This document shows, in pieces, positions 1 to 64,000 of a stretch of 64,000 nt of DNA. Below the pieces are notes generated by a model, which saw nothing but the letters and a program-made list of their open reading frames with translations, searched no databases and was not told the origin of the DNA. This DNA comes from Phycisphaeraceae bacterium (lineage in GTDB: Bacteria > Planctomycetota > Phycisphaerae > Phycisphaerales > UBA1924): NCBI GenBank assembly GCA_021297895.1, contig JAJTHN010000019.1, positions 1 through 64,000 of the forward strand. Reading direction: 5' to 3'. The position numbers and the translations under genes were made by a program. Within the stretch, counting starts at the first letter, position 1. Each line of letters opens with the position of its first letter.

Positions 1-430
1 GGGGGGAAGGGGGGCGTCCGTGCGCGCGGGGGGGGGCGCGCCGGGACCACCGGTAAGGGGGGGGGGGGGGCGGGGGGGGGTGATTGGGTGGTGAGTGGGG
101 CAAGGGAGCGACGGCGGCATCGGACGACGAGAGTCCGGGGCCGCCGTCGCTGCATTTGCAGGTGGGGACGTGAACGATCTGGACCGGCGCAGCCCTGGCC
201 TGCCGCCGCGCGTTCCCGCCGCGGCGAACGTAACGATGGCGAGCCCTCTGCCCCTTCGGGGCAGGCGAGGGATTCGGGGATCGACTCCACGGGTTGCGCT
301 CGCTCGAGGACTCGCTCGCTTCCCCCGTGGCGACAGCCCGGCGTCCCTTCGGGACGCTTTGGAGGGGAGTGGGGGCGGGGGGCGGGGCGGCGGCGGAGGG
401 AAAGCGTGAGTAACTCTTTGGCCCCGGCGT
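1..430. other. G-rich non-coding segment
   Basis: No convincing gene. The first 80 bases hold long guanine runs, including 14 consecutive G at 57-70 and 9 at 72-80. A GC-rich hairpin (TGCCCC/GGGGCA around a TTC loop) lies near 249-265. A longer palindrome at 287-330 resembles two others near 18.4-18.6 kb. Open frames here are short and Arg/Gly-rich, as expected by chance at this base composition. Confidence 0.6.
287..330. repeat. REP-like palindrome, family B copy 1
   Basis: CCACGGG and CCCGTGG arms enclose a loop rich in GCTCGCTCGAG/GACTCGCTCGC. The loop is similar to that of the palindromes at 18430-18465 and 18575-18611. It lies about 100 bp past the 3' end of the dipeptidase gene. Function unknown; it could act as a transcript-end hairpin. 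Confidence 0.4.
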
Positions 431-1525
431 TCAGCCCAGGCGGAAGAGGCGACAGAAGTTGGCCGACGCGAAGGCGGCGATGTCCTCATCGGGCCAGCGG
501 AACGGGCCGGCGGCGAGGGTGTCGGCGAGGCGATGGAGGTCTCCGGGCAGGTCGATGCCCTCGGGCAGCCGTGCCGCGGAGAAGCCGCCGTCCATGTCGC
601 TGCCCAGGCCGACGTGAGCGCGCGAGCCGGTGATCTGGCAGATGTGCTCGACGTGGGCGAGCGTGTCGATCAGCGATGCGCGGCCGTCGGCGGGGGTGAG
701 CAGGCCCGGCTTGAGAAACTTGCTGTAGAGGTTCAGGCCGATGACCCCTCGGCGCTGCGCGATCGCGCGGATCGTCGCATCGGTCAGGTGCCGCTGGTTG
801 GCCGGATCGCGCATGAGCGAGCGGCAGTTGCTGTGGCTGGCCATCACGCGCGCCTGCGGCGGGAGCGAGTCGAGCAGTTCGGCGCACGCCCGGTCGGAGA
901 GGTGCGAAAGGTCGTGGACCAGGTTCAGCCGCGTGACTTCCGCCGCGAGCGAGCGTCCATCGGCCGTGAGCCCGGTGTCGGCGGGGCCGTTGCAGCCGTT
1001 GCCGCTGGCGTATCGCCCCTGATGAAACCACGCCATGCCGACGGCGACGACGCCCTGTCTGGCCCACCATGCCAGTTCCGCGGGCTCGCGGATGCAGTCG
1101 GCGTTTTCGATCAGCAGGGCCAAGCGGATCGGCGCGCGGCCGTCGCGCGTGGTGCCCGTGTTGGCCGGCGTGCCCGCGTTGCCCGCGTTGGCCGGCGTGT
1201 TGCCCCAAGTGCCCGCGCGGCCCGAGGCGAACCACGATCGGTAGATCTCCAGTTGGACTAGCCCGGCAAGGTGCGCCGTGTGCGCATCGCCGCGGCGATA
1301 GGCCACGCGCGGGTCGGAGCCGTCGGGCTCGACGAAGATCGTCGCGAGCCCAAGGCCCACGTGGCACGCGCCCGCGGCCCGTGGCCCGGTGTTGCTCAGC
1401 GAGGGCAGCGTGACCGCCGCGGGAAGGTCCGGCCCGGTGACATCGTCGGGCCACGCATCCATGTCGCGGCCGCGAGCGGCGAGATAGGCCAGATCAAGAT
1501 GAGCGTCGAACCAGAAGTGGTGCAT
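431..1525 (-). CDS. Membrane dipeptidase, peptidase family M19
   Basis: 364 aa, close to the usual length of renal-dipeptidase-type zinc enzymes that cleave dipeptides. Seen: an N-terminal F-D-A-H-L-D-L motif (the H-x-D metal site), L-L-I-E-N-A-D-C (bridging glutamate region), a V-H-D-L-S-H-L-S-D segment, A-S-H-S-N-C-R-S and G-L-G-S-D-M-D-G-G near the C-terminus, all in family order. No signal peptide is visible, so it is probably cytoplasmic. Around residues 110-135 there is a low-complexity Asn/Ala/Gly/Thr stretch encoded by a short repeated sequence, which looks like an insertion in a surface loop. It is last in a minus-strand run after recJ, scoB and a small membrane protein. Substrate cannot be read from sequence. 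Confidence 0.88.
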   Translation of the reverse strand: MHHFWFDAHLDLAYLAARGRDMDAWPDDVTGPDLPAAVTLPSLSNTGPRAAGACHVGLGLATIFVEPDGSDPRVAYRRGDAHTAHLAGLVQLEIYRSWFASGRAGTWGNTPANAGNAGTPANTGTTRDGRAPIRLALLIENADCIREPAELAWWARQGVVAVGMAWFHQGRYASGNGCNGPADTGLTADGRSLAAEVTRLNLVHDLSHLSDRACAELLDSLPPQARVMASHSNCRSLMRDPANQRHLTDATIRAIAQRRGVIGLNLYSKFLKPGLLTPADGRASLIDTLAHVEHICQITGSRAHVGLGSDMDGGFSAARLPEGIDLPGDLHRLADTLAAGPFRWPDEDIAAFASANFCRLFRLG

Positions 1526-1570
1526 GGCGTGGTTCAGCGTACAAGGTCGGAGCGCTCTCCGCGCTGGCGG

Positions 1571-1933
1571 TCATCGGCCAAGGTGCTCCTTGGCCTTGTA
1601 GACGAACAGCACCGCGGCGATCAGGAAGAGCGTCAGCCCGATACTCATCGACAGCAGCCGCAGCCGTCGGCGCATCGGCGGTTCGGCGGGCTCCTCCGGT
1701 GGAACGCGCAGCACGCGGGCGTCGGCGGGAACGGTATCGGTCGGGCCCAGGAGCGTGAGCGTTTTCGGCAGCACGCCGCGGGAACGCACGAAGCCATCGG
1801 CGATGTCGGCGCTCGGCGCGACGACGACCAGCGTCACCGGCGTGCCTGTGAGAGGCTCGGTGCCGGCGATCAGGAACCTTGGCTCATCAGAGCTCGCGGC
1901 GGGATCAACGGCAGGGGGCGGAGTGTCGGTCAC
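1571..1933 (-). CDS. Small protein with C-terminal membrane anchor
   Basis: 120 aa from a GTG start. No family recognised. Residues 1-85 are soluble, acidic and proline-containing, with a beta-strand-like segment around 'TPVTLVVVAPSADIADGFV'. An Arg-rich patch is followed by one hydrophobic helix (about residues 93-113) and a short basic tail, so it is probably a tail-anchored inner-membrane protein with its bulk in the cytoplasm. No clear Shine-Dalgarno precedes the GTG, so the start is uncertain. It lies between scoB and the dipeptidase on the same strand with short gaps (46 and 76 bp) and may be cotranscribed. Confidence 0.6.
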   Translation of the reverse strand: MTDTPPPAVDPAASSDEPRFLIAGTEPLTGTPVTLVVVAPSADIADGFVRSRGVLPKTLTLLGPTDTVPADARVLRVPPEEPAEPPMRRRLRLLSMSIGLTLFLIAAVLFVYKAKEHLGR

Positions 1934-2009
1934 GGTCTGGGCACACGGTCACGGGCTGGGTACAGGGGGGCGATGGCGGAGCGTCAACTTGCCGGGCGAG
2001 CGCCGAGCG

Positions 2010-2684
2010 TCACAGCGCGATCGTGGCGATCGGGCCGTCGGCGTCGAACTGCGCATCGGTGCGGTCCCGGACCTCGTCGAGCGTGTGGCCGGGCGCGATC
2101 TCGATGATGCGGAAACGCCCGCGGGCCTCATCGAACTCGAAGACCGCAAGATCGGTGATCAGCAGGTTCACGCACGCCTGCCCGGTCAGCGGCAGCGAGC
2201 AGGAACGCACGAACTTGTAGCCCTTGGGGTTGTCGGGTGTCGCCTTGGCGTTGTGCTCCATGGTGACGACGACGCGCTTGACGCCGGCGACCAGGTCCAT
2301 CGCGCCGCCCATGCCCTTGACCATCTTGCCGGGGATCATCCAGTTGGCGATGTCGCCGTTCTGGGCCACCTGCATCGCGCCGAGGATGCACATGTCGATG
2401 TGCCCGCCGCGGATCATGGCGAACGAATCGCTGGATGAAAAGAAGGCGGCGCCCGCGCGTGCGGTGATCGTCTGCTTGCCGGCGTTGATCAGGTCGGGGT
2501 CGACGTTGGCGTCCTCCGGGAACGGGCCGATGCCCAGCAGGCCGTTCTCGGATTGCAGCCAGACATCCATCCCCGGCGGGATGGCGTTGGCGACGAGCGT
2601 CGGGATGCCGATGCCGAGATTGACGACATAGCCGTCGCGGAGTTCGCGGCTGGCGCGGATGGCGAGTTGTTCGCGCGTAAGCAT
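2010..2684 (-). CDS. scoB: 3-oxoacid CoA-transferase, subunit B
   Basis: 224 aa, the normal length for the beta subunit of succinyl-CoA:3-ketoacid CoA-transferase, which moves CoA from succinyl-CoA to acetoacetate. Seen: N-terminal L-G-I-G-I-P-T, the catalytic-glutamate motif S-E-N-G-L-L-G-I-G-P, the segment G-G-H-I-D-M-C-I-L-G-A-M-Q-V and the C-terminal V-R-D-R-T-D-A. The frame extends 75 codons upstream, but homology begins at M-L-T-R-E-Q, so the ATG at 2684 was chosen. Unusually, no subunit A gene is adjacent: recJ lies upstream and a small membrane protein downstream. The partner must be elsewhere or lost. Confidence 0.9.
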   Translation of the reverse strand: MLTREQLAIRASRELRDGYVVNLGIGIPTLVANAIPPGMDVWLQSENGLLGIGPFPEDANVDPDLINAGKQTITARAGAAFFSSSDSFAMIRGGHIDMCILGAMQVAQNGDIANWMIPGKMVKGMGGAMDLVAGVKRVVVTMEHNAKATPDNPKGYKFVRSCSLPLTGQACVNLLITDLAVFEFDEARGRFRIIEIAPGHTLDEVRDRTDAQFDADGPIATIAL

Positions 2685-2767
2685 TCCCGAGGATAGCAGG
2701 AGCGAGCGACGGCCGGGCGCTGCCGCGACAGGCCCGGGGGGCCGCTTGGTGCCACCGGCAGGGCCGC

Positions 2768-4621
2768 TCAGTGCAGGCGCAGGTCGAGCAGTTCCGCCTC
2801 GACGCTCGTCCGCCCGGCGTAGTGGTTGAGTTGCGGGCGCACGATCGCATCGAGCCGCTGGCCCGCGGCGAAGAGTTGCCGGCGCTCCCCCCAGCCGCCC
2901 GAAGCCCACGCGACGCAGCGCAGGTGCGTCGTCGCGGCGGGGGACCTGAACACGAACGACAGGTGCTGGCCCGTTTGCCCCATGGGCGTCGGGGCCTGCG
3001 CGAGGGTGAGGTTCCGAAGGAGCAGCGTCACCGGGGGGTTGCCGCGGCCGGTCGGATCGAGACTCGAGAGACGCTGGACCAGCGCGACGGTGAGTTCATC
3101 GAGCCCCGCGTCGGCATCGACGTGGGCCGGACGGACAAGGTGCCGCGGGGTGATCGATGCGCGGCACGCCTCGGTGAATCGTCGGGTGAAGTCCGCCAGC
3201 GCCGGCTCGGGCATGGCCAGTCCCGCGGCCATGTCGTGACCACCGAAGCGATCGAGCAGGTCGGCGCACGTTGCGATCGCCCCGTGAAGGTTGAAGCCGT
3301 CGATCGATCGCGCCGAGCCGTGGCAGTGGCCGTCCTTGCGCTGCATGAGGATCGTCGGTCGATGAAAGCGATCGACCAGCCGCGAGCAGACGATCCCGAC
3401 CACGCCGGGATGCCAGTCCGGGTGGGCCAGCACGATCGCCGGAGTGTCCGGGGTGGTCATGCCCGATTCGATCGCCAGCGCGACCGCCTGCTCGACGATT
3501 TTCGACTCCGTCTCGCGGCGCGAGCGGTTCTGCAGTTCCAGGAACCGGGCGATTTCCGATGCGCGCTCGGGGCTGGCGGTGGTGAAGAGCTCGACGGCGT
3601 CGCGTGCGTGGCTCATCCGTCCGACGGCGTTGAGCCGCGGCGCGAGCTTGAAGCCCACATCGAACGCGTTGACCTTCTCGCTCTCCAGCGACGCCGCCTG
3701 CACCAGCGCGCGCAGCCCGATCAGCGGCGAGGTCTTCATACGCTCCAGGCCGAAGCGCGTCAGCACGCGGTTCTCGCCCAGCAGCGGGGCGACGTCCGCG
3801 ATCGTCCCCAGCGCCACCAGCGGCAGCAACTCGACGAGCAAAGCCCGCAGTGCCGGGGCGACCCGGGGCGAGCCTGCATCCAGCGTCGCGATGCGCCAGG
3901 CGAGCTTGAACGCGACCCCCGCGCCGCACAGGTCGGCGAACGGATACGCCGAGTCCGGCCGCCGCGGATGCACGACGGCAAAGGCCTCCGGCAGATCGGC
4001 GAGCGTCGCGGGCGGGTTGTGATGATCGGTGATGATCAGGTCGACATTGCGCGCTCGCGCGGCCCGCGCCGGCTCGATCGCCGACACGCCGCAGTCGACC
4101 GACACGATGACGCGTGCGCCGTTGTCGGCCAGCTCCTCGATCGCGGCGGAGTTCAGCCCATAGCCCTCGTCCAGGCGGTGGGGGACATAGGTGCGGATGT
4201 CGGCGTTCGGCGCGATGGCCAGAAACGTGTGATACAGCACCGCCGTCGCGGTGATGCCGTCGACGTCGTAGTCGCCATAGATCGCGATCGGTTCGCCGCC
4301 GCGCAGCGCCAGCAGCAGCCGCCCCGCGGCCTTGTCCAAGTCCGGAATCGATGCCGGATCGTGCAGGTCGGTGAGTTTGGGCGTCAGGAACCGCTCGCGC
4401 TCCGGGCCATCGGCCAGACCGCGCGAAAGAAGAATGCGCGAGAGCAGGTCCGGTCGCCCGCCTGAGGAACTCGACCCCGGTGCCGAAGCCGGGATGGGCG
4501 CCGATCGCCACACCCACCGGCGCGTCATGCCCATCGCGATGTCACCGGCCTCCGCCGGGCTCGCGGCGGGCCCCGGCGGCGCGATGGCGATGACGGGTTG
4601 GCGGGTGGAGGCGAGGCTCAT
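2768..4621 (-). CDS. recJ: Single-stranded-DNA-specific exonuclease RecJ
   Basis: 617 aa. RecJ degrades single-stranded DNA 5'-3' in recombination and mismatch repair. Seen: the DHH-phosphoesterase motifs D-Y-D-V-D-G-I-T-A, V-S-V-D-C-G-V, I-T-D-H-H-N-P-P and G-A-G-V-A-F-K-L, then the DHHA1 motif G-G-H-D-M-A-A-G-L and a C-terminal OB-like domain. The ATG at 4621 is chosen because GGAG sits 7 bases upstream; a longer frame reaches 4696. The first 50 residues are a low-complexity Ala/Pro/Ser leader before the usual R-R-W-V-W-R start of the family. It diverges from the adenosyltransferase gene at 4783. Confidence 0.95.
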   Translation of the reverse strand: MSLASTRQPVIAIAPPGPAASPAEAGDIAMGMTRRWVWRSAPIPASAPGSSSSGGRPDLLSRILLSRGLADGPERERFLTPKLTDLHDPASIPDLDKAAGRLLLALRGGEPIAIYGDYDVDGITATAVLYHTFLAIAPNADIRTYVPHRLDEGYGLNSAAIEELADNGARVIVSVDCGVSAIEPARAARARNVDLIITDHHNPPATLADLPEAFAVVHPRRPDSAYPFADLCGAGVAFKLAWRIATLDAGSPRVAPALRALLVELLPLVALGTIADVAPLLGENRVLTRFGLERMKTSPLIGLRALVQAASLESEKVNAFDVGFKLAPRLNAVGRMSHARDAVELFTTASPERASEIARFLELQNRSRRETESKIVEQAVALAIESGMTTPDTPAIVLAHPDWHPGVVGIVCSRLVDRFHRPTILMQRKDGHCHGSARSIDGFNLHGAIATCADLLDRFGGHDMAAGLAMPEPALADFTRRFTEACRASITPRHLVRPAHVDADAGLDELTVALVQRLSSLDPTGRGNPPVTLLLRNLTLAQAPTPMGQTGQHLSFVFRSPAATTHLRCVAWASGGWGERRQLFAAGQRLDAIVRPQLNHYAGRTSVEAELLDLRLH

Positions 4622-4782
4622 AGAGGTGCTCCGAGCGTACGTTGGCCCGGCTCGAGCGGCGACCATCCACGCCGCCGCGGCTCGCCGGCTCGTCATCCGA
4701 GGCCCGGGCGGGTTTGCTACGCTGGACGCGGCAACGCCGGAACACCTCGCCCGGCCGCCGGACAGACCACAGGAGTCGACGC

Positions 4783-5394
4783 ATGGTCAAGCTCAATCGC
4801 ATCTACACCAAGACGGGCGACACCGGCTCCACCGGCCTTGGCGACGGCCGCCGGGTCCCGAAGGATCACCTTCGCGTCGAGGCCTACGGCACCGTCGACG
4901 AGGCCAACGCGGCCATGGGACTGTGCGTCACGCTCTGCGAGCAGGCGGCGCCCGGTTCGGCCACCGCGCGCATCGGCGACATGCTCCGCAGCATTCAGCA
5001 CGACCTGTTCGATGTCGGCGCCGACCTGTGCTGTCCTCCGGAGAAGGGCGAGAAGCCCGGCGAGCGCCTGCGCGTGCTGGCCAAGCAGACCGAGCGTCTC
5101 GAGAAGGCCATCGATCAGTACAACGATGACCTCTCGCCGCTGAACTCGTTCGTCCTCCCCGGCGGCAGCCCGCTGGCGGCCCAGTTGCATCTTGCCCGCA
5201 CGATCGTTCGGCGCGCCGAGCGCTGCTGCGTTTCGCTCCACGCGGAAGAAGAGGCCACGACCAACCCCGAAACGATCCGCTACCTCAACCGCCTGAGCGA
5301 CCTGCTCTTCGTGCTCTCGCGCGTCTGCAACGACAACGGCAAGGGCGATGTGCTCTGGGTTCCGGGGCAGAACAGGCCTCAGGCCGATCGCTGA
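4783..5394 (+). CDS. ATP:cob(I)alamin adenosyltransferase, PduO type
   Basis: 203 aa. Converts cob(I)alamin to adenosylcobalamin, the cofactor of radical mutases. Seen: the N-terminal ATP site K-I/L-x-R-I-Y-T-K-T-G-D-T-G, V-E-A-Y-G-T-V-D-E-A-N-A-A-M-G, the P-G-G-S-P-L-A-A-Q-L-H-L-A-R-T segment and the C-terminal R-Y-L-N-R-L-S-D-L-L-F-V motif. AGGAG at 4771-4775 lies 7 bases before the ATG, which fixes the start although the frame is open further upstream. The downstream phosphatase gene begins 31 bases after the stop and may be cotranscribed. No cobalamin riboswitch was recognised in the short leader. Confidence 0.95.
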   Translation: MVKLNRIYTKTGDTGSTGLGDGRRVPKDHLRVEAYGTVDEANAAMGLCVTLCEQAAPGSATARIGDMLRSIQHDLFDVGADLCCPPEKGEKPGERLRVLAKQTERLEKAIDQYNDDLSPLNSFVLPGGSPLAAQLHLARTIVRRAERCCVSLHAEEEATTNPETIRYLNRLSDLLFVLSRVCNDNGKGDVLWVPGQNRPQADR

Positions 5395-5425
5395 ACCGAC
5401 CGTCGCGGAGATCGCTCGAGCGGAC

Positions 5426-7000
5426 ATGGAACGGACGCTGCCAACCCCGGACTTTCTCAACGAACTGGCCAACGCCCGCAGGGCCGTCCTGCGCGAGCGG
5501 CTGCTCTGGTGGGTCTCGGTGGTCGCTGGCCTGACTGTTCTTTTCACCTTCGCACGCATCTGGAAGGAGCTGGTCCAGCCCATCGTCCGCGCCCTCCGCG
5601 GCCGCGCGGCCGAGTGGCAGGCCGATCAGATCGCACTCATCGTCCCCGACCTGCTGAAGGTCTCGGCCTTCGGCACGTTCGCATGGCTGCTTTGGCGCGG
5701 CGGCACCAGGGCGCGCGATCTCATCGCCCGAGGCGAGGAGAACGCCTACTGGCTCCTGATCAGCGTCAGCGCGGCCTGCATGCTGCTCATGTCCGTCATC
5801 AGCGTGCTCGTCGGCTCCGGCGAGCGCACGCTGAACGCGAACTTCGGTCCCATCGAAACCGTCTTTGTCATGCACCTGTCCGCGTCGCTGCTCCTGGGCT
5901 GGACCGCGCGCGATGCGCTCCGCCCGTGCGCCGGATTGCTGGCCCTGAACATCGGCGTCATGGCGCTTCTCGGTCTGCGTGAGGATGGCTTCTGGCAGAT
6001 GGTCCAGTCCGCGTTCATCGGCGCGGTCGGCGGCGCGGTCTTCCTTCCGGGAATCGCCGCGGCGTTCTGGATGACGCGTCGCTTCGAGGAGGCCTTCCGC
6101 GCCCGCTACTTCGAGAGCCGCTACGGCCAGGTCCGTCAGGAACTCGTCGACGCTCGCAAACTCCACGAGGCGCTCTTCCCTCAGCCCGGACGCGCCGGCT
6201 CCGCATGGTTCGAGTACACCTACGAGCCCATGCGCCAGATCGGCGGCGATTACCTTTACGCCCGCTTTGTCACCACCAGCGCCGCGCAGAGTGGCTCGGG
6301 CGAACCCGATGACCCCGCCGTCAACCGGCCGCTCCACGTTCTGGTGCTCGATGTCACGGGTCACGGCATCGCCGCGGCCATCACCGTCAACCGCATCTTC
6401 GGCGAGGTCGAACGTCTCTTCGCCGAAACGCCCGATGCGCCCCCGGGCCAGGTTCTCTCGTTGCTCAACCGCTACGTCTACCTCACGCTGGCCAATCACG
6501 GGCTGTTCCTCACCGCCATGTGCGTCCGCGTCGACGCCGCTCGCGGTCAGGTGGCGTACGCCTCCGGCGGCCACCCGCCCGCGTTCATCCGCCGAAGCGA
6601 CGGGCGCGTCGAACGTCTCGACGCCACCACCGTCATGCTGGGCATCTTCCGCGATGGCGAATTCGCCAGCGGCGAGGTCACCCTCCCCATGAACCCCGGC
6701 GATGTGCTGCTCGCCTACACCGATGGAGCGCTCGAGGCCACGAGCGAAGACGGCGAGGCCTTCGGGCTCGACCGAATCGCCGCGTTCGTGTCCCAGCCCG
6801 GCCGCGGCCCGGGCGAGGCCTTTTCCCCCGACGGCAGCCCGGAGCCGGGCGCGTGGTGCAAGGGCTTGCTGCGAGCCGTCGCGGCGTATCGCCACGGCCC
6901 GGCGCGCGACGACACACTGGTGATCGAAGTCGGCATCGAGCGCGAACGAGCCCACCACGCTACCGGCGCACGCATGGGCCAAGCCGAACAGCCCGCCTGA
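5426..7000 (+). CDS. Membrane-bound SpoIIE/RsbU-type PP2C phosphatase
   Basis: 524 aa. About six hydrophobic segments fill residues 20-225, then a linker helix leads into a SpoIIE-family phosphatase domain (about 245-510). Acidic metal-site motifs are present: I-G-G-D-Y, V-L-D-V-T-G-H-G-I-A-A, Y-A-S-G-G-H-P-P, L-A-Y-T-D-G and R-D-D-T-L-V-I. Such enzymes dephosphorylate anti-anti-sigma factors in partner-switching circuits; no STAS or anti-sigma kinase gene is nearby, so the target is unknown. The ATG at 5426 was preferred because it follows the end of the adenosyltransferase gene; the frame opens at 5348 inside that gene. Confidence 0.9.
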   Translation: MERTLPTPDFLNELANARRAVLRERLLWWVSVVAGLTVLFTFARIWKELVQPIVRALRGRAAEWQADQIALIVPDLLKVSAFGTFAWLLWRGGTRARDLIARGEENAYWLLISVSAACMLLMSVISVLVGSGERTLNANFGPIETVFVMHLSASLLLGWTARDALRPCAGLLALNIGVMALLGLREDGFWQMVQSAFIGAVGGAVFLPGIAAAFWMTRRFEEAFRARYFESRYGQVRQELVDARKLHEALFPQPGRAGSAWFEYTYEPMRQIGGDYLYARFVTTSAAQSGSGEPDDPAVNRPLHVLVLDVTGHGIAAAITVNRIFGEVERLFAETPDAPPGQVLSLLNRYVYLTLANHGLFLTAMCVRVDAARGQVAYASGGHPPAFIRRSDGRVERLDATTVMLGIFRDGEFASGEVTLPMNPGDVLLAYTDGALEATSEDGEAFGLDRIAAFVSQPGRGPGEAFSPDGSPEPGAWCKGLLRAVAAYRHGPARDDTLVIEVGIERERAHHATGARMGQAEQPA

Positions 7001-7062
7001 GCGCGAGCACGCCGGATCGAGCGACGTTCGCTCACTCAACCAGCCGCAAAGTGAGAAGAGAC

Positions 7063-7461
7063 TTACGCCTCGTGCTCGTCGCGCTGATCCGGCGATGCGA
7101 GCATCCCCGCCAGGCGGTCATCACGCACATCTTCGGGCCGCGGCATGTGCAACGCCCCGCACGTGGGGCACACGCAGCCATGCGGACCGAGCGTCTGGCC
7201 CGTCAGGTCCTGCCCGCACGAAAGGCACATCGGCCGCGTCAAGCGGTCGGCGACCTTGTTCACACTCACGACCACCGCGGCGACCGCCACGCCGACCACA
7301 GGCAGCCACGCCAGCGCCGAAAAGGCCACCACCGCCCACGCCGCGCCCGCGATGACAAGGGTGAAAATCGCCGCCCGAACGCGCACGCGGCTCAGCCACG
7401 CTCGCGCGGTGTCGATGTTCAGGTTCGCGTTGCTCTGCTTGCTCATGGTCCTGTTGCTCAT
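7063..7461 (-). CDS. Membrane protein with C-terminal zinc ribbon
   Basis: 132 aa. A polar N-terminus is followed by two adjoining hydrophobic helices (about residues 27-70), then a treble-clef-like ribbon with C-L-S-C-G-Q-D-L and C-V-C-P-T-C-G about 20 residues apart, ending in an acidic tail. The ribbon probably binds one zinc on the cytoplasmic side. The ATG at 7461 overlaps the galactokinase stop as ATGA, a usual sign of translational coupling, so it was preferred over the ATG at 7446. It is the last gene of a three-gene minus-strand operon. No family or function recognised. Confidence 0.75.
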   Translation of the reverse strand: MSNRTMSKQSNANLNIDTARAWLSRVRVRAAIFTLVIAGAAWAVVAFSALAWLPVVGVAVAAVVVSVNKVADRLTRPMCLSCGQDLTGQTLGPHGCVCPTCGALHMPRPEDVRDDRLAGMLASPDQRDEHEA

Positions 7462-8792
7462 TCCGTCCGTTGAACCGGTCCGATGGTAGCGTCCGCCACC
7501 CGCACCGGCGAGGACCACGCCGATGCTCCGGGGCCGGCCCGAGCGACAAAGAATGTCGGCACCAAGTTGTGTCGTCGCGGGTACTCCGCCCGCACCAGCG
7601 ACACGACACCCTCCACCGCGCCGGGCATCATCAGCGCGATCACGCTCCCGCCAAAGCCCGCGCCGGACATCCGCGCGCCGTACACCCCCTCCACGCGCCG
7701 GCAGAGTTCCACGATCGTGTCCAGCTCCGCGCAGGAAACCCTCGCCAGCGTCCGAAGCGACTCGTGCGACGCGTTGAGAATCCCGCCAAGCCGCTGGAGT
7801 CGCGAGCGCACGAGTTCCGGCGCGAGCGTTATCATGTCCGCGAGCAGTTCGCTTGCCATCGCCACGCGGCGGTTCTCCATCACCACGTGCTTGGCGTATC
7901 GGAACTCCTCGTCGGTCAGTTCCGGCTCCTTGTACTCGAGCATCCCCAGATCGACCTCGCGAAGGCTCGCGATCCCCAGCGACAACACCGCCGCGGCGCA
8001 TGCCGCCCGACGCCGCGCGTACTCGCCCGTGTGCAGCTCGTGCGGCTTTCCGCTGTTGATCACCAGGATCGCCGCGTGCTCCGGCCCCGGCATGGGCGTG
8101 TACTCGCACGTCGCATCGGCACAGTCAAGCAGCATCGCGCTGCCCGCGCGGGCCATGACCGATGCGAACTGGTCGAGCACGCCGCACGGCACACCGACGA
8201 TCTCGTTCTCGGTGCGCTGCGCAAGCGACACCACTTCCCGCGGCGCGAGCTCCGCTCCGCTGAGCCGAGCAAAGGCCATCAGGCTCGCGACCTCCAACGC
8301 CGCCGATGATGACACGCCCCCGCCACGCGGCACATCGCTTGCGATGCTCATCCGCAGCGCGAGCATCGTGCCAGCACGCGCACCGCTTGCGCCGCCCGCG
8401 CCGAGTCCACCAGAACGCGACGAAACATGCTCGTGCGCCAGAGCGATCGGTCCAAGCGCGTAACGCGCCCAGCGCTGGTGCAGCCGCGAGAGCACGCTCG
8501 GGTCCAGAGCCTGTTCCGCCGGCAGCGACAACCGCTCGCCAAGATCCGCCGCGACCACCCGGCTGGTTCTGTCGCGCGTCTCTCGACCGATCGCCACCAC
8601 GCACGACTGCGCAATGGCCATCGGCAACGCCAGCCCGCCGGTGTAGTCCGTGTGCTCGCCCACGATGTTCACGCGACCGGGCGCGACGCCCAGCGCCTCC
8701 GGCTCGACACCGAACTCCGCCCGATACGACGCATCGGCCCGGCGCAGCGCCTCGCCACACTCAACAGGCAGAGTTTGTCCGATCGAGTTCAT
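7458..8792 (-). CDS. galK: Galactokinase
   Basis: 444 aa. Phosphorylates galactose with ATP in the Leloir pathway. All GHMP-kinase motifs are visible: the galactose signature P-G-R-V-N-I-V-G-E-H-T-D-Y (residues 38-50), the ATP loop P-R-G-G-G-V-S-S-S-A-A-L, and G-A-R-M-S-G-A-G-F-G-G-S near the C-terminus. It is about 60 residues longer than E. coli GalK, with extra Gly/Ala segments. The start overlaps the preceding stop (TGATG) and has GGAGG 9 bases upstream; its own stop overlaps the next start (ATGA). No galT, galE or sugar transporter is adjacent. Confidence 0.95.
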   Translation of the reverse strand: MNSIGQTLPVECGEALRRADASYRAEFGVEPEALGVAPGRVNIVGEHTDYTGGLALPMAIAQSCVVAIGRETRDRTSRVVAADLGERLSLPAEQALDPSVLSRLHQRWARYALGPIALAHEHVSSRSGGLGAGGASGARAGTMLALRMSIASDVPRGGGVSSSAALEVASLMAFARLSGAELAPREVVSLAQRTENEIVGVPCGVLDQFASVMARAGSAMLLDCADATCEYTPMPGPEHAAILVINSGKPHELHTGEYARRRAACAAAVLSLGIASLREVDLGMLEYKEPELTDEEFRYAKHVVMENRRVAMASELLADMITLAPELVRSRLQRLGGILNASHESLRTLARVSCAELDTIVELCRRVEGVYGARMSGAGFGGSVIALMMPGAVEGVVSLVRAEYPRRHNLVPTFFVARAGPGASAWSSPVRVADATIGPVQRTE

Positions 8793-9568
8793 CACGGCAC
8801 GCCTCCGGCAGAACCACCCGCGCCCACACCCGCACCCGCGGCCGACGCCGCCTGCACACCCGAGTGCAACGCCGTACCCAGAACCATCACAAGGTACACC
8901 GCGACGTGAAACGCGGCAAGCACGTTCGTGTCCGCGACCGACCTCCGGAACAACGCCAGCAGCAAAAGCCAGTACGCCCCGAGGGCCAGAATCGCCCTGA
9001 GCCCGAGAACCACCGCCGCGAGCGACGCCCCGCGGTCCACGGGCATGCTCATCACGCACACGCACGCCGAGACCGCGACCAGCATCCTCGCCGCGGCCAG
9101 TTCCACGCCGCCCACCCGCCGCCCGAGGAACAGCGCCGCCAGCAGCACCGCGACCATCCCCGTGCCGGTGTGCACCGCGATGTCGAACAGCGTCACAAGC
9201 ACCCGCCCCGCGCGCAGCACCCACGATGCGCCCTCGCCCGCAACAGGCCCCGGCTGCGTCGCCGCCAGAATCATCGCGATCAGCGACAGCGTCACACCGA
9301 CGATCACCAGCACCCGCGGCCCGGGAAAAGCCGGCGCGCTGATCACGCCCGAATCGGTCGATGCCGCCGCGTCCGTGTTGTCGCCCTGTGGGTGCGCCGC
9401 CGCCCGCGCTGCCGAACTCGTCTGCGCCGGCGATCCCGTTGTCACCGGCGCGCTCGCCCGCGCCACCGGCGCCGCCGGCGGCTCAAGGTCGTACGGCAAC
9501 GCCGCGTTCGATGCCGGAACCTGCGGCTCCGGTCCTTGCATCTCCGGCTTGTTGCTCTCAATGCTCAC
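8792..9568 (-). CDS. Polytopic membrane protein upstream of galK
   Basis: 258 aa. Residues 1-80 are a disordered Ala/Pro/Ser/Thr-rich region. The rest contains about four or five hydrophobic helices (near 84-103, 125-147, 155-173, 180-205 and 215-235), ending in a Gly/Ala-rich tail. No family recognised. It is the first gene of an operon whose next gene is galK, with stop and start overlapping as TGATG. A role in sugar uptake is possible but is only inferred from position. Confidence 0.7.
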   Translation of the reverse strand: MSIESNKPEMQGPEPQVPASNAALPYDLEPPAAPVARASAPVTTGSPAQTSSAARAAAHPQGDNTDAAASTDSGVISAPAFPGPRVLVIVGVTLSLIAMILAATQPGPVAGEGASWVLRAGRVLVTLFDIAVHTGTGMVAVLLAALFLGRRVGGVELAAARMLVAVSACVCVMSMPVDRGASLAAVVLGLRAILALGAYWLLLLALFRRSVADTNVLAAFHVAVYLVMVLGTALHSGVQAASAAGAGVGAGGSAGGVP

Positions 9569-9634
9569 GCTGTGGCTCCGGTCTGAGCAACTCGGGAACG
9601 AGGGGCCCGAGGGTTCTCGCTCGCGCAGCGTTGC

Positions 9635-10963
9635 CTAGCCCCGCCGCGGGTCGGGCAGCGCGTGACGCAGGAAAAACTCCATCAACTCGTGCCCGTGGGC
9701 GATGTGCAGGTCGCTCGCCGCGGCCTCCGCCTCGGCATATGCCAGCGCCGGCCGCGGAGCCGCGAATCCCTGTCCCGCCAGCAGGACGGGCACCGGCGTT
9801 GCATCGTGCTTCCGCGTACTCACCAGCGTGTAGTGATCGGGCAGAATCATCAGCCGCCACCCATCATCCGCACCGGCGTTCGCACCCGTGCCGCGTCCGA
9901 CCCGGGGCGAGAGCGAGCGCAACTTCGCCACGATCGGCGCGACCACCTCGCGATCGATCGCCTCGATCCCCGCGACCTTTGTCCGCCAGTCGCCCTGGTG
10001 CGATGACTCATCGGGCGACTCGACATGGCAGCACACGATGTCGTACCGATCGATCGCGTCGCACGCCCACCGTCCCTGGGCCGCGTAGTCGTTGTCATGG
10101 TAACTCGTCATCCCCGGCGGCTCGAGCCGATCCCACCCGATCAGCGCCGCGATCCCGCGCAGCAGATCCACCGGCGTGAGCATCGCCCCGCGCAGCCCGA
10201 AACGCGACTCGAAACTGGGCATGTCCGGCTTGGTCCCCTGACCCCAGATCCACGCCATATTCGCCTCGCGCAGCCCCTTGGCCCGCCGCGCCACGTTCAC
10301 CGCGTGCCCCGGCAGAAACTCTCGCGCGCTGAGCATCAACTCCCGCAGAAACTCCGCGGCCTCGGCATCGTCGCGATCATCGCGTGCCGCTCGCGGCAGG
10401 TGTGCCGCCCACGGCTGCCGCGGCACCTCGTGCGGCGGGGTGCACACCACACCGTCAAACCGCCGGCCGCTTGCATCCACAAGAATCGATCGATAACTCA
10501 CCCCGTGCCGAAGCGTCAGACGCTCCGCCAGTTCCGGCACATCCCGACGCCAGTGCGCCAGCAGATCGGGCACGATCGCCGCGGCCTCCGCATCGCTGAT
10601 CGCCCCGGCGGAGTGGTCGAGCATCAGCCCCGAGTCCGGCGAGCCCGCATCATCCGGCCCGACGGTCACAAGATTGAGCCGGAAGATCCAGTCGCTCGCC
10701 CCCGCCTGCACGCCGCTCGCCGCCGCCTCCAGCGGCGCTCGCCCCGTGTGATACCTCACCGGGTCGTACCCCAGCAGGCACATCGTGCACACGTCAGACC
10801 CCGCCGCCCAGCCCGCGGGCGTCGTGCGCGCGGTCGCTAGCCGCCCCGATCGCGCCAGGCCATCCATCGTCGGCGTCGCCGCCGCTTGCAGCGGTGTCTT
10901 GCCGCCCAACTCGGCGATCGGCAGGTCCCCCGCACCATCCGCGATGACGATCACGTACTTCAA
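9635..10963 (-). CDS. apgM: 2,3-bisphosphoglycerate-independent phosphoglycerate mutase, archaeal type
   Basis: 442 aa. Interconverts 3- and 2-phosphoglycerate in glycolysis. Alkaline-phosphatase-superfamily motifs are seen: N-terminal K-Y-V-I-V-I-A-D-G-A-G-D, the phospho-serine segment A-A-G-S-D-V-C-T-M-C-L-L-G-Y-D-P, V-E-S-P-D-E-S-S-H-Q-G-D and L-P-D-H-Y-T-L-V-S-T-R-K-H. Family members begin M-K-Y-V-I, which matches a TTG codon at 10963; the GTG/ATG-initiated frame starting at 11053 would add 30 Arg-rich residues not expected for the family. No strong Shine-Dalgarno supports the TTG, so the start is tentative. A single-gene unit between the AsmA-like gene and the galK operon. Confidence 0.9.
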   Translation of the reverse strand: MKYVIVIADGAGDLPIAELGGKTPLQAAATPTMDGLARSGRLATARTTPAGWAAGSDVCTMCLLGYDPVRYHTGRAPLEAAASGVQAGASDWIFRLNLVTVGPDDAGSPDSGLMLDHSAGAISDAEAAAIVPDLLAHWRRDVPELAERLTLRHGVSYRSILVDASGRRFDGVVCTPPHEVPRQPWAAHLPRAARDDRDDAEAAEFLRELMLSAREFLPGHAVNVARRAKGLREANMAWIWGQGTKPDMPSFESRFGLRGAMLTPVDLLRGIAALIGWDRLEPPGMTSYHDNDYAAQGRWACDAIDRYDIVCCHVESPDESSHQGDWRTKVAGIEAIDREVVAPIVAKLRSLSPRVGRGTGANAGADDGWRLMILPDHYTLVSTRKHDATPVPVLLAGQGFAAPRPALAYAEAEAAASDLHIAHGHELMEFFLRHALPDPRRG

Positions 10964-11129
10964 GCCAAAAGCATACCGCGCCCGTCGCACGCCGTGCCGC
11001 CCGGCTCTCGCGCTGCCGTCGCGGCACTCAGGGCCCAGAGGCGTGCTTCGCACCGACCCCCAACCCCTGACCGATCACAACACCGCCCCCGGGCACCGCG
11101 CCTCCCAACGTCTGAACAACTCGCGTCCG

Positions 11130-14100
11130 CTATCGCGCAGGCCGGGCCTCGCTCCGCAGGGCCGCCTCGGCGCTCTCCGCCGCCGCATCCGCCGCGCGCT
11201 TGCGCTCCTCGCGTGCCCGGCGGATCGCGTCATCGTCGGTCATCGGCACGCTCGGATCATCGATCCCCAGCAGCCGCGCGAGCATGCTCCGCGTCGCGCT
11301 GAACATCTGCGGCGAGATCGATGGTTCCGCCAGCGTCCCCGTGATCCGCGTGCTCACCACCTCATCCCGCAGCCCTTCCAGCAGCGCCGAGACCAGCGGC
11401 AGCCGCGCCGCCGACTGGCTCGTCAGCCGCAGATCCAGCCCCATCGTCGGAAGATCCATCGTCCCCGACCCCACGATCGAAATGGAGTTGCTCATCAGCG
11501 CGAGTTCGTCGAACGTCACGCGCGAACCCTCGAGATGGCACGCCGCGTGGAAGAAGTCCAGTGGCTCATCGAACGGCAGCTGCAGGTTCGTCAGCCTCAG
11601 CAGCGGCACAACCAGCGGGATTCGCACAACATCTCCGCCGAAGATCCGCACGCTCCCGCGACCGATCCGCGAGGTCTCCTCGCCCACGAGCCCCGACAGG
11701 CTGATCTCCGCGTCGAGCGAGCCGCGAGAGAGGTCATCCGGCAGGCCCTGCAGGTCCAGCGTCGCGATGTCGATCACCTCGGGCAGTTCGATCGCCCCTT
11801 CCATCGTCCGCTCGCCCGCAAGAACCTGCCGCAGAATCGTCGGGTCCAGCCCCTGACTCGGCAGCACGCGCGTGCGACGCGAAATGTCCTTGAGCAGGTC
11901 CGCGAACCGCACGCCCGCGATTTCAACCTTCGCCGAGTACTGCCTCGTCGGTGCGCCCGCGGCCGCCGCCCCGCCCTGCACGTCCTCGCTCATCACCCGA
12001 GGCTCGACCATCGCCGACCCGCTCAGCCGGCCCCCGGCCGCGCGGCCGGACAGTTCACGCAACTCCAGCACGCCCTCGCGCTCTCCGCCGACCAGCCGCG
12101 CCCGCGCGTCGCCCAGCGTCACCACCCCCGCGACCAGGCTCGACGCCGACAGATTCAGATCAAACCGCACGTTCTCGCCCGCGTTGCGGAACACGTGCAG
12201 ATCGAGCGTCCCGCCGACATCACGCAGCGGGATGCCCACATCCGCGCCGAGCTGCCCGAACGTCAGCGTCCCCCGCGCATCGAATGTCGGCGGCTCATTG
12301 CCCACCGCGCTGAGCGTCACGCGCGTATCGGTCAGGATCAGCCCGCGGGAGATCGTCGTGTTCACGCTCCGAAGTCCGGTTCGCACCGCTTCCGGCAGCG
12401 ACGCCATGATCGTCGCCTCCAGTCGCCCGCCGTCGAGCGTCGGACGAACATCCAGATCCAGCCGCGAAACCCCGTCGACGTTCTTCCTGCTCCACGTACC
12501 CGCCAGCGCCGCTTCCCAGTCGTCGTTGCTCAGCGTCAACTGCTCGAACGAGCCCGTCGTGTCGCGGAACGTCACCTGCCCCGACACCACGGGAAACTCG
12601 ATCCCCGTGCCGTATCGCTCCAGCGCCAGCCACACCGGCCGCACCGCGCCCGACACGCTCCAGGTCCGCGACGGGTCGTCCGCGAGCGATCCGGGCTCGA
12701 CCGGATCGAGCGACAGTTCCGCATCGATCTCACCCCGGACCTTGTTCTCGTTCAGCGTCGCCAGCACCGCATCGGCGCCGATGAGATCCAGCACCCGCGC
12801 CGCGATCCGGCTCTCGGGCCGCACGCCCCGCAGTTCCGCCTTGATCGCGGTCGTCGGCGACAGCCGAACCTCGCGCTTCTCATCGAACTCCAGCCTCACC
12901 GACCCGTGCAGCCTCAGCACCCCCGCCGGGTCATCGTCGTAGGTCGACGCGAGCACCGCGTCGTTGAACGAGAACTCGAATCGCTCATCCGTCGGCACCC
13001 GGGCGCCCGTCAGCGCCCTGATCGACGCGGTTCCCGAGCGGTGTTCGACCGCCATCGGCCTGTCCAGCAGCCGCAGCCGCACCCCCGTCGCCGCCCGCAG
13101 CGTCGCGGACAGTTCCAGATTCTCCGGCGCGGGGAACAGCAGCCCGGCGATCTCCGCATCCGCATCGATGAAGCCGTCCGGGTCATAGCGGTTGCGTGCA
13201 TCCTCAACCCGCCGCGCCGCCGTCGGCGACACCGCCGCCAGCACGTCCTCGATCGGCAGGCTCAGCCGCAAGCCGCGAACCTCCGCCCGCGCGTTCAAGT
13301 CGCCCGCGCGGCTGACGGTCGACCCATCGCTCTGCACCAACCGCAACCGCGGCAGCCGCGACGTGACATCCAGCACGAACGCCCCGCCCGGCTCGCGCGT
13401 CCCCGCTCCCTCTCCATCGCCATCCCCGTCGGGAACCTCGACCAGCAATCCCGACAGCGCCGAGATCGCGATCCGATCCTCGCTGACCTCCACCTTCCCG
13501 CTCATGTTCGTCATCAGCACACGCGCCGGATGCGTCGCGTCCACGGGCCGCGGCCAACTGGTCAGGTCCTCGAACTCAACCGTCACATCAAACCCGCGCG
13601 TCCCGTCCTCGCGGCCACCGATCACCGCCTTGGCGTTCACACGCCCCGACAGCCCCAGCGTCCGCAGCGCACGCCGCACCGACAGCGCACCAAGTTCTCC
13701 CGGCGTCGCGCGAAGCACCGACGACATCTCCCCGCGCGCATCCTCCGCGTCCGGAATCGCCGCGATCACCAGTTCGTCAATCGGCACGTCTTTGGCATCC
13801 ACCGTCACGCGGATCGGCGGCTTGGGCTTGGGCGTCTCCCCCGGCTTCGGCGGCGGCGGCACCGGCACCTCCGCCCGAACGTCCACCCGTCCGCGGCCGC
13901 CCGCGCCCACGATCTGCTCGCTGGTCAGCGTCGCGACATCCTCATCGATCACCAGCCGGAGCCCGCGCGCCTCCAGCGGCATCGGGAAGTTCTCCGGCAC
14001 CAGCCCCGCCTTGGACAGCCGCACCTCGATCCTGCTGTCGATCCGCTGCCCCGGCCCCGGCGCGCGCTTGAGCGAAATCTCCACCCGATCGATCACCCCG

Positions 14101-15869
14101 CCGAACGCGAACGCCGGCACGCTCAACTGCTCGCGCAACAGCCGGATCTCATCATCGATCTCAACCCGCGCCATCCCCTCGAACCCGTCCGGAGCGTTCT
14201 CCAGCAGCACCGCCCGCGCACGCCGCCGCTCGAAGTCCTCGGGCGTCTGCACCAGCCCTTCGCGCAGCATTCGCTCCATATCCCGCCGCGAGAACAGGAT
14301 GTTCGTGAGCCCCTTGCCCGGAGAAGCATCCAGCGCCTCGATCAACTCCTGATCCAGCGGCGCATCGGTGATCGTCAGCCGGATGTCCACCGCCGCATCG
14401 TCCGTCGGCGGGCTGATCAGCCCCTCGGCGAACATCCCCGCGCCGGTCAGCCCGCGCCCGCGCACGCTCGTCAGCCGCACCTCGCGCGTGTTGAAGTCGA
14501 TCTGTCCCGAAAGGTCCCGCAGGCGGTACGGCAACTCGTCGTACGCCGCCTCACCATTGCGGAACGTCAGCGTCCCCGCGATCTCCGGCGCCGGCGTGAT
14601 CACCTTCCCCGACGCGTCCGCCGCGCCGGCCTTCCGCTCGATCCGGATCTCCGCGTCCAGCATCGCCGTCGGACCGCTGAACTTCATCAGCGTCCGCTGC
14701 ACCACCGGCGGCGCGTACCACAGCAGCCGCGGATCGCGCTCCAGCAGAAAGTCCCGCGCCGTGATCGTGCACGTGTACGGCGCATCGCCACCGAGCCCCG
14801 TCGACCGGAAACTCACGCTTGCCGTCAGGTCCTCCAGCGATCCAACAAGGTTCGCCTCCACGCCTCCGGGACCGAAGACGATCCGTCCGCTCACCCCGCG
14901 CATCGGCGGCGTCCGGCCGCCCGTCAGTTCCAACTGCCCCGCTGGCACCGGCACGTTCAGCCACACATCACGCAACTCGAGTTCCGTGAACACACCGGCC
15001 CCGGGACGCGACCGCAGCCGCGTGCTCGCAAGCTCGCCGCGCAGCCGCATCTGCCCCCAGATCTCCCGGAACGCGCTCGGCACCCGATCGATCGGCCACC
15101 GCGACAACTCCACGCTCGACAGCGAAACGCTCGCCTCGCCCGTGTTCAAGTCCACCTTCCCCGAGGCAATCAACTCGTTCGTCGCCCCGCTCGCAAGCCG
15201 CGGCCCGCCCACCTGCTTGAACTTCACCTCCGCCGTCCGCCCATCCGCGCCCGGCACAACCCACCCCTGAACATCCAGCGCCACCAGCGTGTCGTACGGC
15301 TTGTCCCCCTCCCGATCAGGCCCGTGCTCACCAAGCTCCAGCCGCGCACGCACCACATCAACCCGCGGCAGCACGCCCCCGCCGCCACCCTTGGGCACCA
15401 CAAGCCCCGCAAGGTTCAGGCTCGCATCCCGCCGGCTCTGGCTCACACGGATCGCCGGATCCTCCACCAGCACCCACGTCGGCCGAACCACCCCCGCCAG
15501 CACCCCGCTCCAGTCCAGATCGATCAGCACATGCCCAACGCTCGCGAACCGCGCCGCGTGCTCATCCACATCCCCCGTGGCCTGCACGCTCATGCGAATG
15601 TCCGTCAACTCCAGCCGCCCATCCGGCCGCAGCGACGCCCACCCCACGCTCACCTTCGCCCCCGTCATCCCCGCCAACTGACCCGCCACAATCCAACTGG
15701 CCACCGGGCCCTGCGTCAGCACGATCAGCGCCACCACCGGCGCCAGCATCACCAGCATCCCGATCACCACCCGCCGCAGCCGACGCACCGCCCTCCGCGG
15801 CCGCGCGGCCTTCCCCGCAGCCGCTCCCGCCTCTCCCCCCGGCCGATCTGTCGCCTCCGCTTCCTTCAT
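11130..15869 (-). CDS. Giant AsmA/TamB-like envelope protein
   Basis: 1579 aa. A short cytoplasmic Arg-rich N-terminus precedes one signal-anchor helix (about residues 33-60: 'VVIGMLVMLAPVVALIVLT'), and the rest is predicted periplasmic and beta-rich. The C-terminal 300 residues show AsmA-like features: repeated L-x-G-x-x-x-x-G-x-L strands, F-D-E-L-A-L-M-S-N-S-I-S-I-V-G-S-G and a run ending 'VVSTRITGTLAEPSISPQ'. AsmA/TamB/YhdP proteins form long grooves thought to carry lipids between membranes. AAGGA 4 bases before the ATG at 15869 fixes the start; the frame extends to 15965. It diverges from radA. Very long even for this family. Confidence 0.75.
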   Translation of the reverse strand: MKEAEATDRPGGEAGAAAGKAARPRRAVRRLRRVVIGMLVMLAPVVALIVLTQGPVASWIVAGQLAGMTGAKVSVGWASLRPDGRLELTDIRMSVQATGDVDEHAARFASVGHVLIDLDWSGVLAGVVRPTWVLVEDPAIRVSQSRRDASLNLAGLVVPKGGGGGVLPRVDVVRARLELGEHGPDREGDKPYDTLVALDVQGWVVPGADGRTAEVKFKQVGGPRLASGATNELIASGKVDLNTGEASVSLSSVELSRWPIDRVPSAFREIWGQMRLRGELASTRLRSRPGAGVFTELELRDVWLNVPVPAGQLELTGGRTPPMRGVSGRIVFGPGGVEANLVGSLEDLTASVSFRSTGLGGDAPYTCTITARDFLLERDPRLLWYAPPVVQRTLMKFSGPTAMLDAEIRIERKAGAADASGKVITPAPEIAGTLTFRNGEAAYDELPYRLRDLSGQIDFNTREVRLTSVRGRGLTGAGMFAEGLISPPTDDAAVDIRLTITDAPLDQELIEALDASPGKGLTNILFSRRDMERMLREGLVQTPEDFERRRARAVLLENAPDGFEGMARVEIDDEIRLLREQLSVPAFAFGGVIDRVEISLKRAPGPGQRIDSRIEVRLSKAGLVPENFPMPLEARGLRLVIDEDVATLTSEQIVGAGGRGRVDVRAEVPVPPPPKPGETPKPKPPIRVTVDAKDVPIDELVIAAIPDAEDARGEMSSVLRATPGELGALSVRRALRTLGLSGRVNAKAVIGGREDGTRGFDVTVEFEDLTSWPRPVDATHPARVLMTNMSGKVEVSEDRIAISALSGLLVEVPDGDGDGEGAGTREPGGAFVLDVTSRLPRLRLVQSDGSTVSRAGDLNARAEVRGLRLSLPIEDVLAAVSPTAARRVEDARNRYDPDGFIDADAEIAGLLFPAPENLELSATLRAATGVRLRLLDRPMAVEHRSGTASIRALTGARVPTDERFEFSFNDAVLASTYDDDPAGVLRLHGSVRLEFDEKREVRLSPTTAIKAELRGVRPESRIAARVLDLIGADAVLATLNENKVRGEIDAELSLDPVEPGSLADDPSRTWSVSGAVRPVWLALERYGTGIEFPVVSGQVTFRDTTGSFEQLTLSNDDWEAALAGTWSRKNVDGVSRLDLDVRPTLDGGRLEATIMASLPEAVRTGLRSVNTTISRGLILTDTRVTLSAVGNEPPTFDARGTLTFGQLGADVGIPLRDVGGTLDLHVFRNAGENVRFDLNLSASSLVAGVVTLGDARARLVGGEREGVLELRELSGRAAGGRLSGSAMVEPRVMSEDVQGGAAAAGAPTRQYSAKVEIAGVRFADLLKDISRRTRVLPSQGLDPTILRQVLAGERTMEGAIELPEVIDIATLDLQGLPDDLSRGSLDAEISLSGLVGEETSRIGRGSVRIFGGDVVRIPLVVPLLRLTNLQLPFDEPLDFFHAACHLEGSRVTFDELALMSNSISIVGSGTMDLPTMGLDLRLTSQSAARLPLVSALLEGLRDEVVSTRITGTLAEPSISPQMFSATRSMLARLLGIDDPSVPMTDDDAIRRAREERKRAADAAAESAEAALRSEARPAR

Positions 15870-16005
15870 CGCGTCCTTCGCCCCCCGCCGCCCACACGCT
15901 GAGCGCCACCAAACAGTAAGGATCGTCCAACCCCCGCCCCGACCGGGATTTTGAATCCCGACCATCTCCCTATCGACAATCCAAACTTCGGCTATCCTCG
16001 CCTTC

Positions 16006-17583
16006 GTGGCAAAGACCCGTCAGATTTTCGCCTGTCGTTCCTGCGGCGCCGTTCACACCAAGTGGATGGGCAAGTGCCCCGACTGCAACGCCTGGGACAG
16101 CCTCGACCCCCAGACCCTCGAAACCAAGGCCAAGGTCGACCCGCGCGCCAGCGCCATCGCCGCCTGGACCTCCGACGCCGCACTGGATGACCCCGCCGGC
16201 GTCGCGACCATGACCCCCGCCGGCCCCGAGCGCAGCGCCCGCGCCATCGACCAGTTCGACCTCTCCGCCCGCGCCCACGCACGCATCACCACCGGCATCG
16301 CCGAACTCGACCGCGTCCTCGGCGGCGGCTTTGTCCCCGGCTCGGCCATCCTCCTCGGCGGCGATCCGGGGATCGGAAAGTCCACCCTCCTGCTCCAGGC
16401 CGCCGGCGCCCTGGCCGCCCGCGGCACGCGAACCCTCTACGTCTCCAGCGAAGAGTCCGGCGAGCAGGTCGCCATGCGCGCAGCACGCATCATCAACTCC
16501 GCCGCGGCTCCGGCATCGGCTTCCGCCAAGCCCGCGCCGCTCCCGAGCGAACTGTTCATCCTCGCCGAAACCTCCCTCTCGCGCGTTCTGGATCAGGCCG
16601 CCCGCGTCCTGGCCACCGCCCCCGCCGCGCCGCCGCACGGCCTGGCCGATTCGGAAGCGTCCGACCAGTCCCGCGCGACGGCGCACAGCCCGCCCGTGCT
16701 CATCATCGACTCGGTCCAGATGCTCTACAAGGCGGATCTGGATGCCTTCCCGGGATCGCTCACGCAGCTCCGCCGCTGCTGCGCTGAGCTGGTGTACTTC
16801 GCCAAGGCCTCCGGCGTCACCGTCGTGCTCGTCGGCCACGTCACCAAGGACGGCCAGCTCGCCGGCCCGCGCATGCTCGAGCATCTCGTCGACGCCGTGC
16901 TCTACTTCGAGGGCGACCGCTACCACGCCCACCGCCTGGTGCGCGCGATCAAGAACCGCTTCGGCACGACGCTCGAGCTCGGCCTCTTCGAAATGACCGG
17001 CCAGGGCCTGCGCCAGGCCGAGCCCGGCGCGACCCTCGCCGCGCAGCTGGCCGAGCCGCCCAAGCCCGGCAGCGCGGTCTGCCCGCTCATGACCGGCACG
17101 CGCTGCCTCATGGTCGAGCTCCAGGCCCTCACCGCCACCGGCTTCCTCGGCGCGGCCAAGCGCAAGTCCTCCGGCCTGGATGCCAACCGCCTGGCCATGC
17201 TCATCGCCGTCCTTGAGCAGCACGCCGGCCTGCGTCTGGCCGACCGCGACATCTTCGCCTCCAGCGTCGGCGGCATCCGCGCGATCGAACCCGCCGCCGA
17301 CCTGGCCCTGCTCCTGGCCATCGCCGGCGCCCACCACCGCCGCGCCGTCCCGCCGATGACCGCCGTCATCGGCGAGGTCGGCCTCAGCGGCGAACTGCGC
17401 CACGTCGCCCACCTCCAGGCCCGCCTGCTCGAATGCGCCCGCCTCGGCTACACGCAGGTCATCGTCCCCCAGATTCGCGGCGAGGGCCGCGCCGGCGAAT
17501 CCCTCGCCTCCCTTGCCCGCTCCGCCAAACTCCAGTGCCTCCCCACCCGCACCATCAACGAAGCCATCGCGCTCCTGCACTGA
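16006..17583 (+). CDS. radA: DNA repair protein RadA
   Basis: 525 aa from a GTG start. RadA is a RecA-like ATPase that extends heteroduplex DNA during recombination. Seen: N-terminal C4 zinc finger C-R-S-C-G with C-P-D-C-N (residues 10-30), Walker A G-G-D-P-G-I-G-K-S-T, the RadA signature K-N-R-F-G, and the Lon-protease-like C-terminus with D-I-F-A-S-S-V-G-G-I-R and L-S-G-E-L-R-H-V. About 65 residues longer than the usual 460, with two loops that look inserted: an Ala-rich one near residue 165-180 and one near 205-225 containing a D-S-E-A-S-D-Q-S-type stretch. Divergent from the AsmA-like gene across 136 bp. Confidence 0.96.
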   Translation: MAKTRQIFACRSCGAVHTKWMGKCPDCNAWDSLDPQTLETKAKVDPRASAIAAWTSDAALDDPAGVATMTPAGPERSARAIDQFDLSARAHARITTGIAELDRVLGGGFVPGSAILLGGDPGIGKSTLLLQAAGALAARGTRTLYVSSEESGEQVAMRAARIINSAAAPASASAKPAPLPSELFILAETSLSRVLDQAARVLATAPAAPPHGLADSEASDQSRATAHSPPVLIIDSVQMLYKADLDAFPGSLTQLRRCCAELVYFAKASGVTVVLVGHVTKDGQLAGPRMLEHLVDAVLYFEGDRYHAHRLVRAIKNRFGTTLELGLFEMTGQGLRQAEPGATLAAQLAEPPKPGSAVCPLMTGTRCLMVELQALTATGFLGAAKRKSSGLDANRLAMLIAVLEQHAGLRLADRDIFASSVGGIRAIEPAADLALLLAIAGAHHRRAVPPMTAVIGEVGLSGELRHVAHLQARLLECARLGYTQVIVPQIRGEGRAGESLASLARSAKLQCLPTRTINEAIALLH

Positions 17584-17627
17584 GCACCACGCCGATCGCC
17601 CCACCGAACTCCTCCCCCGTCGGGGAG

Positions 17628-17691
17628 TGGCAGAGTGGCGCGGTGGCGCAGTGGCGCAGTGGCGCAGTGGCGCAGTGGCACAGTGGCAGAG
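17628..17691. repeat. Tandem octamer repeat (TGGCGCAG)
   Basis: Eight consecutive 8-bp units: TGGCAGAG, TGGCGCGG, four perfect TGGCGCAG, TGGCACAG, TGGCAGAG. Four related units recur at 29479-29510, where they form the 3' end of a gene. It sits about 45 bp after the radA stop, just past a CTCCCC/GGGGAG hairpin at 17612-17626. Confidence 0.85.
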
Positions 17692-17706
17692 TGATCAAAT
17701 CAGTAA

Positions 17707-17785
17707 AGCTCCTCCCCCGGTTCCTACCGGGGGAGGTGGCGAGTCCTCGAGCCGGAGGGGGTGCTCCCGCCCGCCCCGCGCGTAC
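17707..17785 (+). repeat. Hairpin repeat family A, copy 1
   Basis: Perfect 10-bp stem CCTCCCCCGG/CCGGGGGAGG around TTCCTA (17711-17736), followed by the shared tail GAGTCCTCGAGCCGGAGGGGG and a C-rich stretch. The same order of hairpin and tail occurs at 18310, 18815 and 21538. Confidence 0.8.
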
Positions 17786-18000
17786 CGCCACCCCCATAAC
17801 ACCCCGTACCCTCCTCCATCCCACCTCACGCGTCACCCCAAAGCCACGGGACAACCCGGACGTTTCCGCCCGCCACCCACGCGATCTTCGCAGGGTCGCT
17901 AGGCGTTCCGCACAATGCAAATGGAGCGCACGACGCGTCGGCCGCTTCTCCCGGCACGTCGCGCGCTCCTCCCGAGGCCGCGCGCGCTGCAGCCGCGGCC

Positions 18001-18189
18001 ACGGGAACAGCTCCCGACGTCACGGGAGGAGTTCCCGCGGCCACGGGAGGAGCTCCCGACGCCACGGGAACAGTTCCCGACGTCACGGGAAGAGCTCCCG
18101 CGGCCACGGGAACAGTTCCCGACGCCACGGGACAAGTCCCCGCGGCGTCGGCAGCAGCACCCGACGCCACGGCAAGAGCACCCCGCGCC
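18001..18189. repeat. 21-bp-period tandem array of palindromes
   Basis: Nine units repeat at exactly 21 bp (starts 18001, 18022, 18043, 18064, 18085, 18106, 18127, 18148, 18169). Six or seven carry a dyad such as CGGGAACAGTTCCCG or GGGAGGAGCTCCC; the last three are degenerate. The connectors alternate between GACGTC-like and GCGGCC-like sequence, so units also fall into an approximate 42/63-bp higher order. No unique spacers separate the units. Confidence 0.85.
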
Positions 18190-18309
18190 ACCCCCACACC
18201 CCCCACACCCCCCACACCCCGCGGCAACGCCCGCCGCAACAGTCCATCAATCCGCCCGCTCCGCCGCCGCCAAGCCCTTGAAATCCCGTAGACTCTTTCG
18301 CAGCCCTCA

Positions 18310-18400
18310 TAGATCCTCCCCCGGTTCCCACCGGGGGAGGTGCCGAGTCTTCGAGGCGGAGGGGGCCGCCCGCGCCCGCCCAACACCCCGGTGCCCCCTC
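18310..18400 (+). repeat. Hairpin repeat family A, copy 2
   Basis: Perfect 10-bp stem CCTCCCCCGG/CCGGGGGAGG (18315-18340, loop TTCCCA), then GAGTCTTCGAGGCGGAGGG and CCCGCGCCCGCCCAACACC, nearly identical to copy 3. Confidence 0.85.
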
Positions 18401-18429
18401 CGAAAGCCCGAAGGGCTTCACGCCAGTAG

Positions 18430-18465
18430 CCGGGGGTCGAGCGAGTCCGCGAGCGCGACCCCCGG
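18430..18465. repeat. REP-like palindrome, family B copy 2
   Basis: Ten-base perfect arms CCGGGGGTCG and CGACCCCCGG flank a loop AGCGAGTCCGCGAG. The loop resembles that of copy 1 at 287-330. Confidence 0.7.
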
Positions 18466-18574
18466 ATGGCGCGCGTCTCGATCGGACCCTGAAAGGGTCA
18501 TCGAACAAGCGGACGTTGCGAGCAGCCCCTCAGGCTGCGGCACGAACGGCGGCTTCCACTCTGGCGTGCGCCTC

Positions 18575-18611
18575 CCGGGGGTGTCGCTCGATGACTCGCG
18601 ACACGCCCCGG
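18575..18611. repeat. REP-like palindrome, family B copy 3
   Basis: CCGGGGGTGTCG pairs with CGACACGCCCCGG with one unpaired base; the loop contains GCTCGATGACT. Located 110 bp from copy 2. Confidence 0.6.
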
Positions 18612-18814
18612 CTACGAATGGGCAGGCCTTCGGCCTGCGGCGGGGGACGGACGGAGCGGCGTTGACTGGGTACCGCTGAACGGCCAATCAAGGACCGGTC
18701 CCTGTGGCAATCAAGCCCCCCAGCAAGAGCGCACCGATCCGTCTCCACCCCCCGATCCCGGCGAACCGGTGGCGCGCCAAGTAGGGATGCTGGTGCCACG
18801 CTTCCGAACCCCGA

Positions 18815-18965
18815 CAGATCCTCCCCCGCTCGGCGGGGGAGGTGCCGCGTCTTCGCGGCGGAGGGGGTGCCCGCGCCCGCCCAACACCCCGACCGCATCC
18901 GTCCGAACGCTCCTCCGATTCGAACTTCTCCTCGTTTGAACTTCGAACTTTCGCGCACCCAATGC
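18815..18965 (+). repeat. Hairpin repeat family A, copy 3 (long form, upstream of dockerin gene)
   Basis: Stem CCTCCCCCGC/GCGGGGGAGG at 18820-18842, tail GTCTTCGCGGCGGAGGGGG, then CCGACCGCATCCGTCCGAAC and GCTCCTCCGATTCGAACTTC, ending in CGAACTTTCGCGCA. The whole ~150-bp block is matched by copy 4 at 21538-21695 in the same orientation. Confidence 0.85.
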
Positions 18966-19138
18966 CGACACAACACCACCTTTACAGGCGTTCGGCAACA
19001 TTTCCTCATCCCCGCCCTCCGCTCGCGTCGATCCCTCAACAGCGGATGACGCAATCTCCCTCATCCGCCGTGACTTTCCCCCGCGCGCCCCCGCCGCGGC
19101 TGCGATCACCGCGCCCGAGCCAACACACCGGAGCACCC

Positions 19139-21520
19139 ATGCACCGCATCTGCGCCCTCCTGGCCCTCACCGCCCTCTCCCTCGCCCCGGCCACCCTCCA
19201 CCCGCACGCCATCGCCGAGCCCTGCCGGCCGCAATGGCTTTCCACACCGGGATCGCCGGGCACCGACGGCAGAGTCGTGGCCATGACGAACTGGGATGCC
19301 GACGGCCCCGGCCCCGCAACCCCCGTGCTCGTGGTCGGCGGATACATCACCGTCGCAGGTACTCAAGCCGCCAACGGCGTCGCCACATACGACCCCACCT
19401 CCGGCACATGGGCCCCTCTCCCAGCTTCGCTGGGGGACTACTTCCTCGATCTTGCCGCAACGCCCCAGGGCGAGCTCTTCGCGATCCGATACACCTCGCG
19501 AAATACCACCGAGCTGGTGCAATGGACCGGTACCCAGTGGTTCACGCTCGCAACCCAACAACAGTTCTACCTCACGTGCGTCGCCGTCCACCCCTCGGGC
19601 GATCTTTACCTCGGCGGCGCCTTTTCCGAAATCAACGGCGTCTCCGCCAACAACATCGCCCGCTGGGACCGCACACACTGGCACCCGCTCAACCACGGCA
19701 CGTCCGGTGCCATCGAGGACATCGACTTTCTGCCCAATGGCGACGTCGTCGTCGTTGGGGCATTCACGTTTGCGTGGCCCGAAATGGTCATGAACGTCGC
19801 CCGCTGGAACGGCACTGACTGGGCTCCGTTCCGCTTCGGTATCGGCCCCGCGAACAAAGTGAAGGTCCTCCCGAATGGCAACATCGCCGCGGCGACGCGG
19901 TGGCTCGACAACGACTACTCAAATGGACCAGTCGTCGCCGTTTGGAATGGCATGCAATGGTCCGCGTCGATCACCAATCTCAATTCCGAAATCTACGCGC
20001 TCGAATCCACCCCCTCCGGCGAGATCTTCGTCGGCGGCAACTTCGGGGGAAATTCGCAGCGGCACGCTTCCAGCATCCTCCGCTTTGACGGCACAACCTG
20101 GTCACCGATCGGCTCGATCGCCTTCGCCGACGTCAGCGCCATCTGTGCCCTCCCCGACGGCCGCCTCGCGGTCGGAACCTACGTCACGCTCCCCGATGGA
20201 TCCCCCGCACAAGGCCTCGCGATCTGGGATGGATCGTCCTGGTCCCGCGCATCGCCCACGATCGGCAGCGCCGGATATGTCTACTCGCTCGACACACTCC
20301 CCAACGGAGACGTCATCGCCGCGGGCGACTTCCGCGCTATCGACAACACCGTCGCCAACGACATCGCCCGTTGGGACGGTTCTCGATGGCACTCCATCCC
20401 CAACGACTTCTGGGGCGAGATTATCTCCACCGCCATGCTCCCTTCCGGAGATCTCGTCGCCGTCGGAAACTTCGGCTCGCAAAGCGACCCATCACTCCGC
20501 CAAGCCGTCCGCTGGGACGGCACACGCTGGACTCCGTTCCATAACTCCCAGCTCTTCGGCGCCCCTCACTCAGCCTCCGTCTCGCCCTGCGGCGAGCTCT
20601 TCCTCAGCGGGAACGTTTCGCTCATTCCCAACAGCAGGCTGTATGGCGTCGTCCGCTGGGACGGAACATCATGGCATGCCGTCGGCGATCCGTTCCCCAC
20701 CCCCACGGGCAGCCTCGTGTTTCTCCCGTCCGGCGAGCCGCTCATCTCCGTCGGAAACTCGTACGCGTGGTACGAAGTCACTCAGTCCACCATCCTCCGC
20801 TGGAACGGTTCCGCCTGGTCCCCCCTCGGCCAACCACTCCCCGGCCCGGTCAACAGCATTTCCGTCCTCCGCTCCGGACAGATCATCGCCGTCGGCCGAT
20901 TCTCCTCCGTCGGCTCCGCCCCCGCCGCCAACCTCGCCCGATGGAACGGCACCGCCTGGGAACCCTTCCCCAACCCTCTCGACGCCTACTCGCTCTGGAA
21001 CATCACCGAACTGTTGAACGGCGACCTCCTGATCAGCGGCTCTATCTCAGCCATCAACGGCCAACCCGCCGGAAACCTCGCCCGCTTCGACGGTGCCACC
21101 TGGTCCCCATACCTCAACTCCTTCGGCGCCTCCATACTCGACATCGCCGCCCTGCCCAACGGCGAGCTCTTTCTCGCTGGCTCCTTCGTCGACGAAAACA
21201 ACACCGCCTACTCACGCTTTGCTCGCTACCAGTCCTGCCTCACACGCCCCGCCTGCTCCCCCGCAGACATCGCCAACACCGACGCCGAAACCCGCCTCTC
21301 CAACCCCGCCCTCGGCGGCCCCGACAACACGCTCGACAACGGCGACTTCGTCGCCTTCTTCGCCGCCTTCTTCGCCCCAGAATCCGACCCCACACGCCTC
21401 GCCGCAGACATCGCCAACTCCGACGCCAACCCCACGCCACCCCTCGGCGGCCCCGACAACATCATCGACAACGGCGACTTCTCCGCCTTCTTCTCTCTCT
21501 TCTTCCAAGGCTGCCCATAA
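19139..21520 (+). CDS. Secreted beta-propeller-like protein with GC-type dockerin
   Basis: 793 aa. Signal peptide at residues 1-27 (MHRICALLALTALSLAP...). The body contains a dozen or more repeats of the form I-A-R-W-D-G-T-x-W-x-P-L with L-P-N-G-D-x-x-x-x-G-x-F between them, as in kelch/Rax2-like blade repeats. The C-terminus carries two GC-type dockerin units, each with A-D-I-A-N-x-D ... G-G-P-D-N ... D-N-G-D-F-x-A-F-F, ending in G-C-P. GGAG 5 bases before the ATG at 19139 fixes the start. Likely exported and attached to a surface partner through the dockerin; binding target unknown. Flanked on both sides by family A repeats. Codon use looks slightly less GC-rich at third positions than its neighbours. 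Confidence 0.85.
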   Translation: MHRICALLALTALSLAPATLHPHAIAEPCRPQWLSTPGSPGTDGRVVAMTNWDADGPGPATPVLVVGGYITVAGTQAANGVATYDPTSGTWAPLPASLGDYFLDLAATPQGELFAIRYTSRNTTELVQWTGTQWFTLATQQQFYLTCVAVHPSGDLYLGGAFSEINGVSANNIARWDRTHWHPLNHGTSGAIEDIDFLPNGDVVVVGAFTFAWPEMVMNVARWNGTDWAPFRFGIGPANKVKVLPNGNIAAATRWLDNDYSNGPVVAVWNGMQWSASITNLNSEIYALESTPSGEIFVGGNFGGNSQRHASSILRFDGTTWSPIGSIAFADVSAICALPDGRLAVGTYVTLPDGSPAQGLAIWDGSSWSRASPTIGSAGYVYSLDTLPNGDVIAAGDFRAIDNTVANDIARWDGSRWHSIPNDFWGEIISTAMLPSGDLVAVGNFGSQSDPSLRQAVRWDGTRWTPFHNSQLFGAPHSASVSPCGELFLSGNVSLIPNSRLYGVVRWDGTSWHAVGDPFPTPTGSLVFLPSGEPLISVGNSYAWYEVTQSTILRWNGSAWSPLGQPLPGPVNSISVLRSGQIIAVGRFSSVGSAPAANLARWNGTAWEPFPNPLDAYSLWNITELLNGDLLISGSISAINGQPAGNLARFDGATWSPYLNSFGASILDIAALPNGELFLAGSFVDENNTAYSRFARYQSCLTRPACSPADIANTDAETRLSNPALGGPDNTLDNGDFVAFFAAFFAPESDPTRLAADIANSDANPTPPLGGPDNIIDNGDFSAFFSLFFQGCP

Positions 21521-21537
21521 CCCCCGCGAGAACCAAA

Positions 21538-21695
21538 GCTCCTCACCCGGTTCCTACCGGGGGAGGTGTTGGGGGGGCGAGTCTTCGAGGCGGAGGGGGC
21601 GCCCACGCCCGACCAGTGCCCCGACCTCATCCGTCCGAACGCTCCTCCGATTTGTTCATTTCCAAATGTGAACTCTGAACTCTCGCGCAGCGCCC
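21538..21695 (+). repeat. Hairpin repeat family A, copy 4 (long form, downstream of dockerin gene)
   Basis: Begins 18 bases after the dockerin stop. Stem CCTCACCCGG/CCGGGGGAGG has one mismatch (21541-21566); it is followed by GAGTCTTCGAGGCGGAGGG, CATCCGTCCGAACGCTCCTC and CTGAACTCTCGCGCA. It is a direct repeat of copy 3, with a short GTTGGGGGGGC insertion after the stem. Confidence 0.85.
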
Positions 21696-21792
21696 CCTTC
21701 TTCGCACGCAGTGCGCACGACCGTTGCCGGCGGCGCAGCGAGGCTCCGCGAGCAAGCCGCCGGTAAACGGCCATCAAACTCCGAGCGGGGGG

Positions 21793-21817
21793 TGCCGGGG
21801 GGCGGCAGCCCCCGGCA
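21793..21817. repeat. GC-rich hairpin
   Basis: TGCCGGGGG and CCCCCGGCA arms (9 bp, perfect) around the 7-base loop GCGGCAG. No T-tract on either strand. May be another REP-like unit. Confidence 0.5.
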
Positions 21818-22069
21818 TCGGCGATTGATGCTCAACTCTCTGCGGCGTCATGCGCTGCGTTACTTCGGGTTCTTCTCAACGGGTCTGTTGCACCGATTGC
21901 CCGATCTTGGGCGCAGAGTCGGCGCGGCCGGATCCGCAAAGAAGGAACCGTCCGTCCGTTGATCGAACGCTCACGCAAGAGGGCTCCGGCGCCTCGCCAA
22001 GCCCCGACAAACCGGCCGCGCGGTCGGGCAGCGGGTTGGTCCCGCGCTTCTGACTCCGCGCGGTGCCCG

Positions 22070-22843
22070 TCACTCCCGCGGCACGATGATCGTCTCCCAG
22101 CCGTCAAATTCTCCATCGTGCTCCGAAGCGCACTCTTCCAGGTACGTGGTGATATCTGTCAGGTTATAAATCTCAATCTCACACACCCGTCGGAACTCCA
22201 GTTCCCACGGCACATCGCGGTCATCCCGCGCGGGCGAAGCCAGTGCCTCCGAGTCAACCTCGAACCCGTTGGCCACGAGCACTTCCGCGAACGAACGCCG
22301 GCCACTCTCGGTGCGGAAAAACGCGCAGAAATCGATCGGTCGAGGGCGGGTCGCGTCATTTCCGGATTCAGCCAGAGCCGCGACGACGCTGGAGTTCTGC
22401 GCGAACTGCACCTGCCAGAGTGTCGGTTGCAACGGCGTGAGTGCCGTGTACCCCGGATCGTCTGCAATGAGAACCTCGGGCCGCCACTCCGGGCAGGCAT
22501 CGAGAACCCTTCGGAACTCCGCCGCCGTCGCTCGGCCATCCCGCGCGTAGAAGTGGAAGTCTCGTTCGTGACCACCGACACGCGACGCCACGAGAACCGC
22601 CGCCGTGGCCGATGCCGACGCGACGAGCGCCTCTTCCACGGCAACCATGCGGTCGAACGCCTCCGTGGTCGGCAGCCCGTTCGGTCTGGCCGTCGTCCCG
22701 TCGTACGAGAGCCGGACCCGGATGTGCGTCGTCGCCCCTGGGTCACGCTCAGCACCGAACGCGACATCCAAGCGTACGAAGTAGTGCGCATCGCCCTCAA
22801 CGCCGGGGAACATTATCCACTTCTCGTTCGAGGACTCGCTCAT
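22070..22843 (-). CDS. DUF695 / RraB-like two-domain protein
   Basis: 257 aa, soluble, no signal peptide. The N-terminal part (about 1-150) resembles DUF695: an early K-W-I-M-F-P-G segment, S-Y-D-G-T-T-A-R-P-N-G-L-P and E-R-D-F-H-F-Y-A-R-D. The C-terminal part (about 160-257) resembles RraB, the protein inhibitor of ribonuclease E: F-F-R-T-E-S-G-R-R-S-F-A, V-L-V-A-N-G-F-E-V and the closing F-D-G-W-E-T-I-I-V. Known RraB proteins modulate RNase E; whether this does so is inference. It lies downstream of ileS on the same strand with a 77-bp gap. Assignment rests on pattern memory only. Confidence 0.65.
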   Translation of the reverse strand: MSESSNEKWIMFPGVEGDAHYFVRLDVAFGAERDPGATTHIRVRLSYDGTTARPNGLPTTEAFDRMVAVEEALVASASATAAVLVASRVGGHERDFHFYARDGRATAAEFRRVLDACPEWRPEVLIADDPGYTALTPLQPTLWQVQFAQNSSVVAALAESGNDATRPRPIDFCAFFRTESGRRSFAEVLVANGFEVDSEALASPARDDRDVPWELEFRRVCEIEIYNLTDITTYLEECASEHDGEFDGWETIIVPRE

Positions 22844-22920
22844 GTCACGACATTATGAACACTGCCGCGTGGGCGTCAACGTCCGCCGTTACTCTTTGCC
22901 TAAACGCATCCGGGCGTTCA

Positions 22921-25900
22921 TCACAGCGCCGCCGCGCACCGGTCGCAGAGCAGCGCCCCGCCGTGCTTCTCGCGGGCCTTGACCGTGCCGTCGCGCTTCC
23001 AGGATCGTTCGCACCGCGGCTCGGTGCGGAGGTCCTGAACGCCGATCGACGCCGCGGCGCGGTCGACCCGCACGCGGCTGACGCCCAGCAGGTCCGCCAG
23101 GTCCGTCGCGTCGAACTTCGAGAGCACGCCGTCGCCATCGGGCAGCACCACGCCCATCTCCAGCGGAGAGTCGACGCCCAGCGTTCCCTTGGCTTCCTCC
23201 ATCGCCCGCAGCGCACGCTCGCGGACCTCCATCGCCGAGGCCCACGCCGCGGCATCGCGCGGGCTGAGCGTCGGGCCGGCGAACGTCTCCGCGTGCACGC
23301 ACGCGCCCGCGTCCCCTTCGTGCAGAGCGCGGTACGCCTCATCGGCCGTGTGCGGCAGCATCGGCGCCAGCAGGCGGCAGAGCGTCTGGCACAGCGTGAA
23401 CATCGCCCGCTGCGTGCTTTGCCGCCGCGCAGAGCCCGGCGCATCGCAGTACAGCCTGTCTTTCGTGGCCGCCAGGTACTTGGCGCTGAGCGTGTCGTTG
23501 CAGAAGTCGTAGATCGCGATGCTGGCCCCGCGGAAGTCGTACGCCTCGTACGCGGCACGCACCCGCTCGCTGAGCGCATCGAGCTCGCCCAGCACCCACG
23601 CATCCAGCGAGTACGGGCTCAGGGCGCTTGCGCCCAATCCCGTTGCGTCCGCACCCCCCGCACCCCCCGCACCCCCCGCACCAGACGTGCCCGCCCGCGG
23701 CAGGTCGTACAGGTTGCTCAGCAGGAACCGCAGCGTGTTGCGGATCTTGCGGTAACTCTCGCCCGTGAGCGTGAAAAACTCCAGGTCCGCCTTCACATCG
23801 TTCTCGTACGACAGGCTCGCCACCCACCAGCGCATCACATCCGCGCCGTAGTTGGCCAGCAGGCTCTCGACCTCGTACTGCTTCGCATCCGGGCGGCTCT
23901 TGCTGAGCTTCTTCCCGTCCTTGTCGTTGATGAACCCGTGCGTCAGCAGCGTGCGATACGGCGGCCTGCCCATGACGCCGAGCGCCGGCAGCATCGACAA
24001 CTGGAACCACCCGCGGTGCTGGTCCGACCCTTCCAGGTACAGGTCCACCACATCGCGATGATCCGCGGACGTAAACGCCAGCCCGCGCTCCTTCATCACC
24101 GCGGCCCAGCTCGAGCCCGACTCGAACCACACATCCAGGATGTCGTTGCCCTTGCGCAGCGTTGCCATCAGCGCGGCACCGCCAGTGCCCCCCGCGCCAC
24201 CCGCACCCTTCAGCTCCGCCGGCGCATCGGCATCCGCGTTCACGTCGTAGCCCGCCAGCAATTCGCTCGGCGAAAGCGTGAACCACGCATCGCTCCCCTT
24301 GGCGCGGACAACCTGCGCCACCGCCCGCACGCTCGCGTGCGTCATGAGCGCACGCTCCTTGCCATCGCCGCCGATGTACAGGAACGCCGGGATCGGCAGG
24401 CCCCACGCGCGCTGGCGCGAGATGCACCAGTCCGGCCTGCTCTCGAGCATGCCGCGGAGCCGGTTGCGTCCCCACTCGGGCACGAACTTCACGTTGTCCG
24501 CGGCCGCCGCATCGGTCCTGGCCTGCGCCAGCGTGCGGAGCGTCCCGCCGTCGCGCCGCGGGCGATCGACACCCACGAACCACTGCTCGGTGGAGCGGAA
24601 GATCGTCGGCGTCTTGCTCCGCCAGTCGTGCGGATAGCTGTGCATGAACGTGTGCTCATGGAACAGATGCCCGCTCTGGCGCAGGCGCTCGGCGACCATC
24701 TCGTTGCCCTTCCACACATCCACGCCGCGGAGCCACGCCGGCGCGGTGTCGTCGTACGTGCCATCGCCGCGGACGGGGCAGTAGATGGGCAGACCGATGC
24801 GCAGGCCGGTCTGGTAGTCCTCGACGCCGTGCCCCGGCGCGGTGTGGACCAGCCCCGTGCCGTCCTCGAGCGTGACGTAGTCCGCGCCGACAACGGTGAA
24901 CACGGCGGGCGCCGGCGTTCCCGTCACCGCCGCGACGCCCTCGCCGGCCAGCGGGTTGATGAACGGATGGCGGTAGCGCAGGCCGATGAGGTTCTGGCCG
25001 CGGGTCACGCCGAGCACGACGACTTCCTCGGCGCGCGACATCTGCATGACCTTCTCGACCAGCTCCTTCGCGACGATCGTCACGTTGCCATCGACCCACA
25101 CCAGCGCGTACTCGAAGTCCGGATTCACCGCGATCGCCAGGTTCGCCGGCAGCGTCCAAGGGGTGGTGGTCCAGATCATGAAGCTCGGCTTCTGCGCCAG
25201 GGCCGTGCCGGCGATCGGCTTGGCCGAGGCGTTCTCGACTTCCTCCTCATCTTCATCGCCGGTCATCTCATCGCCCGCGGGCTTGAGCCCGAAGCGCGCG
25301 TAGACCTTATCGCCATCATCGCACTCAAAGTCGACGTACACCGACAGGTCCTGCCGGTCGGCGTACTCGAGCTCCGCCTCGGCCAGCGCGGTCTGATTCG
25401 CCACCGACCAGTGCACCGGCTTGAGCGCGCGGAAGACCAGATCCTGCTTGAGCAGGTCGGCCAGCACCTCCAGCGTCGCGCCTTCGAAGGCCGGCTTCAT
25501 CGTCAGGTACGGGTCGGCGTAGTCGCCCAGGGTCAGCAGCCGCTGCATCTGCCCGCCCTGGAGTTTCACGTACTTTTCCGCGTACGCCTGGCACTCGCGG
25601 CGGACGACCATGCGCCGCTGATCCTCGCTCAGCGTCGCGAGCTTTTCCATCTTGCCCTTCTCGACAAACTCCTGCATGACCTTGTGCTCGATCGGCAGGC
25701 CGTGACAGTCCCACCCGGGCACGAACGCGCAGTCGAAGCCCGCCATCGTCTTGCTGCGGACGACAAAGTCCTTCAGACACTTGTTCATCAGGTGCCCGAG
25801 GTGGATCGATCCGTTGGCGTACGGCGGGCCATCGTGAAAGACGAACCGCGGCGAGCCGGCGCGCTTCTGGCGCAGCAGCGCGTAGAGCCCGTTGCCATCG

Positions 25901-26040
25901 GCGAGGGTCGCCCAGCGCTTCTGACTGGCCGGCTCGTTCTGCACGAGGTTGGCCTTCATCGCGAAGGAGGTCTTGGGGAGGTTGAGGGTGTTGCGGAAGG
26001 GCGACTTGCCCTGATCGGCTTCGGGATTGGTCTGGCTCAT
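22921..26040 (-). CDS. ileS: Isoleucyl-tRNA synthetase
   Basis: 1039 aa. Class I synthetase charging tRNA-Ile. Seen: P-Y-A-N-G-S-I-H-L-G-H (HIGH motif), an editing domain with T-T-P-W-T-L-P-A-N and the G-T-G-L-V-H-T-A-P-G-H-G motif, N-D-I-L-D-V-W-F-E-S-G, K-K-L-S-K-S (KMSKS) and a C-terminal C-E-R-S-W ... C-D-R-C zinc site. Two Gly/Ala-rich stretches, G-A-G-G-A-G-G-T-G-G just before N-D-I-L-D-V-W and G-A-G-G-A-G-G-A-G-G after the catalytic core, look like repeat expansions. The ATG at 26040 was chosen (M-S-Q-T-N-P); the open frame continues to 26142 through a parS-like palindrome whose translation is M-F-H-V-E-H. Confidence 0.96.
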   Translation of the reverse strand: MSQTNPEADQGKSPFRNTLNLPKTSFAMKANLVQNEPASQKRWATLADGNGLYALLRQKRAGSPRFVFHDGPPYANGSIHLGHLMNKCLKDFVVRSKTMAGFDCAFVPGWDCHGLPIEHKVMQEFVEKGKMEKLATLSEDQRRMVVRRECQAYAEKYVKLQGGQMQRLLTLGDYADPYLTMKPAFEGATLEVLADLLKQDLVFRALKPVHWSVANQTALAEAELEYADRQDLSVYVDFECDDGDKVYARFGLKPAGDEMTGDEDEEEVENASAKPIAGTALAQKPSFMIWTTTPWTLPANLAIAVNPDFEYALVWVDGNVTIVAKELVEKVMQMSRAEEVVVLGVTRGQNLIGLRYRHPFINPLAGEGVAAVTGTPAPAVFTVVGADYVTLEDGTGLVHTAPGHGVEDYQTGLRIGLPIYCPVRGDGTYDDTAPAWLRGVDVWKGNEMVAERLRQSGHLFHEHTFMHSYPHDWRSKTPTIFRSTEQWFVGVDRPRRDGGTLRTLAQARTDAAAADNVKFVPEWGRNRLRGMLESRPDWCISRQRAWGLPIPAFLYIGGDGKERALMTHASVRAVAQVVRAKGSDAWFTLSPSELLAGYDVNADADAPAELKGAGGAGGTGGAALMATLRKGNDILDVWFESGSSWAAVMKERGLAFTSADHRDVVDLYLEGSDQHRGWFQLSMLPALGVMGRPPYRTLLTHGFINDKDGKKLSKSRPDAKQYEVESLLANYGADVMRWWVASLSYENDVKADLEFFTLTGESYRKIRNTLRFLLSNLYDLPRAGTSGAGGAGGAGGADATGLGASALSPYSLDAWVLGELDALSERVRAAYEAYDFRGASIAIYDFCNDTLSAKYLAATKDRLYCDAPGSARRQSTQRAMFTLCQTLCRLLAPMLPHTADEAYRALHEGDAGACVHAETFAGPTLSPRDAAAWASAMEVRERALRAMEEAKGTLGVDSPLEMGVVLPDGDGVLSKFDATDLADLLGVSRVRVDRAAASIGVQDLRTEPRCERSWKRDGTVKAREKHGGALLCDRCAAAL

Positions 26041-26355
26041 GGGTCGGGGTCCGGAGTCGTGGGAGCGAACGTGTCGGCGTGGTGTTGAGTCAGGGAACGA
26101 ACGAACCGCTCGATGTTCCACGTGGAACATTGATTCGGTCAAGCCCCGTCAGCGGGGATGAGACGGATTGGGGACGTTGGGGTGCGTCCGCCCGGCTCAG
26201 CCCACACGGGGCCGGGTAATCGAAGGCGGAATGGCGAACGATCGCACCATGATCGCGGATTATTCACGCGCTGGGGGCCGCGGGCAAGGGAGGCCACCCG
26301 CGGAGTTGGATTTGGACAGTTGCGGCGGGAGCGCACGCCGCGGGCGCGGAATTGA
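26041..26355. other. ileS upstream region
   Basis: A 315-bp gap between two minus-strand genes. It holds the parS-like palindrome at 26113-26130; otherwise no frame or motif was recognised. It presumably contains the ileS promoter. I saw no T-box leader structure. Confidence 0.5.
26113..26130. promoter_or_regulatory. parS-like ParB/Noc-type binding site
   Basis: Perfect 18-bp palindrome ATGTTCCACGTGGAACAT. Its core TGTTCCACGTGGAACA differs from the canonical parS TGTTTCACGTGAAACA only by one symmetrical base-pair change in each arm, a variant known in several phyla. It lies 73 bp upstream of the ileS start. No parA or parB is in the window. Confidence 0.8.
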
Positions 26356-27027
26356 TCACCGGAACTCGAAGATCGTCTGCGTCCGCAGGACCAATCCGCC
26401 CTGGGCGAAGAGGTGGTACGCCTCGGCGTGAATCTCGCGGGCCAGGCGGACAAGGTGCAGAACCGAAAGGTTCTTGCCGTTGCCGACGGCCGAGTCGTAG
26501 GCGACCTTGAGGCTGTCGGTTTCCTGAGCGAAGGCGAGCATTTCCTGGTAGGTCGCGCGGTAGAGGCTGTCGGAGAGATTCTCGGTTTGCACGGTGGTGA
26601 TGTAATTCACGCCGTGTTCGCGGAAGGACTGCTCGAAGTCCCTCTCGTTGAGGCACTGGAAACTGGCGACGGCACCGGTCAGGGGCAGGCCGCCGTCGAC
26701 ATCGGTGACCAGTTCGCTAAGGCAGAGGGTCTTGTGCTGGAAGCGGACCATGTGCGAGCCGTTCATGAGCCAGGCTTCGAGCTCGGATGGGCCGTGGACG
26801 ATGTTCTTGCGGGCCTTCATCTGGAAGAGTTCCGGATGGAGGGGCTTTTTATAGAGGATGAGGTTGTGAACGGCCGGGGCGGCGGCGGGGGCCTTCTGGC
26901 CGAGCGAAGAGATGGTGCGTTTGGAGGCCGACGCGGCGGGCTGAAGGAAGGGTGTCGTCTGACGCATGGCGGAGGCTCGAGAGGAGTCGGACGCGGAGTG
27001 GTGCGACGAGGAAGACGGGGTGTCCAT
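26356..27027 (-). CDS. Conserved small soluble protein, possibly DUF2617
   Basis: 223 aa. Residues 1-50 are Ser/Ala/His-rich and probably disordered. The globular part begins near 'VHNLILYKKPLHPELFQMK' and contains E-L-E-A-W-L-M-N-G-S-H, C-L-S-E-L-V-T-D, L-N-E-R-D-F-E, and a His/Ala-rich helix before the final L-R-T-Q-T-I-F-E-F-R. The pattern reminds me of DUF2617 proteins of planctomycetes, but I cannot confirm it. No signal peptide, membrane helix or catalytic motif. GGAG lies 8 bases before the ATG at 27027. It is divergent from the helical-repeat gene at 27321 and upstream of ileS. Confidence 0.7.
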   Translation of the reverse strand: MDTPSSSSHHSASDSSRASAMRQTTPFLQPAASASKRTISSLGQKAPAAAPAVHNLILYKKPLHPELFQMKARKNIVHGPSELEAWLMNGSHMVRFQHKTLCLSELVTDVDGGLPLTGAVASFQCLNERDFEQSFREHGVNYITTVQTENLSDSLYRATYQEMLAFAQETDSLKVAYDSAVGNGKNLSVLHLVRLAREIHAEAYHLFAQGGLVLRTQTIFEFR

Positions 27028-27067
27028 GCCTGCGGCTCCGATGGTACTGGCGAACGGTCAACCTGCG

Positions 27068-27097
27068 AGAACCAATTACGAAGAACTTCTTGGTTCT
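27068..27097. promoter_or_regulatory. Inverted repeat in divergent promoter region
   Basis: AGAACCAA (27068-27075) and TTGGTTCT (27090-27097) form a perfect 8-bp inverted repeat, with an inner GAAGAACTTC dyad centred on the same axis. It is AT-rich within a GC-rich gap between two divergent genes, which suits an operator. No regulator can be named. Confidence 0.45.
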
Positions 27098-27320
27098 GTG
27101 AAGATCGGTGGATCATACCACCGCCTGAGCGGAAGGGCGGGGGTTCCCACAAGATCTTGGGGGCCTGTCAAGAATTCACCCTTGAAGAGGTGGTGTGGAG
27201 GGAGTTGAGAAACTGTCGGATGATCGGGTAGGCCGATGAGCTCCGGATCGGCACCGGACGAGGGCGAACTCCTCGCGAGGGGTTTTCCAGCCCGGCGGGT
27301 CGGTCGGTCGATAGGACAAC

Positions 27321-29513
27321 ATGCCGATGGGAGCAGCCGGATGGATTCGGCGGTTGGCGGGCGGGGGTGCGGCCGGGACGGCCAAGGCGCTGGCGGACGC
27401 GATCGTGTCCGCGCGCGCGGCGGGGGAAGATGTTGACTCGCTTTCGGCGGATCTGATCGAGTTGATGGCCCGCGGGCGCGAGCGGGGCGGCGTGCTGGCG
27501 CGGGTGAGCGGGGGAGGCAGCGGTGATGATCGGGCGGTGGAGTGTGAGGTGCTGCGGGTGTGGCCCGCGCTGACGCGCGATGCGCGAGAGGCCGCGGTCG
27601 CGGTCGGGGGCGAGCGGCTGGAGGCCGAGCTGCGTGCGCGGCTTGGCGGGGCGACGGTGGCCGAGCGCATCGGGGCGCTGGAGGTGATCGGACAAGCGGG
27701 GATGCACGCGCTGGCGGTGGCGGTCGCCTCGAGCCTCGCCGATGGCGATGCGACGGTGGGTGATGCGGCGGAGCGCACGTTGGCGGCGCTGTGCGGCTCG
27801 GAGGGTGTGCTGGCGGCGGAGGATGGCCGCGGCGTGCGCGGGGTGATGGCGGGGCTGGATCGCGCGGCGGAGTTGTTCGACCGGCATCGGCGTGCATCGG
27901 TGATCGGGCTGTGGATGCGGATGGCGACGACGGTGAGCGACAGCGCGGTGAGCGTGGGCGATCGGCGCAACTGGCTGGATGATGAGCAGCACCCGGCCCA
28001 ACTTGTGGCGCGCAGCCGTCTGCGGCGTGCGGCGGAGGAGGAGGTCGGTGCGGGGCTGGTCAGCGGCGCGGCGTTCGTGTGGATCAAGTACCCGGGGCTG
28101 GCGTCGGCGGCGCGGGATCGGCTGCTGGGGCCGCGGGGCCGCGGTGTGGACCTGACGTGGGTGCTGGAGCGATCGCACCTGGTGCTCAATCCTCGTCGGC
28201 GAGCGGCGCTCAGCGCCGGTGTGGCGGCTGAGACCGGCGGTGTGGCGGGGCCGGAGTTCTGGGGCGGCGGTGTGGAGCGCGGCGTGGGGGCGGTGCGGTG
28301 GGTGTGTGCGCAGGCGATGGGGGCACGCGGACGGGATGCGGCGCTGGCGCCGATGCTGGCCGATGAGCGTGTGGAAGTGCGGCTGGCGCTGGTGCGCGAA
28401 GGCGGTCGGCTGGCGCGGCGACCGGCGTGCCTAGTTGATGCGTGCTTCGATGCCGACGGGCGTGTGGCGCGATCGGCAACGCTGGAACTGCTGGCGACGA
28501 GCCGGCGCGAGGCGTTGCCGGAGGGCGAGCGTCGGCGGCTGATTCGGCTGCTGCGTCGCAGCCCGCACGCGGCGGTGCGGTCGATCGCGGAGCAGGCCTG
28601 GCGCGGGCGGGCGAGCGCGGCCGAGCACGGGTCGGGTGTTGGGGCCATCGCGGGTGCGGCGGACGGCGTGCGCGGCGGGGTCGCTGAGGCCGTGCTGAGC
28701 ACCGTGCCGGCGCGGATGATGGAGTTGCGGAGCGTGCAGGGGCGCGAGGCGGGCGCGGGGCATGATGCGCACGATGCCCGGCGGCTGCTGGAGATTTCAT
28801 CGCGTGGGCTGGGCGGGCGGTATGCGCGGGCGATCGCGGAGTTTGTGCGGGGTGTGGATGCCGCGGCGTGGCCGATGAGCGCGGCGACGGGGGCATCGGT
28901 GCTCGGGGAGAGCGATGAGTCTTCGGTGGTGGCGACGCTGGTGGAGGTGACGCGTGCGACCGGGCCGGCGACAGCGAGGCTGCGGGCCAACGCGATCGAC
29001 GCGCTGACGCGGCACATTCGGAGGTGTCAGGGTGCCTCGGCAGAGGTGCGGGCGGCGCTGCTGGATGCGGCGGGGCGGAGCGGAGTTGGCGATGGGTCTG
29101 GCGACGGTGGACTTGGCGATCAGGGAGTGTCGGCGGCATCGGGCGGTGAGCATCGCCCGCGCGCTGCGGCGGCGCGGGGGCTGATCATCGCGGGTGATCT
29201 GATGGGGGACGGGACGCTGATGCGAGCGGGGACCGCGACGCTGCAGGCGATGCTGCTCGATGATCGGGTGATGCAGCGTGTGGCGGGGGCGTGGTGTGCC
29301 GAGCGGGTGGCCTGGCGGCTTGCGGCACGCGATGGGGCGCACGCGTCGATCGCCGCGACGGTGGGGCGGCTGGCGTCGGATGAGGGAGAGAGCCGGGCGG
29401 TGCGAGCGCGTGCGCGGCGGGCGGCGGAGAGGCTGCTGAGCGAAGTGCGCGCGGCGTGGGGAGCGAAGGCGGGGGGCGTGGCGCACTGGCAGAGCGGCAA
29501 AGTGGCGCAGTGA
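27321..29513 (+). CDS. Alanine-rich helical-repeat protein
   Basis: 730 aa, Ala/Arg/Gly-rich, no signal peptide. Much of it consists of short amphipathic helices with patterns such as A-L-x-x-M-L-A-D-E-R-V-E-V-R-L-A-L-V-R-E-G and V-D-A-C-F-D-A-D-G-R-V-A-R-S-A-T-L-E-L-L, reminiscent of HEAT repeats. AGGA 5 bases before the ATG at 27321 supports the start. The last 11 codons (V-A-H-W-Q-S-G-K-V-A-Q) and the stop are encoded by octamer repeats like those at 17628, so the native C-terminus may have been replaced. A long frame on the opposite strand is a composition shadow. Function unknown; repeat proteins of this kind usually mediate binding. Confidence 0.65.
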   Translation: MPMGAAGWIRRLAGGGAAGTAKALADAIVSARAAGEDVDSLSADLIELMARGRERGGVLARVSGGGSGDDRAVECEVLRVWPALTRDAREAAVAVGGERLEAELRARLGGATVAERIGALEVIGQAGMHALAVAVASSLADGDATVGDAAERTLAALCGSEGVLAAEDGRGVRGVMAGLDRAAELFDRHRRASVIGLWMRMATTVSDSAVSVGDRRNWLDDEQHPAQLVARSRLRRAAEEEVGAGLVSGAAFVWIKYPGLASAARDRLLGPRGRGVDLTWVLERSHLVLNPRRRAALSAGVAAETGGVAGPEFWGGGVERGVGAVRWVCAQAMGARGRDAALAPMLADERVEVRLALVREGGRLARRPACLVDACFDADGRVARSATLELLATSRREALPEGERRRLIRLLRRSPHAAVRSIAEQAWRGRASAAEHGSGVGAIAGAADGVRGGVAEAVLSTVPARMMELRSVQGREAGAGHDAHDARRLLEISSRGLGGRYARAIAEFVRGVDAAAWPMSAATGASVLGESDESSVVATLVEVTRATGPATARLRANAIDALTRHIRRCQGASAEVRAALLDAAGRSGVGDGSGDGGLGDQGVSAASGGEHRPRAAAARGLIIAGDLMGDGTLMRAGTATLQAMLLDDRVMQRVAGAWCAERVAWRLAARDGAHASIAATVGRLASDEGESRAVRARARRAAERLLSEVRAAWGAKAGGVAHWQSGKVAQ
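29479..29510. repeat. Octamer repeat at gene 3' end
   Basis: Four units TGGCGCAC, TGGCAGAG, CGGCAAAG, TGGCGCAG run directly into the TGA stop of the helical-repeat gene. Same unit as at 17628-17691. Confidence 0.75.
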
Positions 29514-29595
29514 GAAGTTGAGGATCTGGCGGATGCTGACGATGAGGTTCTGCCGAGAGCCGCGGGTGGCGGCGCGCGATGGCTGAGCGTGCTGG

Positions 29596-29690
29596 CCGGA
29601 GGAGGGTCGAGTCGCGAGCGCGTCGGAGAGGATGAGGTCGGGCTGCTGATCGGATGCGAGCGCTCGCTCCGCCTCGGAGACTTAGTACCT
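29596..29690 (-). repeat. Degenerate family A repeat near second dockerin gene
   Basis: Read on the minus strand it contains AAGTCTCCGAGGCGGAGCGA, then CCGACCTCATCCTCTCCGAC, similar to the tail of copies 3 and 4. The stem part is not preserved. It lies about 45 bp past the stop of the minus-strand dockerin gene, the same relative place as copy 4. Confidence 0.4.
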
Positions 29691-29734
29691 GAGCCTGCAG
29701 GACATGGGCCAGGATCGAGCTGCGCCTCGTGCGG

Positions 29735-30601
29735 TTACTGGCAGCCGAGGAAGAACGCGGCGAAGAAGGCGGAGAAGTCGCCGTTGTCGAGGGTGTTGTC
29801 GGGGCCGCCGCCGGTGAGGATGGTTTCGCCATCGGTGTTGGCGATGTCCGCCGCGAGGCGCGTGGGGTCGGACTCTGGCGCGAAGAAGGCGGTGAAGAAG
29901 GCGATGAAGTCGCCGTTATCGAGGGCGTTGTCGGACCCGCCGAGGATGGGGTCGGTCAGGCGTGTTTCGCCGTCGGTGTTGGCGATGTCCGCGGGGGAGC
30001 ACGCGGCGATGGTCATGGTGAGATTGTCGATGTAGAAGTCGTTGGGGAAGGTGGAGGTGTTGAGATTGCGGACGGCAACGACGGAGGGGCCGGCGGTGAG
30101 CGGGGCGGTCCAGAGGGCGGAGTGGGCGATCCAGAGCTGCGTGCCGTTGGGCAGTGTGGTCGGGGTGCCGATGAGACTGCCGTTGAGTTGCCATTGGAGC
30201 CTGGCGGGTCCGCCGGCGACGGCGGTGGCGGCGTGCAGAGTGAGTCGGTAGGTGCGGCCGGGCAGGGGGTTGACGGTGGCGAACCAGATGCGCTGGTTGG
30301 GAACCGTCGAGCCGTTGATGACCATCATGAGCACGGAGCCGGGGATGGAGGGCGGCGGGTTGACGAAGGAGCCGTTGAAGGATGAGCCGTTGGAGCGGAC
30401 GGTGTATTGGCCCTCGCAGCAGTTGCCGCCGGAGGAGAAGGAGTAATCGGAGGAGAAGCCGGTGTTGCCGAGTTCGAAGTTGCCGTTGGGCAGGAGGTTC
30501 TGCGCGACCGCGGCGGGGGTGAGGGGGGTGAGGAGACAGAGCGATGCCAATGCGGCGGAGGCGCGTGAAGTGATGCGGCGCGGTGTGGAGTTGAGCGGCA
30601 C
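29735..30601 (-). CDS. Secreted GC-type dockerin protein with jelly-roll-like domain
   Basis: 288 aa from a GTG start with GGAG 7 bases upstream. Signal peptide at about residues 10-35 ('LASLCLLTPLTPAAVAQ'). Mature start N-L-L-P-N-G-N-F-E-L-G followed by a beta-rich domain (to about residue 200) ending V-R-N-L-N ... F-Y-I-D-N-L-T-M, as in carbohydrate-binding or PEP-CTERM-type jelly-roll domains. Two GC-type dockerin units follow, each with A-D-I-A-N-T-D-G-E-T and D-N-G-D-F-x-A-F-F, ending G-C-Q. The frame extends upstream to 30817 without a credible signal peptide, so the GTG was chosen. Divergent from the copper operon. Confidence 0.8.
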   Translation of the reverse strand: MPLNSTPRRITSRASAALASLCLLTPLTPAAVAQNLLPNGNFELGNTGFSSDYSFSSGGNCCEGQYTVRSNGSSFNGSFVNPPPSIPGSVLMMVINGSTVPNQRIWFATVNPLPGRTYRLTLHAATAVAGGPARLQWQLNGSLIGTPTTLPNGTQLWIAHSALWTAPLTAGPSVVAVRNLNTSTFPNDFYIDNLTMTIAACSPADIANTDGETRLTDPILGGSDNALDNGDFIAFFTAFFAPESDPTRLAADIANTDGETILTGGGPDNTLDNGDFSAFFAAFFLGCQ

Positions 30602-30781
30602 GTGATGCTCCGGGGGATTGGGTCGCGCGGGATGAGCGCGGCGGGTGGAAGGGCGCGTGGTGCGGGAGGTGGGGAATCCGTCGCGGGCTTCGTTGAGTGT
30701 ACAAGCAGGCTTCGGGCCGCCGAGGTGAGGGGGAAGTGGCGAGTGGATCGGTGTGAACGGGCCGGAAGCGGGAGCAACCAA

Positions 30782-30802
30782 TATACCCCGTGGGGGTATA
30801 AT
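30782..30802 (+). promoter_or_regulatory. CsoR operator overlapping the copper-operon -10 box
   Basis: TATACCCC-GTG-GGGGTATA (30782-30800) matches the G-tract dyad of copper-responsive CsoR operators. The right arm runs into a perfect TATAAT at 30797-30802. Transcription would begin about 30808-30809, i.e. at the csoR start codon. No good -35 hexamer is visible at 17 bp, which fits a weak or activator-independent leaderless promoter. Binding by the adjacent CsoR would block the -10 box; copper would release it. Confidence 0.85.
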
Positions 30803-30807
30803 CGTGC

Positions 30808-31272
30808 ATGAGTACACGTGGCAAAAAGCAGGGTGAGAAGGGCGGCAAGTCGCGGAATGGTGTGGGTGCGGGTGCGGGTGAGGCGCGATCGGTGGGCAGT
30901 GACGCCGCGTGCGGGTGTGGCTGTGCGGTGGGCCGAGGGGGAGAGGCTGAAGTTGATCGCGGGAGTGGCCGCGTCGGGCCGGGCGGTGTGGCGCACGGGG
31001 TGGATGCGGAGATCAAGCGGCGGAATCTGGCGCAGTTGCGGCGGATCGAGGGGCAGGTTCGGGGCGTGGCGGCGATGGTGGAGGGGGATCGGTACTGCGC
31101 GGATGTGATCACGCAGATCGCGGCGGTGCGGGCGTCGTTGCTGGCGGTTGCGGGGAATGTGCTGCGGAATCACCTTGAGCACTGTGCCGCGGCGGCGATG
31201 GAGCGGCGCGGGCCGGACCGCGAGGCGATGATCGACGAGGTGCTGGACCTGGTGTCGAAGGTGTCGCGGTGA
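30808..31272 (+). CDS. csoR: CsoR-family copper-sensing repressor
   Basis: 154 aa. Core (about residues 64-154) is the all-helical CsoR/FrmR fold: L-R-R-I-E-G-Q-V-R-G-V then Cys97, His122 and Cys126, with the spacing (25 and 29) of the Cu(I)-binding Cys-His-Cys triad of known CsoR proteins. The first ~63 residues are an unusual Gly/Arg/Lys-rich extension with Cys35, Cys37 and Cys39 (A-C-G-C-G-C-A). The ATG at 30808 has no Shine-Dalgarno and sits where the transcript should begin, so leaderless translation is likely; a shorter start is possible but has no better signal. First gene of an operon with a copper-type lipoprotein, a barrel and CopA. Confidence 0.92.
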   Translation: MSTRGKKQGEKGGKSRNGVGAGAGEARSVGSDAACGCGCAVGRGGEAEVDRGSGRVGPGGVAHGVDAEIKRRNLAQLRRIEGQVRGVAAMVEGDRYCADVITQIAAVRASLLAVAGNVLRNHLEHCAAAAMERRGPDREAMIDEVLDLVSKVSR

Positions 31273-31347
31273 GGCGGGGCGCGGGTGCGGCGTGACGGCT
31301 GTGGCGATCCGGGAGTGAGCGCGAGTTCTCATGCAAAGGAGAAGCAC

Positions 31348-31731
31348 ATGAAGTTGAATCAACGGCGGATCGGCGTCGCGGTTGTCTGGACGGTGATGCT
31401 GGCTGGCGCGGCCGGCTTTGCGGTGTTGGGCGGTTGCGGGGTGGAGCGGCCGCGGGCGGATGCGTCGGTGAACGAGGCGATCGCGGACGATCGGACGATC
31501 GAGGGGCGCGAGGCGGTGCTGACGGTGTTCGGGATGAGTTGTCCGCTGTGCGCGAACAACGTCGACAACACGCTCAAGGAGGTGCCCGGGGTTGAGACTG
31601 TGTCGGTGGACATGGGCAGCGGCGAGGTGCGCGTGGGGCTTGACGGGAAGACGCCGGTGACGCGCCGGCAGCTTGCGCGGGCGGTTGATCGGAGCGGGTT
31701 CAGCCTGAAGAAGGTGGAGGTGCGGCCGTGA
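31348..31731 (+). CDS. HMA-domain lipoprotein (periplasmic copper chaperone-like)
   Basis: 127 aa. Lipoprotein signal peptide with lipobox L-G-G-C (Cys30). A ~25-residue acidic linker leads to a heavy-metal-associated domain (about 55-127) with G-M-S-C-P-L-C-A-N-N-V (Cys65, Cys68), V-P-G-V-E-T-V-S-V-D and A-V-D-R-S-G-F. AAGGAG 6 bases before the ATG fixes the start. HMA domains carry Cu(I) or similar soft metals; most are cytoplasmic (CopZ) or periplasmic (MerP), and membrane-tethered ones are less common. Its stop overlaps the GTG start of the barrel gene (GTGA), so the two are coupled. Confidence 0.88.
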   Translation: MKLNQRRIGVAVVWTVMLAGAAGFAVLGGCGVERPRADASVNEAIADDRTIEGREAVLTVFGMSCPLCANNVDNTLKEVPGVETVSVDMGSGEVRVGLDGKTPVTRRQLARAVDRSGFSLKKVEVRP

Positions 31732-32570
31732 GTCGGAGCGCGTGCGCGATCGCGGCGGCGATGGTGGCGGTCGCTGGGGCGAGCGTGCCGGTGATGGCGC
31801 AGGAGGCGACGCACACGCCCGCGGCGACGCAGCCGGCGGCGGGGCGGCTGTACATGCGGCAGAAGGTTCAGTATGTGTCGTTCGGCGATGATCCCTCGCC
31901 GGAGGCGCGTGACATCACCAAGGTCGTGTCGACGACAACGCTGACCTACGGGCTGCGTCGGGACACTTCGCTGAGTCTGGAGGTGCCGATGGCGTACGCC
32001 GCGGAGGTGGCGCACGGCCGGCACGCGACGCGGCGGTTCGGGGTCAACGACATTTCGTTGTCGATCAAGCACCGGCCGTGGCAGTTGGACCTGAACCCGG
32101 TGGACTCGCTGCGGCTGGCGGTGGTCGGCGGTGTGGAGGTACCGAGCGGGGATGGGGACTTCTCGAGCCACTCATTCGACCCGTTCGTCGGGGCGGTGTT
32201 CACGGCGATTCTCGGGCGGCACGGCGTGAACCAGTCGATCGTGTACAAGTTCAACACCGGCGGCGACGCGTTCAACACGCGGGCGGGCGATGGGCCGGAT
32301 GATGCGGTTCGGTTCGACACTTCGTACCTGTTTCGGCTTTCGCCGGTGGAGTACTCGGCCGCGTCTGAGGCGGCGACGTATGTCACTCTGGAGGCAAACG
32401 GGTTGTACGAGACCAATGGTGATGTGGAGGTGATCGCGGGGCCGGGGATCTTGTACGAGGCCAGGACGTTCGCGCTCGAGGCGACGATCGGGCTGCCGAT
32501 GGTGCAGGAGGTGCGCGAGCGGCCGGAGGTGGATCTTGTCGTGACGCTTGGACTGCGGATTCTGTTCTAA
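31728..32570 (+). CDS. Outer-membrane beta-barrel protein of the copper operon
   Basis: 280 aa from a GTG start overlapping the previous stop. Signal peptide at residues 1-25 (A-G-A-S-V-P-V-M-A-Q). The rest alternates amphipathic strands: R-F-G-V-N-D-I-S-L-S-I-K-H-R, L-R-L-A-V-V-G-G-V-E-V-P-S-G-D-G-D, and a final V-T-L-G-L-R-I-L-F ending in Phe, as in outer-membrane porins. The G-D-I-x-L ... G-x-x-x-P-S-G-D pattern recalls the MetA/phenol-degradation transporter-like family. A role in copper passage across the outer membrane is inferred from operon position. Confidence 0.75.
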   Translation: MSRSACAIAAAMVAVAGASVPVMAQEATHTPAATQPAAGRLYMRQKVQYVSFGDDPSPEARDITKVVSTTTLTYGLRRDTSLSLEVPMAYAAEVAHGRHATRRFGVNDISLSIKHRPWQLDLNPVDSLRLAVVGGVEVPSGDGDFSSHSFDPFVGAVFTAILGRHGVNQSIVYKFNTGGDAFNTRAGDGPDDAVRFDTSYLFRLSPVEYSAASEAATYVTLEANGLYETNGDVEVIAGPGILYEARTFALEATIGLPMVQEVRERPEVDLVVTLGLRILF

Positions 32571-32597
32571 GGGCCTGTTCGATCTGGAGCCATAACG

Positions 32598-35219
32598 ATG
32601 CGTGCGGGCGAGGAGGACCAGCGAGGGGCAACAGGATTGGGTGGCGGTGGCGGTACAGGAATCGGGATTGATGCGAGTGCTGGTGGAGCTGGCGGCCGGC
32701 GCGTTGAGATGGCGATCGGCGGGATGTCGTGCGCGGCGTGCGCGGCGCACGTGCAGCGCGTGCTGGAAAAGCAGCCCGGGGTGACATCGGCGAGCGTGAA
32801 CTTCGCGACGCGCATGGCGACGCTCGGGGTCGATGCGGGTTCGGCGGATGTTGCGGAGTTGGTGCGGGCGGTTGATCGCGCGGGGTATTCGGCGGAGGTG
32901 GCGGGGGAGAGCGGAGCGAGGCGAGCGGAAGGAGATGGAGGCTCCGAAGGGGCGAGTGGCGATGCGGCCAGCGATGCGGCCAGCGATGCGGGTGGTAATG
33001 CGGGTGGCGACGCTGGCGAGGCGGCAGTACAGGCTGATGCGGAGGATGCCGAGGATGCGCTGCTGGCGCGGCTGGCGCAGGACGGCGCGGTTGAGGAACG
33101 GAGGCTCCGCCGGCGGGTGCTGATCGGGGCTGCGCTCGGTGCGCCGGTGGTGGTGCTTGCGATGTCACACGGCATGCTCGCGGGTGTTGGAGGAGTCGGG
33201 GCGTGGTTGTCGGGGCTCGGCGGGGCGTGGGTGCAGGCGGTGCTGACGTTCGGGGTGCTCGTTCTCGCCGGGGGCTCGATGTTCGCGGGGGCGTGGCGGA
33301 GCGTGCTGCGGCGGGTTGCGAACATGGACACGCTGGTGGCGATGGGGACGGGGATCGCGTTCGTGTACTCGCTGGTTCAGGTCATCATCGCATCCGCGGG
33401 CGCGGACCGTGGGGCGCACGCGGGGCATGGGCCGACGGTGTACTTCGAGGCGGCGGCGGTGATCGTGGTGCTCGTGCTCGTTGGTCGGCTGCTCGAGCGG
33501 CGCGCGACGGCGCGGACATCGTCGGCGATCGGGGGGCTGGTGCGGCTGACGCCGATGGGGGTGATGGTGGAGCGCGGCGGGACGGAGGTGGCCGTACGGG
33601 CGTCGCGCGTGCGAGTTGGAGAGATCGTGATTGTGCGGCCGGGCCAGCGGGTCGGCGTTGATGGGGTGATCGAGACGGGGCGGTCCGACGTTGATGAGTC
33701 TGCGCTCACGGGCGAGGCGGCGCTGGTGGTTCGCGGCGTTGGCGAGCGGGCGTTCGCGGGAACGCTCAACCGCACGGGCGTGCTGCGGGTGCGGGCGTCG
33801 GCGGTGGGGGCGGGCACGGCGATGGGGCGGGTGGTCCGGCTTGTGCGAGAGGCTCAGGGGACCGCGGCGCCGATCGCGCGGCTGGTGGATCGGGTCAGCG
33901 CGGTGTTCGTGCCGATGGTGATGGGGCTCGCCGCGCTGAGTTTCGCGGCGTGGATGGTGTGGGGGCCGGCGGGAGAGCGGCTGGCGATGGGGGTGCACGC
34001 CGCGGTGAGCGTGCTGATCATCGCGTGTCCGTGCGCCCTGGGGCTGGCGACGCCGACGGCGATCATGGTGGGGACGGGGATCGGTGCGCGACGGGGCATG
34101 CTTGTGTCCAGCGCGGCGGCTCTTGAGGCGGCGGCGGGGTTGCATGTTGTCGCGTTCGACAAGACCGGGACGCTGACGCGCGGGCGGCCGCGGGTCGAGC
34201 GTGTGGCCGCGGCGGAGGGGTGGACGCGCTCGGCGGTGCTGGGGCTTGCGGCGGCGGCGGAGCGGGGCAGCGAGCATCCGTTGGCGTGTGCGATTGTGCG
34301 GGCGGCGATGGAAGAGCGGGGGGCGGTGCGGGGGGCGGCGGCGGGGTCGGCGGAGGGGGTGGCGGCGGGGGCTGAAGGGAGCGAGTTGGCGGTCGTGTCT
34401 TCGCGCATCGAGCCGGGCGTTGGGGTGTATGCCGAGGTTGCCGCGGGCGCGACTGCGGACGGAGGTGATGGTCGTGTGCGGCGGGTTGGTGTCGGGCGGC
34501 GGGCGGTGGTGGGCGAGGATGCTTCGGGGTCGGCGGTGGCGCTGGAGCGGCAGGTCGAGGCGATGGCCGCGGCGGGGCTGACGATCGCGTGGGTCGCGGT
34601 TGATGGGCGTGCCGCGGGGGTGATCGGGCTTGGTGATGAGGTGCGGGCGTCTGCGCACGAGGCGGTGAGCAGGTTGCGCGGGATGGGTGTGCGCGTGATG
34701 ATGCTCACGGGCGACCATGAGCGAGCCGCGGCGGCGGTGGGGGTGTTGACGGGGATCGACGAGATCCGCGCTGGCATGACGCCCCCGGACAAGGCGCGCG
34801 TCATCGGTGAGTTGCGCGGGCGGGGGCTGAGGGTCGGGTTCGTCGGCGATGGGATCAACGATGCGCCGGCGCTCGCCGCGGCGGATGTCGGGATCGCGAT
34901 GAGCAGCGGGACGGACCTGGCGCGGGCGTCGGCGGGGATCACACTGGTGCGGCCCGGGGGCGAGGCGGATCTGCGGGGCGTGGCGGGCGCGATCGAGTTG
35001 TCGCGCGCGACGCTGCGGGCGATTCGGCAGAACTTGTTCTGGGCGTCGTGTTACAACGTTCTGGCGATCCCGGTCGCGGCGGGCGCGCTGTACCCGCTGA
35101 CGGGATGGATGCTCTCGCCGATGATCGCCAGTGCGGCGATGGCGCTGAGCAGCGTGAGCGTGGTGGCGAACAGCCTGCGGCTTGGGTGGGGACGGGGGCG
35201 GAGTGCGGCCGCAGAGTGA
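32598..35219 (+). CDS. copA: Copper-exporting P1B-type ATPase
   Basis: 873 aa. N-terminal HMA domain with G-M-S-C-A-A-C (Cys45, Cys48), then an Ala/Asp/Gly-rich linker with a repeated S-D-A-A/G motif (about 110-145), and the eight-helix P1B core. Seen: the C-P-C metal site in A-C-P-C-A-L-G-L-A-T-P (about residues 476-478), the phosphorylation site D-K-T-G-T (Asp521), S-E-H-P-L, T-G-E-A in the actuator domain, and G-D-G-I-N-D-A-P-A-L (about 753). These mark a Cu(I) pump. GGAG 8 bases before the ATG. Last gene of the CsoR operon, 27 bp after the barrel. Confidence 0.96.
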   Translation: MRAGEEDQRGATGLGGGGGTGIGIDASAGGAGGRRVEMAIGGMSCAACAAHVQRVLEKQPGVTSASVNFATRMATLGVDAGSADVAELVRAVDRAGYSAEVAGESGARRAEGDGGSEGASGDAASDAASDAGGNAGGDAGEAAVQADAEDAEDALLARLAQDGAVEERRLRRRVLIGAALGAPVVVLAMSHGMLAGVGGVGAWLSGLGGAWVQAVLTFGVLVLAGGSMFAGAWRSVLRRVANMDTLVAMGTGIAFVYSLVQVIIASAGADRGAHAGHGPTVYFEAAAVIVVLVLVGRLLERRATARTSSAIGGLVRLTPMGVMVERGGTEVAVRASRVRVGEIVIVRPGQRVGVDGVIETGRSDVDESALTGEAALVVRGVGERAFAGTLNRTGVLRVRASAVGAGTAMGRVVRLVREAQGTAAPIARLVDRVSAVFVPMVMGLAALSFAAWMVWGPAGERLAMGVHAAVSVLIIACPCALGLATPTAIMVGTGIGARRGMLVSSAAALEAAAGLHVVAFDKTGTLTRGRPRVERVAAAEGWTRSAVLGLAAAAERGSEHPLACAIVRAAMEERGAVRGAAAGSAEGVAAGAEGSELAVVSSRIEPGVGVYAEVAAGATADGGDGRVRRVGVGRRAVVGEDASGSAVALERQVEAMAAAGLTIAWVAVDGRAAGVIGLGDEVRASAHEAVSRLRGMGVRVMMLTGDHERAAAAVGVLTGIDEIRAGMTPPDKARVIGELRGRGLRVGFVGDGINDAPALAAADVGIAMSSGTDLARASAGITLVRPGGEADLRGVAGAIELSRATLRAIRQNLFWASCYNVLAIPVAAGALYPLTGWMLSPMIASAAMALSSVSVVANSLRLGWGRGRSAAAE

Positions 35220-35343
35220 TGCGGGGAGCCAGTGGCTCGATGTGGGTTGCGGGCGATGGCGACGCGGACCATCGCGGAGCCGCATGGCCCGGCGTTCAGG
35301 TGCATCGCGATGCGTGCCGGGCGGCGATTGTGTCGCGTACGTG

Positions 35344-36534
35344 TCAGCGTTCGACCGGACCGACGATCGGCGGAATGGTCACCGGTGATGGGGCCTGGCC
35401 GAACGGCGGCGCATCGCGGAGGAACGCGCGGCGGATCTTCGGCGGGTTCACGGGCCGGTGTTCGCGGCCCGGCAGCACGGGCGTCGCGGCCAGCCGCGTG
35501 AGGGTTTCGGCAGAGCCGACGACCTGAGCGAAGGCGGTGTATTGGCCGTCGAGCCGGGCGGTTTCCTCGCGCGAAAGAGCGATGAAGAACTGGGAGCCCG
35601 CGGTGTTGGGGTCGCGATCGCGTGCCATGCTCAGCACGCCGAAGTCGTGCGGGAGCGTGCTGGGCTCAAGCGGCAGTTCGTAGCCGGGGCCGCCCTCGCC
35701 GGTGGCGGTGGGATCGCCGGCCTGAATGACAAAGCCGCGCTGCGGGTTCGATCGGCCGACGGCGACGACACGGTGGAAAGCGATGTCGGTGTAGAAGCCG
35801 CCCTCGACGAGATGGCGGAAGTTCCATGCGGTGTTCGGCGCGGCATCGGGCCGGAGGCGGATCTCGAGCGTGCCCGCATCGGTTTCCATGATGACGTGTC
35901 GATCGACATACGTGCGTACGCCGGTGAACGTGCGCTCGCGGGCCTGGCGGCCGGGCGGATACACGGCGACGGGAAGACGCGGGTCGCGCTCATCGAGGAC
36001 GGCGCGAAGCGGCGTGAGCATGGGCTGAAGCACGACGGGCGGGCCGATGGGTGTGTGCCGGGGTGCCTGGTCGCCCTCGGGGTTGGCCGGCGTGTCGGTG
36101 GGCAGGGCCATGAGCTGCGCGAAGAGAACGGGACGGGTGATGAGCGGTGCTGCGGGCGCGGCCGCGGGGTCGGGTGACGCGTCGGGCGTGGCCGGGGCTG
36201 TGCGTTCGATGCCCTTCCAGATCTGCGGCAGCAGCGCGGCGAGGTCCACGCGGCCCGGCAGTGCGGCGGCGCGCGCGATGGGCTCGGCGGTATCGGGCAG
36301 GTGGAGCCAGACTTCAAGGCGGGGCGTGCCGCTGGTCTCGGGCGGGAGGGCGACGGTCATCGGGATCGCGCGGTCGACGCCGACGTAGAGACGATCGGGC
36401 GTGAGTTGTGCGCGGGCGGTCGTCGGCGACACCAGAAGGAGTGCGCAGGTCAGGATCAGCGGGGCGAGCGCGGGTGCCGCGGCGGAGAGGGCTGCTCGTG
36501 CGGAGCGGGCAAGGACATGTCGGATGGAGGCCAT
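35344..36534 (-). CDS. Exported cyclophilin-type peptidyl-prolyl isomerase
   Basis: 396 aa. Signal peptide (about 1-42: 'APLILTCALLLVSPTTARAQ'). Residues 45-195 form a non-conserved N-terminal domain. The cyclophilin domain follows (about 205-375): V-I-M-E-T-D-A-G-T-L-E-I-R-L, P-N-T-A-W-N-F, F-Y-T-D-I-A-F-H-R-V, G-F-V-I-Q-A-G-D-P-T, G-V-L-S-M-A-R, S-Q-F-F-I-A-L. The active-site Arg in F-H-R and the Q-x-G-D-P motif are present. The ATG at 36534 has GAGG nearby; the open frame reaches 36702. Likely folds proteins in the periplasm. Convergent with copA. Confidence 0.88.
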   Translation of the reverse strand: MASIRHVLARSARAALSAAAPALAPLILTCALLLVSPTTARAQLTPDRLYVGVDRAIPMTVALPPETSGTPRLEVWLHLPDTAEPIARAAALPGRVDLAALLPQIWKGIERTAPATPDASPDPAAAPAAPLITRPVLFAQLMALPTDTPANPEGDQAPRHTPIGPPVVLQPMLTPLRAVLDERDPRLPVAVYPPGRQARERTFTGVRTYVDRHVIMETDAGTLEIRLRPDAAPNTAWNFRHLVEGGFYTDIAFHRVVAVGRSNPQRGFVIQAGDPTATGEGGPGYELPLEPSTLPHDFGVLSMARDRDPNTAGSQFFIALSREETARLDGQYTAFAQVVGSAETLTRLAATPVLPGREHRPVNPPKIRRAFLRDAPPFGQAPSPVTIPPIVGPVER

Positions 36535-36628
36535 GACCCTCAGGCTAGCGTCCGTCAGCGGCGAGCGTGCGGCGCACGATGATCGCCCGGGGGCGCAGGT
36601 TCGCGGCCGCGGTGGAGCGAGGGACGCG

Positions 36629-37450
36629 TTACTTGCCGGCGGGGATGACAATCTGGCCCATCGGGGATGGGATGCCCTCTTCCTCGGCGGCGTCGAGCGC
36701 ATCGCTGAAGTTGTCGAGGGTCTTCCAGGCTTCCTGAACGACGGTTTTCGCGTCGGCGTCGGTGGGCTTTTCGGGAAGGATCGAGACGAGTGTCTTGTCG
36801 GAGTCCTGGAACCAGGCGACGGCCAGATCAGCGCGGAGGAGATTGGCGCCGACGACGTGGTTGAAGTCGATCTGGGTCTGCAGGCCGTCGACCATCAGCG
36901 AGAAGCCGCTGCGGAGGGTGTCGAAGCGCACATTCGGATTGGTCGGGCCGCGATACTGGTAGTTCACGGTGATCGAACCGGGCGTGCCAGCCCAGAGGTC
37001 GACGGTGGCGGAGAGCGGGTGCGAGCCGCGGTGAGAGGGGCAGTAGAACACGCCGGGGGCGGTGATGTAGTCGTGGAAGAAGAGGGTTCCGACGCCGTCC
37101 CAAAGGTTGGTGCCGCCGAGACGTGCCTGCATCATCATGTGCGGCGCGCTGGTGGGGTCGGCGATGCCCTTGACGCTGTGGACACTTTGGGGGAGTTGGC
37201 CCTTGCGGTCGCCAGAGAACATGGCGAGGCCGAGTCCGACCTGGCGGACGTTGGAGCTGCAGACGACCTGGCGCGTGGTCTCGCGCACTCGCGCCATCGA
37301 CGGGACGAGGATCGCCATGAGCACGGCGACGACGGCGAGCGAAACGATCACATCGATCAGCGAAAAGGCCCGAGAACGCGCGAGATCGACGCGCGCATTG
37401 GTGCGCGAACCGATGCGGAGTTGAGTTTGCTCACGGAGCTTTGGTTGCAC
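36629..37450 (-). CDS. Type IV pilin-like pseudopilin (prepilin N-terminus)
   Basis: 273 aa. A 24-residue basic leader, then R-A-F-S-L-I-D-V-I-V-S-L-A-V-V-A-V-L and a hydrophobic helix, as in prepilin-peptidase substrates. The usual Glu5 is replaced by Asp (F-S-L-I-D). The C-terminal domain has the form of planctomycete 'H-X9-DG' pseudopilins: C-S-S-N-V-R-Q-V-G-L-G-L, C-P-S-H-R-G-S-H and L-M-V-D-G. The GTG at 37450 is chosen because GGAGG lies 5 bases upstream; the frame opens at a GTG at 37486. No secretion-machinery gene is adjacent. Upstream of and on the same strand as the cyclophilin. Confidence 0.75.
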   Translation of the reverse strand: MQPKLREQTQLRIGSRTNARVDLARSRAFSLIDVIVSLAVVAVLMAILVPSMARVRETTRQVVCSSNVRQVGLGLAMFSGDRKGQLPQSVHSVKGIADPTSAPHMMMQARLGGTNLWDGVGTLFFHDYITAPGVFYCPSHRGSHPLSATVDLWAGTPGSITVNYQYRGPTNPNVRFDTLRSGFSLMVDGLQTQIDFNHVVGANLLRADLAVAWFQDSDKTLVSILPEKPTDADAKTVVQEAWKTLDNFSDALDAAEEEGIPSPMGQIVIPAGK

Positions 37451-37749
37451 TGCAACCTCCACGGGCACCCCTGCCCAGACGCGCACTCGTGTGTGAAGAT
37501 AACCGATTGTTGACGAATGTGCTAGTCTTCTGTATCGGGATTAGGGCCCCGGAGATCGAGGGAAAACCAGATCGTCAGGAATACACCTACAAACGCGATG
37601 CGAATATGTGAAGATGGGGAATTGTGGTGGGTGCTGATCGAAGTGCGGTCTGAAAGTGATTGGCGGGGATCCGAGCTGGTCGAGTGGCCGTATGGGCTGG
37701 CGTGAGAAGTCCGGAGCCTTCCTGGTCTCTTGACTCGAATGGGGTAAAC

Positions 37750-38388
37750 ATGCCGTTGTCTCCAGCAGAGCAGGCCGCGGATCTTGCGTTGATGCGAGGC
37801 GTCGCGGCCGGGGAGGCGTCGGCGGTTGGTCGTTTGTATGACCGGTTCGGTGCGCTGGTGTATCGGATGGCGTACCAGGCCCTGCCGTCGCGGAATGATG
37901 CGGACGAGGCGGTTCAGGAGGTTTTTGTCCGCCTCTGGCGGACCGCGGGGCGGTATGACCCGTCTCGTGCGGCGCTGGTGACTTGGGTGATGCTGCTGAC
38001 GAGGCGGTATCTTGTAGATCGTTTGCGGCGGCAGCGGACGGCGCCGAAGTTCGGCGTGATCGATGAGCGGGCGCACGGCGTGACGGACACGCGGTCGGGA
38101 CCCGGGATCGGCACCGCCGGGGCAGAGGGCGAAGGTGCGGGTTGGAGCGGATTGGGCGGCGGGGTTGTGGACCCCGAGCGTGCGGAGCGGTTTGCGGCGG
38201 TGATGAAGAAAGTGGAAAAACTCCCTGCGCTGCAACGAACGGTGGTGATTCGGGCGTATCTGAATGGTCAGACGCTCAGGCAGATCGGCGAGGAGCTGGA
38301 CACGCCTCTGGGGACAATCAAGTCGGCGCTTTCCAGGGCGCTGGTACGGCTGCGGGAAAGTGAACTCAGCGAAGGAGTTCCGGGATGA
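37750..38388 (+). CDS. ECF-family RNA polymerase sigma factor
   Basis: 212 aa. Region 2 is seen at about residues 25-95 (L-Y-D-R-F-G-A-L-V-Y-R-M-A, D-A-D-E-A-V-Q-E-V-F-V-R-L-W, W-V-M-L-L-T-R-R). A variable linker precedes region 4 at about 155-210 (L-P-A-L-Q-R-T-V-V-I-R-A-Y-L, L-R-Q-I-G-E-E-L-D-T-P-L-G-T-I-K-S-A-L-S-R-A). The stop overlaps the anti-sigma start (ATGA), so the pair is coupled. The ATG at 37750 fits the usual length; an upstream in-frame extension to 37660 has no homology. Confidence 0.93.
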   Translation: MPLSPAEQAADLALMRGVAAGEASAVGRLYDRFGALVYRMAYQALPSRNDADEAVQEVFVRLWRTAGRYDPSRAALVTWVMLLTRRYLVDRLRRQRTAPKFGVIDERAHGVTDTRSGPGIGTAGAEGEGAGWSGLGGGVVDPERAERFAAVMKKVEKLPALQRTVVIRAYLNGQTLRQIGEELDTPLGTIKSALSRALVRLRESELSEGVPG

Positions 38389-39206
38389 AGGCCATGAACA
38401 ACGGACACATGCACGGACAGAACGGTGATGAGGGCGAGCCGAGTCTCGCGGAGTTGTTCGACCTTGCGCAGATGGATGCGCTGGGCCTTCTCGACGAGCC
38501 GGGGCGCGTGCGCTTCGAGCATGCCTTTGCGCGGTCGCCCGAGGCGATCAAGGCGCAGTTGCGTGCGCAGCAGAATCTGGCGGTGCAGTTGGCGGCGATG
38601 ACCCCGGACGTTTCGGTGCCGGCGGGTCAGCGCGAGCGGGTGATCGATCGCGTGGCGGCGGAGGCGGCGGGGGATCGGGACATCATCGCGCACCTGGAGC
38701 CGGCGGTGTTGCCGGCGCAGGGTGTCAGCCGCGTGTGGCGAGCGGCGTCGATCGCGTGCGCCGCGGCGGCGATCGTGTTTGCGTTCACGACGATCCAGAT
38801 GCAGGGCCGGTATCGGGAGCTGGACAACGCGTTCCGCACGGGTCAGGTCGCGACGATGTTCATCAAGGAGTTCGGTCCGCGGTTTGAGACGGCTCTGGCA
38901 TCTCCGGGGACGCGGTTCATTCAGTTCCAGGCGGTCGATGGTCAGCGTGGTGCCGCGGTGGTGCTGCACGATTCGGCGACGGGCGAGGCGCAGTTGTTCT
39001 GCCACGATCTGCCGGAGAAGGAGGCGCGGTATCAACTGGTGATGATCCTGCCGGGCGAGGAGCGTCGCGTGGTGCTGCCGGTGCGGGCCAGCGGAGCGCG
39101 GATCGCCCAGGTGATCGAGCGACTGGATCTGCCGATGGGCGCATCGCTGGCGATCACGCGTGTTGGCGGCGAGGAGCAGCCGCTGCTGACGAGCATCAAC
39201 TTGTGA
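38385..39206 (+). CDS. Membrane anti-sigma factor, RskA-like
   Basis: 273 aa. An N-terminal helical cytoplasmic domain (L-A-E-L-F-D-L-A-Q-M-D-A-L-G-L-L-D-E) would bind the sigma factor. One transmembrane helix lies at about 115-138 (A-S-I-A-C-A-A-A-A-I-V-F-A-F). The outer C-terminal domain has the anti-sigma-K pattern: G-A-A-V-V-L-H-D, Y-Q-L-V-M-I-L and a closing A-S-L-A-I-T-R-V-G-G. It would hold the upstream sigma factor inactive until regulated proteolysis or another signal. The signal is unknown. Confidence 0.85.
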   Translation: MKAMNNGHMHGQNGDEGEPSLAELFDLAQMDALGLLDEPGRVRFEHAFARSPEAIKAQLRAQQNLAVQLAAMTPDVSVPAGQRERVIDRVAAEAAGDRDIIAHLEPAVLPAQGVSRVWRAASIACAAAAIVFAFTTIQMQGRYRELDNAFRTGQVATMFIKEFGPRFETALASPGTRFIQFQAVDGQRGAAVVLHDSATGEAQLFCHDLPEKEARYQLVMILPGEERRVVLPVRASGARIAQVIERLDLPMGASLAITRVGGEEQPLLTSINL

Positions 39207-39358
39207 TGCGGGGTGCCGAGCGCCGGGTCGGGCGTGATTCGGCAGGGGCACGTCGTCGGCGAGCGTTCGAGTGTGAGCACATCGGGGTGTGATGGGTGAT
39301 CGGGGGGCTTGAGCCCGCGCGGCGCGATGGCCCGGTTTCAACGAGCGATCTTCTTTCG

Positions 39359-39396
39359 AGCGATGACGGCCGATAGAGCCGTCGTCGCTTGTTCTG
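39359..39396 (+). terminator. Probable transcription terminator
   Basis: AGCGATGACGGC pairs with GCCGTCGTCGCT (one G-T pair) around CGATAGA, followed by TGTTCT. It is 150 bp after the anti-sigma stop and just before the 3' end of the opposite-strand coiled-coil gene. Confidence 0.5.
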
Positions 39397-39427
39397 GCCC
39401 GTGTGATCGGGCAGGGCGGCGCGCGGG

Positions 39428-41824
39428 TCAGATGGCGGCGGCCATCTGCTGCTCGAACTTGAGTTTGGCGCGGGCCATGAGTCGGTAGAGGATGAAGTAG
39501 AGGATGGTGGCGAAGGCCAGGCCGCCGCCGCCGAAGGTCGCGACATAGGCGAGGCGGGCGTCGACGAGGGGTTCCTCGCCGGCGCGGGCCGGCTGGGTGA
39601 TGGTGGTGGCGGCGCCGTCGCCGCGGGCGTCGCGCTGGGCGTTGGCCAGCGCGACCATCGCCAAAGAAAGTGTCTCGAGTTCGCGCTCGGTGCGTTCGCG
39701 GCCGACGCCGCGGAGTTCGATGGTCAGCACGCCGGCGCGGTCGGTCATGATGGACATGTCGGCCTTGGTGCGCTTCATGACGGCGGCGGGGGTGGCCAGG
39801 TCGGACATGGCGCGCTGCGCGAAGCGTTCACCGGCGAGATTGAAGAACTGAGGATCCTCGGCGAGTTTCTCGTGGTTGGCGGTCCACGACAGCAGGTCGT
39901 CCTGCGCGAGCGTGCCTCCCTTGGCGTCGGCTTCGATGACGGCGCGTGCGGCAAAGACGCTCGGCGCGACCTGTCCGGCGATGGCCCATGCCATGGAGAA
40001 GATGACCGCGAGGCTGGCGACGATGCTGAGCACCCAGACCGCCGCGTGCGAGCGGCCGGCCTTGGCCTGATGGGCCTTGCGTTCCTCGGCCAGCGCCGCG
40101 GCGGCGGCGGCGATCTTCTGACGCTGGGCGATGACTTCCTCGTACTGCTCGCGGCGCTTGGCGATCGCGGCCTTGGCTCCGGCGAGTTTGCGGGATTGGG
40201 CGAGGATCAGGTCGCGCTGGCGACGAAGGCGCGAGCGGCGGAGTTCGACCCATTGCTCATCGTGCGAGCGGGCGTTGTTCGGCGCGGTGCTCTCGGCCGA
40301 GTCTGCGCGGGCCTCGGCGTCCGCGGCGCGGGTCTCGGCGGACTTGAGCCGCTGGGCAAGCACGCGGAGCGCTTCGTCGCGTGCGGCGAGCGATTGCTGC
40401 GAATCCTCGATGCGAGCCTGCAGATCGGCGGTCGCTTCGCCCGCGCGGGCGAGCTGGTCGCGAAGGTCGGCGATCGTGCGCTCGTGCTCGCTGCTGCTGA
40501 CGCTGTCGGCGGACTGCCGCTGGGCGGCGTCGGCGAGGCTGGCTCGGGATGCGGCCAGTTCGGCGCGGAGGGTGTCCAGCTCGGCGCGGGCGGCGTCAAG
40601 ATCGGCGCGGGCCGATGCCAGCTCCTCACGGGCCTGTGCCAGGGCGGCCTCGGACTTCGAGAGCGAGGCCTGAAGATCGGCGATGGTTGAGCGGGCCAGT
40701 TCGGCTTCGGCGGCCAGGGCTTCGGCACGGGCCCGGGTCTGGGCGAGAGCCTCGGCCCCTTCGCGTGCGGCCTGTGAGCTGGCGGTGTCGGCCGCGCTGA
40801 GTGTCGCGATGCGGGCGCGGAGCGAGGTCAATTCGGCGGTCGCGGCGGAGAGTCGCTGTTCGCAGTCGGCCAGGGCCGCACGCGAGCCGTCGGCAAGGGT
40901 GCGGAGATCGTGAACCTGTTCCTGCTCGCCGGCGAGGGTGGTGGCCAGCTCGTGGGCACGCTGCTGCGCGGACTGTTCGCGGCGGGTTGCCTGCTCGAGA
41001 TCTTCGCGTGTGCGGGCGAGTTCATCGGCCAGGCGTGCGGCCTCGGCACTCGCGGCGTCGCTGGTGCTCTGGCTGGCTCGTTCCAGTTCGTTCATTCGCG
41101 CCTGCGAGGCGCGGAGTTGCTCGCGGAGCTCATCACGAAGGCGTTCGGCGTCGGCGTGCGCGGCGCGGGCCTCGTCCGCGGCCTGTTCCAGTTCGCGCGT
41201 GTGGGTCAGGGCCTCATCGAGCCGCGTGCGGAGTTGCGCGGCCTCGGCGGCGTGGCCCGCGGTGACGCTGGCGGCCTCTTCGCGTGTGCGATTCAGCGAG
41301 GCCTGGAGATTGGCGACCTGCTGTTCGAGTTCGCTCGCCTGTGCCGCGGACTGGGTGTGTGCGCTGGTCAGGTCGCGGACCTGACGGGCCAATTCGGCCA
41401 GTGGCGTCTGTGTCTGTTGGCGGGTTTGCTCGAGGCTGTTTTGGAGCGCCTGCTCGAGTTCGCGGTGCTGGCTGGTGGCCTGCGCCAGGCGGGCTTCGAG
41501 CTCCTCGGCGCGGGAACTGGCCTGTGTCTGCGCGGCCTGTGCCTCGCTGAGGAGTTGCTCCATCGTGGCGCGGTCGCTCTCGAACTGCGCACGCTGAAGA
41601 TCCAGCGACTCCTGCTGGGCCTGAAGGTCCGCGGCGCGGAGAGCGGTTTCCTCGGCGGACTTCTTGAGTTGTGACAGTTGGGTTTCGAGCGTGCTGAGGA
41701 ATCCCAGCGCCTGATCGCCGACGGAGTCGCGCGTGCCGCGGGCGTGGCCGGTGGCCGCGGGGGAGGTTCCGCCCGTCGCCGAGGCGGCATCGGCAGGATC
41801 GGGATGGAGATGCGTGGTCTTCAT
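39428..41824 (-). CDS. Long coiled-coil protein with Wzz-like paired membrane helices
   Basis: 798 aa. Residues 30-600 are an almost unbroken coiled coil rich in Ala, Glu, Gln and Arg (heptads such as L-E-Q-Q-V-A-N-L-Q-A-S-L). A first membrane helix follows ('VWVLSIVASLAVIFSMAWAI', about 645-665). Next comes a ~105-residue outer domain with A-Q-D-D-L-L-S-W and G-V-L-T-I-E-L-R-G-V-G, and a second helix near the end ('YVATFGGGGLAFATILYFIL'). The helix-domain-helix layout is that of polysaccharide co-polymerases (Wzz/PCP), here fused to a giant cytoplasmic coiled coil. No glycosyltransferase genes are close. The ATG at 41824 lacks a clear Shine-Dalgarno. Confidence 0.75.
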   Translation of the reverse strand: MKTTHLHPDPADAASATGGTSPAATGHARGTRDSVGDQALGFLSTLETQLSQLKKSAEETALRAADLQAQQESLDLQRAQFESDRATMEQLLSEAQAAQTQASSRAEELEARLAQATSQHRELEQALQNSLEQTRQQTQTPLAELARQVRDLTSAHTQSAAQASELEQQVANLQASLNRTREEAASVTAGHAAEAAQLRTRLDEALTHTRELEQAADEARAAHADAERLRDELREQLRASQARMNELERASQSTSDAASAEAARLADELARTREDLEQATRREQSAQQRAHELATTLAGEQEQVHDLRTLADGSRAALADCEQRLSAATAELTSLRARIATLSAADTASSQAAREGAEALAQTRARAEALAAEAELARSTIADLQASLSKSEAALAQAREELASARADLDAARAELDTLRAELAASRASLADAAQRQSADSVSSSEHERTIADLRDQLARAGEATADLQARIEDSQQSLAARDEALRVLAQRLKSAETRAADAEARADSAESTAPNNARSHDEQWVELRRSRLRRQRDLILAQSRKLAGAKAAIAKRREQYEEVIAQRQKIAAAAAALAEERKAHQAKAGRSHAAVWVLSIVASLAVIFSMAWAIAGQVAPSVFAARAVIEADAKGGTLAQDDLLSWTANHEKLAEDPQFFNLAGERFAQRAMSDLATPAAVMKRTKADMSIMTDRAGVLTIELRGVGRERTERELETLSLAMVALANAQRDARGDGAATTITQPARAGEEPLVDARLAYVATFGGGGLAFATILYFILYRLMARAKLKFEQQMAAAI

Positions 41825-42143
41825 GGTGCAAGGCCGGGTCGGCGGAGTGTCTTGTGGATGCCCGAAGAGGCAGGGCGACAAGGACTTGCCGACCGTGATC
41901 TATCGGAACTCCGCGGCTGAGGCTGAAGGGACCGGCGCCGCGGATCGCGCTGGTTGGGCAAGAAGGCCTCACAGATGGACCATGGCCGGACGCGGCCAAG
42001 GGTTCTCGGGCCGTGGTGTGCCGGTGGCAGGCGACGAACGCGGCGGGGGCGTGGAATCCCCTAAAGTGTGGATGATGATCAACCGAAGGTGAACTTTGTC
42101 GTATACTGATTGGGATCCCCTCACGCTTTTACAGGAGAAGGCA
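41825..42143. other. Divergent intergenic region
   Basis: No gene seen. A TATACT at 42102-42107 is a plausible -10 box for the Cys-rich gene at 42144, giving a leader of about 30 bases; its -35 partner is weak. Confidence 0.45.
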
Positions 42144-42617
42144 ATGCGTTCCAATGGCTCGACTTCGTTGTTGGCACTGGCATCGGTGGTTGGGTTGACG
42201 CTGGCCGGAGCCTTGGGCTATGGCCTGTACTCCAAGTTCGGCTGCACGACGTGCGTGAGCGAGGAGCAGGCTGCGGTTCTGGCCGAGCAGCATGAGCACA
42301 CGGGCGACTGTTGTCCGCTGCACAGCGCGGGCAAGGAAGTCGCCAAGCAGGAGAAGACCGACGGCTGCGCCTCTGCGTGCGAGGGCGAGGCCAAGAGCGG
42401 CGGTGCGTGCGAGGCCAAGAGCGCGGGCAAGATGACCGCGTGCGGCGTGATGCTTCCCGAGCTGAACGCGGTCGCCCAGAGTGGCACCAAGGCGCAGGGT
42501 TGCGAGGCCTCGTGCGAGAAGTCCTGCGAGAGCAAGGCCGGTGACTGCACCGCGGAGGCTGGCAAGGGGACGTGCTGCGGCACGTGCTCGAAGGCTCAGG
42601 CCAACGCCAAGCCCTGA
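42144..42617 (+). CDS. Exported cysteine-rich protein
   Basis: 157 aa. AGGAGAAGG directly upstream fixes the ATG. An N-terminal hydrophobic helix (about 8-29) acts as signal peptide or anchor. The mature part holds 15 cysteines (34, 37, 56, 57, 75, 79, 89, 100, 120, 124, 128, 135, 144, 145, 148), including C-T-T-C, C-C-P-L-H, C-x3-C-x3-C and C-C-G-T-C, in a Lys/Glu/Ala/Ser-rich, probably disordered background. No family recognised. It could bind metal ions or form a disulfide-rich scaffold; neither can be read directly. A strong terminator follows, so it is a single-gene unit. Confidence 0.75.
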   Translation: MRSNGSTSLLALASVVGLTLAGALGYGLYSKFGCTTCVSEEQAAVLAEQHEHTGDCCPLHSAGKEVAKQEKTDGCASACEGEAKSGGACEAKSAGKMTACGVMLPELNAVAQSGTKAQGCEASCEKSCESKAGDCTAEAGKGTCCGTCSKAQANAKP

Positions 42618-42648
42618 TCGGGATGGGCGGACAAAGTGAACGTTGAAC

Positions 42649-42682
42649 CCGCCGGGCGAGCGATCGCCCGGCGGTTGTTTTT
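42649..42682 (+). terminator. Rho-independent terminator
   Basis: CCGCCGGGCG and CGCCCGGCGG arms around AGCGAT, followed by TTGTTTTT. It ends the Cys-rich gene 32 bp upstream. Confidence 0.88.
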
Positions 42683-42733
42683 GGGCCGCGGCGGGTGCGG
42701 GCGTGAAGCCGGGCGGGGCAGTACGCTTGGGCG

Positions 42734-43651
42734 ATGGAACCAATCGTGATCACCGACGAGCGGGAGCGGACGCGCTGCGTGATTGATCAGTCGCGCGGCG
42801 CATCGATCGTGCGATGGGAGACCGCGGCGGGGATGCCGATCGTCTCGCGGAATGTGCCCGGGGAGGACCAGCGCTCCAAGCCCGGCTGCTTCATCATGTC
42901 GCCGTGGACCAATCGTGTCGCGCGGGCGCGGATGACCTTTCGCGGCCGCGAGCACGCCCTTGACAAGCGCGTGGCGGCCGATGGCACGGCGATGCACGGC
43001 GATGTGCGCTCGCACCCGTGGACGATCGTCGATCGCTCGCCCGTGTCGGCCCGGCTGACGTTCGAGTCGCGGAGCGTTGCGGGCGGGGCGAACTTTCCGT
43101 GGGCGTTTGCGATGCAGGTGCGGTACGAGTTGCTTCGGAGCGTGCTGCGTATAGACATGACCTTGTGGAACCGCGCGGATGAGCCGATGCCGTGCGGCAT
43201 GGGCTTGCACCCATACTTTCCGCGGGCACCCATCGGCGGGGCGGCGCGGCAGCCGAAGGTGATGTTCCCGTGCCGCGGGAGGTATGAATCGAAGGCGATG
43301 CTGCCGGTCGCGTTGGCGCGGAGAGATGGGCTGACGCGGCGGTTCGCCTCGCCGGCGTTCTGGCCCGCGGCGGCGATCGATGATGTGTTCGATGGGTACC
43401 AGGGGCTCGCGCACGTGGACTATGGCACGCACGGCGTGACGATGCGGAGCGACGTATCGCTGTCGCACCTGGTGGCGTTCTCGCCGACGGATGCGAAGGG
43501 GAATCTCGAGCCGTTCTTTGCGATCGAGCCGGTGACGATGGCCAACGATGCGTTCAACCTCGCGGCGCGGGGCTGGAGGGACACGGGCGTGCGGACGCTC
43601 GATCCCGGGCAGAGCCTGTCGTGCTGGACGACGATCGCGCTGGAAGCGTGA
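42734..43651 (+). CDS. Aldose 1-epimerase-like protein (galactose mutarotase family)
   Basis: 305 aa. Interconverts alpha and beta anomers of sugars. Family landmarks: P-W-T-N-R-V-A-R-A-R-M-T-F-R-G near residue 58, M-H-G-D-V-R-S-H-P-W (catalytic-site His) near 95, G-M-G-L-H-P-Y-F-P near 155 (second His) and F-A-I-E-P-V-T (catalytic Glu) near 260. All expected residues are present. No signal peptide. Substrate is unassigned; galK lies 34 kb away, so no operon links them. The EVE gene follows after 63 bp. Confidence 0.85.
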   Translation: MEPIVITDERERTRCVIDQSRGASIVRWETAAGMPIVSRNVPGEDQRSKPGCFIMSPWTNRVARARMTFRGREHALDKRVAADGTAMHGDVRSHPWTIVDRSPVSARLTFESRSVAGGANFPWAFAMQVRYELLRSVLRIDMTLWNRADEPMPCGMGLHPYFPRAPIGGAARQPKVMFPCRGRYESKAMLPVALARRDGLTRRFASPAFWPAAAIDDVFDGYQGLAHVDYGTHGVTMRSDVSLSHLVAFSPTDAKGNLEPFFAIEPVTMANDAFNLAARGWRDTGVRTLDPGQSLSCWTTIALEA

Positions 43652-43714
43652 TGGCGTGTTGGCATCGCGGCGCGGACGGGTGCGGATGAGTGGCGGTTTG
43701 GAGGGAGCGGCGGC

Positions 43715-44173
43715 ATGGCGACGTTTCTGATCAAGGGCGATCCGGAGGACTTCGGCTTTGCGGATCTTGTCCGCGAGGGGCGTTCGCGGTGGGACGGGGT
43801 TGCCAACCCCACGGCGCTGATCCATCTGCGGATGATCCGCGCGGGCGATGAACTGCTCGTGTTTCACACCGGCAATGAGCGCGCCGTCGTGGGGCTTGCG
43901 CGAGCGGTGAGCGATGCGTACGCCGACCCGAAGCGAAGCGGGTTGAACGATCGCGGTGAAGCGAAGTTCGCGGTAGTGGATGTTGAGCCGGTGGCACGCG
44001 CGAGCACGCCCGTGACGCTCGCGGAGATTCGTCAACAGCCGGCGATGAAGGACTTCGTGCTGCTCAAGCAGTCGCGATTGAGTGTGATGCCCGTGCCCGC
44101 AGCGATCGATCGGGCGATCCGCGCGCAGGCGGGATTGGTGGCTCTGGGCGGCGAAGGCAAGTCGCGTGCGTAG
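43715..44173 (+). CDS. EVE-domain protein
   Basis: 152 aa, single domain of the PUA-like EVE family. Seen: F-L-I-K-G-D-P-E-D-F-G-F-A-D-L, W-D-G-V-A-N-P-T-A-L-I-H-L-R-M-I-R-A-G-D, V-F-H-T-G-N-E-R-A-V-V-G-L-A, a T-P-V-T-L-A-E-I segment and S-R-L-S-V-M-P-V. EVE proteins are thought to bind modified bases in DNA or RNA; they occur both in housekeeping contexts and in restriction systems, but no restriction gene is adjacent here. Convergent with the SpoIID-like gene 18 bp away. Confidence 0.85.
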   Translation: MATFLIKGDPEDFGFADLVREGRSRWDGVANPTALIHLRMIRAGDELLVFHTGNERAVVGLARAVSDAYADPKRSGLNDRGEAKFAVVDVEPVARASTPVTLAEIRQQPAMKDFVLLKQSRLSVMPVPAAIDRAIRAQAGLVALGGEGKSRA

Positions 44174-44191
44174 CGGTGATCGCTGCGAGGA

Positions 44192-45721
44192 TCAGTACGC
44201 GCGGTCCACGCGTGCGCCGGGATAGAAGCGGGTGAGGATCGTGCGGAAGTCAGCGCCGCGTTCGGCCATTTCCTTGGCGGACCATTGGCACATGCCCACG
44301 CCGTGCCCGAAGCCGCGCCCGCGGATGGTCGCGACATCGCCGACGAACGTGATGTCCATATCGCCGGAGTTCACGCGATTCTCGCGGGTGACATTGGCCA
44401 CGCCGGGGACATCCTGATTGAGCGCCCTTCGGAGCTCCTCGGCGGCGATGGAGAAGTTCTCGCCGGTGGTGGCGGTCAGGAGGTAGCGCGTGGGCCTGCC
44501 GGTGTCGTTGGTGGCCGCGACGCGGGCCGAGCGGAGAGACGTGATCGTCTTGACCGCGTGGCCGTTCTGCTGTCCCCAGATGCGGAGCCGCTGCGAGACT
44601 TCCTGACGTGTGCGCTGGACGGTCCAGCGGAACCAGGGCGAGGACTGGCCGAGCTCTTCGCGGGAGCTGGCCTGGATGGGCCCGGCGAGGTTGTACTCAA
44701 AGCCGCGGACGGTGGGCCAAGTGTCGCGGGCGCTGGCGGCGCGGCCGCCGGAGGTGCTGTGGTAGTACGAGCGCAGGACCTGGCTCTGCCAGGTGAGGAC
44801 GACGCCGCGGGTTTCGGCGACGGCGCGAGTGGCGACGGGCCAGTCATTGGTGCCGTTGTACGCCTGATCGCGCACGCCGCGTTCGACATCGAAGGCCTGG
44901 CCGATGGAGCGTGCGCGGTTGATCTCGTGGATGGCGTAGCTGCGTGCGGCGACGGCCTGGGCCTGGAACGCGGCCAGGGGCCATGTGCGGAACATTTCGG
45001 CGGAGACGACGCCGCGGAGATAGTCCTCGATGCCTACATGCTCGATGACATCGAACGAACCCGCGGGAAGATCGCTGCGGATGGACAGTTCGATGACGCC
45101 GGGATAACGCGTGCCGTTGACGATCACATCGGGAGTCGGGGCGGCGGGCGGTGTGCCCGGGGCGGCGGTGGTGCTGCCGGCCTGTGCGGCGCGGAGCGAG
45201 CGTTCATCGGCGGCGATGCGGATCGAGCCGGCGCGTTCGAATCTGCCGACGAGACCCGAGGCGTCGCGGAGCTCCCAGCCGGCGCTGGTCAGGCGTGCGG
45301 TCACGGGCGGAGCCATGCGTGCGGGCGGACGCGAGGCCGTGGCGGTGGCCATGCGCTGGTTGGATGTGGTCTGCACCCAGAGCACCCCGGTGGCGCCGGC
45401 GCTGCTGGCCATGCGGATGTTGGTCTGGCCGGCCTCGATGCGCACGCGGATCTGCGGCTCGCCGGCGATGCCGGGGAGGATGACGCGGCCGATTTCCGGA
45501 GTGGTGGGCTTGGCGGGAGAGGTGGGAGACGATGAGGGTGAGGAGGTGGGGGTCGTGCCGCTCCGGGTGCCGGAGACGCCGAGGTCCTGACCCAGGCCCT
45601 GCATGGTGTTGCAGCCGTGGAGGACCAGGGCCAGAGCGCAGAGGACCAAAGCCATCGCCGAGGGGGCGAGCGCGCGGAACGACAGCCCGCGCGAGGGCGT
45701 GAGGAAAGAGCCACTGTTCAT
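44192..45721 (-). CDS. SpoIID/LytB-domain lipoprotein
   Basis: 509 aa. Lipoprotein signal with L-A-L-V-L-H-G-C, then a Ser/Thr/Pro linker and a non-conserved N-terminal region. The SpoIID domain (about 200-500) shows Y-P-G-V-I-E-L, G-I-E-D-Y-L-R-G-V-V-S-A-E-M, Q-A-V-A-A-R-S-Y-A, Y-H-S-T-S-G-G-R and the closing G-R-G-F-G-H-G-V-G-M-C-Q-W-S-A. SpoIID is a peptidoglycan lytic transglycosylase of denuded glycan strands; the catalytic Glu in S-A-E-M is present. The start could instead be a GTG at 45742, which has a G-rich upstream stretch. Planctomycetes with peptidoglycan remodelling would use it in the wall. Confidence 0.88.
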   Translation of the reverse strand: MNSGSFLTPSRGLSFRALAPSAMALVLCALALVLHGCNTMQGLGQDLGVSGTRSGTTPTSSPSSSPTSPAKPTTPEIGRVILPGIAGEPQIRVRIEAGQTNIRMASSAGATGVLWVQTTSNQRMATATASRPPARMAPPVTARLTSAGWELRDASGLVGRFERAGSIRIAADERSLRAAQAGSTTAAPGTPPAAPTPDVIVNGTRYPGVIELSIRSDLPAGSFDVIEHVGIEDYLRGVVSAEMFRTWPLAAFQAQAVAARSYAIHEINRARSIGQAFDVERGVRDQAYNGTNDWPVATRAVAETRGVVLTWQSQVLRSYYHSTSGGRAASARDTWPTVRGFEYNLAGPIQASSREELGQSSPWFRWTVQRTRQEVSQRLRIWGQQNGHAVKTITSLRSARVAATNDTGRPTRYLLTATTGENFSIAAEELRRALNQDVPGVANVTRENRVNSGDMDITFVGDVATIRGRGFGHGVGMCQWSAKEMAERGADFRTILTRFYPGARVDRAY

Positions 45722-45924
45722 GTTCTGGAATATCGGACGCACCCCCCCTGCGGACTGGAATGCAAAGTCTGGACGAGGGAGGCGGATTGAGCCAGCGAGG
45801 CCCGAAAGGCTGAGGCGAAAGACTGAGGCGTTGATCCCGTGGAGCGATTGGCTCGCGATTGGGACCGCGGAGAGACTGATCGTGGGATCTTCCCAACCAC
45901 ACGCCGAACGGATAGGCTGGAGGC

Positions 45925-47238
45925 ATGACGAAGCAGCGAGCCGAGGCGAACGACGGCGGCGGGGTGGGTGGTCACGCGTCGATGCGTCAGGAGGAGGGGG
46001 AGATCCTCCCGTGGCTGACGCTCACGATGATTCCGGGGCTGGGGCCGGTCATTATCGCGCGACTCGTCGCGGCGATGGGCTCGGCGTCGGCGGTGTTCTC
46101 CGCGCCCGATGAGCGCGTGTTGACGGTCGAGGGGATGGGGCCGACGCGGGCGCGGGCGCTGCGGCAGGAGCGAGCGTCGGCGGAGCGTGCCGCGCGAGAT
46201 GAGTTCGCGCGGGCGCGGGACCATGGGGTGAAGATCGTGAGCATCGCGTCGCGCGGGTATCCGCCGTTGCTGAGGCAGATCAGCGATGCGCCGCCGGTGC
46301 TGTACGTGCGCGGCTTGCTCGATGCGGGGGACGAGTCGCGCAACGGGCCGGATGCGTACCCGGTGGCGATCGTCGGGTCGCGGGCGTGTACCGCGTACGG
46401 GATGGAGCAGGCGGAACGCTTCGCGACGCACCTTGCCGGCGCGGGGCTGACGATCGTCTCAGGCGGGGCGCGGGGGATCGACACGGCGGCGCACCGCGCG
46501 GCGCTGCGGGCGCGAGGTCGCACGATCGCGGTGCTCGGGTGCGGGCTGGCCAAGAGCTATCCGGAGGAGAATCAGGAGTTGTTCGAGCGGCTCGGAGAGC
46601 ACGCGGATGATCCATCGCGATCGGCGGGGTGTGTTGTGAGCGAACTGCCGATGAACACGAACCCGTCGGCGGAGAACTTTCCGGCGCGGAACCGGATCAT
46701 TTCCGGGCTCTCGCTCGGGGTCATGGTGATCGAGGCGGCGATGCGGAGTGGGGCATTGATCACGGCGCGGATGGCGGCCGAGGAGCACGGGCGTGAGGTC
46801 TTTGCGCTGCCGGGGCGTGTGGATTCGCCGGCATCGGAGGGCACGCTGGCGCTCGTGCGTGCGGGCGGGGCGTCGCTGGTGACATCGCCGGCGGACATTC
46901 TGCAGGAACTCGAGTCGCCCGCGCGGCACACCCATGGCGGCACGCACGCGGCGCGGTTCGGTGGGTCGACACTTTTCGACTCTGTCGTGACCGGTGGGGG
47001 TGGTGCCGGGAATCGTGCCGCCGGTGCGGAGCACGCCGGCGGCGTGCCTCCCGCGGTTGCGACGTTGTCGCCCTCGCAACGGGCGCTGCTCGAGGCGCTC
47101 GGCGAGCCCAAGACCTTCGATCAACTCTCGGCGGAGCTCGCGCGCGATGCGGGCGGACTGCGGGCTGATGTGACGATGCTGGAACTGCGCCGTCTGGTCA
47201 AGCGGCAGGGTGCGGCACTGGTTCGGGCGACGGTCTGA
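45925..47238 (+). CDS. dprA: DNA processing protein DprA
   Basis: 437 aa. DprA loads RecA onto incoming single-stranded DNA in natural transformation. Seen: an N-terminal SAM/HhH-like region (L-T-M-I-P-G-L-G-P), the Rossmann core with I-V-G-S-R-A-C-T-A-Y-G, S-G-G-A-R-G-I-D-T-A-A-H, F-P-A-R-N-R-I-I-S-G-L-S-L-G-V and S-G-A-L-I-T-A, and a C-terminal winged-helix-like domain after a Gly/Ala linker. The GGAGG lies only one base before the ATG at 45925, so a slightly later Met (M-R-Q-E-E-G) is also possible. With radA, recJ and lexA in the same window, recombination genes are well represented. Confidence 0.95.
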   Translation: MTKQRAEANDGGGVGGHASMRQEEGEILPWLTLTMIPGLGPVIIARLVAAMGSASAVFSAPDERVLTVEGMGPTRARALRQERASAERAARDEFARARDHGVKIVSIASRGYPPLLRQISDAPPVLYVRGLLDAGDESRNGPDAYPVAIVGSRACTAYGMEQAERFATHLAGAGLTIVSGGARGIDTAAHRAALRARGRTIAVLGCGLAKSYPEENQELFERLGEHADDPSRSAGCVVSELPMNTNPSAENFPARNRIISGLSLGVMVIEAAMRSGALITARMAAEEHGREVFALPGRVDSPASEGTLALVRAGGASLVTSPADILQELESPARHTHGGTHAARFGGSTLFDSVVTGGGGAGNRAAGAEHAGGVPPAVATLSPSQRALLEALGEPKTFDQLSAELARDAGGLRADVTMLELRRLVKRQGAALVRATV

Positions 47239-48294
47239 GTGGCTCGGGGGCCGGTGGCGATGGGGCTCGGGTTGCTCGAGAGGTACCGAGTTGTCGCAGG
47301 GGCTTGGCCCAGTTTCGCCGATGCGGATGGCGTTGGTCTCCGGCGTGACGCGGGCTTGACGCGAGCGGATTGGGTGCTCGCGGCGATCGACTGCGACGAG
47401 GTGGATGGGGCAGCGGGGGACGCGCTGACAACAAATGCGGCGATGGGTTGCTGATCGCGCAAGGGTCGAGATGTCAGGGGTTTACGAAGCGCGAGTGGCG
47501 AGAACCGACCAACACCCGAAAAAATCGACAAAAATGGTTGCCGATTGGACGATGATCGGCTAGTCTTTACCGAACGACCTTGTCGGACAATCTCAGGCTC
47601 ACAGGCACCGTGCGGTATCGGGTGTTCTTCGAGCGATGGTCGCGGCGGGTCGGAGGAGAGTTGGTTGTTCGGCTTGGCGGACGCCGAGACGAGTGTGATG
47701 ACGGATCCCATCGGGTGGAACCCATCGGATGCCCAACGCAGCGAGGCTCACCGATGTTTCAGGCACTCAAGGCATGGCGGCATGGTGCGGATCGGCTCCC
47801 GAAGTCCGAGCCTTTGCTGAGGCTTGGGCCGGGTGGCGACTTTCAGCGCGATCTGATCGGCGAGGTTGGTGGTGAGATCTGCGACTCGGGCGAGGGGTTG
47901 GACATCGAGCAGGATGGTGTTGGCGGTGCAGGGGGCACTTTGGGGCTTCGTTTGGCAGCCGCGGCGGGTGCGGAGGGCGGGTTTTGGGTCGGTGAGTCCG
48001 CGGCTGGTTCGGATGGACGGGGCGATGCGGCGCTGAAGCGTGCGGGGTTGGTGCTCGCGGCGGAGGCGGAGTTGAGCGTCCAGCGATCGGTGGTAGCCGG
48101 GTGTCTGGACTCGTGCCGCAGGTTGTTCGGGGAGCTCGGGCCGAGTCGGCAGGAGCAGGGGGCTTTGCGAGGCGGGCTGGGTGGATTGGTGATGCGGATG
48201 GGGGGCCGGGTGGTTGATGTTGGCGGTGAATCGAGAAAGCACGCCGGGGCTTTGCCCGGAACGGCATTGACGGACCCCACTTCGGAGACAACGT
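47239..48294. other. 1-kb leader region of lexA
   Basis: No certain gene. A sigma-70-like promoter is seen at 47539-47567, then a doubtful reading frame beginning at 47754. A CCGGG/CCCGG hairpin lies at about 48247-48262, shortly before lexA. The first 300 bp after dprA show nothing recognisable. Confidence 0.5.
47539..47567 (+). promoter_or_regulatory. Candidate sigma-70-type promoter
   Basis: TTGCCG (47539-47544) and TAGTCT (47562-47567) with a 17-bp spacer, in a locally AT-rich stretch following A-tracts. It points toward the doubtful frame at 47754 and lexA. Confidence 0.4.
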
Positions 48295-48497
48295 ATGAAT
48301 CTGACGCCCAAGCAGTTGCGCATCCTCTCGCTCATCCGCGACTGGCGGATTCGTCACGGCTATTCGCCGACGATGCAGGAACTGGCCGACCAGATCGGCG
48401 TGAGCAAGGTCACCGTGTTCGAGCACGTCGAGGCGCTCATCAAGAAGGGCGCGCTCGTTCGGGAGGCGAACAAGGCTCGCTCTTTGTCGATCGCTGA
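47754..48497 (+). CDS. Doubtful reading frame overlapping lexA
   Basis: Up to 247 aa from an ATG with GAGG 7 bases upstream. The first ~180 codons, up to the lexA start, look mildly coding (Leu/Ala/Gly/Glu-rich, C-L-D-S-C-R-R-L-F-G-E-L-G-like helix). The frame then runs 200 bp into lexA, where it encodes Arg-rich nonsense. Either a small gene lost its stop by a frameshift, or the frame is a chance product of GC-rich DNA. No family recognised. Confidence 0.25.
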   Translation: MFQALKAWRHGADRLPKSEPLLRLGPGGDFQRDLIGEVGGEICDSGEGLDIEQDGVGGAGGTLGLRLAAAAGAEGGFWVGESAAGSDGRGDAALKRAGLVLAAEAELSVQRSVVAGCLDSCRRLFGELGPSRQEQGALRGGLGGLVMRMGGRVVDVGGESRKHAGALPGTALTDPTSETTYESDAQAVAHPLAHPRLADSSRLFADDAGTGRPDRREQGHRVRARRGAHQEGRARSGGEQGSLFVDR

Positions 48498-48912
48498 CGG
48501 GATTTCGGTTCCCGACGAGAGCAGGCCGCTGCGTTTCCCGCTGGTGGGCAAGATCGCAGCGGGGTATCCGATCGAAAAGGTCGCCGACACCGACGAGTTG
48601 GATCTGCTCGGCGTGCTCGGCCCGCGGGCCGGCAAGGCCGCGTCGACGTTCGCGCTCAAGGTCGAGGGCGACAGCATGAAGGAAGAGGGGATCCTGGACG
48701 GCGACTTCGTGCTCATCGAGCGCACGGACGTTGCCGGCAATGGCGACCGCGTCGTGGCGCTGCTTCCGGATGGCCAGACGACCCTGAAGACCTTCTATCG
48801 TGAGGCCGACCACGTTCGGCTGCAGCCGGCCAATCCCGCCTTCAGTCCGATCATCGTGCGCGACTGCAAGGTGCAGGGGATCGTGCGTGCGGTGGTTCGG
48901 AAGTACAACTGA
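48295..48912 (+). CDS. lexA: LexA SOS repressor
   Basis: 205 aa. N-terminal winged helix (1-65: T-P-K-Q-L-R-I-L, Y-S-P-T-M-Q-E-L-A-D-Q-I-G-V-S-K-V-T-V-F-E-H-V). The self-cleavage bond Ala89-Gly90 lies in K-I-A-A-G-Y-P-I. The S24 peptidase dyad is Ser127 (V-E-G-D-S-M) and Lys165 (T-T-L-K). The recognition helix reads S-K-V-T-V-F-E-H-V rather than the S-x-N-A-A-E/x-x-H-L of E. coli, so the operator is probably different; I found no convincing SOS box upstream. GGAG lies 7 bases before the ATG. Confidence 0.96.
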   Translation: MNLTPKQLRILSLIRDWRIRHGYSPTMQELADQIGVSKVTVFEHVEALIKKGALVREANKARSLSIADGISVPDESRPLRFPLVGKIAAGYPIEKVADTDELDLLGVLGPRAGKAASTFALKVEGDSMKEEGILDGDFVLIERTDVAGNGDRVVALLPDGQTTLKTFYREADHVRLQPANPAFSPIIVRDCKVQGIVRAVVRKYN

Positions 48913-48917
48913 GAGCG

Positions 48918-48947
48918 GACGGCGGGTGGCCGCCGTCGGTTGATCTT
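48918..48947 (+). terminator. lexA terminator
   Basis: GACGGCGG-GTGG-CCGCCGTC hairpin six bases after the lexA stop, followed by GGTTGATCTT. Confidence 0.6.
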
Positions 48948-49141
48948 CGAAAGCGATCGAGGGATGCCGCGATGCCGCGGCGATGCGGTGCTGTGGTCGC
49001 GCGCGGTGACCCTTGGCGGACGCTGTTCGCGGTTGGTTTGCGGCAGCGGTTAGCGCACGCGGTGCGTCCGCGAGGCTGTTCGCTTGGCTCGTCGCTTGGC
49101 AGGTGATGCGATCGGGTGCTCGGCGCGTGGTTCGCCGCGGG

Positions 49142-49804
49142 TTATGCCGATGGCTGGTCGCCGCGCTCCGGTGACGGAGCCGCGGCCTCGGGGGCAACAG
49201 CGACCTGGGCCGGGCGGACGAGGCGATCGCCGAGCATGTAGCCGATGCGCAGGGTCATGACAACCTTGCCCGCGGGGACGTTCTCGGCGGGCATGTGCAT
49301 GACCGCTTCGTGGCGGGTCGGGTCGAATTCACTGCCCTGCCCGGGGCGAATCGGCTGCACGCCGCTGTTGCCAAGGACGCGGACGAGTTCATCTTTGATC
49401 ATCGTCACGCCGTCGATGACTTGCTTGGCGCTCGATCGCGAGGCGTCCTGAGTCAGGGCCAGATCGAAGTGATCCAGGACGGGGATGATGTTCGTCAGCA
49501 CGCTGCGAACGCCCTGCTCCCGGGCGGTGTGCTCGTTCTGGATCGCGCGGCGCTGATAGTTCTGGAAGTCGGCGAGGGCGCGCTTGTGCGCGTCGATCGC
49601 CGCGTCGCGTTCGCTGGTCAGTCGGCGGATGGTGTCCTGGAGTTCATCCAGCAGCGAGGCCGTGGCATCAGGGTCGGCGTGCGCATCGCCCTGGGAGGCG
49701 GCGTTGCTCGACGCGTCGTTCGTGCCTGTGGACTCGCGCGGGGTGTCGCTCGGCGTGTTCGCGGCGTCGTCGCGGTCTTTGGGTGTTCGGCGGAACGGGT
49801 TCAC
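49142..49804 (-). CDS. grpE: Nucleotide exchange factor GrpE
   Basis: 220 aa. Releases ADP from DnaK. A disordered Asp/Ser/Thr-rich N-terminus (1-50) precedes the long dimerising helix ([22 protein letters not shown]) and the beta domain with [29 protein letters not shown] and [15 protein letters not shown]. The GTG start overlaps the dnaJ stop as GTGA, so translation is coupled to dnaJ. No dnaK in the window. Confidence 0.95.
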
Positions 49805-50949
49805 TTCTTACCTCCGAAGAACTTCTTCCAGAACCCGGGATTGTCAGCGGGAACGGTTTGACCCTCTACGGCGGCCAGTTCGCGCAGGAGTTTCTCCTGT
49901 GCGGCGCTGAGTTTTCTGGGGACAACGATGGAGCACACGGCGACGAGGTCGCCGCGTTTGCGATTGCGCAGGTCGGGCAGTCCTTGCGCGATGATTCGGT
50001 ACTGCTGGCCGTGCTGGGTGCCGCGCTCGATGGTCAGGGTGGTGCGGCCGCCGTCGATTGTGGGCAGTTCGATCTCGCCGCCGAGCGCGGCCTTGGAGAA
50101 ACTGATGGGCACTTCGACAGCAAGGGTGTTGCCTTCGCGATGGAAGACCTCGTGGGGCTTGACGCGAACGACGACGTGCAGATCGCCGCGGACCCCGGCA
50201 CCGGTGGGAGACTCGTCGGCGCCGGGGGGCTCACCTTCACCCTGAACGCGGATGGCCTGGCCATCGGAGATGCCGGGGGGGATTCGGACGGAGAGTGAGC
50301 GGGCCTTGGGGGTTCGACCCTTGCCGCGGCAGGTGGAGCAGAAGTCCTTGATGACCTGCCCGCGTCCGCCGCAGGCGGGGCAGGCGGTGACCATTCGGAA
50401 CATACCGCCGAAACCGGCCTGCTGAACCTTGCCGTGACCGTTGCAGGTCTGGCAGGTGACGGGCTTGGAGCCGGGCTTGGCGCCGGAGCCTGCGCAGGGC
50501 TCGCAGACATCGAGGCGTTTGAATTCGATATCGCGTGCAACGCCGTGGAAGACGTCTTCGAGGGAGATGACGACCTCGGTCTCCAGATCGAGACCGACGG
50601 CGACACCGCCGGGTCCGCGTCGGCCGCGCCCGCCGCCGCCACCACCGAAGATGTCGTTGAACATCGAGAAGATGTCCTCGACGTTCATGCGGGTGAAGTC
50701 GTGCGTCGCGGGCCCCGCGGCGGACTGCTTGAGCCCTTCGCGGCCATACTGGTCGTAGATTCGCCGCTTCTGTTCGTCGGAGAGAACCTCGTAGGCCTCG
50801 GCGGCCTCCTTGAAGTTCTTCTCTGCCTCGGCGTCGCCGGGGTTGCGGTCCGGGTGGTACTTCATCGCGGCGCGGCGATAGGCGCGCTTGATCTCATCCG
50901 CATCGGCGGACTTTTCAATCCCGAGAAGTTCGTAGTAGTCGCGGGGCAT
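49801..50949 (-). CDS. dnaJ: Chaperone DnaJ
   Basis: 382 aa. Stimulates DnaK ATPase and binds unfolded proteins. Seen: the J domain with H-P-D-R-N (about residue 33), a Gly-rich linker ([10 protein letters not shown]), four zinc-binding C-x-x-C-x-G-x-G repeats ([32 protein letters not shown]) and the C-terminal substrate-binding region with [15 protein letters not shown] is the family start, so the ATG at 50949 is used rather than one three codons upstream. Confidence 0.96.
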
Positions 50950-51451
50950 GGTCACCACGGAGGGACGGGGACTCGAAGATCATCTGCGGATGCGGTCGTT
51001 GGGAACAAAGTTGTGGACGTTCGGACTGAAGCCTGTGCGGGCCCCGGAGAGACTCATCTGTGCGAGCGGTTGAGCATCGTGGATCGGGGCGAGAGATTCG
51101 AAGAAGGTGAGGCCGACAATTGCTCATGAGATCGGGATCAGGTTCCCTCGGTGCGCCAGCGGAACATCGAGCTCTTTGCCACCACCTTGGAGCTCAAGCT
51201 CGGTGGTGCCCTCGGAGTTCACCCGCATCGACCACCGCCTCGAGTCGGTTCACCTTCGCGGACTCGAACCGATCTGATCCTCGGGCTCTCGGAGCATCGA
51301 TGCCCGCAGAAATGATCTGGGCGGTCAAATCAACTTGACCGCCCAGATTCATGTTCAGTTGGCGGGTCCGCCGAGTGCTCCGGCTGGCGCGAGCGTGGTG
51401 GGCTTTCCGCCGCGACTCGCCGCCCGACCGGAGCATCCGGATGCATTCGCA
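50950..51451. other. Gap between GroEL2 and DnaJ genes
   Basis: No gene recognised. It contains the long hairpin at 51315-51348. No CIRCE element (TTAGCACTC inverted repeat) was found here. Confidence 0.5.
51315..51348. terminator. Long perfect hairpin after GroEL2
   Basis: Perfect 14-bp arms ATCTGGGCGGTCAA and TTGACCGCCCAGAT with loop ATCAAC, about 105 bp past the groEL2 stop. No T-tract follows on the minus strand, so it may be a Rho-blocking, mRNA-stabilising or attenuating structure rather than a classical terminator. It separates groEL2 from dnaJ-grpE. Confidence 0.5.
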
Positions 51452-53065
51452 TTAGGCGGATGCGCCGATGGCCGGGGTCGCGTCGTCCTTCAGATCGGTG
51501 ATCATGACGTCGGTCGTCAGCATGAGGCCGGCGACGCTGGCGGCATTGATCAGTGCGGTCTTGGGGACGGTGGCAGCATCGATGATGCCCATCTTGACCA
51601 GGTCGCCGTACTCGTGCGTCATGGCGTTGAAGCCGAACGAGCCGGTGCCGTCCTTGACCTTGCTGACGACGATGTCGCCGTCGGTGCCGGCGTTGATCGC
51701 GATCTGGCGGGCGCAGGACTCGACGGCCGCGTGGACGATCTGGAAGCCGAGCTTCTCGTCGCCCTTGGCCTTGGCCATGGCCTTCTCGATGGCGTCCTGC
51801 GTGCGGAGCAGTGCGACGCCGCCGCCGGGGACGTAGCCGTCCTTGGCCGCGTGACGCGTGCTGTGAAGGGCGTCGTCGACGGCGTCCTTCTTCTCCTTCA
51901 TCGCGGTTTCGCTGCCGGCGCCGACGTTGATGACGGCGACGCCGCCGGTGAGCTTGGCCAGTCGCTCCTTGAGCTTCTCACGGTCGTAGTCGCTGGTGGA
52001 CTTGTCGTGCTGGGCCTGGATCTGCGCGGCGCGGGCCTGGATGTCGGCCTTCTTGCCGGCGCCCTCGACGATGATGGTCTCGTCCTTGTTCACGACGATC
52101 TTCTTGGCGCGGCCGAGTTCGGAGATCTCGATGCTCTCGAGGCTGCGGCCGAGATCCTCGCTGAAGAACGTGCCGGCGGTGAGCACGGCGATGTCGCCCA
52201 TGATGGCCTTGCGGCGATCGCCGAAGCCCGGGGCCTTGACGGCGCAGATCTTCAGCACGCCGCGGAGACGATTGACAACCAGCGCGGCCAGCGCCTCGCT
52301 CTCGACATCCTCCGCGACCACCAGCAGCGGCTTGCCGCTGGTGGCGATCTTGTTCAGGAACGGGAGGAAGTCGGCCATGTTGGCGATCTTCTTCTCAAAA
52401 AGCAGGACATAAGCGTCCTCGAGCACGCACTCGGCGGTCTTGGGATCGGTCATGAAGTACGGGCTGATGTAGCCCTTATCGAAGGCCATGCCCTCGACGT
52501 ACTCGAGGCTGGTCTCGGCGGCCTTGCCCTCCTCGACCTCGACGACGCCATCCGGACCGACCTTGGCGATGGCCTCGGCGATGATCGCGGCGATCTGCGC
52601 ATCGTGCGACGCGGAAACGGTCGCGACCTTCAGGTAGTCGTCCTTGCCCTTGCACTTGACGGCCATCTTGGTGATCGCCTCGCTCGCGGCTTCGGCGGCG
52701 GCATTGATGCCACGCTGAAGTGCAACGGGGTTGGCGCCCGCGGCGACGTGGCGGAGCCCCTCAACGAAGATCGCCTCGGCTAGCACGGTGGCGGCGGTGG
52801 TGCCGTCGCCGGCCTGATCGTTGGTCTTCTTGGCGACCTCGGTGACCATCTTGGCGCCCATGGACTCGAACGGCTCGGGGAAGGTGACTTCCTTGGAGAC
52901 CGAAACGCCGTCGTTAGAGATCGTCGGCCCGCCGAAGGACTTCTGGAGGATGACGTGGCGGGCGGTGGGGCCCATCGTGACCTTCACGACGCGGGCCAGG
53001 CGCTGAACGCCCTTCTTCATCTCGGCGAGGGCCGAGTCGCTGAACATGATCTGCTTGGTGGCCAT
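51452..53065 (-). CDS. groL: Chaperonin GroEL, second copy
   Basis: 537 aa. 60-kDa chaperonin. Seen: V-T-M-G-P-T-A-R-H-V-I-L, S-N-D-G-V-S-V, A-G-D-G-T-T-A-A-T-V-L-A (ATP site), A-P-G-F-G-D-R-R-K-A, V-D-D-A-L-H-S-T-R and G-G-G-V-A-L. Unlike GroEL1 it lacks a Gly-Gly-Met tail and ends in A-T-P-A-I-G-A-S-A; the usual L-D-K-S-F-G reads L-Q-K-S-F-G. It follows groES on the same strand with a 130-bp gap, so this is the groES partner by position. Divergence from GroEL1 suggests a specialised client set. Confidence 0.95.
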   Translation of the reverse strand: MATKQIMFSDSALAEMKKGVQRLARVVKVTMGPTARHVILQKSFGGPTISNDGVSVSKEVTFPEPFESMGAKMVTEVAKKTNDQAGDGTTAATVLAEAIFVEGLRHVAAGANPVALQRGINAAAEAASEAITKMAVKCKGKDDYLKVATVSASHDAQIAAIIAEAIAKVGPDGVVEVEEGKAAETSLEYVEGMAFDKGYISPYFMTDPKTAECVLEDAYVLLFEKKIANMADFLPFLNKIATSGKPLLVVAEDVESEALAALVVNRLRGVLKICAVKAPGFGDRRKAIMGDIAVLTAGTFFSEDLGRSLESIEISELGRAKKIVVNKDETIIVEGAGKKADIQARAAQIQAQHDKSTSDYDREKLKERLAKLTGGVAVINVGAGSETAMKEKKDAVDDALHSTRHAAKDGYVPGGGVALLRTQDAIEKAMAKAKGDEKLGFQIVHAAVESCARQIAINAGTDGDIVVSKVKDGTGSFGFNAMTHEYGDLVKMGIIDAATVPKTALINAASVAGLMLTTDVMITDLKDDATPAIGASA

Positions 53066-53195
53066 GGGTTGATCCTTCAGGGATTCACAAAGGCGGAAAG
53101 AGAGTCGACCAGGACGATGGTGAACACGGGACGCGTTGAGGTCGCGGCACCCGGGTGGAACTGGGGTGGGGCCGAGGCGGGGCGTGCCCTGGGGC

Positions 53196-53486
53196 TCAGC
53201 CCTCGATCACGCCGAGCAGCTCGGTTTCCTTGATGATCAGGTGGCTCTCGCCCTTGATCTCGACCTCGGAACCGGCGTACTTGCCGTAGACCACGGTGGA
53301 GCCGACCTTGACGCTCATCTGGGCGCGCTGGCCGTTCTCGAGCAGGCGGCCCGGGCCGGCGGCGATGACCTTGCCGCGGATGGGCTTCTCCTTGGCGGAC
53401 TCGGGGAGGTACAGACCCGAGGCGGTCTTGCTGTCGGCTTCGATGGGCTTGACGACGACGCGATCTTCGAGGGGCTTGATGTTCAT
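53196..53486 (-). CDS. groS: Co-chaperonin GroES
   Basis: 96 aa, the standard GroES length. Seen: I-K-P-L-E-D-R-V-V-V-K-P, the mobile loop T-A-S-G-L-Y-L-P-E-S-A-K-E-K-P, G-K-V-I-A-A-G-P-G, and G-S-T-V-V-Y-G-K-Y-A-G-S-E. The start M-N-I-K-P fixes the ATG at 53486; the frame runs further upstream without homology. Caps GroEL rings. Confidence 0.96.
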   Translation of the reverse strand: MNIKPLEDRVVVKPIEADSKTASGLYLPESAKEKPIRGKVIAAGPGRLLENGQRAQMSVKVGSTVVYGKYAGSEVEIKGESHLIIKETELLGVIEG

Positions 53487-53568
53487 GGGTTGCTCCGAAT
53501 CGATGATGAACAGGGTTTGTGAGTGAGCGGACGATGAGGCCGGGTCCGCACCCGGCCGAGTTGCGGTG

Positions 53569-54075
53569 TTACTTCGATGAACGCTTGAGTTGGCGGGAGA
53601 CCAGACGGGCATCGTCGCTGACGACGATCTCGCCGGAGCCGCTCGGGCCCTTGACGTCGAACTCGTAGGTGGTGCGGCCGGAGGAGACCTCGCGGTCGAT
53701 CTCGGTGATCTTCAGATCGCCCGCCTCGCGCTCGGCGACGGCCAGGACTGACGCGGGCACATCGGCCAGCGTGATCGCCGTCTCGATGCTCGCGATGGTG
53801 CCGTCGGCGAAGACCTCGACCTCGGTCTCGCGGCCGTTGCGGGTGAACTCTGCGACATAGACGACCTTGCCGTCGTCGACGGTGGTGGTCAGGTCCGTGA
53901 TGGAAGAGGCACCGGCCTCGCGCTCGATGGCAGCGCGGGCGGGTGCCGGGAGTTCGGGAAGCGTGATGGCCTGAGCGTCGGACTCCTCGACGGCCTTGCA
54001 GCCGCCGGCGACGCCGACCGTGCCGAGCATCGCGATGGCCGTTGCGGGAACGAGCATTCGAGAGGGGAGACGCAT
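53569..54075 (-). CDS. PepSY-like (BLIP-like) lipoprotein in chaperone cluster
   Basis: 168 aa. Lipoprotein signal peptide with G-V-A-G-G-C. The mature part contains two similar ~60-residue units, each a helix with P-A-x-x-x-A-x-x-x-E-A-G followed by I-T-x-x-x-x-x-x-x-G-x-x-x-Y-x-x-x-x strands (L-P-A-P-A-R-A-A-I-E-R-E-A-G-A-S-S-I and V-P-A-S-V-L-A-V-A-E-R-E-A-G-D-L-K-I), the PepSY-like pattern. AAGGA 5 bases before the ATG at 54075. It lies between groEL1 and groES on the same strand. PepSY domains often inhibit proteases; a link to heat-shock proteolysis is inferred only from position. Confidence 0.75.
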   Translation of the reverse strand: MRLPSRMLVPATAIAMLGTVGVAGGCKAVEESDAQAITLPELPAPARAAIEREAGASSITDLTTTVDDGKVVYVAEFTRNGRETEVEVFADGTIASIETAITLADVPASVLAVAEREAGDLKITEIDREVSSGRTTYEFDVKGPSGSGEIVVSDDARLVSRQLKRSSK

Positions 54076-54194
54076 AAGGATCCTTCGGAGAACGGAGTGA
54101 TCGGTCGAGAGACTCATCAACAGAGAGAAGAAACAGTGGGCAGTGACGTGGGCAACCGTCGGCGGGCGCTGGCACGGAGTGCCGCCCCGCGCGA

Positions 54195-55955
<1,761 letters not shown>

Positions 55956-56286
55956 TGGCGTCTCCGAGTTTCGAAGTGCGGAACAGGCGGGTGCGAACGT
56001 GAGGGCCAACGGCGGCGATCGCGCGACCGGTGGCAGTGCGGGTCATAGGGCAAGGTCGATGCCAGTCCGGGTGGGGCGGTGCCGGGATGCCCAAGACGCG
56101 ATTGGTGCGTAATTCGGGCCTGGTTTCGAGGAGATGTTGGGTGTGGAAGGGCTGTGTTCGGTGTTTGGATGGAGGCGCGTTCACCGCCGTCTGCCACCGG
56201 GTTTGCCGCCGAGCAGGTGATGCGCGATGGCTGCTGCCGTTCTGGCAGATGCCGATTCTGATTGACCGGCGAGCCCGGGTGGGTGG

Positions 56287-56400
56287 TCAGTTCCGGCGGC
56301 GGCGGGCCGCAAGCAGGGATGCGAGGGCGAGCATCGAACCGGCCGCGGGTGACGGGACGATCGCGAGGCTGGTTGTGCTCGCGGCTCGGTTGCTGGCCAT
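56287..56400 (-). pseudogene. Orphan C-terminal sorting-signal tail (PEP-CTERM-like)
   Basis: A 37-codon minus-strand frame ends in V-P-S-P-A-A-G-S-M-L-A-L-A-S-L-L-A-A-R-R-R-R-N-stop: a VPxPA motif, a hydrophobic helix and an Arg cluster, the layout of PEP-CTERM-type anchors that planctomycetes use on surface proteins. The codon before its ATG is TGA in the same frame, and no gene body precedes it, so it looks like the eroded 3' end of a lost secreted-protein gene. Too short for a functional protein by itself. Confidence 0.5.
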
Positions 56401-56645
56401 TCAGGGCGTTGCCAGCGAAACAGCCTGGGCTCCATGACCCCGGTCCTGATCGCGGTGGGGGTGTGCCTGGATGTGCCGCGTCTGAGCCCAAAGCGCGGCG
56501 ATTCTTGCCGCAGGATCGCTGGCCGCATGGTCGCTGTCAGACCGGGTGTCGGTCATGATGACATCTTGTTCAAGGGCGGCGTCGTTTTCGGGCCATGGGG
56601 GTTGTTGATACGGCCCTTTCCCGGTCGCTGCCCGGCCACCAATTC

Positions 56646-56674
56646 TTTACAATTCGGCAATTCTGGTGCAAGAT
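56646..56674 (+). promoter_or_regulatory. Candidate promoter of third dockerin gene
   Basis: TTTACA (56646-56651), 17-bp spacer, CAAGAT (56669-56674), 75 bp before the dockerin start codon, in a locally AT-rich stretch. Confidence 0.4.
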
Positions 56675-56748
56675 CAGTGTTGGCCGCGAGCATCTCGGCG
56701 ATGTGGAGCGTGGGTCGGAGTGTTTGCTCTTTCCAGGAGCGCGGGACG

Positions 56749-57624
56749 ATGCTTGATCATCAGACTCAGAGGCCTTGGCAGCGTGTGGCGGCGACATCGC
56801 TCGGGGTGCTTGCGCTCTGCGGCACGGCCAGTGCCCAGGAGTACAACCGCCAGATCGTGCCGTCGGAGCTGCGCGTTGAGCACGTGGCGCTCGGGAACGG
56901 GAGCGTTGGGCCGGCGATCGTCGCGGCGGTGGCGCTGAGCAGCTCGCTCGCGGAGCCCGTTGACCTCTCGACGGTGCTGAGCGTGAGCATCGACGGTGTC
57001 GAAGTCCTCGGCCCCGGCGTGCCGGTGGTGCCGGGGTGGCCGAGTCCGACAACGAAGATCATCGTCGGGCCGGGGATTCCTGGTCCGCCCGGAGGGCCGG
57101 CGATCTGTGAGCCGTTTTGCATCCAGACCTGCCGCGGCGGGTTGTGTTACGCGCTGAATCCGAGTCACTGCCTGTGCATGACCGAGGACGAGTTCAAGCC
57201 CAGGTATGGTCCGGGCTATCGGTTGATCCTGCCGCTGACGGTGGTGCCCGCGCCGGGAACGGTGATCACGGCGACGCTGCGGGCGGCCGACCCGACGCCG
57301 CCGAGCGGCGGTGAGCCGGGGTCGACGCCCGCGGCGGAGATCAACACGCTCGACGACAGCGCCACGTTCATCGTTCCCGGGCCGGCACTTTGCGCGGCGG
57401 ACATCGCCAACACCGACGGCGAAGCCGGTTCCGATGGTGTGGTCGACAACGGGGACTTCAGCGCGTTCTTCAACGCGTTTTTCCTGGATGCGGGCGACGC
57501 AGCGAGGGCGATCGCGGACATCGCCGACACCGATGGAACGGCGGGCGCGGATGGCTCGGTGGATAACGGCGACTTCTCGCTGTTCTTCGCGTCGTTCTTC
57601 GGGTGCGGTGCCGCGGCGGGATGA
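56749..57624 (+). CDS. Secreted protein with GC-type dockerin
   Basis: 291 aa. Signal peptide at residues 1-29 (V-A-A-T-S-L-G-V-L-A-L-C-G-T-A-S-A-Q). Beta-rich middle (30-200) with V-L-S-V-S-I-D-G-V-E-V and a Cys-rich loop (C-E-P-F-C-I-Q-T-C, C-Y, C-L-C) that may form disulfides. It ends with two dockerin units: A-A-D-I-A-N-T-D-G-E ... D-N-G-D-F-S-A-F-F and I-A-D-I-A-D-T-D-G-T ... D-N-G-D-F-S-L-F-F, then G-C-G. AGGAG precedes the ATG by 9 bases. Substrate or surface partner unknown. Confidence 0.82.
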   Translation: MLDHQTQRPWQRVAATSLGVLALCGTASAQEYNRQIVPSELRVEHVALGNGSVGPAIVAAVALSSSLAEPVDLSTVLSVSIDGVEVLGPGVPVVPGWPSPTTKIIVGPGIPGPPGGPAICEPFCIQTCRGGLCYALNPSHCLCMTEDEFKPRYGPGYRLILPLTVVPAPGTVITATLRAADPTPPSGGEPGSTPAAEINTLDDSATFIVPGPALCAADIANTDGEAGSDGVVDNGDFSAFFNAFFLDAGDAARAIADIADTDGTAGADGSVDNGDFSLFFASFFGCGAAAG

Positions 57625-57658
57625 ACGGTCGTGGCGCGGTCGCAGTGAGTCGCGGCGA

Positions 57659-58306
57659 TCAGCCGCCGAAGGCCTTCTTGTAGTCCTCGACGAACTTCTT
57701 CAGACCGCTGTCGGTCAGCGGGTGGTTCATCATCTGCTTGATGACGCTGAAGGGAACCGTGGCCACGTCGGCACCCGCGAGGGCGCAGTCGGTCATGTGC
57801 TTGAGGTGACGCACGCTGGCGGCAAGGAGTTTGGTCTTGTAGCCGTAGTTGTCGTAGATGGTGCGGATCTGCTGGATGAGCACCATGCCGTCCTCGGCGA
57901 CGTCATCGAGCCGTCCGATGAAGGGGGAGACCAGGTACGCGCCGGCCTTGGCGACCATCATCGCCTGAAGGGGCTGGAAGACGAGGGTGAGATTCGTGCG
58001 GACGCCCTCATCGCTGAAGGCCTTGCAGGCCTTGAGGCCGTCGACCGTGCTGGGGAGCTTGACGACGATCTGCGGGGCGATCTTGGCGCGCTCGCGGCCT
58101 TCCTTCATCATGCCCGCGTAGTCGGTCGCGATGACCTCCGCGGAAACGGGGCCCTTGACGATGGCGCAGATCTCTTCGAGCCGCTTGGTGTAGTCGTACT
58201 TCTCCTTGGCGATCAGCGACGGGTTGGTGGTCACACCGTCGAGAACGCCAAGGTCAGCGGCCTGCTTGATTTCGTCGAGATTCGCCGTGTCGATGTACAG
58301 TTCCAT
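57659..58306 (-). CDS. Transaldolase-like / fructose-6-phosphate aldolase
   Basis: 215 aa, the compact TalC/FSA subgroup. Seen: Y-I-D-T-A-N-L-D-E-I, G-V-T-T-N-P-S-L-I-A-K, the Schiff-base lysine Lys83 in I-V-V-K-L-P, G-V-R-T-N-L-T-L-V-F and G-A-D-V-A-T-V-P-F-S-V. The enzyme transfers a dihydroxyacetone unit between sugar phosphates, or cleaves fructose 6-phosphate, depending on fine active-site differences not decidable here. Convergent with the dockerin gene, 34 bp apart. Confidence 0.9.
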   Translation of the reverse strand: MELYIDTANLDEIKQAADLGVLDGVTTNPSLIAKEKYDYTKRLEEICAIVKGPVSAEVIATDYAGMMKEGRERAKIAPQIVVKLPSTVDGLKACKAFSDEGVRTNLTLVFQPLQAMMVAKAGAYLVSPFIGRLDDVAEDGMVLIQQIRTIYDNYGYKTKLLAASVRHLKHMTDCALAGADVATVPFSVIKQMMNHPLTDSGLKKFVEDYKKAFGG

Positions 58307-58436
58307 GGCCGGAGTGTAGCCGAGCGACCTGCAGGGCGAGCGTCACGCGGGACGATGTGGAGAGCCCTGGCGGGCGTTCTGATGATCTACCATGAGGCGT
58401 TGGTCGTGGGGCGGGCGGAATTCATGGAGCCTTGAC

Positions 58437-58907
58437 GTGAACGTGCTGGAGAAGGCTCGATCGGTACTGACGGATCTTCGAGCGGGCAAGCCGCCGGTGA
58501 CGCAGTTCAAGGCCCGCAACGAGCAGGTCGAACTGCTCGGGCGGCTCATCGGGCGCTTCGTCAGCGACGCGGGGAAGATCAGGGCCGCGGTTGAGACGCA
58601 GAATCTCGATGCGCTCGAGGCAATGCTCAATGAGGTCGCCGGCAGGCCCGCGGCTCAGCCGGAGGGGCCGGCGGATGCGGTCTCGCCCGCCGAGATGGAG
58701 CGTGCGCTTTCGGCGTTCCGCAAGCGGCTGAAACTCATGCGGCTGGCCGACGAGTCCAAACTCGGCGGGCGATACACGTCTGGCGGACGCGCGAGCAAGA
58801 TCGACGCGATCGAGCCGCCGATCGAGTTCCCGATGAGCGTGTGGAAGGCCCTTGCCCGCGCCGGCAAACTCAAGGACACCGGCGGCGGCTTCTTCGGCGA
58901 AGCCTGA
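58437..58907 (+). CDS. Conserved small helical protein
   Basis: 156 aa from a GTG with GGAG 7 bases upstream; an in-frame ATG at 58392 has no such signal. Mostly helical: V-L-E-K-A-R-S-V-L-T-D-L-R-A-G-K, V-E-L-L-G-R-L-I-G-R-F-V-S, A-L-E-A-M-L-N-E-V, S-A-F-R-K-R-L-K-L-M-R-L-A-D-E-S-K-L, with a G-G-R-Y-T-S-G-G-R loop and an ending P-M-S-V-W-K-A-L-A-R-A-G-K-L. The middle to the end recalls planctomycete proteins of unknown function. No signal peptide or motif that names a function. Confidence 0.65.
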   Translation: MNVLEKARSVLTDLRAGKPPVTQFKARNEQVELLGRLIGRFVSDAGKIRAAVETQNLDALEAMLNEVAGRPAAQPEGPADAVSPAEMERALSAFRKRLKLMRLADESKLGGRYTSGGRASKIDAIEPPIEFPMSVWKALARAGKLKDTGGGFFGEA

Positions 58908-58933
58908 TGCCGCGTGGGTGCGGCGGAAAGCAC

Positions 58934-58957
58934 AACGCCCCGGCGTGCCGGGGCGTT
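58934..58957. terminator. Bidirectional terminator hairpin
   Basis: AACGCCCCGG and CCGGGGCGTT, perfect 10-bp stem with loop CGTG, between two convergent genes. On the minus strand it is followed by GTGCTTTCC; on plus the T-tract is weak. Confidence 0.65.
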
Positions 58958-59022
58958 GAGGTGCGATCGCTTTGGTGGTGGTCGCTTCCGCGGCTGCGGA
59001 GAACTCTGGATGGCGACGACGC

Positions 59023-60336
59023 TCAGCTCTGGCCAACGGTGAGTTGGGCGGTGCCGGGCTTGGTGCCGCGCTTCTTCTCGGCGATGGCCTCCCAGCCGGA
59101 GCCGAGTTCGCCGATGGGATCCGGCGGGATGATCTCGACCTTCTTCTCGCCCAGCTTGACCTCGCCGCTTTCGACTCGGGCCTGGAACTTCTTGCACTCT
59201 TCGAGGAGTTTGGGGAGGATCTGCTCCTCGGGCACGTTGGCGACGCGCTCGCCCTGAACGTAGATGATGCCGCGACGGTCACCGGCGAAGACGGCGACGT
59301 CGGCGCCCTCGGCCTCGCCCGGGCCGTTGACGATGCAGCCCATGACGGCGACCTTGATGGGCAGGCGGATGTCGGTCGCGAGCATCTTGCGGACATCCTG
59401 CACGAGCGAGATGAGGTCGACCTGGATCCGGCCGCAGGTGGGGCAGGCGATGAGTTCGGCGCCCTTACGCTCGCGCAGGGCGAGCGAGTAGAGCATCTCG
59501 AGCCCGTCCTCGACTTCGTACACCGCATCGCTGGCGTACGAGATGCGGATGGTGTCGCCGACGCCGTTGGCCAGCAGCGAGCCCAGCGCCACGACGCTGC
59601 GGATGCAGCCCGTTTCCTTCGGTCCGGCGTGCGTGACGCCGAGGTGGAGCGGATGGTCGAAGCGCTTGGAGATTTCGCTGTAGGCCTCAAGGACCGTGAC
59701 GGCGTCCATGCTCTTGGCGCTGATGACGATGTCGTAGAAGTCCTGCTCGTAGAAGATGTCGAGGTATTCCTCGAGCTTGGTGATCATGATCGCCAGCAGG
59801 TATCCGCGGCGGTTGTTGCTGAAGAACTCGCCGAGCTCCTTGAGGCGACGCTGCTTGTCCTTGCGCTCGATGATCGAGCCCTCGTTCACGCCGACGCGGA
59901 TGGGCAGTTTGCGGGCTTTGCACGCCTGGATAACGTCGATGACCTGCGCGCGATCGTTGATGTTGCCGGGGTTCAGGCGGATCTTGTGCACGCCGGCCTC
60001 GACGGCCTCCAGCGCACGCTGGAAGTGGAAGTGAACGTCGGCGACGATCGGCACGCGTACCTGCGGAATGATCTGCTTGAGCGCGTCGGTGTCCTTCTTC
60101 TCGGGCACGGCGACGCGGACAACGTCGGCGCCCGCGGCGGTCAGCCGGTTGATCTCCGCAACGCACTTGTCGATGTCGTACGTGTAGCCCGTAGTCATGG
60201 TCTGCACAGAGACCGGCGCGGGCGCGGTCGGCGTGCCATCGCGGTTGGGCAGGCCGCCGCCGATGCGGACGTAGCCGACGCGATCATCGCCGAGGGTGAC
60301 TTGCCGAGTGGGACGACGGGGATGGAGGATGGACAT
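59023..60336 (-). CDS. ispG: (E)-4-hydroxy-3-methylbut-2-enyl-diphosphate synthase
   Basis: 437 aa. Penultimate step of the MEP isoprenoid pathway, with a [4Fe-4S] cluster. Seen: V-S-V-Q-T-M-T-T, the TIM-barrel segment A-D-V-V-R-V-A-V, P-I-V-A-D-V-H-F-H-F, R-L-N-P-G-N-I, R-V-G-V-N-E-G-S, and the cluster cysteines A-C-P-T-C-G-R and G-C-I-V-N-G-P-G-E. A ~45-residue tail extends past the usual bacterial end. The start is the ATG at 60336 (M-S-I-L-H-P). A longer frame upstream is only read-through into the antisense of the MFS gene. Confidence 0.95.
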   Translation of the reverse strand: MSILHPRRPTRQVTLGDDRVGYVRIGGGLPNRDGTPTAPAPVSVQTMTTGYTYDIDKCVAEINRLTAAGADVVRVAVPEKKDTDALKQIIPQVRVPIVADVHFHFQRALEAVEAGVHKIRLNPGNINDRAQVIDVIQACKARKLPIRVGVNEGSIIERKDKQRRLKELGEFFSNNRRGYLLAIMITKLEEYLDIFYEQDFYDIVISAKSMDAVTVLEAYSEISKRFDHPLHLGVTHAGPKETGCIRSVVALGSLLANGVGDTIRISYASDAVYEVEDGLEMLYSLALRERKGAELIACPTCGRIQVDLISLVQDVRKMLATDIRLPIKVAVMGCIVNGPGEAEGADVAVFAGDRRGIIYVQGERVANVPEEQILPKLLEECKKFQARVESGEVKLGEKKVEIIPPDPIGELGSGWEAIAEKKRGTKPGTAQLTVGQS

Positions 60337-60512
60337 CGTGGCCGATGGTAGCGCCCGTGTGCGTGCCCGGTCGATGCGAGGGGGAGGGCCGCTCGCCGAA
60401 TCAGGGCCGAATTGGGGCCGCGGCGGGGCCGGATTCAGGCCAAGCCGCGAGCAGCGTGCGGGGTCCTGCGTGCGGCTCTTCAGTGTCCGGAGTCCGTGCC
60501 GTTTCGGATCGC

Positions 60513-62033
60513 TCAGGCTCCGCGGGAGGTCTGTGTTTCCGCCGGAACCGGATCTTCGCGTGCGATGGCGTCGCCGGATCGCTCGGCGGGTGCCGCGCGG
60601 TCGGGGCGGTGCTCGCTCGCCAGGATGGCGCGGAAGGGGTTGCGCGAAGGGCGCTGGCCACTCGGCAGCACGCGGGGCATGGCGTCGACCTCCGGCGTGC
60701 GGAAGGCGAGCATGAGCAGGCCCGCGCAGACCAGCGGCACGCCGAGCATCGCGACGACCAGCCGCGTGCTGATGGCCGCGCCGAGCGTCGTGAGTTCCTT
60801 GAGGCCTTCGCCGACCTCGCCGGCGATGTACGCGCCGACGGCTGTCGCGCCGAAACTCGCGACGGTCGTGAGGCTCAGCACGCGCCCGCGCATGTCCTCC
60901 GGAGCGAGAACCTGCATGGCGGCCCAGCTCTGGTTGAACGACCAGATCCAGAAGAAGCCGCAGATGAGCATCGCGGCGTAGCCCCACCAGAGTCCCGTGG
61001 TCAGCGCAAAGAGGCAGATGGATAAGCCCAGCGACAGAATGGCGACGGGGATGAAGTGGTGCTTGGGATACCAGCCGGGGACCAGCCGCAGCGCCAGGCC
61101 ACCCAGCACCGCGCCGATGCCCTGAACGCCGAGCAGGAACCCGACGGCGACCTCGGCCTGCTTCTGGCTTAGCGCGTAGACGTCGATGCCGTAGAGCGAC
61201 AACAGCCGCACGAGCGGCGCGGCCAGCAGCGAGATCGTCACCTGCGCGGCGAAGACCGCACGCGGACCTTTGTTGTCGCGGATGAATGCCGCGGCGTTCG
61301 CGATCTGCCGGAGCACCGGCACGCCGGCGGGCGCGGGCGGCGGGGCATGGGGCGTTGTGCGGACGACCCACGCGACCAGGAGAAAGCTCAGGGCGTTGAA
61401 GAAGAACAGCGGTGCCGCGGCGATCGACGCGAGCACGAACCCGGCCAGCGCGGGGCCGACAACGCGAGCCAGGTTGAACTGAATTCCGTTGAGCGCGATC
61501 GCGCGGGTGAGTTGCACCCGCGGCACCAGCCGCGGCGTGAGCGTCTGCCACGCCGGGAAGTTGAACGCCATGACGCAGCCGTTGATCGCGCCAAGGGCAA
61601 AGAGCCACCACACGTGCGTGCGCGGACTCTCAAAGGTGACGAGGCTGACGACGCCCACGGCGACCGCAACCAGTGCGGCGATGATCTGCGTGATCACCAG
61701 CATCGCGCGGCGGTCGAATCGGTCGGCCATCACGCCGCCAAAGACGCCAAGGAAGAAGATCGGCAGGCCCTGACACGCGGCGAGTATTCCCTGGTCGTCG
61801 AGCCGGCCGGTGAGATTGGCCACGATCATCTGGAGGGCAAAGGCCTCCATCCAGGTGCCGATGTTGCTGACGAACTGGGCCGCCCACACGTTTCGGAAGT
61901 GGCGATTGGCTAGGACCTGCGAGAAGGTGATGCTCGAGTCGGTCGGCGACGAGGTGCCGGGCGATTGAATCGGCGAGCGGTCCGCCGCGGCGGTGGTCGC
62001 GTCGGCGGCGGACTGAACATCACGGGTCGGCAC
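60513..62033 (-). CDS. MFS exporter, EntS/MFS_3-like
   Basis: 506 aa from a GTG with GGAG 7-8 bases upstream. Twelve hydrophobic helices between about residues 45 and 450. Typical motifs: F-R-N-V-W-A-A-Q-F-V-S-N-I-G-T-W-M-E near helix 1, G-G-V-M-A-D-R-F-D-R-R in loop 2-3, and E-D-M-R-G-R-V-L-S-L between helices 10 and 11. Such proteins export siderophores or drugs with proton exchange; the substrate here is unknown. A polar, Ala/Ser-rich N-terminus (1-35) precedes helix 1. Downstream of it on the same strand is ispG. Confidence 0.88.
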   Translation of the reverse strand: MPTRDVQSAADATTAAADRSPIQSPGTSSPTDSSITFSQVLANRHFRNVWAAQFVSNIGTWMEAFALQMIVANLTGRLDDQGILAACQGLPIFFLGVFGGVMADRFDRRAMLVITQIIAALVAVAVGVVSLVTFESPRTHVWWLFALGAINGCVMAFNFPAWQTLTPRLVPRVQLTRAIALNGIQFNLARVVGPALAGFVLASIAAAPLFFFNALSFLLVAWVVRTTPHAPPPAPAGVPVLRQIANAAAFIRDNKGPRAVFAAQVTISLLAAPLVRLLSLYGIDVYALSQKQAEVAVGFLLGVQGIGAVLGGLALRLVPGWYPKHHFIPVAILSLGLSICLFALTTGLWWGYAAMLICGFFWIWSFNQSWAAMQVLAPEDMRGRVLSLTTVASFGATAVGAYIAGEVGEGLKELTTLGAAISTRLVVAMLGVPLVCAGLLMLAFRTPEVDAMPRVLPSGQRPSRNPFRAILASEHRPDRAAPAERSGDAIAREDPVPAETQTSRGA

Positions 62034-62287
62034 TGCGGTCTCCAGCGGGTCAGCGGCGAGTCGGACTCTAGCGCGGATGCGGGTGGGTTCGGCCGGCGGC
62101 TGGCGAGGAGGGACGCGCAGAAACTGCCGAGCCCGCGCGAATAGGGCACTTGCCTGTCGGCCAAAGTTGCTGGAGCGGTGCGAGGTGGGCCGAAAGCACA
62201 GACACGTGCGGGGCTTGGCAGGATGCCGGGGCCCGGGCGAGAGTGAACGGACGGAATCTGGTCGGTGTCTCAGTCAGGAGGTGTGCG

Positions 62288-62830
62288 ATGGCCGAGCAGG
62301 ATGCGCAGGCCGGCGCGGGGGGCGGGGGCGGAGCAGGTGATGACGCGGCGGCGGCGGCACTTGCGGCTGCCCAGGCGGCGATCGCGGCGGCGAAGGCGAT
62401 GAACGCGCCGGGTGGCGCGACGGCCACCGCGGCCCCCGCCGCGATAAGCAACGACGACATCGCCGCGGCGATGGCCGAGGGGCAGGCTCAGGCCGCCGCG
62501 GCGACGCCGCCCACGGGCGGTATGGCGACGCGGCCGTTCGATGTTCCCAGTTTCGATGCGGGCTCGGGGGCCAAGGCGCCCGAGGGGCTGGACCTGCTGG
62601 GAGATGTGAACCTTCACGTCAAGATCGAGCTCGGGCGCACGCGCATGCTGGTCGAAGATGTTCTTCGCCTTGGCGAGGGCAGCGTGATCGAACTGGACAA
62701 ACTCGCCGGCGACCCGGTCGATGTGTTCGTGAACGATCGGCCCGTCGCCCGCGGCGAGGTGCTGGTGCTCAACGACAACTTCTGCGTGCGCATCAACGAA
62801 ATTCTGTCCAATACGTCGGATCACGAGTAA
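62288..62830 (+). CDS. fliN: Flagellar motor switch protein FliN
   Basis: 180 aa. An Ala/Gly-rich low-complexity N-terminus (1-90) precedes the FliN/SpoA domain (about 95-175): [44 protein letters not shown] and [15 protein letters not shown]. Part of the cytoplasmic C-ring that reverses flagellar rotation. A strong AGGAGGTG lies 5 bases before the ATG at 62288. First gene of a flagellar operon that continues past the window edge. Confidence 0.93.
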
Positions 62831-62864
62831 GCCGGGGTTCACTCGGCGGCATCGGCGGAGCCCG

Positions 62865-63692
62865 ATGTCCACGCTTAGCCAGGATGGCGACATGGGCAGG
62901 TTGTTGACAATCACGCGTGTGGTGCCGGTGTCGTTGGCGATGCTGTGCGCTTCGGCCGCGATCGCGGAGCCGAACGCTGCCGAGCCGCAAGCCGGCGGCA
63001 CCCCGACATCCGCGGCAGAGATCGTCACGGGTGAGGCCGCGGCGCCTGCTGCCGGGACCGACGCACCGCGGGGTGATGCGGGCCGAGCGCTTGGGCCTCG
63101 AACCCCGACAAGTGCTCCCAGCGCCGGTGCCGCGCCCGCTGAGCCCTCGACGATCATGAGCATGCTCGTGCCGCTCGGCGTCGTGCTCGGCGTGATCATC
63201 GCGTGCGCGGCGATTTTCAAGCGGGTGGTGGTCGGGAACGGCTCGATCGCCGCGGCCTTCGGTGCGGGTGGGCGTGCGCCCTCGGGCGTGCTGGAGGTCC
63301 TCGGACGGTTCCCGATTGCTCGCGGGCAGACGCTCGTGCTGCTCAAGCTCGATCGGCGTGTGCTGCTGGTGGGGCACTGTGCGCCGACCAGAGGCGGGTC
63401 GGGCGGCTTTCAGACGATCTGCGAACTGGCCGATCCGGAAGATGTCGCGTCGATCCTCATGAAGGTCAACGAGGGCTCGGGGGACTCGCTTTCGGCAAAG
63501 TTCAACGAGCTGCTCAATCAGCAGCAGGACCTCGGGATCGAGGACATGACGCGGCGTTCACGCGGCGCGAACCTCGACACGGATGACGAGATGAGCGCGA
63601 CGAGCTTCGACCCTCGCGCCCGCGGCGGCATCGCCGCTCGGGTGGACGTGCTCAAGGCGCACCTCTCGGGCAAGTCCAGGGGGCGAGCATGA
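62865..63692 (+). CDS. fliO: Flagellar biosynthesis protein FliO
   Basis: 275 aa. Signal-like hydrophobic segment at 14-35 and an Ala/Pro/Gly linker (36-100) precede a transmembrane helix (I-M-S-M-L-V-P-L-G-V-V-L-G-V-I-I) and a cytoplasmic FliO domain: L-E-V-L-G-R-F-P-I-A-R-G-Q-T-L-V-L-L-K-L-D-R-R-V-L-L-V-G. FliO assists assembly of the FliP pore of the export apparatus. GGAG 5 bases before the ATG at 62865; an alternative ATG is at 62892. The stop overlaps the next start (ATGA). Longer than the usual 100-150 residues because of the N-terminal region. Confidence 0.88.
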   Translation: MSTLSQDGDMGRLLTITRVVPVSLAMLCASAAIAEPNAAEPQAGGTPTSAAEIVTGEAAAPAAGTDAPRGDAGRALGPRTPTSAPSAGAAPAEPSTIMSMLVPLGVVLGVIIACAAIFKRVVVGNGSIAAAFGAGGRAPSGVLEVLGRFPIARGQTLVLLKLDRRVLLVGHCAPTRGGSGGFQTICELADPEDVASILMKVNEGSGDSLSAKFNELLNQQQDLGIEDMTRRSRGANLDTDDEMSATSFDPRARGGIAARVDVLKAHLSGKSRGRA

Positions 63693-64000
63693 TGCGCGGG
63701 CGAGCGATCGAGATCCTGCGTGGCGCATCGCGAGCGTTCATCGCGATTGTGCTGGTCGCGATGGTGGCGCTCGCATCCACGGGCGCGGCGCGTGGTCAGG
63801 GCCTCGGGCCGATGCTGCCGGACGATGCGCCGGAGGCGGCGACCCCGGTCTCGCCGATCGATGTGCTCACGCCCGGGATGAACCTCAGTGTTCCGCCGAG
63901 TGCGGTTCGCGGGCTGACGACATCGACCAATCCGCTGGAGGTTCTCGCGGACGCGGCGAGGCTCATTCCCGGCGCGGGCGGCTCGCCCGCGTCGATGGTG
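63689..64000 (+). CDS. fliP: Start of probable FliP (partial)
   Basis: First 104 codons only; cut by the window end. The ATG overlaps the fliO stop as ATGA. It has a hydrophobic signal-peptide-like segment at about residues 12-36 ('IVLVAMVALASTG') and then an Ala/Pro/Leu-rich stretch (L-T-P-G-M-N-L-S-V-P-P, P-L-E-V-L-A-D-A-A). FliP is inferred from the fliN-fliO-fliP gene order and the FliP-like cleaved N-terminus; the conserved FliP core would begin just beyond the window. Confidence 0.55.
   Translation, partial: MMRGRAIEILRGASRAFIAIVLVAMVALASTGAARGQGLGPMLPDDAPEAATPVSPIDVLTPGMNLSVPPSAVRGLTTSTNPLEVLADAARLIPGAGGSPASMV

Follow-up and report, generated by a model that had tools for sequence, protein, structure and literature searches.

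Does the CsoR operator at this locus sit on the promoter of its own, leaderless gene, or does the csoR transcript begin somewhere else? The question arises because a G-rich inverted repeat runs straight into a TATAAT hexamer, with the csoR start codon close behind. The window is the whole 64,000-nucleotide stretch of DNA that was analysed. We consider it very likely, judging from its sequence and from comparison with other genomes, that the locus is an autoregulated copper-efflux operon switch in which the operator lies on the -10 element and csoR is leaderless or nearly so. The features concerned are these:

29735 to ~30601, minus strand: divergent gene whose product has a GC-type dockerin domain (NF041540)
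30782 to 30800, no strand assigned: predicted CsoR operator, a G-tract dyad
30797 to 30802, plus strand: -10 hexamer TATAAT, its TATA common to the right arm of the operator; TANNNT 5-9 bases before an ATG is strongly enriched genome-wide
30803 to 30807, plus strand: discriminator CGTGC, the 5 bases from the -10 to the start codon
30808 to 31272, plus strand: csoR, 154 aa, Cu(I)-type CsoR with a ~70-aa N-terminal extension (PF02583, PDB matches, alignments of relatives)
31335 to 31341, plus strand: Shine-Dalgarno sequence AAAGGAG of the second gene
31348 to 31731, plus strand: HMA-domain protein with a lipoprotein-like signal, putatively an extracytoplasmic CopZ-like protein (PF00403, E 1.7e-12; lipobox by eye)
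31728 to 32570, plus strand: open reading frame for a 280-aa protein, putatively outer-membrane-like in location
32598 to 35219, plus strand: CopA-type Cu P1B ATPase (TIGR01511, 500 bits against a cut-off of 397; TIGR01525, 537 against 346)

The dyad reads TATACCCC-GTG-GGGGTATA, with perfect 8-bp arms (30782-30789 and 30793-30800) on either side of a 3-base centre (30790-30792). A sequence-only reading of this DNA had described it as running directly into TATAAT, which is right to the base. It has the form of a CsoR box, TATACCC..GGGTATA, an inverted repeat of A/T-flanked C/G tracts upstream of csoR. With up to 3 mismatches allowed, the 64 kb window contains a single match to TATACCCCNNNGGGGTATA, where 100 shuffles gave 0.01 on average, and the csoR site is the sole match in the 3.48 Mb genome. 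Together these figures rule out a chance dyad, and the latter also rules out a second copy of the operator elsewhere in the genome. On the minus strand the left arm reads TATATT, which would allow a weak bidirectional promoter.

The csoR ATG occupies 30808-30810, separated from TATAAT by 5 bases; the same reading had it begin 6 bases later, which is correct when its first base is counted from the last base of the hexamer. Its claim that no Shine-Dalgarno sequence precedes csoR also holds: the stretch 4-17 bases upstream of the ATG has no AGGAG-like motif, and the sole G-rich run before it is the operator's own GGGGG, which ends 11 bases upstream. TATAAT-N5-ATG therefore has the layout by which leaderless genes are recognised, a -10 placed 5-9 bases before the ATG without a Shine-Dalgarno sequence. 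Genome-wide, 5 TATAAT hexamers have an ATG at a gap of 1-30 bases, and only at csoR is that gap 5 bases. From the spacing and the scans described below, the predicted start of the csoR transcript is 30808, give or take 1-2 bases. A riboswitch or other known RNA is ruled out by the lack of any Rfam match in 29000-36000, and a tRNA scan of the window found none.

The identification of the gene product as CsoR is borne out by its family match (PF02583, E 6.8e-25, 87.7 bits against a cut-off of 22.8), by its ligand residues and by the copper genes downstream. Its best PDB matches are solved CsoRs (4m1p, 4adz, 2hh7), with which it shares the core domain and with which its C-x24-H-x3-C motif (RYC...NHLEHC) aligns; we take these C-H-C residues to be the Cu(I) ligands. 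Unlike the solved proteins, it carries the N-terminal extension with a CxC motif; of the three, 4adz reaches furthest into this extension and aligns only from query residue 61. Among 23 other matches in relatives, 10 have alignments that start at residue 6-15 of the csoR product, and the extension is common to most members of its family. Because relatives share the extension, 30808 is supported as the true csoR start, and a downstream start is ruled out since homologues cover this region.

The CxC motif (ACGCGC) lies within residues 1-68 (30808-31010). A C[GA]C motif 19-41 residues before the domain is found in 16 of the 22 C-H-C CsoRs of this family but in only 2 of 62 other Planctomycetota CsoR open reading frames, one of which (L179) is of the same extended type; a similar tail with C[GA]C occurs in an Acidobacteriota record (L105). 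This tail may add a metal-binding or thiol site to the protein, and its conservation in these CsoRs may be more novel than the layout of the switch.

Linked genes for Cu(I) export and chaperoning are present downstream of csoR, in the form of the HMA protein and the CopA-type ATPase. Between them, the gene for the 280-aa protein, for which neither Pfam nor NCBIfam gave a family match, has a start codon overlapping the end of the HMA gene. By gene order and predicted function, csoR heads a copper operon of HMA lipoprotein, outer-membrane-like protein and CopA ATPase. The HMA copper-binding domain appears to sit outside the cytoplasm, on a predicted lipoprotein, in contrast to ordinary CopZ.

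In the proposed switch, a CsoR tetramer would occupy the single dyad at 30782-30800 when copper is absent, covering the -10 element and blocking RNA polymerase. Cu(I) bound at the C-H-C site would release CsoR, and polymerase would then start on the csoR start codon or one or two bases away, and the mRNA would be leaderless or nearly so. On this mRNA csoR would be read without a Shine-Dalgarno sequence, and the HMA gene next to it from an ordinary one. Binding by CsoR, release by Cu(I), the exact 5' end and co-transcription of the operon are the steps that we infer.

An arrangement of this kind is known from experiment. For csoR of the soil bacterium Bradyrhizobium liaoningense CCNWSX0360, the promoter data presented in PMC5057107 place the transcription start on the A of the ATG by RACE, and the 19-bp CsoR box given there, TATACCCCTACCGGGTATA, overlaps the -10. 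Compared directly with that box, the window operator is equal at 15 of 19 bases, and the near identity with a RACE-mapped site supports what the sequence-only reading had proposed, an operator on the -10 of a probably leaderless csoR. The two loci differ in their surroundings: csoR and cueA of B. liaoningense diverge from a bidirectional promoter, according to that paper, whereas the copper genes of the window (HMA lipoprotein, outer-membrane-like protein and copA) are co-directional with csoR, and the divergent neighbour is the dockerin gene rather than cueA. A second parallel is the nickel operon nreAXY of Mesorhizobium, in which NreA is leaderless by 5'-RACE in the results given in PMC12724321. 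As at our locus, a CsoR/RcnR-family repressor stands first in the operon with its operator dyad inside the core promoter; unlike our locus, the repressor belongs to the Ni-responsive NreA clade and its dyad, TATCC..GGATA, lies in the -35/-10 spacer and shares no bases with TATAAT (details as presented in PMC12724321). The authors of that study discuss an advantage under stress. The open-access literature searched yielded no paper on a CsoR operator in Planctomycetes and no description of a cross-phylum survey of CsoR layout. In the M. tuberculosis leaderless paper, PMC3898074, the sole match to csoR was an author name.

The -10-to-ATG arrangement is not peculiar to csoR: about one in ten called genes shares the spacing in a 431 kb sample, which covers 12% of the genome at a GC content of 67.4%. 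The gene caller used was crude (length and GC3), and its 291 called genes, 269 of them with an ATG, do not include csoR itself. In 30 of these 269 genes, 5-9 bases separate the end of a TANNNT hexamer from the first ATG, with modes at six bases (11 genes) and five (9 genes) over a background of 0.47 per position at 11-40 bases; at five and six bases together there are 20 genes where 0.9 would be expected (P ~4e-20). A five-base Shine-Dalgarno core near the first ATG is present in only 31 of the 269. Because of the TANNNT peak and the few Shine-Dalgarno cores in this sample, leaderless or near-leaderless genes are probably common in the genome and the csoR spacing typical of them; nucleotide biases had already suggested leaderless genes in planctomycetes, for one species, in PMC5397173. 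The -10 of the 30 leaderless-like genes favours TANNCT, with C as the fifth base in 22, and TTG at a 17-18 base spacer accompanies 3 of them. The csoR promoter has no recognisable -35, an ordinary state here because leaderless-like genes rarely have one. None of the 30 has more than 4 of 6 matches to the E. coli -10 consensus, so the csoR TATAAT is unusually close to it, probably because the operator arm supplies TATA.

Beyond this genome, a scan for ATACCCCNNNGGGGTATAAT across 84,980 species, each represented by one genome, returned at least 119 stretches and at least 124 sites. The pattern itself imposes TATAAT, and 4 of the 124 listed sites lie too near the end of their locus, leaving 120 for the spacing histogram. 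Among these 120 listed sites, ATG after TATAAT peaks at six bases (11 sites against 2.6 expected, P 9e-5). A CsoR gene lies within 400 bases of 49 of the matches listed, and 12 of the 49 are leaderless-like, with an ATG or GTG 6-10 bases on, in the CsoR frame and without a Shine-Dalgarno sequence; these are what is left of 14 CsoR-adjacent listed sites with some open frame's start codon 4-10 bases after TATAAT, two (L081, L133) having been dropped since their start in the CsoR frame comes later and has a Shine-Dalgarno sequence. By phylum, as labelled from the sequence records, the leaderless-like share among listed sites is 6/7 in Patescibacteria, 4/12 in Actinobacteria in the broad sense, 1/1 in Chloroflexi and 1/1 in Spirochaetales; it is 0/19 in Bacillota, 0/4 in Planctomycetota and 0/5 in others. 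None of the 12 has a spacing of exactly 5 bases. Two further sites (L073, L088) have the operator-TATAAT-ATG layout, with no Shine-Dalgarno sequence, at the head of CopA-like genes starting with a GMTCA(S/A)C metal-binding motif.

In Planctomycetota genomes, 86 open reading frames with a CsoR domain were collected (duplicates L166 and L174 dropped, L021 and L024 without a CsoR domain, G176:C94 left out). A dyad was counted if it lay within 300 bases of the CsoR domain, and a gene was called leaderless-like if its ATG fell -7 to +12 bases from the dyad end without a Shine-Dalgarno sequence. Thirty-five of the 86 have a dyad, and 12 of the 35 are leaderless-like, L151 and L204 being excluded since an ATG with a Shine-Dalgarno sequence follows closely. 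The window's own family gave a divided answer to the survey that the sequence-only reading had proposed, for the same dyad-TATAAT-ATG spacing in related genomes: 6 of its 11 dyad-bearing genes are leaderless-like and 5 are leadered. Besides the window gene, the six comprise G229 (ATG 6 bases after TATTGT), G028 (6 after TATTCT) and three genes (G021, G027, G321; loci L015, L016, L148) in which the csoR ATG lies inside the operator TACCCTTAGGGGGTATGGGTA, so that operator, start site and first codons overlap; in G021 and G027, TTGAC(A/C)-17-TACCCT, found by eye, puts +1 next to the ATG. The relative of highest identity, G032 (L013; 64% identity across residues 61-154), has retained the operator but is leadered, with a GTG start 34 bases after it and an SD-like GGAG. 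Tight operator-to-start spacing thus seems not to be conserved, given the 5 of 11 leadered genes, G032 among them. In two further genes, L018 (by eye) and L190, the promoter contains an NreA-like TATCC..GGATA dyad, and the gap from a TAGGTT to the ATG is 6 and 8 bases respectively. On this sequence comparison, csoR layouts like that of the window occur in other Planctomycetota, in Patescibacteria and Actinobacteria, and in a Chloroflexi and a Spirochaete.

The sequence-only reading went on to have transcription and translation start on the same base. A leaderless start remains probable, but one placed exactly on the A of the ATG is less certain: the gap of 5 bases falls one below the modal 6 among the cross-phylum matches listed. 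The operator could lie on the -10 as proposed while +1 falls 1-3 bases inside the ATG, with translation from a downstream GTG such as that at 30862: +1 usually lies 6-8 bases from the -10, the modal 6 of those listed matches would place it on the T of the ATG, and in-frame GTGs do exist further down csoR. However, a gap of 5 bases is itself a mode in the 431 kb sample, about as common as 6. Exactly 5 bases also separate the -10 from the ATG in three other planctomycete csoR-family genes (L185, L195, L197, of another family; after TATGGT or TATAGT), and the relatives aligning from residue 6-15 mark the extension as conserved coding sequence. We judge this alternative unlikely.

A transcript that starts upstream of the operator is in our estimate very unlikely; the dyad would then belong to a 5' leader, acting there both as binding site and as RNA hairpin, and csoR would be translated either without a Shine-Dalgarno sequence or by way of GGGGG. 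Such a transcript would fit the missing -35 of the proposed promoter and the greater distance of csoR from the operator in some relatives, and an 8-bp RNA hairpin is predicted for the dyad in a longer transcript (centroid structure). Against it, a scan for consensus sigma-70 promoters and terminators scored nothing and left 30500-31400 without a promoter, though it also misses the csoR -10; initiation would presumably be hindered, not helped, by a G-rich hairpin 7 bases ahead of the AUG; and TATAAT-N5-ATG is otherwise absent from the genome. A chance arrangement, with TATA simply part of the operator and with the AT after it and the ATG close by there by accident, is hardly credible, since the spacing falls on the genome's leaderless mode and similar layouts recur across phyla, even though the dyad forces 4 of the 6 bases of the -10 and leaves only AT free.

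The csoR switch, with its operator on the -10 of a leaderless or near-leaderless gene, is a new and well-supported example of an arrangement already known experimentally. It would extend a switch established in alpha-proteobacteria to a planctomycete-like genome, in an arrangement that, by sequence, recurs across several phyla, and the analysis gives evidence for frequent leaderless or near-leaderless genes in this genome; as a device, it would be a compact part for copper sensing. We put forward more tentatively, as a conjecture that we think somewhat doubtful, that CsoR-family repressors have repeatedly reached one layout in lineages tolerant of leaderless mRNAs: an operator merged with the -10 or spanning the start codon (as in G021, G027 and G321), a leaderless repressor gene first, and SD-led efflux genes behind. 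If this is true, the layout would be a general rule for the CsoR family rather than a set of scattered cases, and selection would have split the translation mode within the operon to set the ratio of repressor to pump when metal stress occurs.

Follow-up and report, generated by a model that had tools for sequence, protein, structure and literature searches.

A paired HMA lipoprotein and outer-membrane beta-barrel in a Phycisphaerales copper operon

What a lipid-anchored HMA protein and an outer-membrane beta-barrel do between a copper repressor and a copper ATPase is the question raised by one operon in the window, the 64,000-nucleotide stretch analysed here from a Phycisphaerales bacterium (genome 3.48 Mb). 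The four genes lie on one strand (Table 1), in the order CsoR, HMA lipoprotein, barrel and CopA proposed by the initial annotation, with intergenic distances of +75, -4 and +27 nt. The second junction had been described as an overlap of the lipoprotein and barrel start codons; the 4-nt GTGA is instead the lipoprotein stop (TGA) running into the barrel start (GTG). Sigma-70 and terminator scans gave no match.

Table 1. Positions in the window of the operon genes and of the sites discussed in the text.
Feature	Position	Strand	Details
CsoR-type operator TATACCCC-GTG-GGGGTATA	30782..30800		perfect 8+3+8 palindrome
CsoR, copper-type repressor	30808..31272	+	PF02583 6.8e-25; ligand pattern RYC..., NHLEHC
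HMA lipoprotein	31348..31731	+	PF00403 1.7e-12; lipobox LGGC30
CPLC metal-ligand codons	31540..31551	+	same positions read TGA (probable selenocysteine) in relatives
Outer-membrane beta-barrel	31728..32570	+	12 strands; signal peptide, then mature Q25-F280
Conserved N-terminal segment QEAxxTxAATxPxxG, possible lumen plug	31800..31847	+	Q1, P12 invariant
CopA, Cu-type P1B ATPase	32598..35219	+	TIGR01525 5.6e-161, TIGR01511 7.3e-150, both above cut-off

The Cys-His-Cys Cu(I) ligands of CsoR (RYC, NHLEHC) can be read from its sequence and are identical in 8 relatives; the protein also carries an N-terminal extension of ~65 aa containing CGCGC, and its nearest NCBIfam model is RicR, at a score under that model's cut-off. 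A GC-rich palindromic operator lies at the gene's own promoter, 7 nt upstream of the CsoR ATG, and shares bases with a TATAAT (30797-30802). The operator core, TACCCCNNNGGGGTA at 30784-30798, has 0 mismatches and is the single site genome-wide (3.48 Mb) when ≤1 mismatch is allowed; similar palindromes are found upstream of csoR in four other loci (L033, L085, L088 and L090). This element was absent from the earlier annotation, which had been made from sequence only. CopA has one N-terminal HMA domain (CAAC) and a CPC motif, and its score of 500 bits against TIGR01511 (cut-off 397) places it in the Cu subfamily, P1B-1. The suggested metal link of the locus was borne out, in that a CsoR-controlled copper operon is supported, and CsoR with its operator would make the operon inducible by copper. 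A second copper operon in the same genome was considered and rejected, the remaining HMA genes being a prolyl oligopeptidase that carries an HMA domain at its C-terminus and a ZntA-type ATPase, the latter beside a separate Czc-like RND gene set. The window operon resembles CusCFBA and CzcCBA RND efflux systems in combining a periplasmic metal carrier with an outer-membrane component, but it has neither an RND pump nor a TolC protein.

The lipoprotein starts at an ATG (31348) preceded by AAAGGAG. Its lipid anchor, claimed at the outset, can be read directly from the lipobox L-G-G-C30, which is followed by a linker of ~25 aa and an HMA domain with G-M-S-C65-P-L-C68, modelled as beta-alpha-beta-beta-alpha-beta. 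A strict lipobox is present in 64 of 77 relatives, and CPxC, Pro included, is invariant in 78/78 aligned HMA domains. The residue following the lipobox Cys is Asp in 1/64, which fits outer-membrane sorting under the enterobacterial rule; with sorting rules taken from E. coli, the lipoprotein is probably tethered to the outer membrane, and its HMA domain makes it a putative metal binder. It shares a periplasmic HMA domain with the MerP/MerT systems, and the pair that it forms with the barrel occurs in MerR-MerT-(MerA) operons of other Planctomycetota; unlike MerP, it is lipid-anchored, carries CPxC or UPxU and has its own barrel, and it scores 27.2 bits against the MerP model TIGR02052 (cut-off 92.55).

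The main finding is this lipoprotein-barrel pair, not the four-gene operon. Within the host's GTDB family, 79/79 barrels are directly preceded by such an HMA gene (GxxCPxC), an order kept more than chance would allow, many of the 79 loci being non-independent through shared descent. Of 81 strong HMA matches, 79 are followed by a barrel, and both exceptions are found ≤400 nt from a contig end; in the rest of the phylum, 25/25 strong barrel matches adjoin an HMA gene. Distances among the HMA proteins correlate with those among the barrels (Mantel r 0.74, against at most 0.11 in 999 permutations), and paralogous pairs remain together. We infer that lipoprotein and barrel are in physical contact. 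A small Cys-rich protein with a conserved C-terminus precedes ~52/77 pairs; its gene is present neither in the window operon nor in most of its clade.

Fourteen HMA genes carry an in-frame TGA at the CPxC metal-ligand codons (forms UPIU, CPFU and UPFC), at both ligand positions in 10 loci. SelB is found in 13/14 genomes with TGA forms versus 5/32 checked Cys-form genomes (p 1e-6; the latter count leaves out G068, where there is no barrel), and tRNA-Sec scores 69-70 bits in G099 and G119. Folding energies for a SECIS hairpin after the TGA, computed for two loci, showed no signal (z of -0.11 and +1.65). Because the TGA falls on ligand codons and SelB accompanies it, these genes, which are relatives of the window gene, are probably selenoproteins. 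They escape ordinary ORF calling since the TGA breaks the coding frame: two loci (L065, L080) and distant Planctomycetota barrels were considered as cases without an HMA gene and rejected, the gene being there with a TGA inside it. The UxxU (seleno)protein NF041115 and the MerT/CopZ selenoprotein NF045683 likewise have an HMA-type domain in which Sec occupies ligand positions, but all scores against these models are under cut-off, and here the protein is a lipoprotein with its own barrel.

The pair has largely been overlooked by ordinary gene finders and family libraries. The window barrel belongs to no family in Pfam, NCBIfam or PHROGs, its profile gave chance matches only against PDB sequences, and a plasmid collection held no relative of it, with weak 'transporter' matches for one distant barrel. 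PF13557 (Phenol_MetA_deg) does not match the window barrel and matches 14/69 relatives (best 6e-13), so that the two are related at family level only; distant homologues exceed its cut-off. An AF2 model of moderate confidence (pLDDT 68.5, pTM 0.67) matched FapF (5o65, Z 21.2), the COG4313 channel 4rl8 (Z 19.8) and PcoB/CopB (Z 14.3), and at that confidence has the 12-stranded outer-membrane fold of COG4313. With the COG4313/PF13557 channels (Pput2725 4RL8, TcpY, SphA) and FapF (5O65) the barrel shares 12 predicted strands, a short N-terminal segment ahead of strand 1 and a C-terminal Phe, the last in 78/79 barrel ORFs, the remaining one being cut by a contig end; unlike them it invariably comes with an HMA gene, and those with solved structures have no tie to metals. 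The N-terminal segment of the mature barrel has a higher mean conservation than strands and loops, and residues 1-9 of the model have pLDDT < 50. In the nearest solved relative, 4rl8, the lumen is plugged by the protein's own N-terminus, and a role as a hydrophilic channel was considered improbable for that protein (PMC4493636).

The earlier statement that the barrel is not of the CopB/PcoB type holds at the level of sequence family, PF05275 being absent from the host genome and present in 11/163 relatives. PcoB/CopB systems likewise have a copper-operon barrel accompanied by a Cu binder in the periplasm (PcoC/PcoE there); unlike PcoB, the window-type barrel has a probably outer-membrane-anchored HMA lipoprotein as its partner and conserved Arg/Glu in its strands. 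Barrels of this type average 0.1 Cys per protein and have no conserved Met, and without conserved Cys or Met they offer no soft-metal ligand path.

By the criterion set out with the initial annotation, most family barrels lie outside CsoR/CopA loci. CsoR adjoins 9/79, all in one clade (100/100), MerR adjoins 5/79 in a separate clade, and CopA adjoins 6/79, namely five of the nine CsoR loci and L102, which is outside the CsoR clade and has CopA directly after the barrel. The barrel is therefore not a dedicated CopA partner; its dedicated partner is the HMA lipoprotein, and mercury-type operons are also among its settings. About 65/79 loci have no adjacent CsoR, MerR or CopA, so that a metal role there is indicated by the HMA domain alone. 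A multicopper oxidase and a TolC-type protein are encoded near the pair in L088, L142 and L143, L151 holds it within a MerR-MerT-MerA locus, and beyond the family several of the 25 pairs are in MerR/MerT/CopZ operons, one with MerA. A Mer-only or copper-only explanation was rejected, both settings being found.

The direction of any metal flow can be read in two main ways. In the three-part export first proposed, CopA would move Cu(I) into the periplasm, the HMA lipoprotein would collect it, and the barrel would release it down the gradient built by CopA. The shared locus of pair and CopA in the window and four clade members, the barrel-CopA order in L102, the CsoR operator, which predicts induction by copper excess, and the nearby multicopper oxidase and TolC-type genes are consistent with this; we nevertheless hold it only tentatively, as the outer membrane has no energy source (a point raised for PcoB, PMC9210255), soft-metal ligands are not conserved in the barrel, the majority of pairs are not with CopA, and the same pair is found together with MerA in a mer operon, whose flow runs inward. 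Alternatively, the barrel might admit soft metal or its complexes in a controlled manner, with the outer-membrane-tethered HMA domain trapping them and passing them to MerT, periplasmic oxidation or cuproenzymes, in a MerP/PcoB-like way. Cu import has been reported for the copper-operon barrel PcoB (PMC9210255), the pair is found in L151 and in MerT-HMA operons, stand-alone loci would suit uptake, and very tight Sec ligands would suit a trap; entry is counter-intuitive within a CsoR/CopA operon, however, and no copper-uptake regulator was seen, which leaves it a possible reading that we would not lean on.

That no ion passes at all is unlikely in our judgement. The barrel would then anchor or position the HMA domain, or export a metal-binding polypeptide as FapF does, and the upstream Cys-rich exported protein could be its cargo in many loci. 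The top fold match to a polypeptide exporter, the frequency of the Cys-rich gene and a probably plugged lumen agree with this, but neither the window operon nor most of its clade has the Cys-rich gene, and since all 12-stranded barrels score well, the match to FapF cannot count as evidence of function. Least probable is that the CPxC/UPxU domain, instead of carrying metal, does thiol (selenol) redox chemistry and restores envelope thiols that have been oxidised or metallated: CPxC resembles glutaredoxin-type motifs, Sec usually marks redox sites and the Pro is invariant, but Sec at both positions is unusual for a resolving Cys and resembles the known UxxU metal-binding family, and the HMA fold and metal-operon settings also speak against it.

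We favour, with reasonable though limited confidence, a copper-stress operon carrying a portable two-gene outer-membrane metal-handling module. Cu(I) would release CsoR from the single operator and switch on all four genes, and CopA would deliver Cu(I) to the periplasm. At the outer membrane's inner face, the CPxC pair of the lipoprotein would bind soft metal next to the barrel, and the two proteins would act as one module that either hands metal across a narrow, plugged channel or controls how metal passes through it. This module is portable, being found also in MerR/MerT/MerA-type and stand-alone loci, and selenium-using genomes would employ selenocysteine as its metal ligands. The broader proposal, on which we are evenly divided, is that of an undescribed phylum-wide outer-membrane soft-metal system in which an HMA lipoprotein (CPxC/UPxU) and its own COG4313-like barrel would form an obligate relay, often with a Cys-rich exported protein, and would have been connected to copper regulons and, separately, to mercury regulons.

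Searches of an open-licence library for the lipoprotein-barrel pair or its parts listed no paper whose title or abstract describes it. Soft-metal handling at the outer membrane, including its direction, is unsettled even for PcoB, and the pair provides a small conserved two-gene system in which both can be tested, with the selenocysteine forms indicating which residues matter.

Every barrel of the window type in the same GTDB family (79 barrels, in 77 of 163 genomes) is immediately preceded by an HMA gene, always of the same type and broken by TGA in two cases (genomes G099 and G119); the barrel is the partner of the HMA lipoprotein. A profile of this HMA type gave 81 strong matches, of which 79 were the barrel-paired genes and two lay <400 nt from a contig end; after these comes a drop from 1e-19 to 3e-15, and most of the matches that follow are pieces of larger proteins, e.g. 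ATPases. Two genomes carry two pairs, with each lipoprotein staying with its own barrel, and lipoprotein and barrel distances are correlated (r 0.74). The Pro of the ligand motif G-x-x-C-P-x-C is invariant in 78/78 aligned HMA domains. A strict lipobox was present in 64/77 lipoproteins, with near variants such as LPGC in several others; Asp follows the lipobox Cys once only. In the window lipoprotein a linker of about 25 residues separates lipid anchor and HMA domain. The component parts are of known kinds; no description of the obligate pairing, its spread across copper and mercury loci or its selenocysteine forms was found in the open-licence full-text papers searched.

The window's genome is 3.48 Mb and 97% complete, and its closest named relatives are Phycisphaerales MAGs. 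The order CsoR, HMA lipoprotein, barrel, CopA proposed in the initial annotation is present; the overlap it described as two start codons (GTGA, 31728-31731) joins the lipoprotein stop (TGA) to the barrel start (GTG). The window CsoR has the copper-sensor ligand pattern Cys / His-Cys. A perfect palindrome, TATACCCC-GTG-GGGGTATA, lies directly 5' of csoR and shares bases with TATAAT. Because its core occurs once genome-wide (≤1 mismatch allowed) and matching palindromes precede csoR in four related loci (L033, L085, L088 and L090), copper control of this single operon is likely. The csoR mRNA may be leaderless, given the nearness of start codon and TATAAT. A ~65-aa N-terminal extension of CsoR (30808-31010) holds a CGCGC cluster, and similar Cys clusters precede the CsoR domains of L031, L032, L085, L088 and L090. 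The minus-strand gene at 29735-30604 encodes a secreted protein with repeats of type ADIANTDGET...DNGDFxAFFxAFF and no Pfam family. Elsewhere in this genome, contig C22 encodes an unusual fusion in which an HMA domain forms the C-terminal part of a prolyl oligopeptidase (S9; L170:1772-4417), and one locus of contig C74 (L171, 5000-13500) holds a CzcA-like RND protein, a periplasmic adaptor and a ZntA-type ATPase, a metal efflux system separate from the window operon.

Coordinates of the operon and of related genes
Feature	Position	Strand	Remark
csoR, HMA lipoprotein gene, barrel gene, copA	30808-35219	+	four genes in series
HMA lipoprotein gene start	ATG at 31348	+	behind AAAGGAG
HMA lipoprotein gene, one in-frame TGA at CPxC ligand codon (CPFU)	L065:6832-7043	-	genome with SelB and tRNA-Sec
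HMA lipoprotein gene, one in-frame TGA at CPxC ligand codon (UPFC)	L080:6799-7011	-	genome with SelB and tRNA-Sec
HMA genes 3' of distant barrels, two TGAs at ligand positions (UPIU/UPVU/UPMU)	L154:6751-7311, L156:6943-7149, L157:5656-5847, L160:6856-7443, L161:5642-5836, L130:1181-1378, L141:902-1465		
Cys-rich protein genes (examples)	L043:5059-5394, L093:4248-4607		upstream of HMA gene

The initial annotation suggested that the barrel could be CopA's partner in a three-part Cu export path and named its own test, the company the barrel keeps. CsoR adjoins nine pairs, all in one barrel-tree clade (support 100/100), and CopA adjoins five of these plus one pair outside the clade (L102); with CsoR beside only nine of the 79 pairs and CopA beside fewer, the barrel is therefore not mainly a CopA partner. 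In a second clade a MerR-type regulator adjoins 5/7 pairs, and L071 has an additional thioredoxin-MerT-HMA fusion. At L078:4471-4935, flanked by MerR and the HMA gene, a small membrane protein is encoded that looks MerC/MerT-like and has no Pfam match. Two further loci from the same taxonomic order read lipoprotein, barrel, TolC-type gene, multicopper oxidase (L143) and MerR, HMA, barrel, MerR, CopZ/MerT fusion, MerA-like reductase (L151). About 52/77 pairs, mostly those without CsoR or a MerR-type regulator, are preceded by a gene whose small, Cys-rich, exported product has a Pro-rich middle, a conserved C-terminus (LC[VI]W[RT]T) and no matching Pfam family; the window operon lacks this gene.

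Distant barrels of other Planctomycetota families seemed to lack an HMA gene, a reading rejected when TGA read-through revealed one directly 3' of the barrel in 12 loci (ligand positions U-P-I-U, U-P-V-U, U-P-M-U, U-S-P-U, U-T-P-U, U-L-P-U, C-P-I-U or C-N-L-U). With G099 (CPFU) and G119 (UPFC), 14 loci have TGA exactly at ligand codons; the seven double-TGA genes tabulated are invisible to ORF finders. The L065 and L080 lipoproteins are probably selenoproteins. SelB exceeded the cut-off in 13/14 TGA-form versus 5/32 Cys-form genomes (Fisher p 1e-6, a guide only, because the Cys-form genomes were hand-picked, non-randomly, and related genomes are not independent). Strong tRNA-Sec genes occur in G099, G119, G118 and G036, near selB in the first three. 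Folding gave no support for a hairpin after TGA at the two loci examined, and no NCBIfam selenoprotein family matched above cut-off. Selenoproteins of the MerT and UxxU metal-binding kinds are catalogued in a 2026 review (PMC13188914), but neither an HMA lipoprotein nor a planctomycete turned up in a word search of its text.

The window barrel matched nothing in Pfam, NCBIfam or PHROGs. PF13557 was matched by 14/69 barrel members, and distant homologues found by the barrel-family profile exceed its cut-off; judged by these searches, the tie to PF13557 is via relatives. An input of four sequences gave a 12-stranded structure model (mean pLDDT 68.5, pTM 0.67), whose top fold matches are FapF at Z 21.2 and Pput2725, a COG4313 channel, at Z 19.8, with PcoB at Z 14.3; a fold shared between 12-stranded barrels says little about function. 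Conservation falls on in-strand charges (mature numbering: R92, R105, R179, R253, E198 and E227) and on the stretch QEAxxTxAATxPxxG near the N-terminus; in the alignment Cys is almost missing and Met is conserved at no position.

CopA would move Cu(I) out to the periplasm, and the lipoprotein likely sits at the outer membrane next to the barrel, holding soft metal there. Outward flow through the barrel would suit the CsoR/CopA setting, although the PcoB authors note that a barrel without a power source cannot export up a gradient (PMC9210255). Equal weight is given to inward flow, in which metal would enter and be captured, as suits the mer-type operon of L151 and PcoB's reported behaviour (PMC9210255). 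A scaffold or polypeptide-export role, with no metal passing the barrel, would suit the FapF likeness and a possible N-terminal plug; the lumen of Pput2725 is closed off by its own N-terminus, and the authors of that study were sceptical of hydrophilic transport (PMC4493636). On balance we lean towards lipoprotein and barrel acting together as a relay module.
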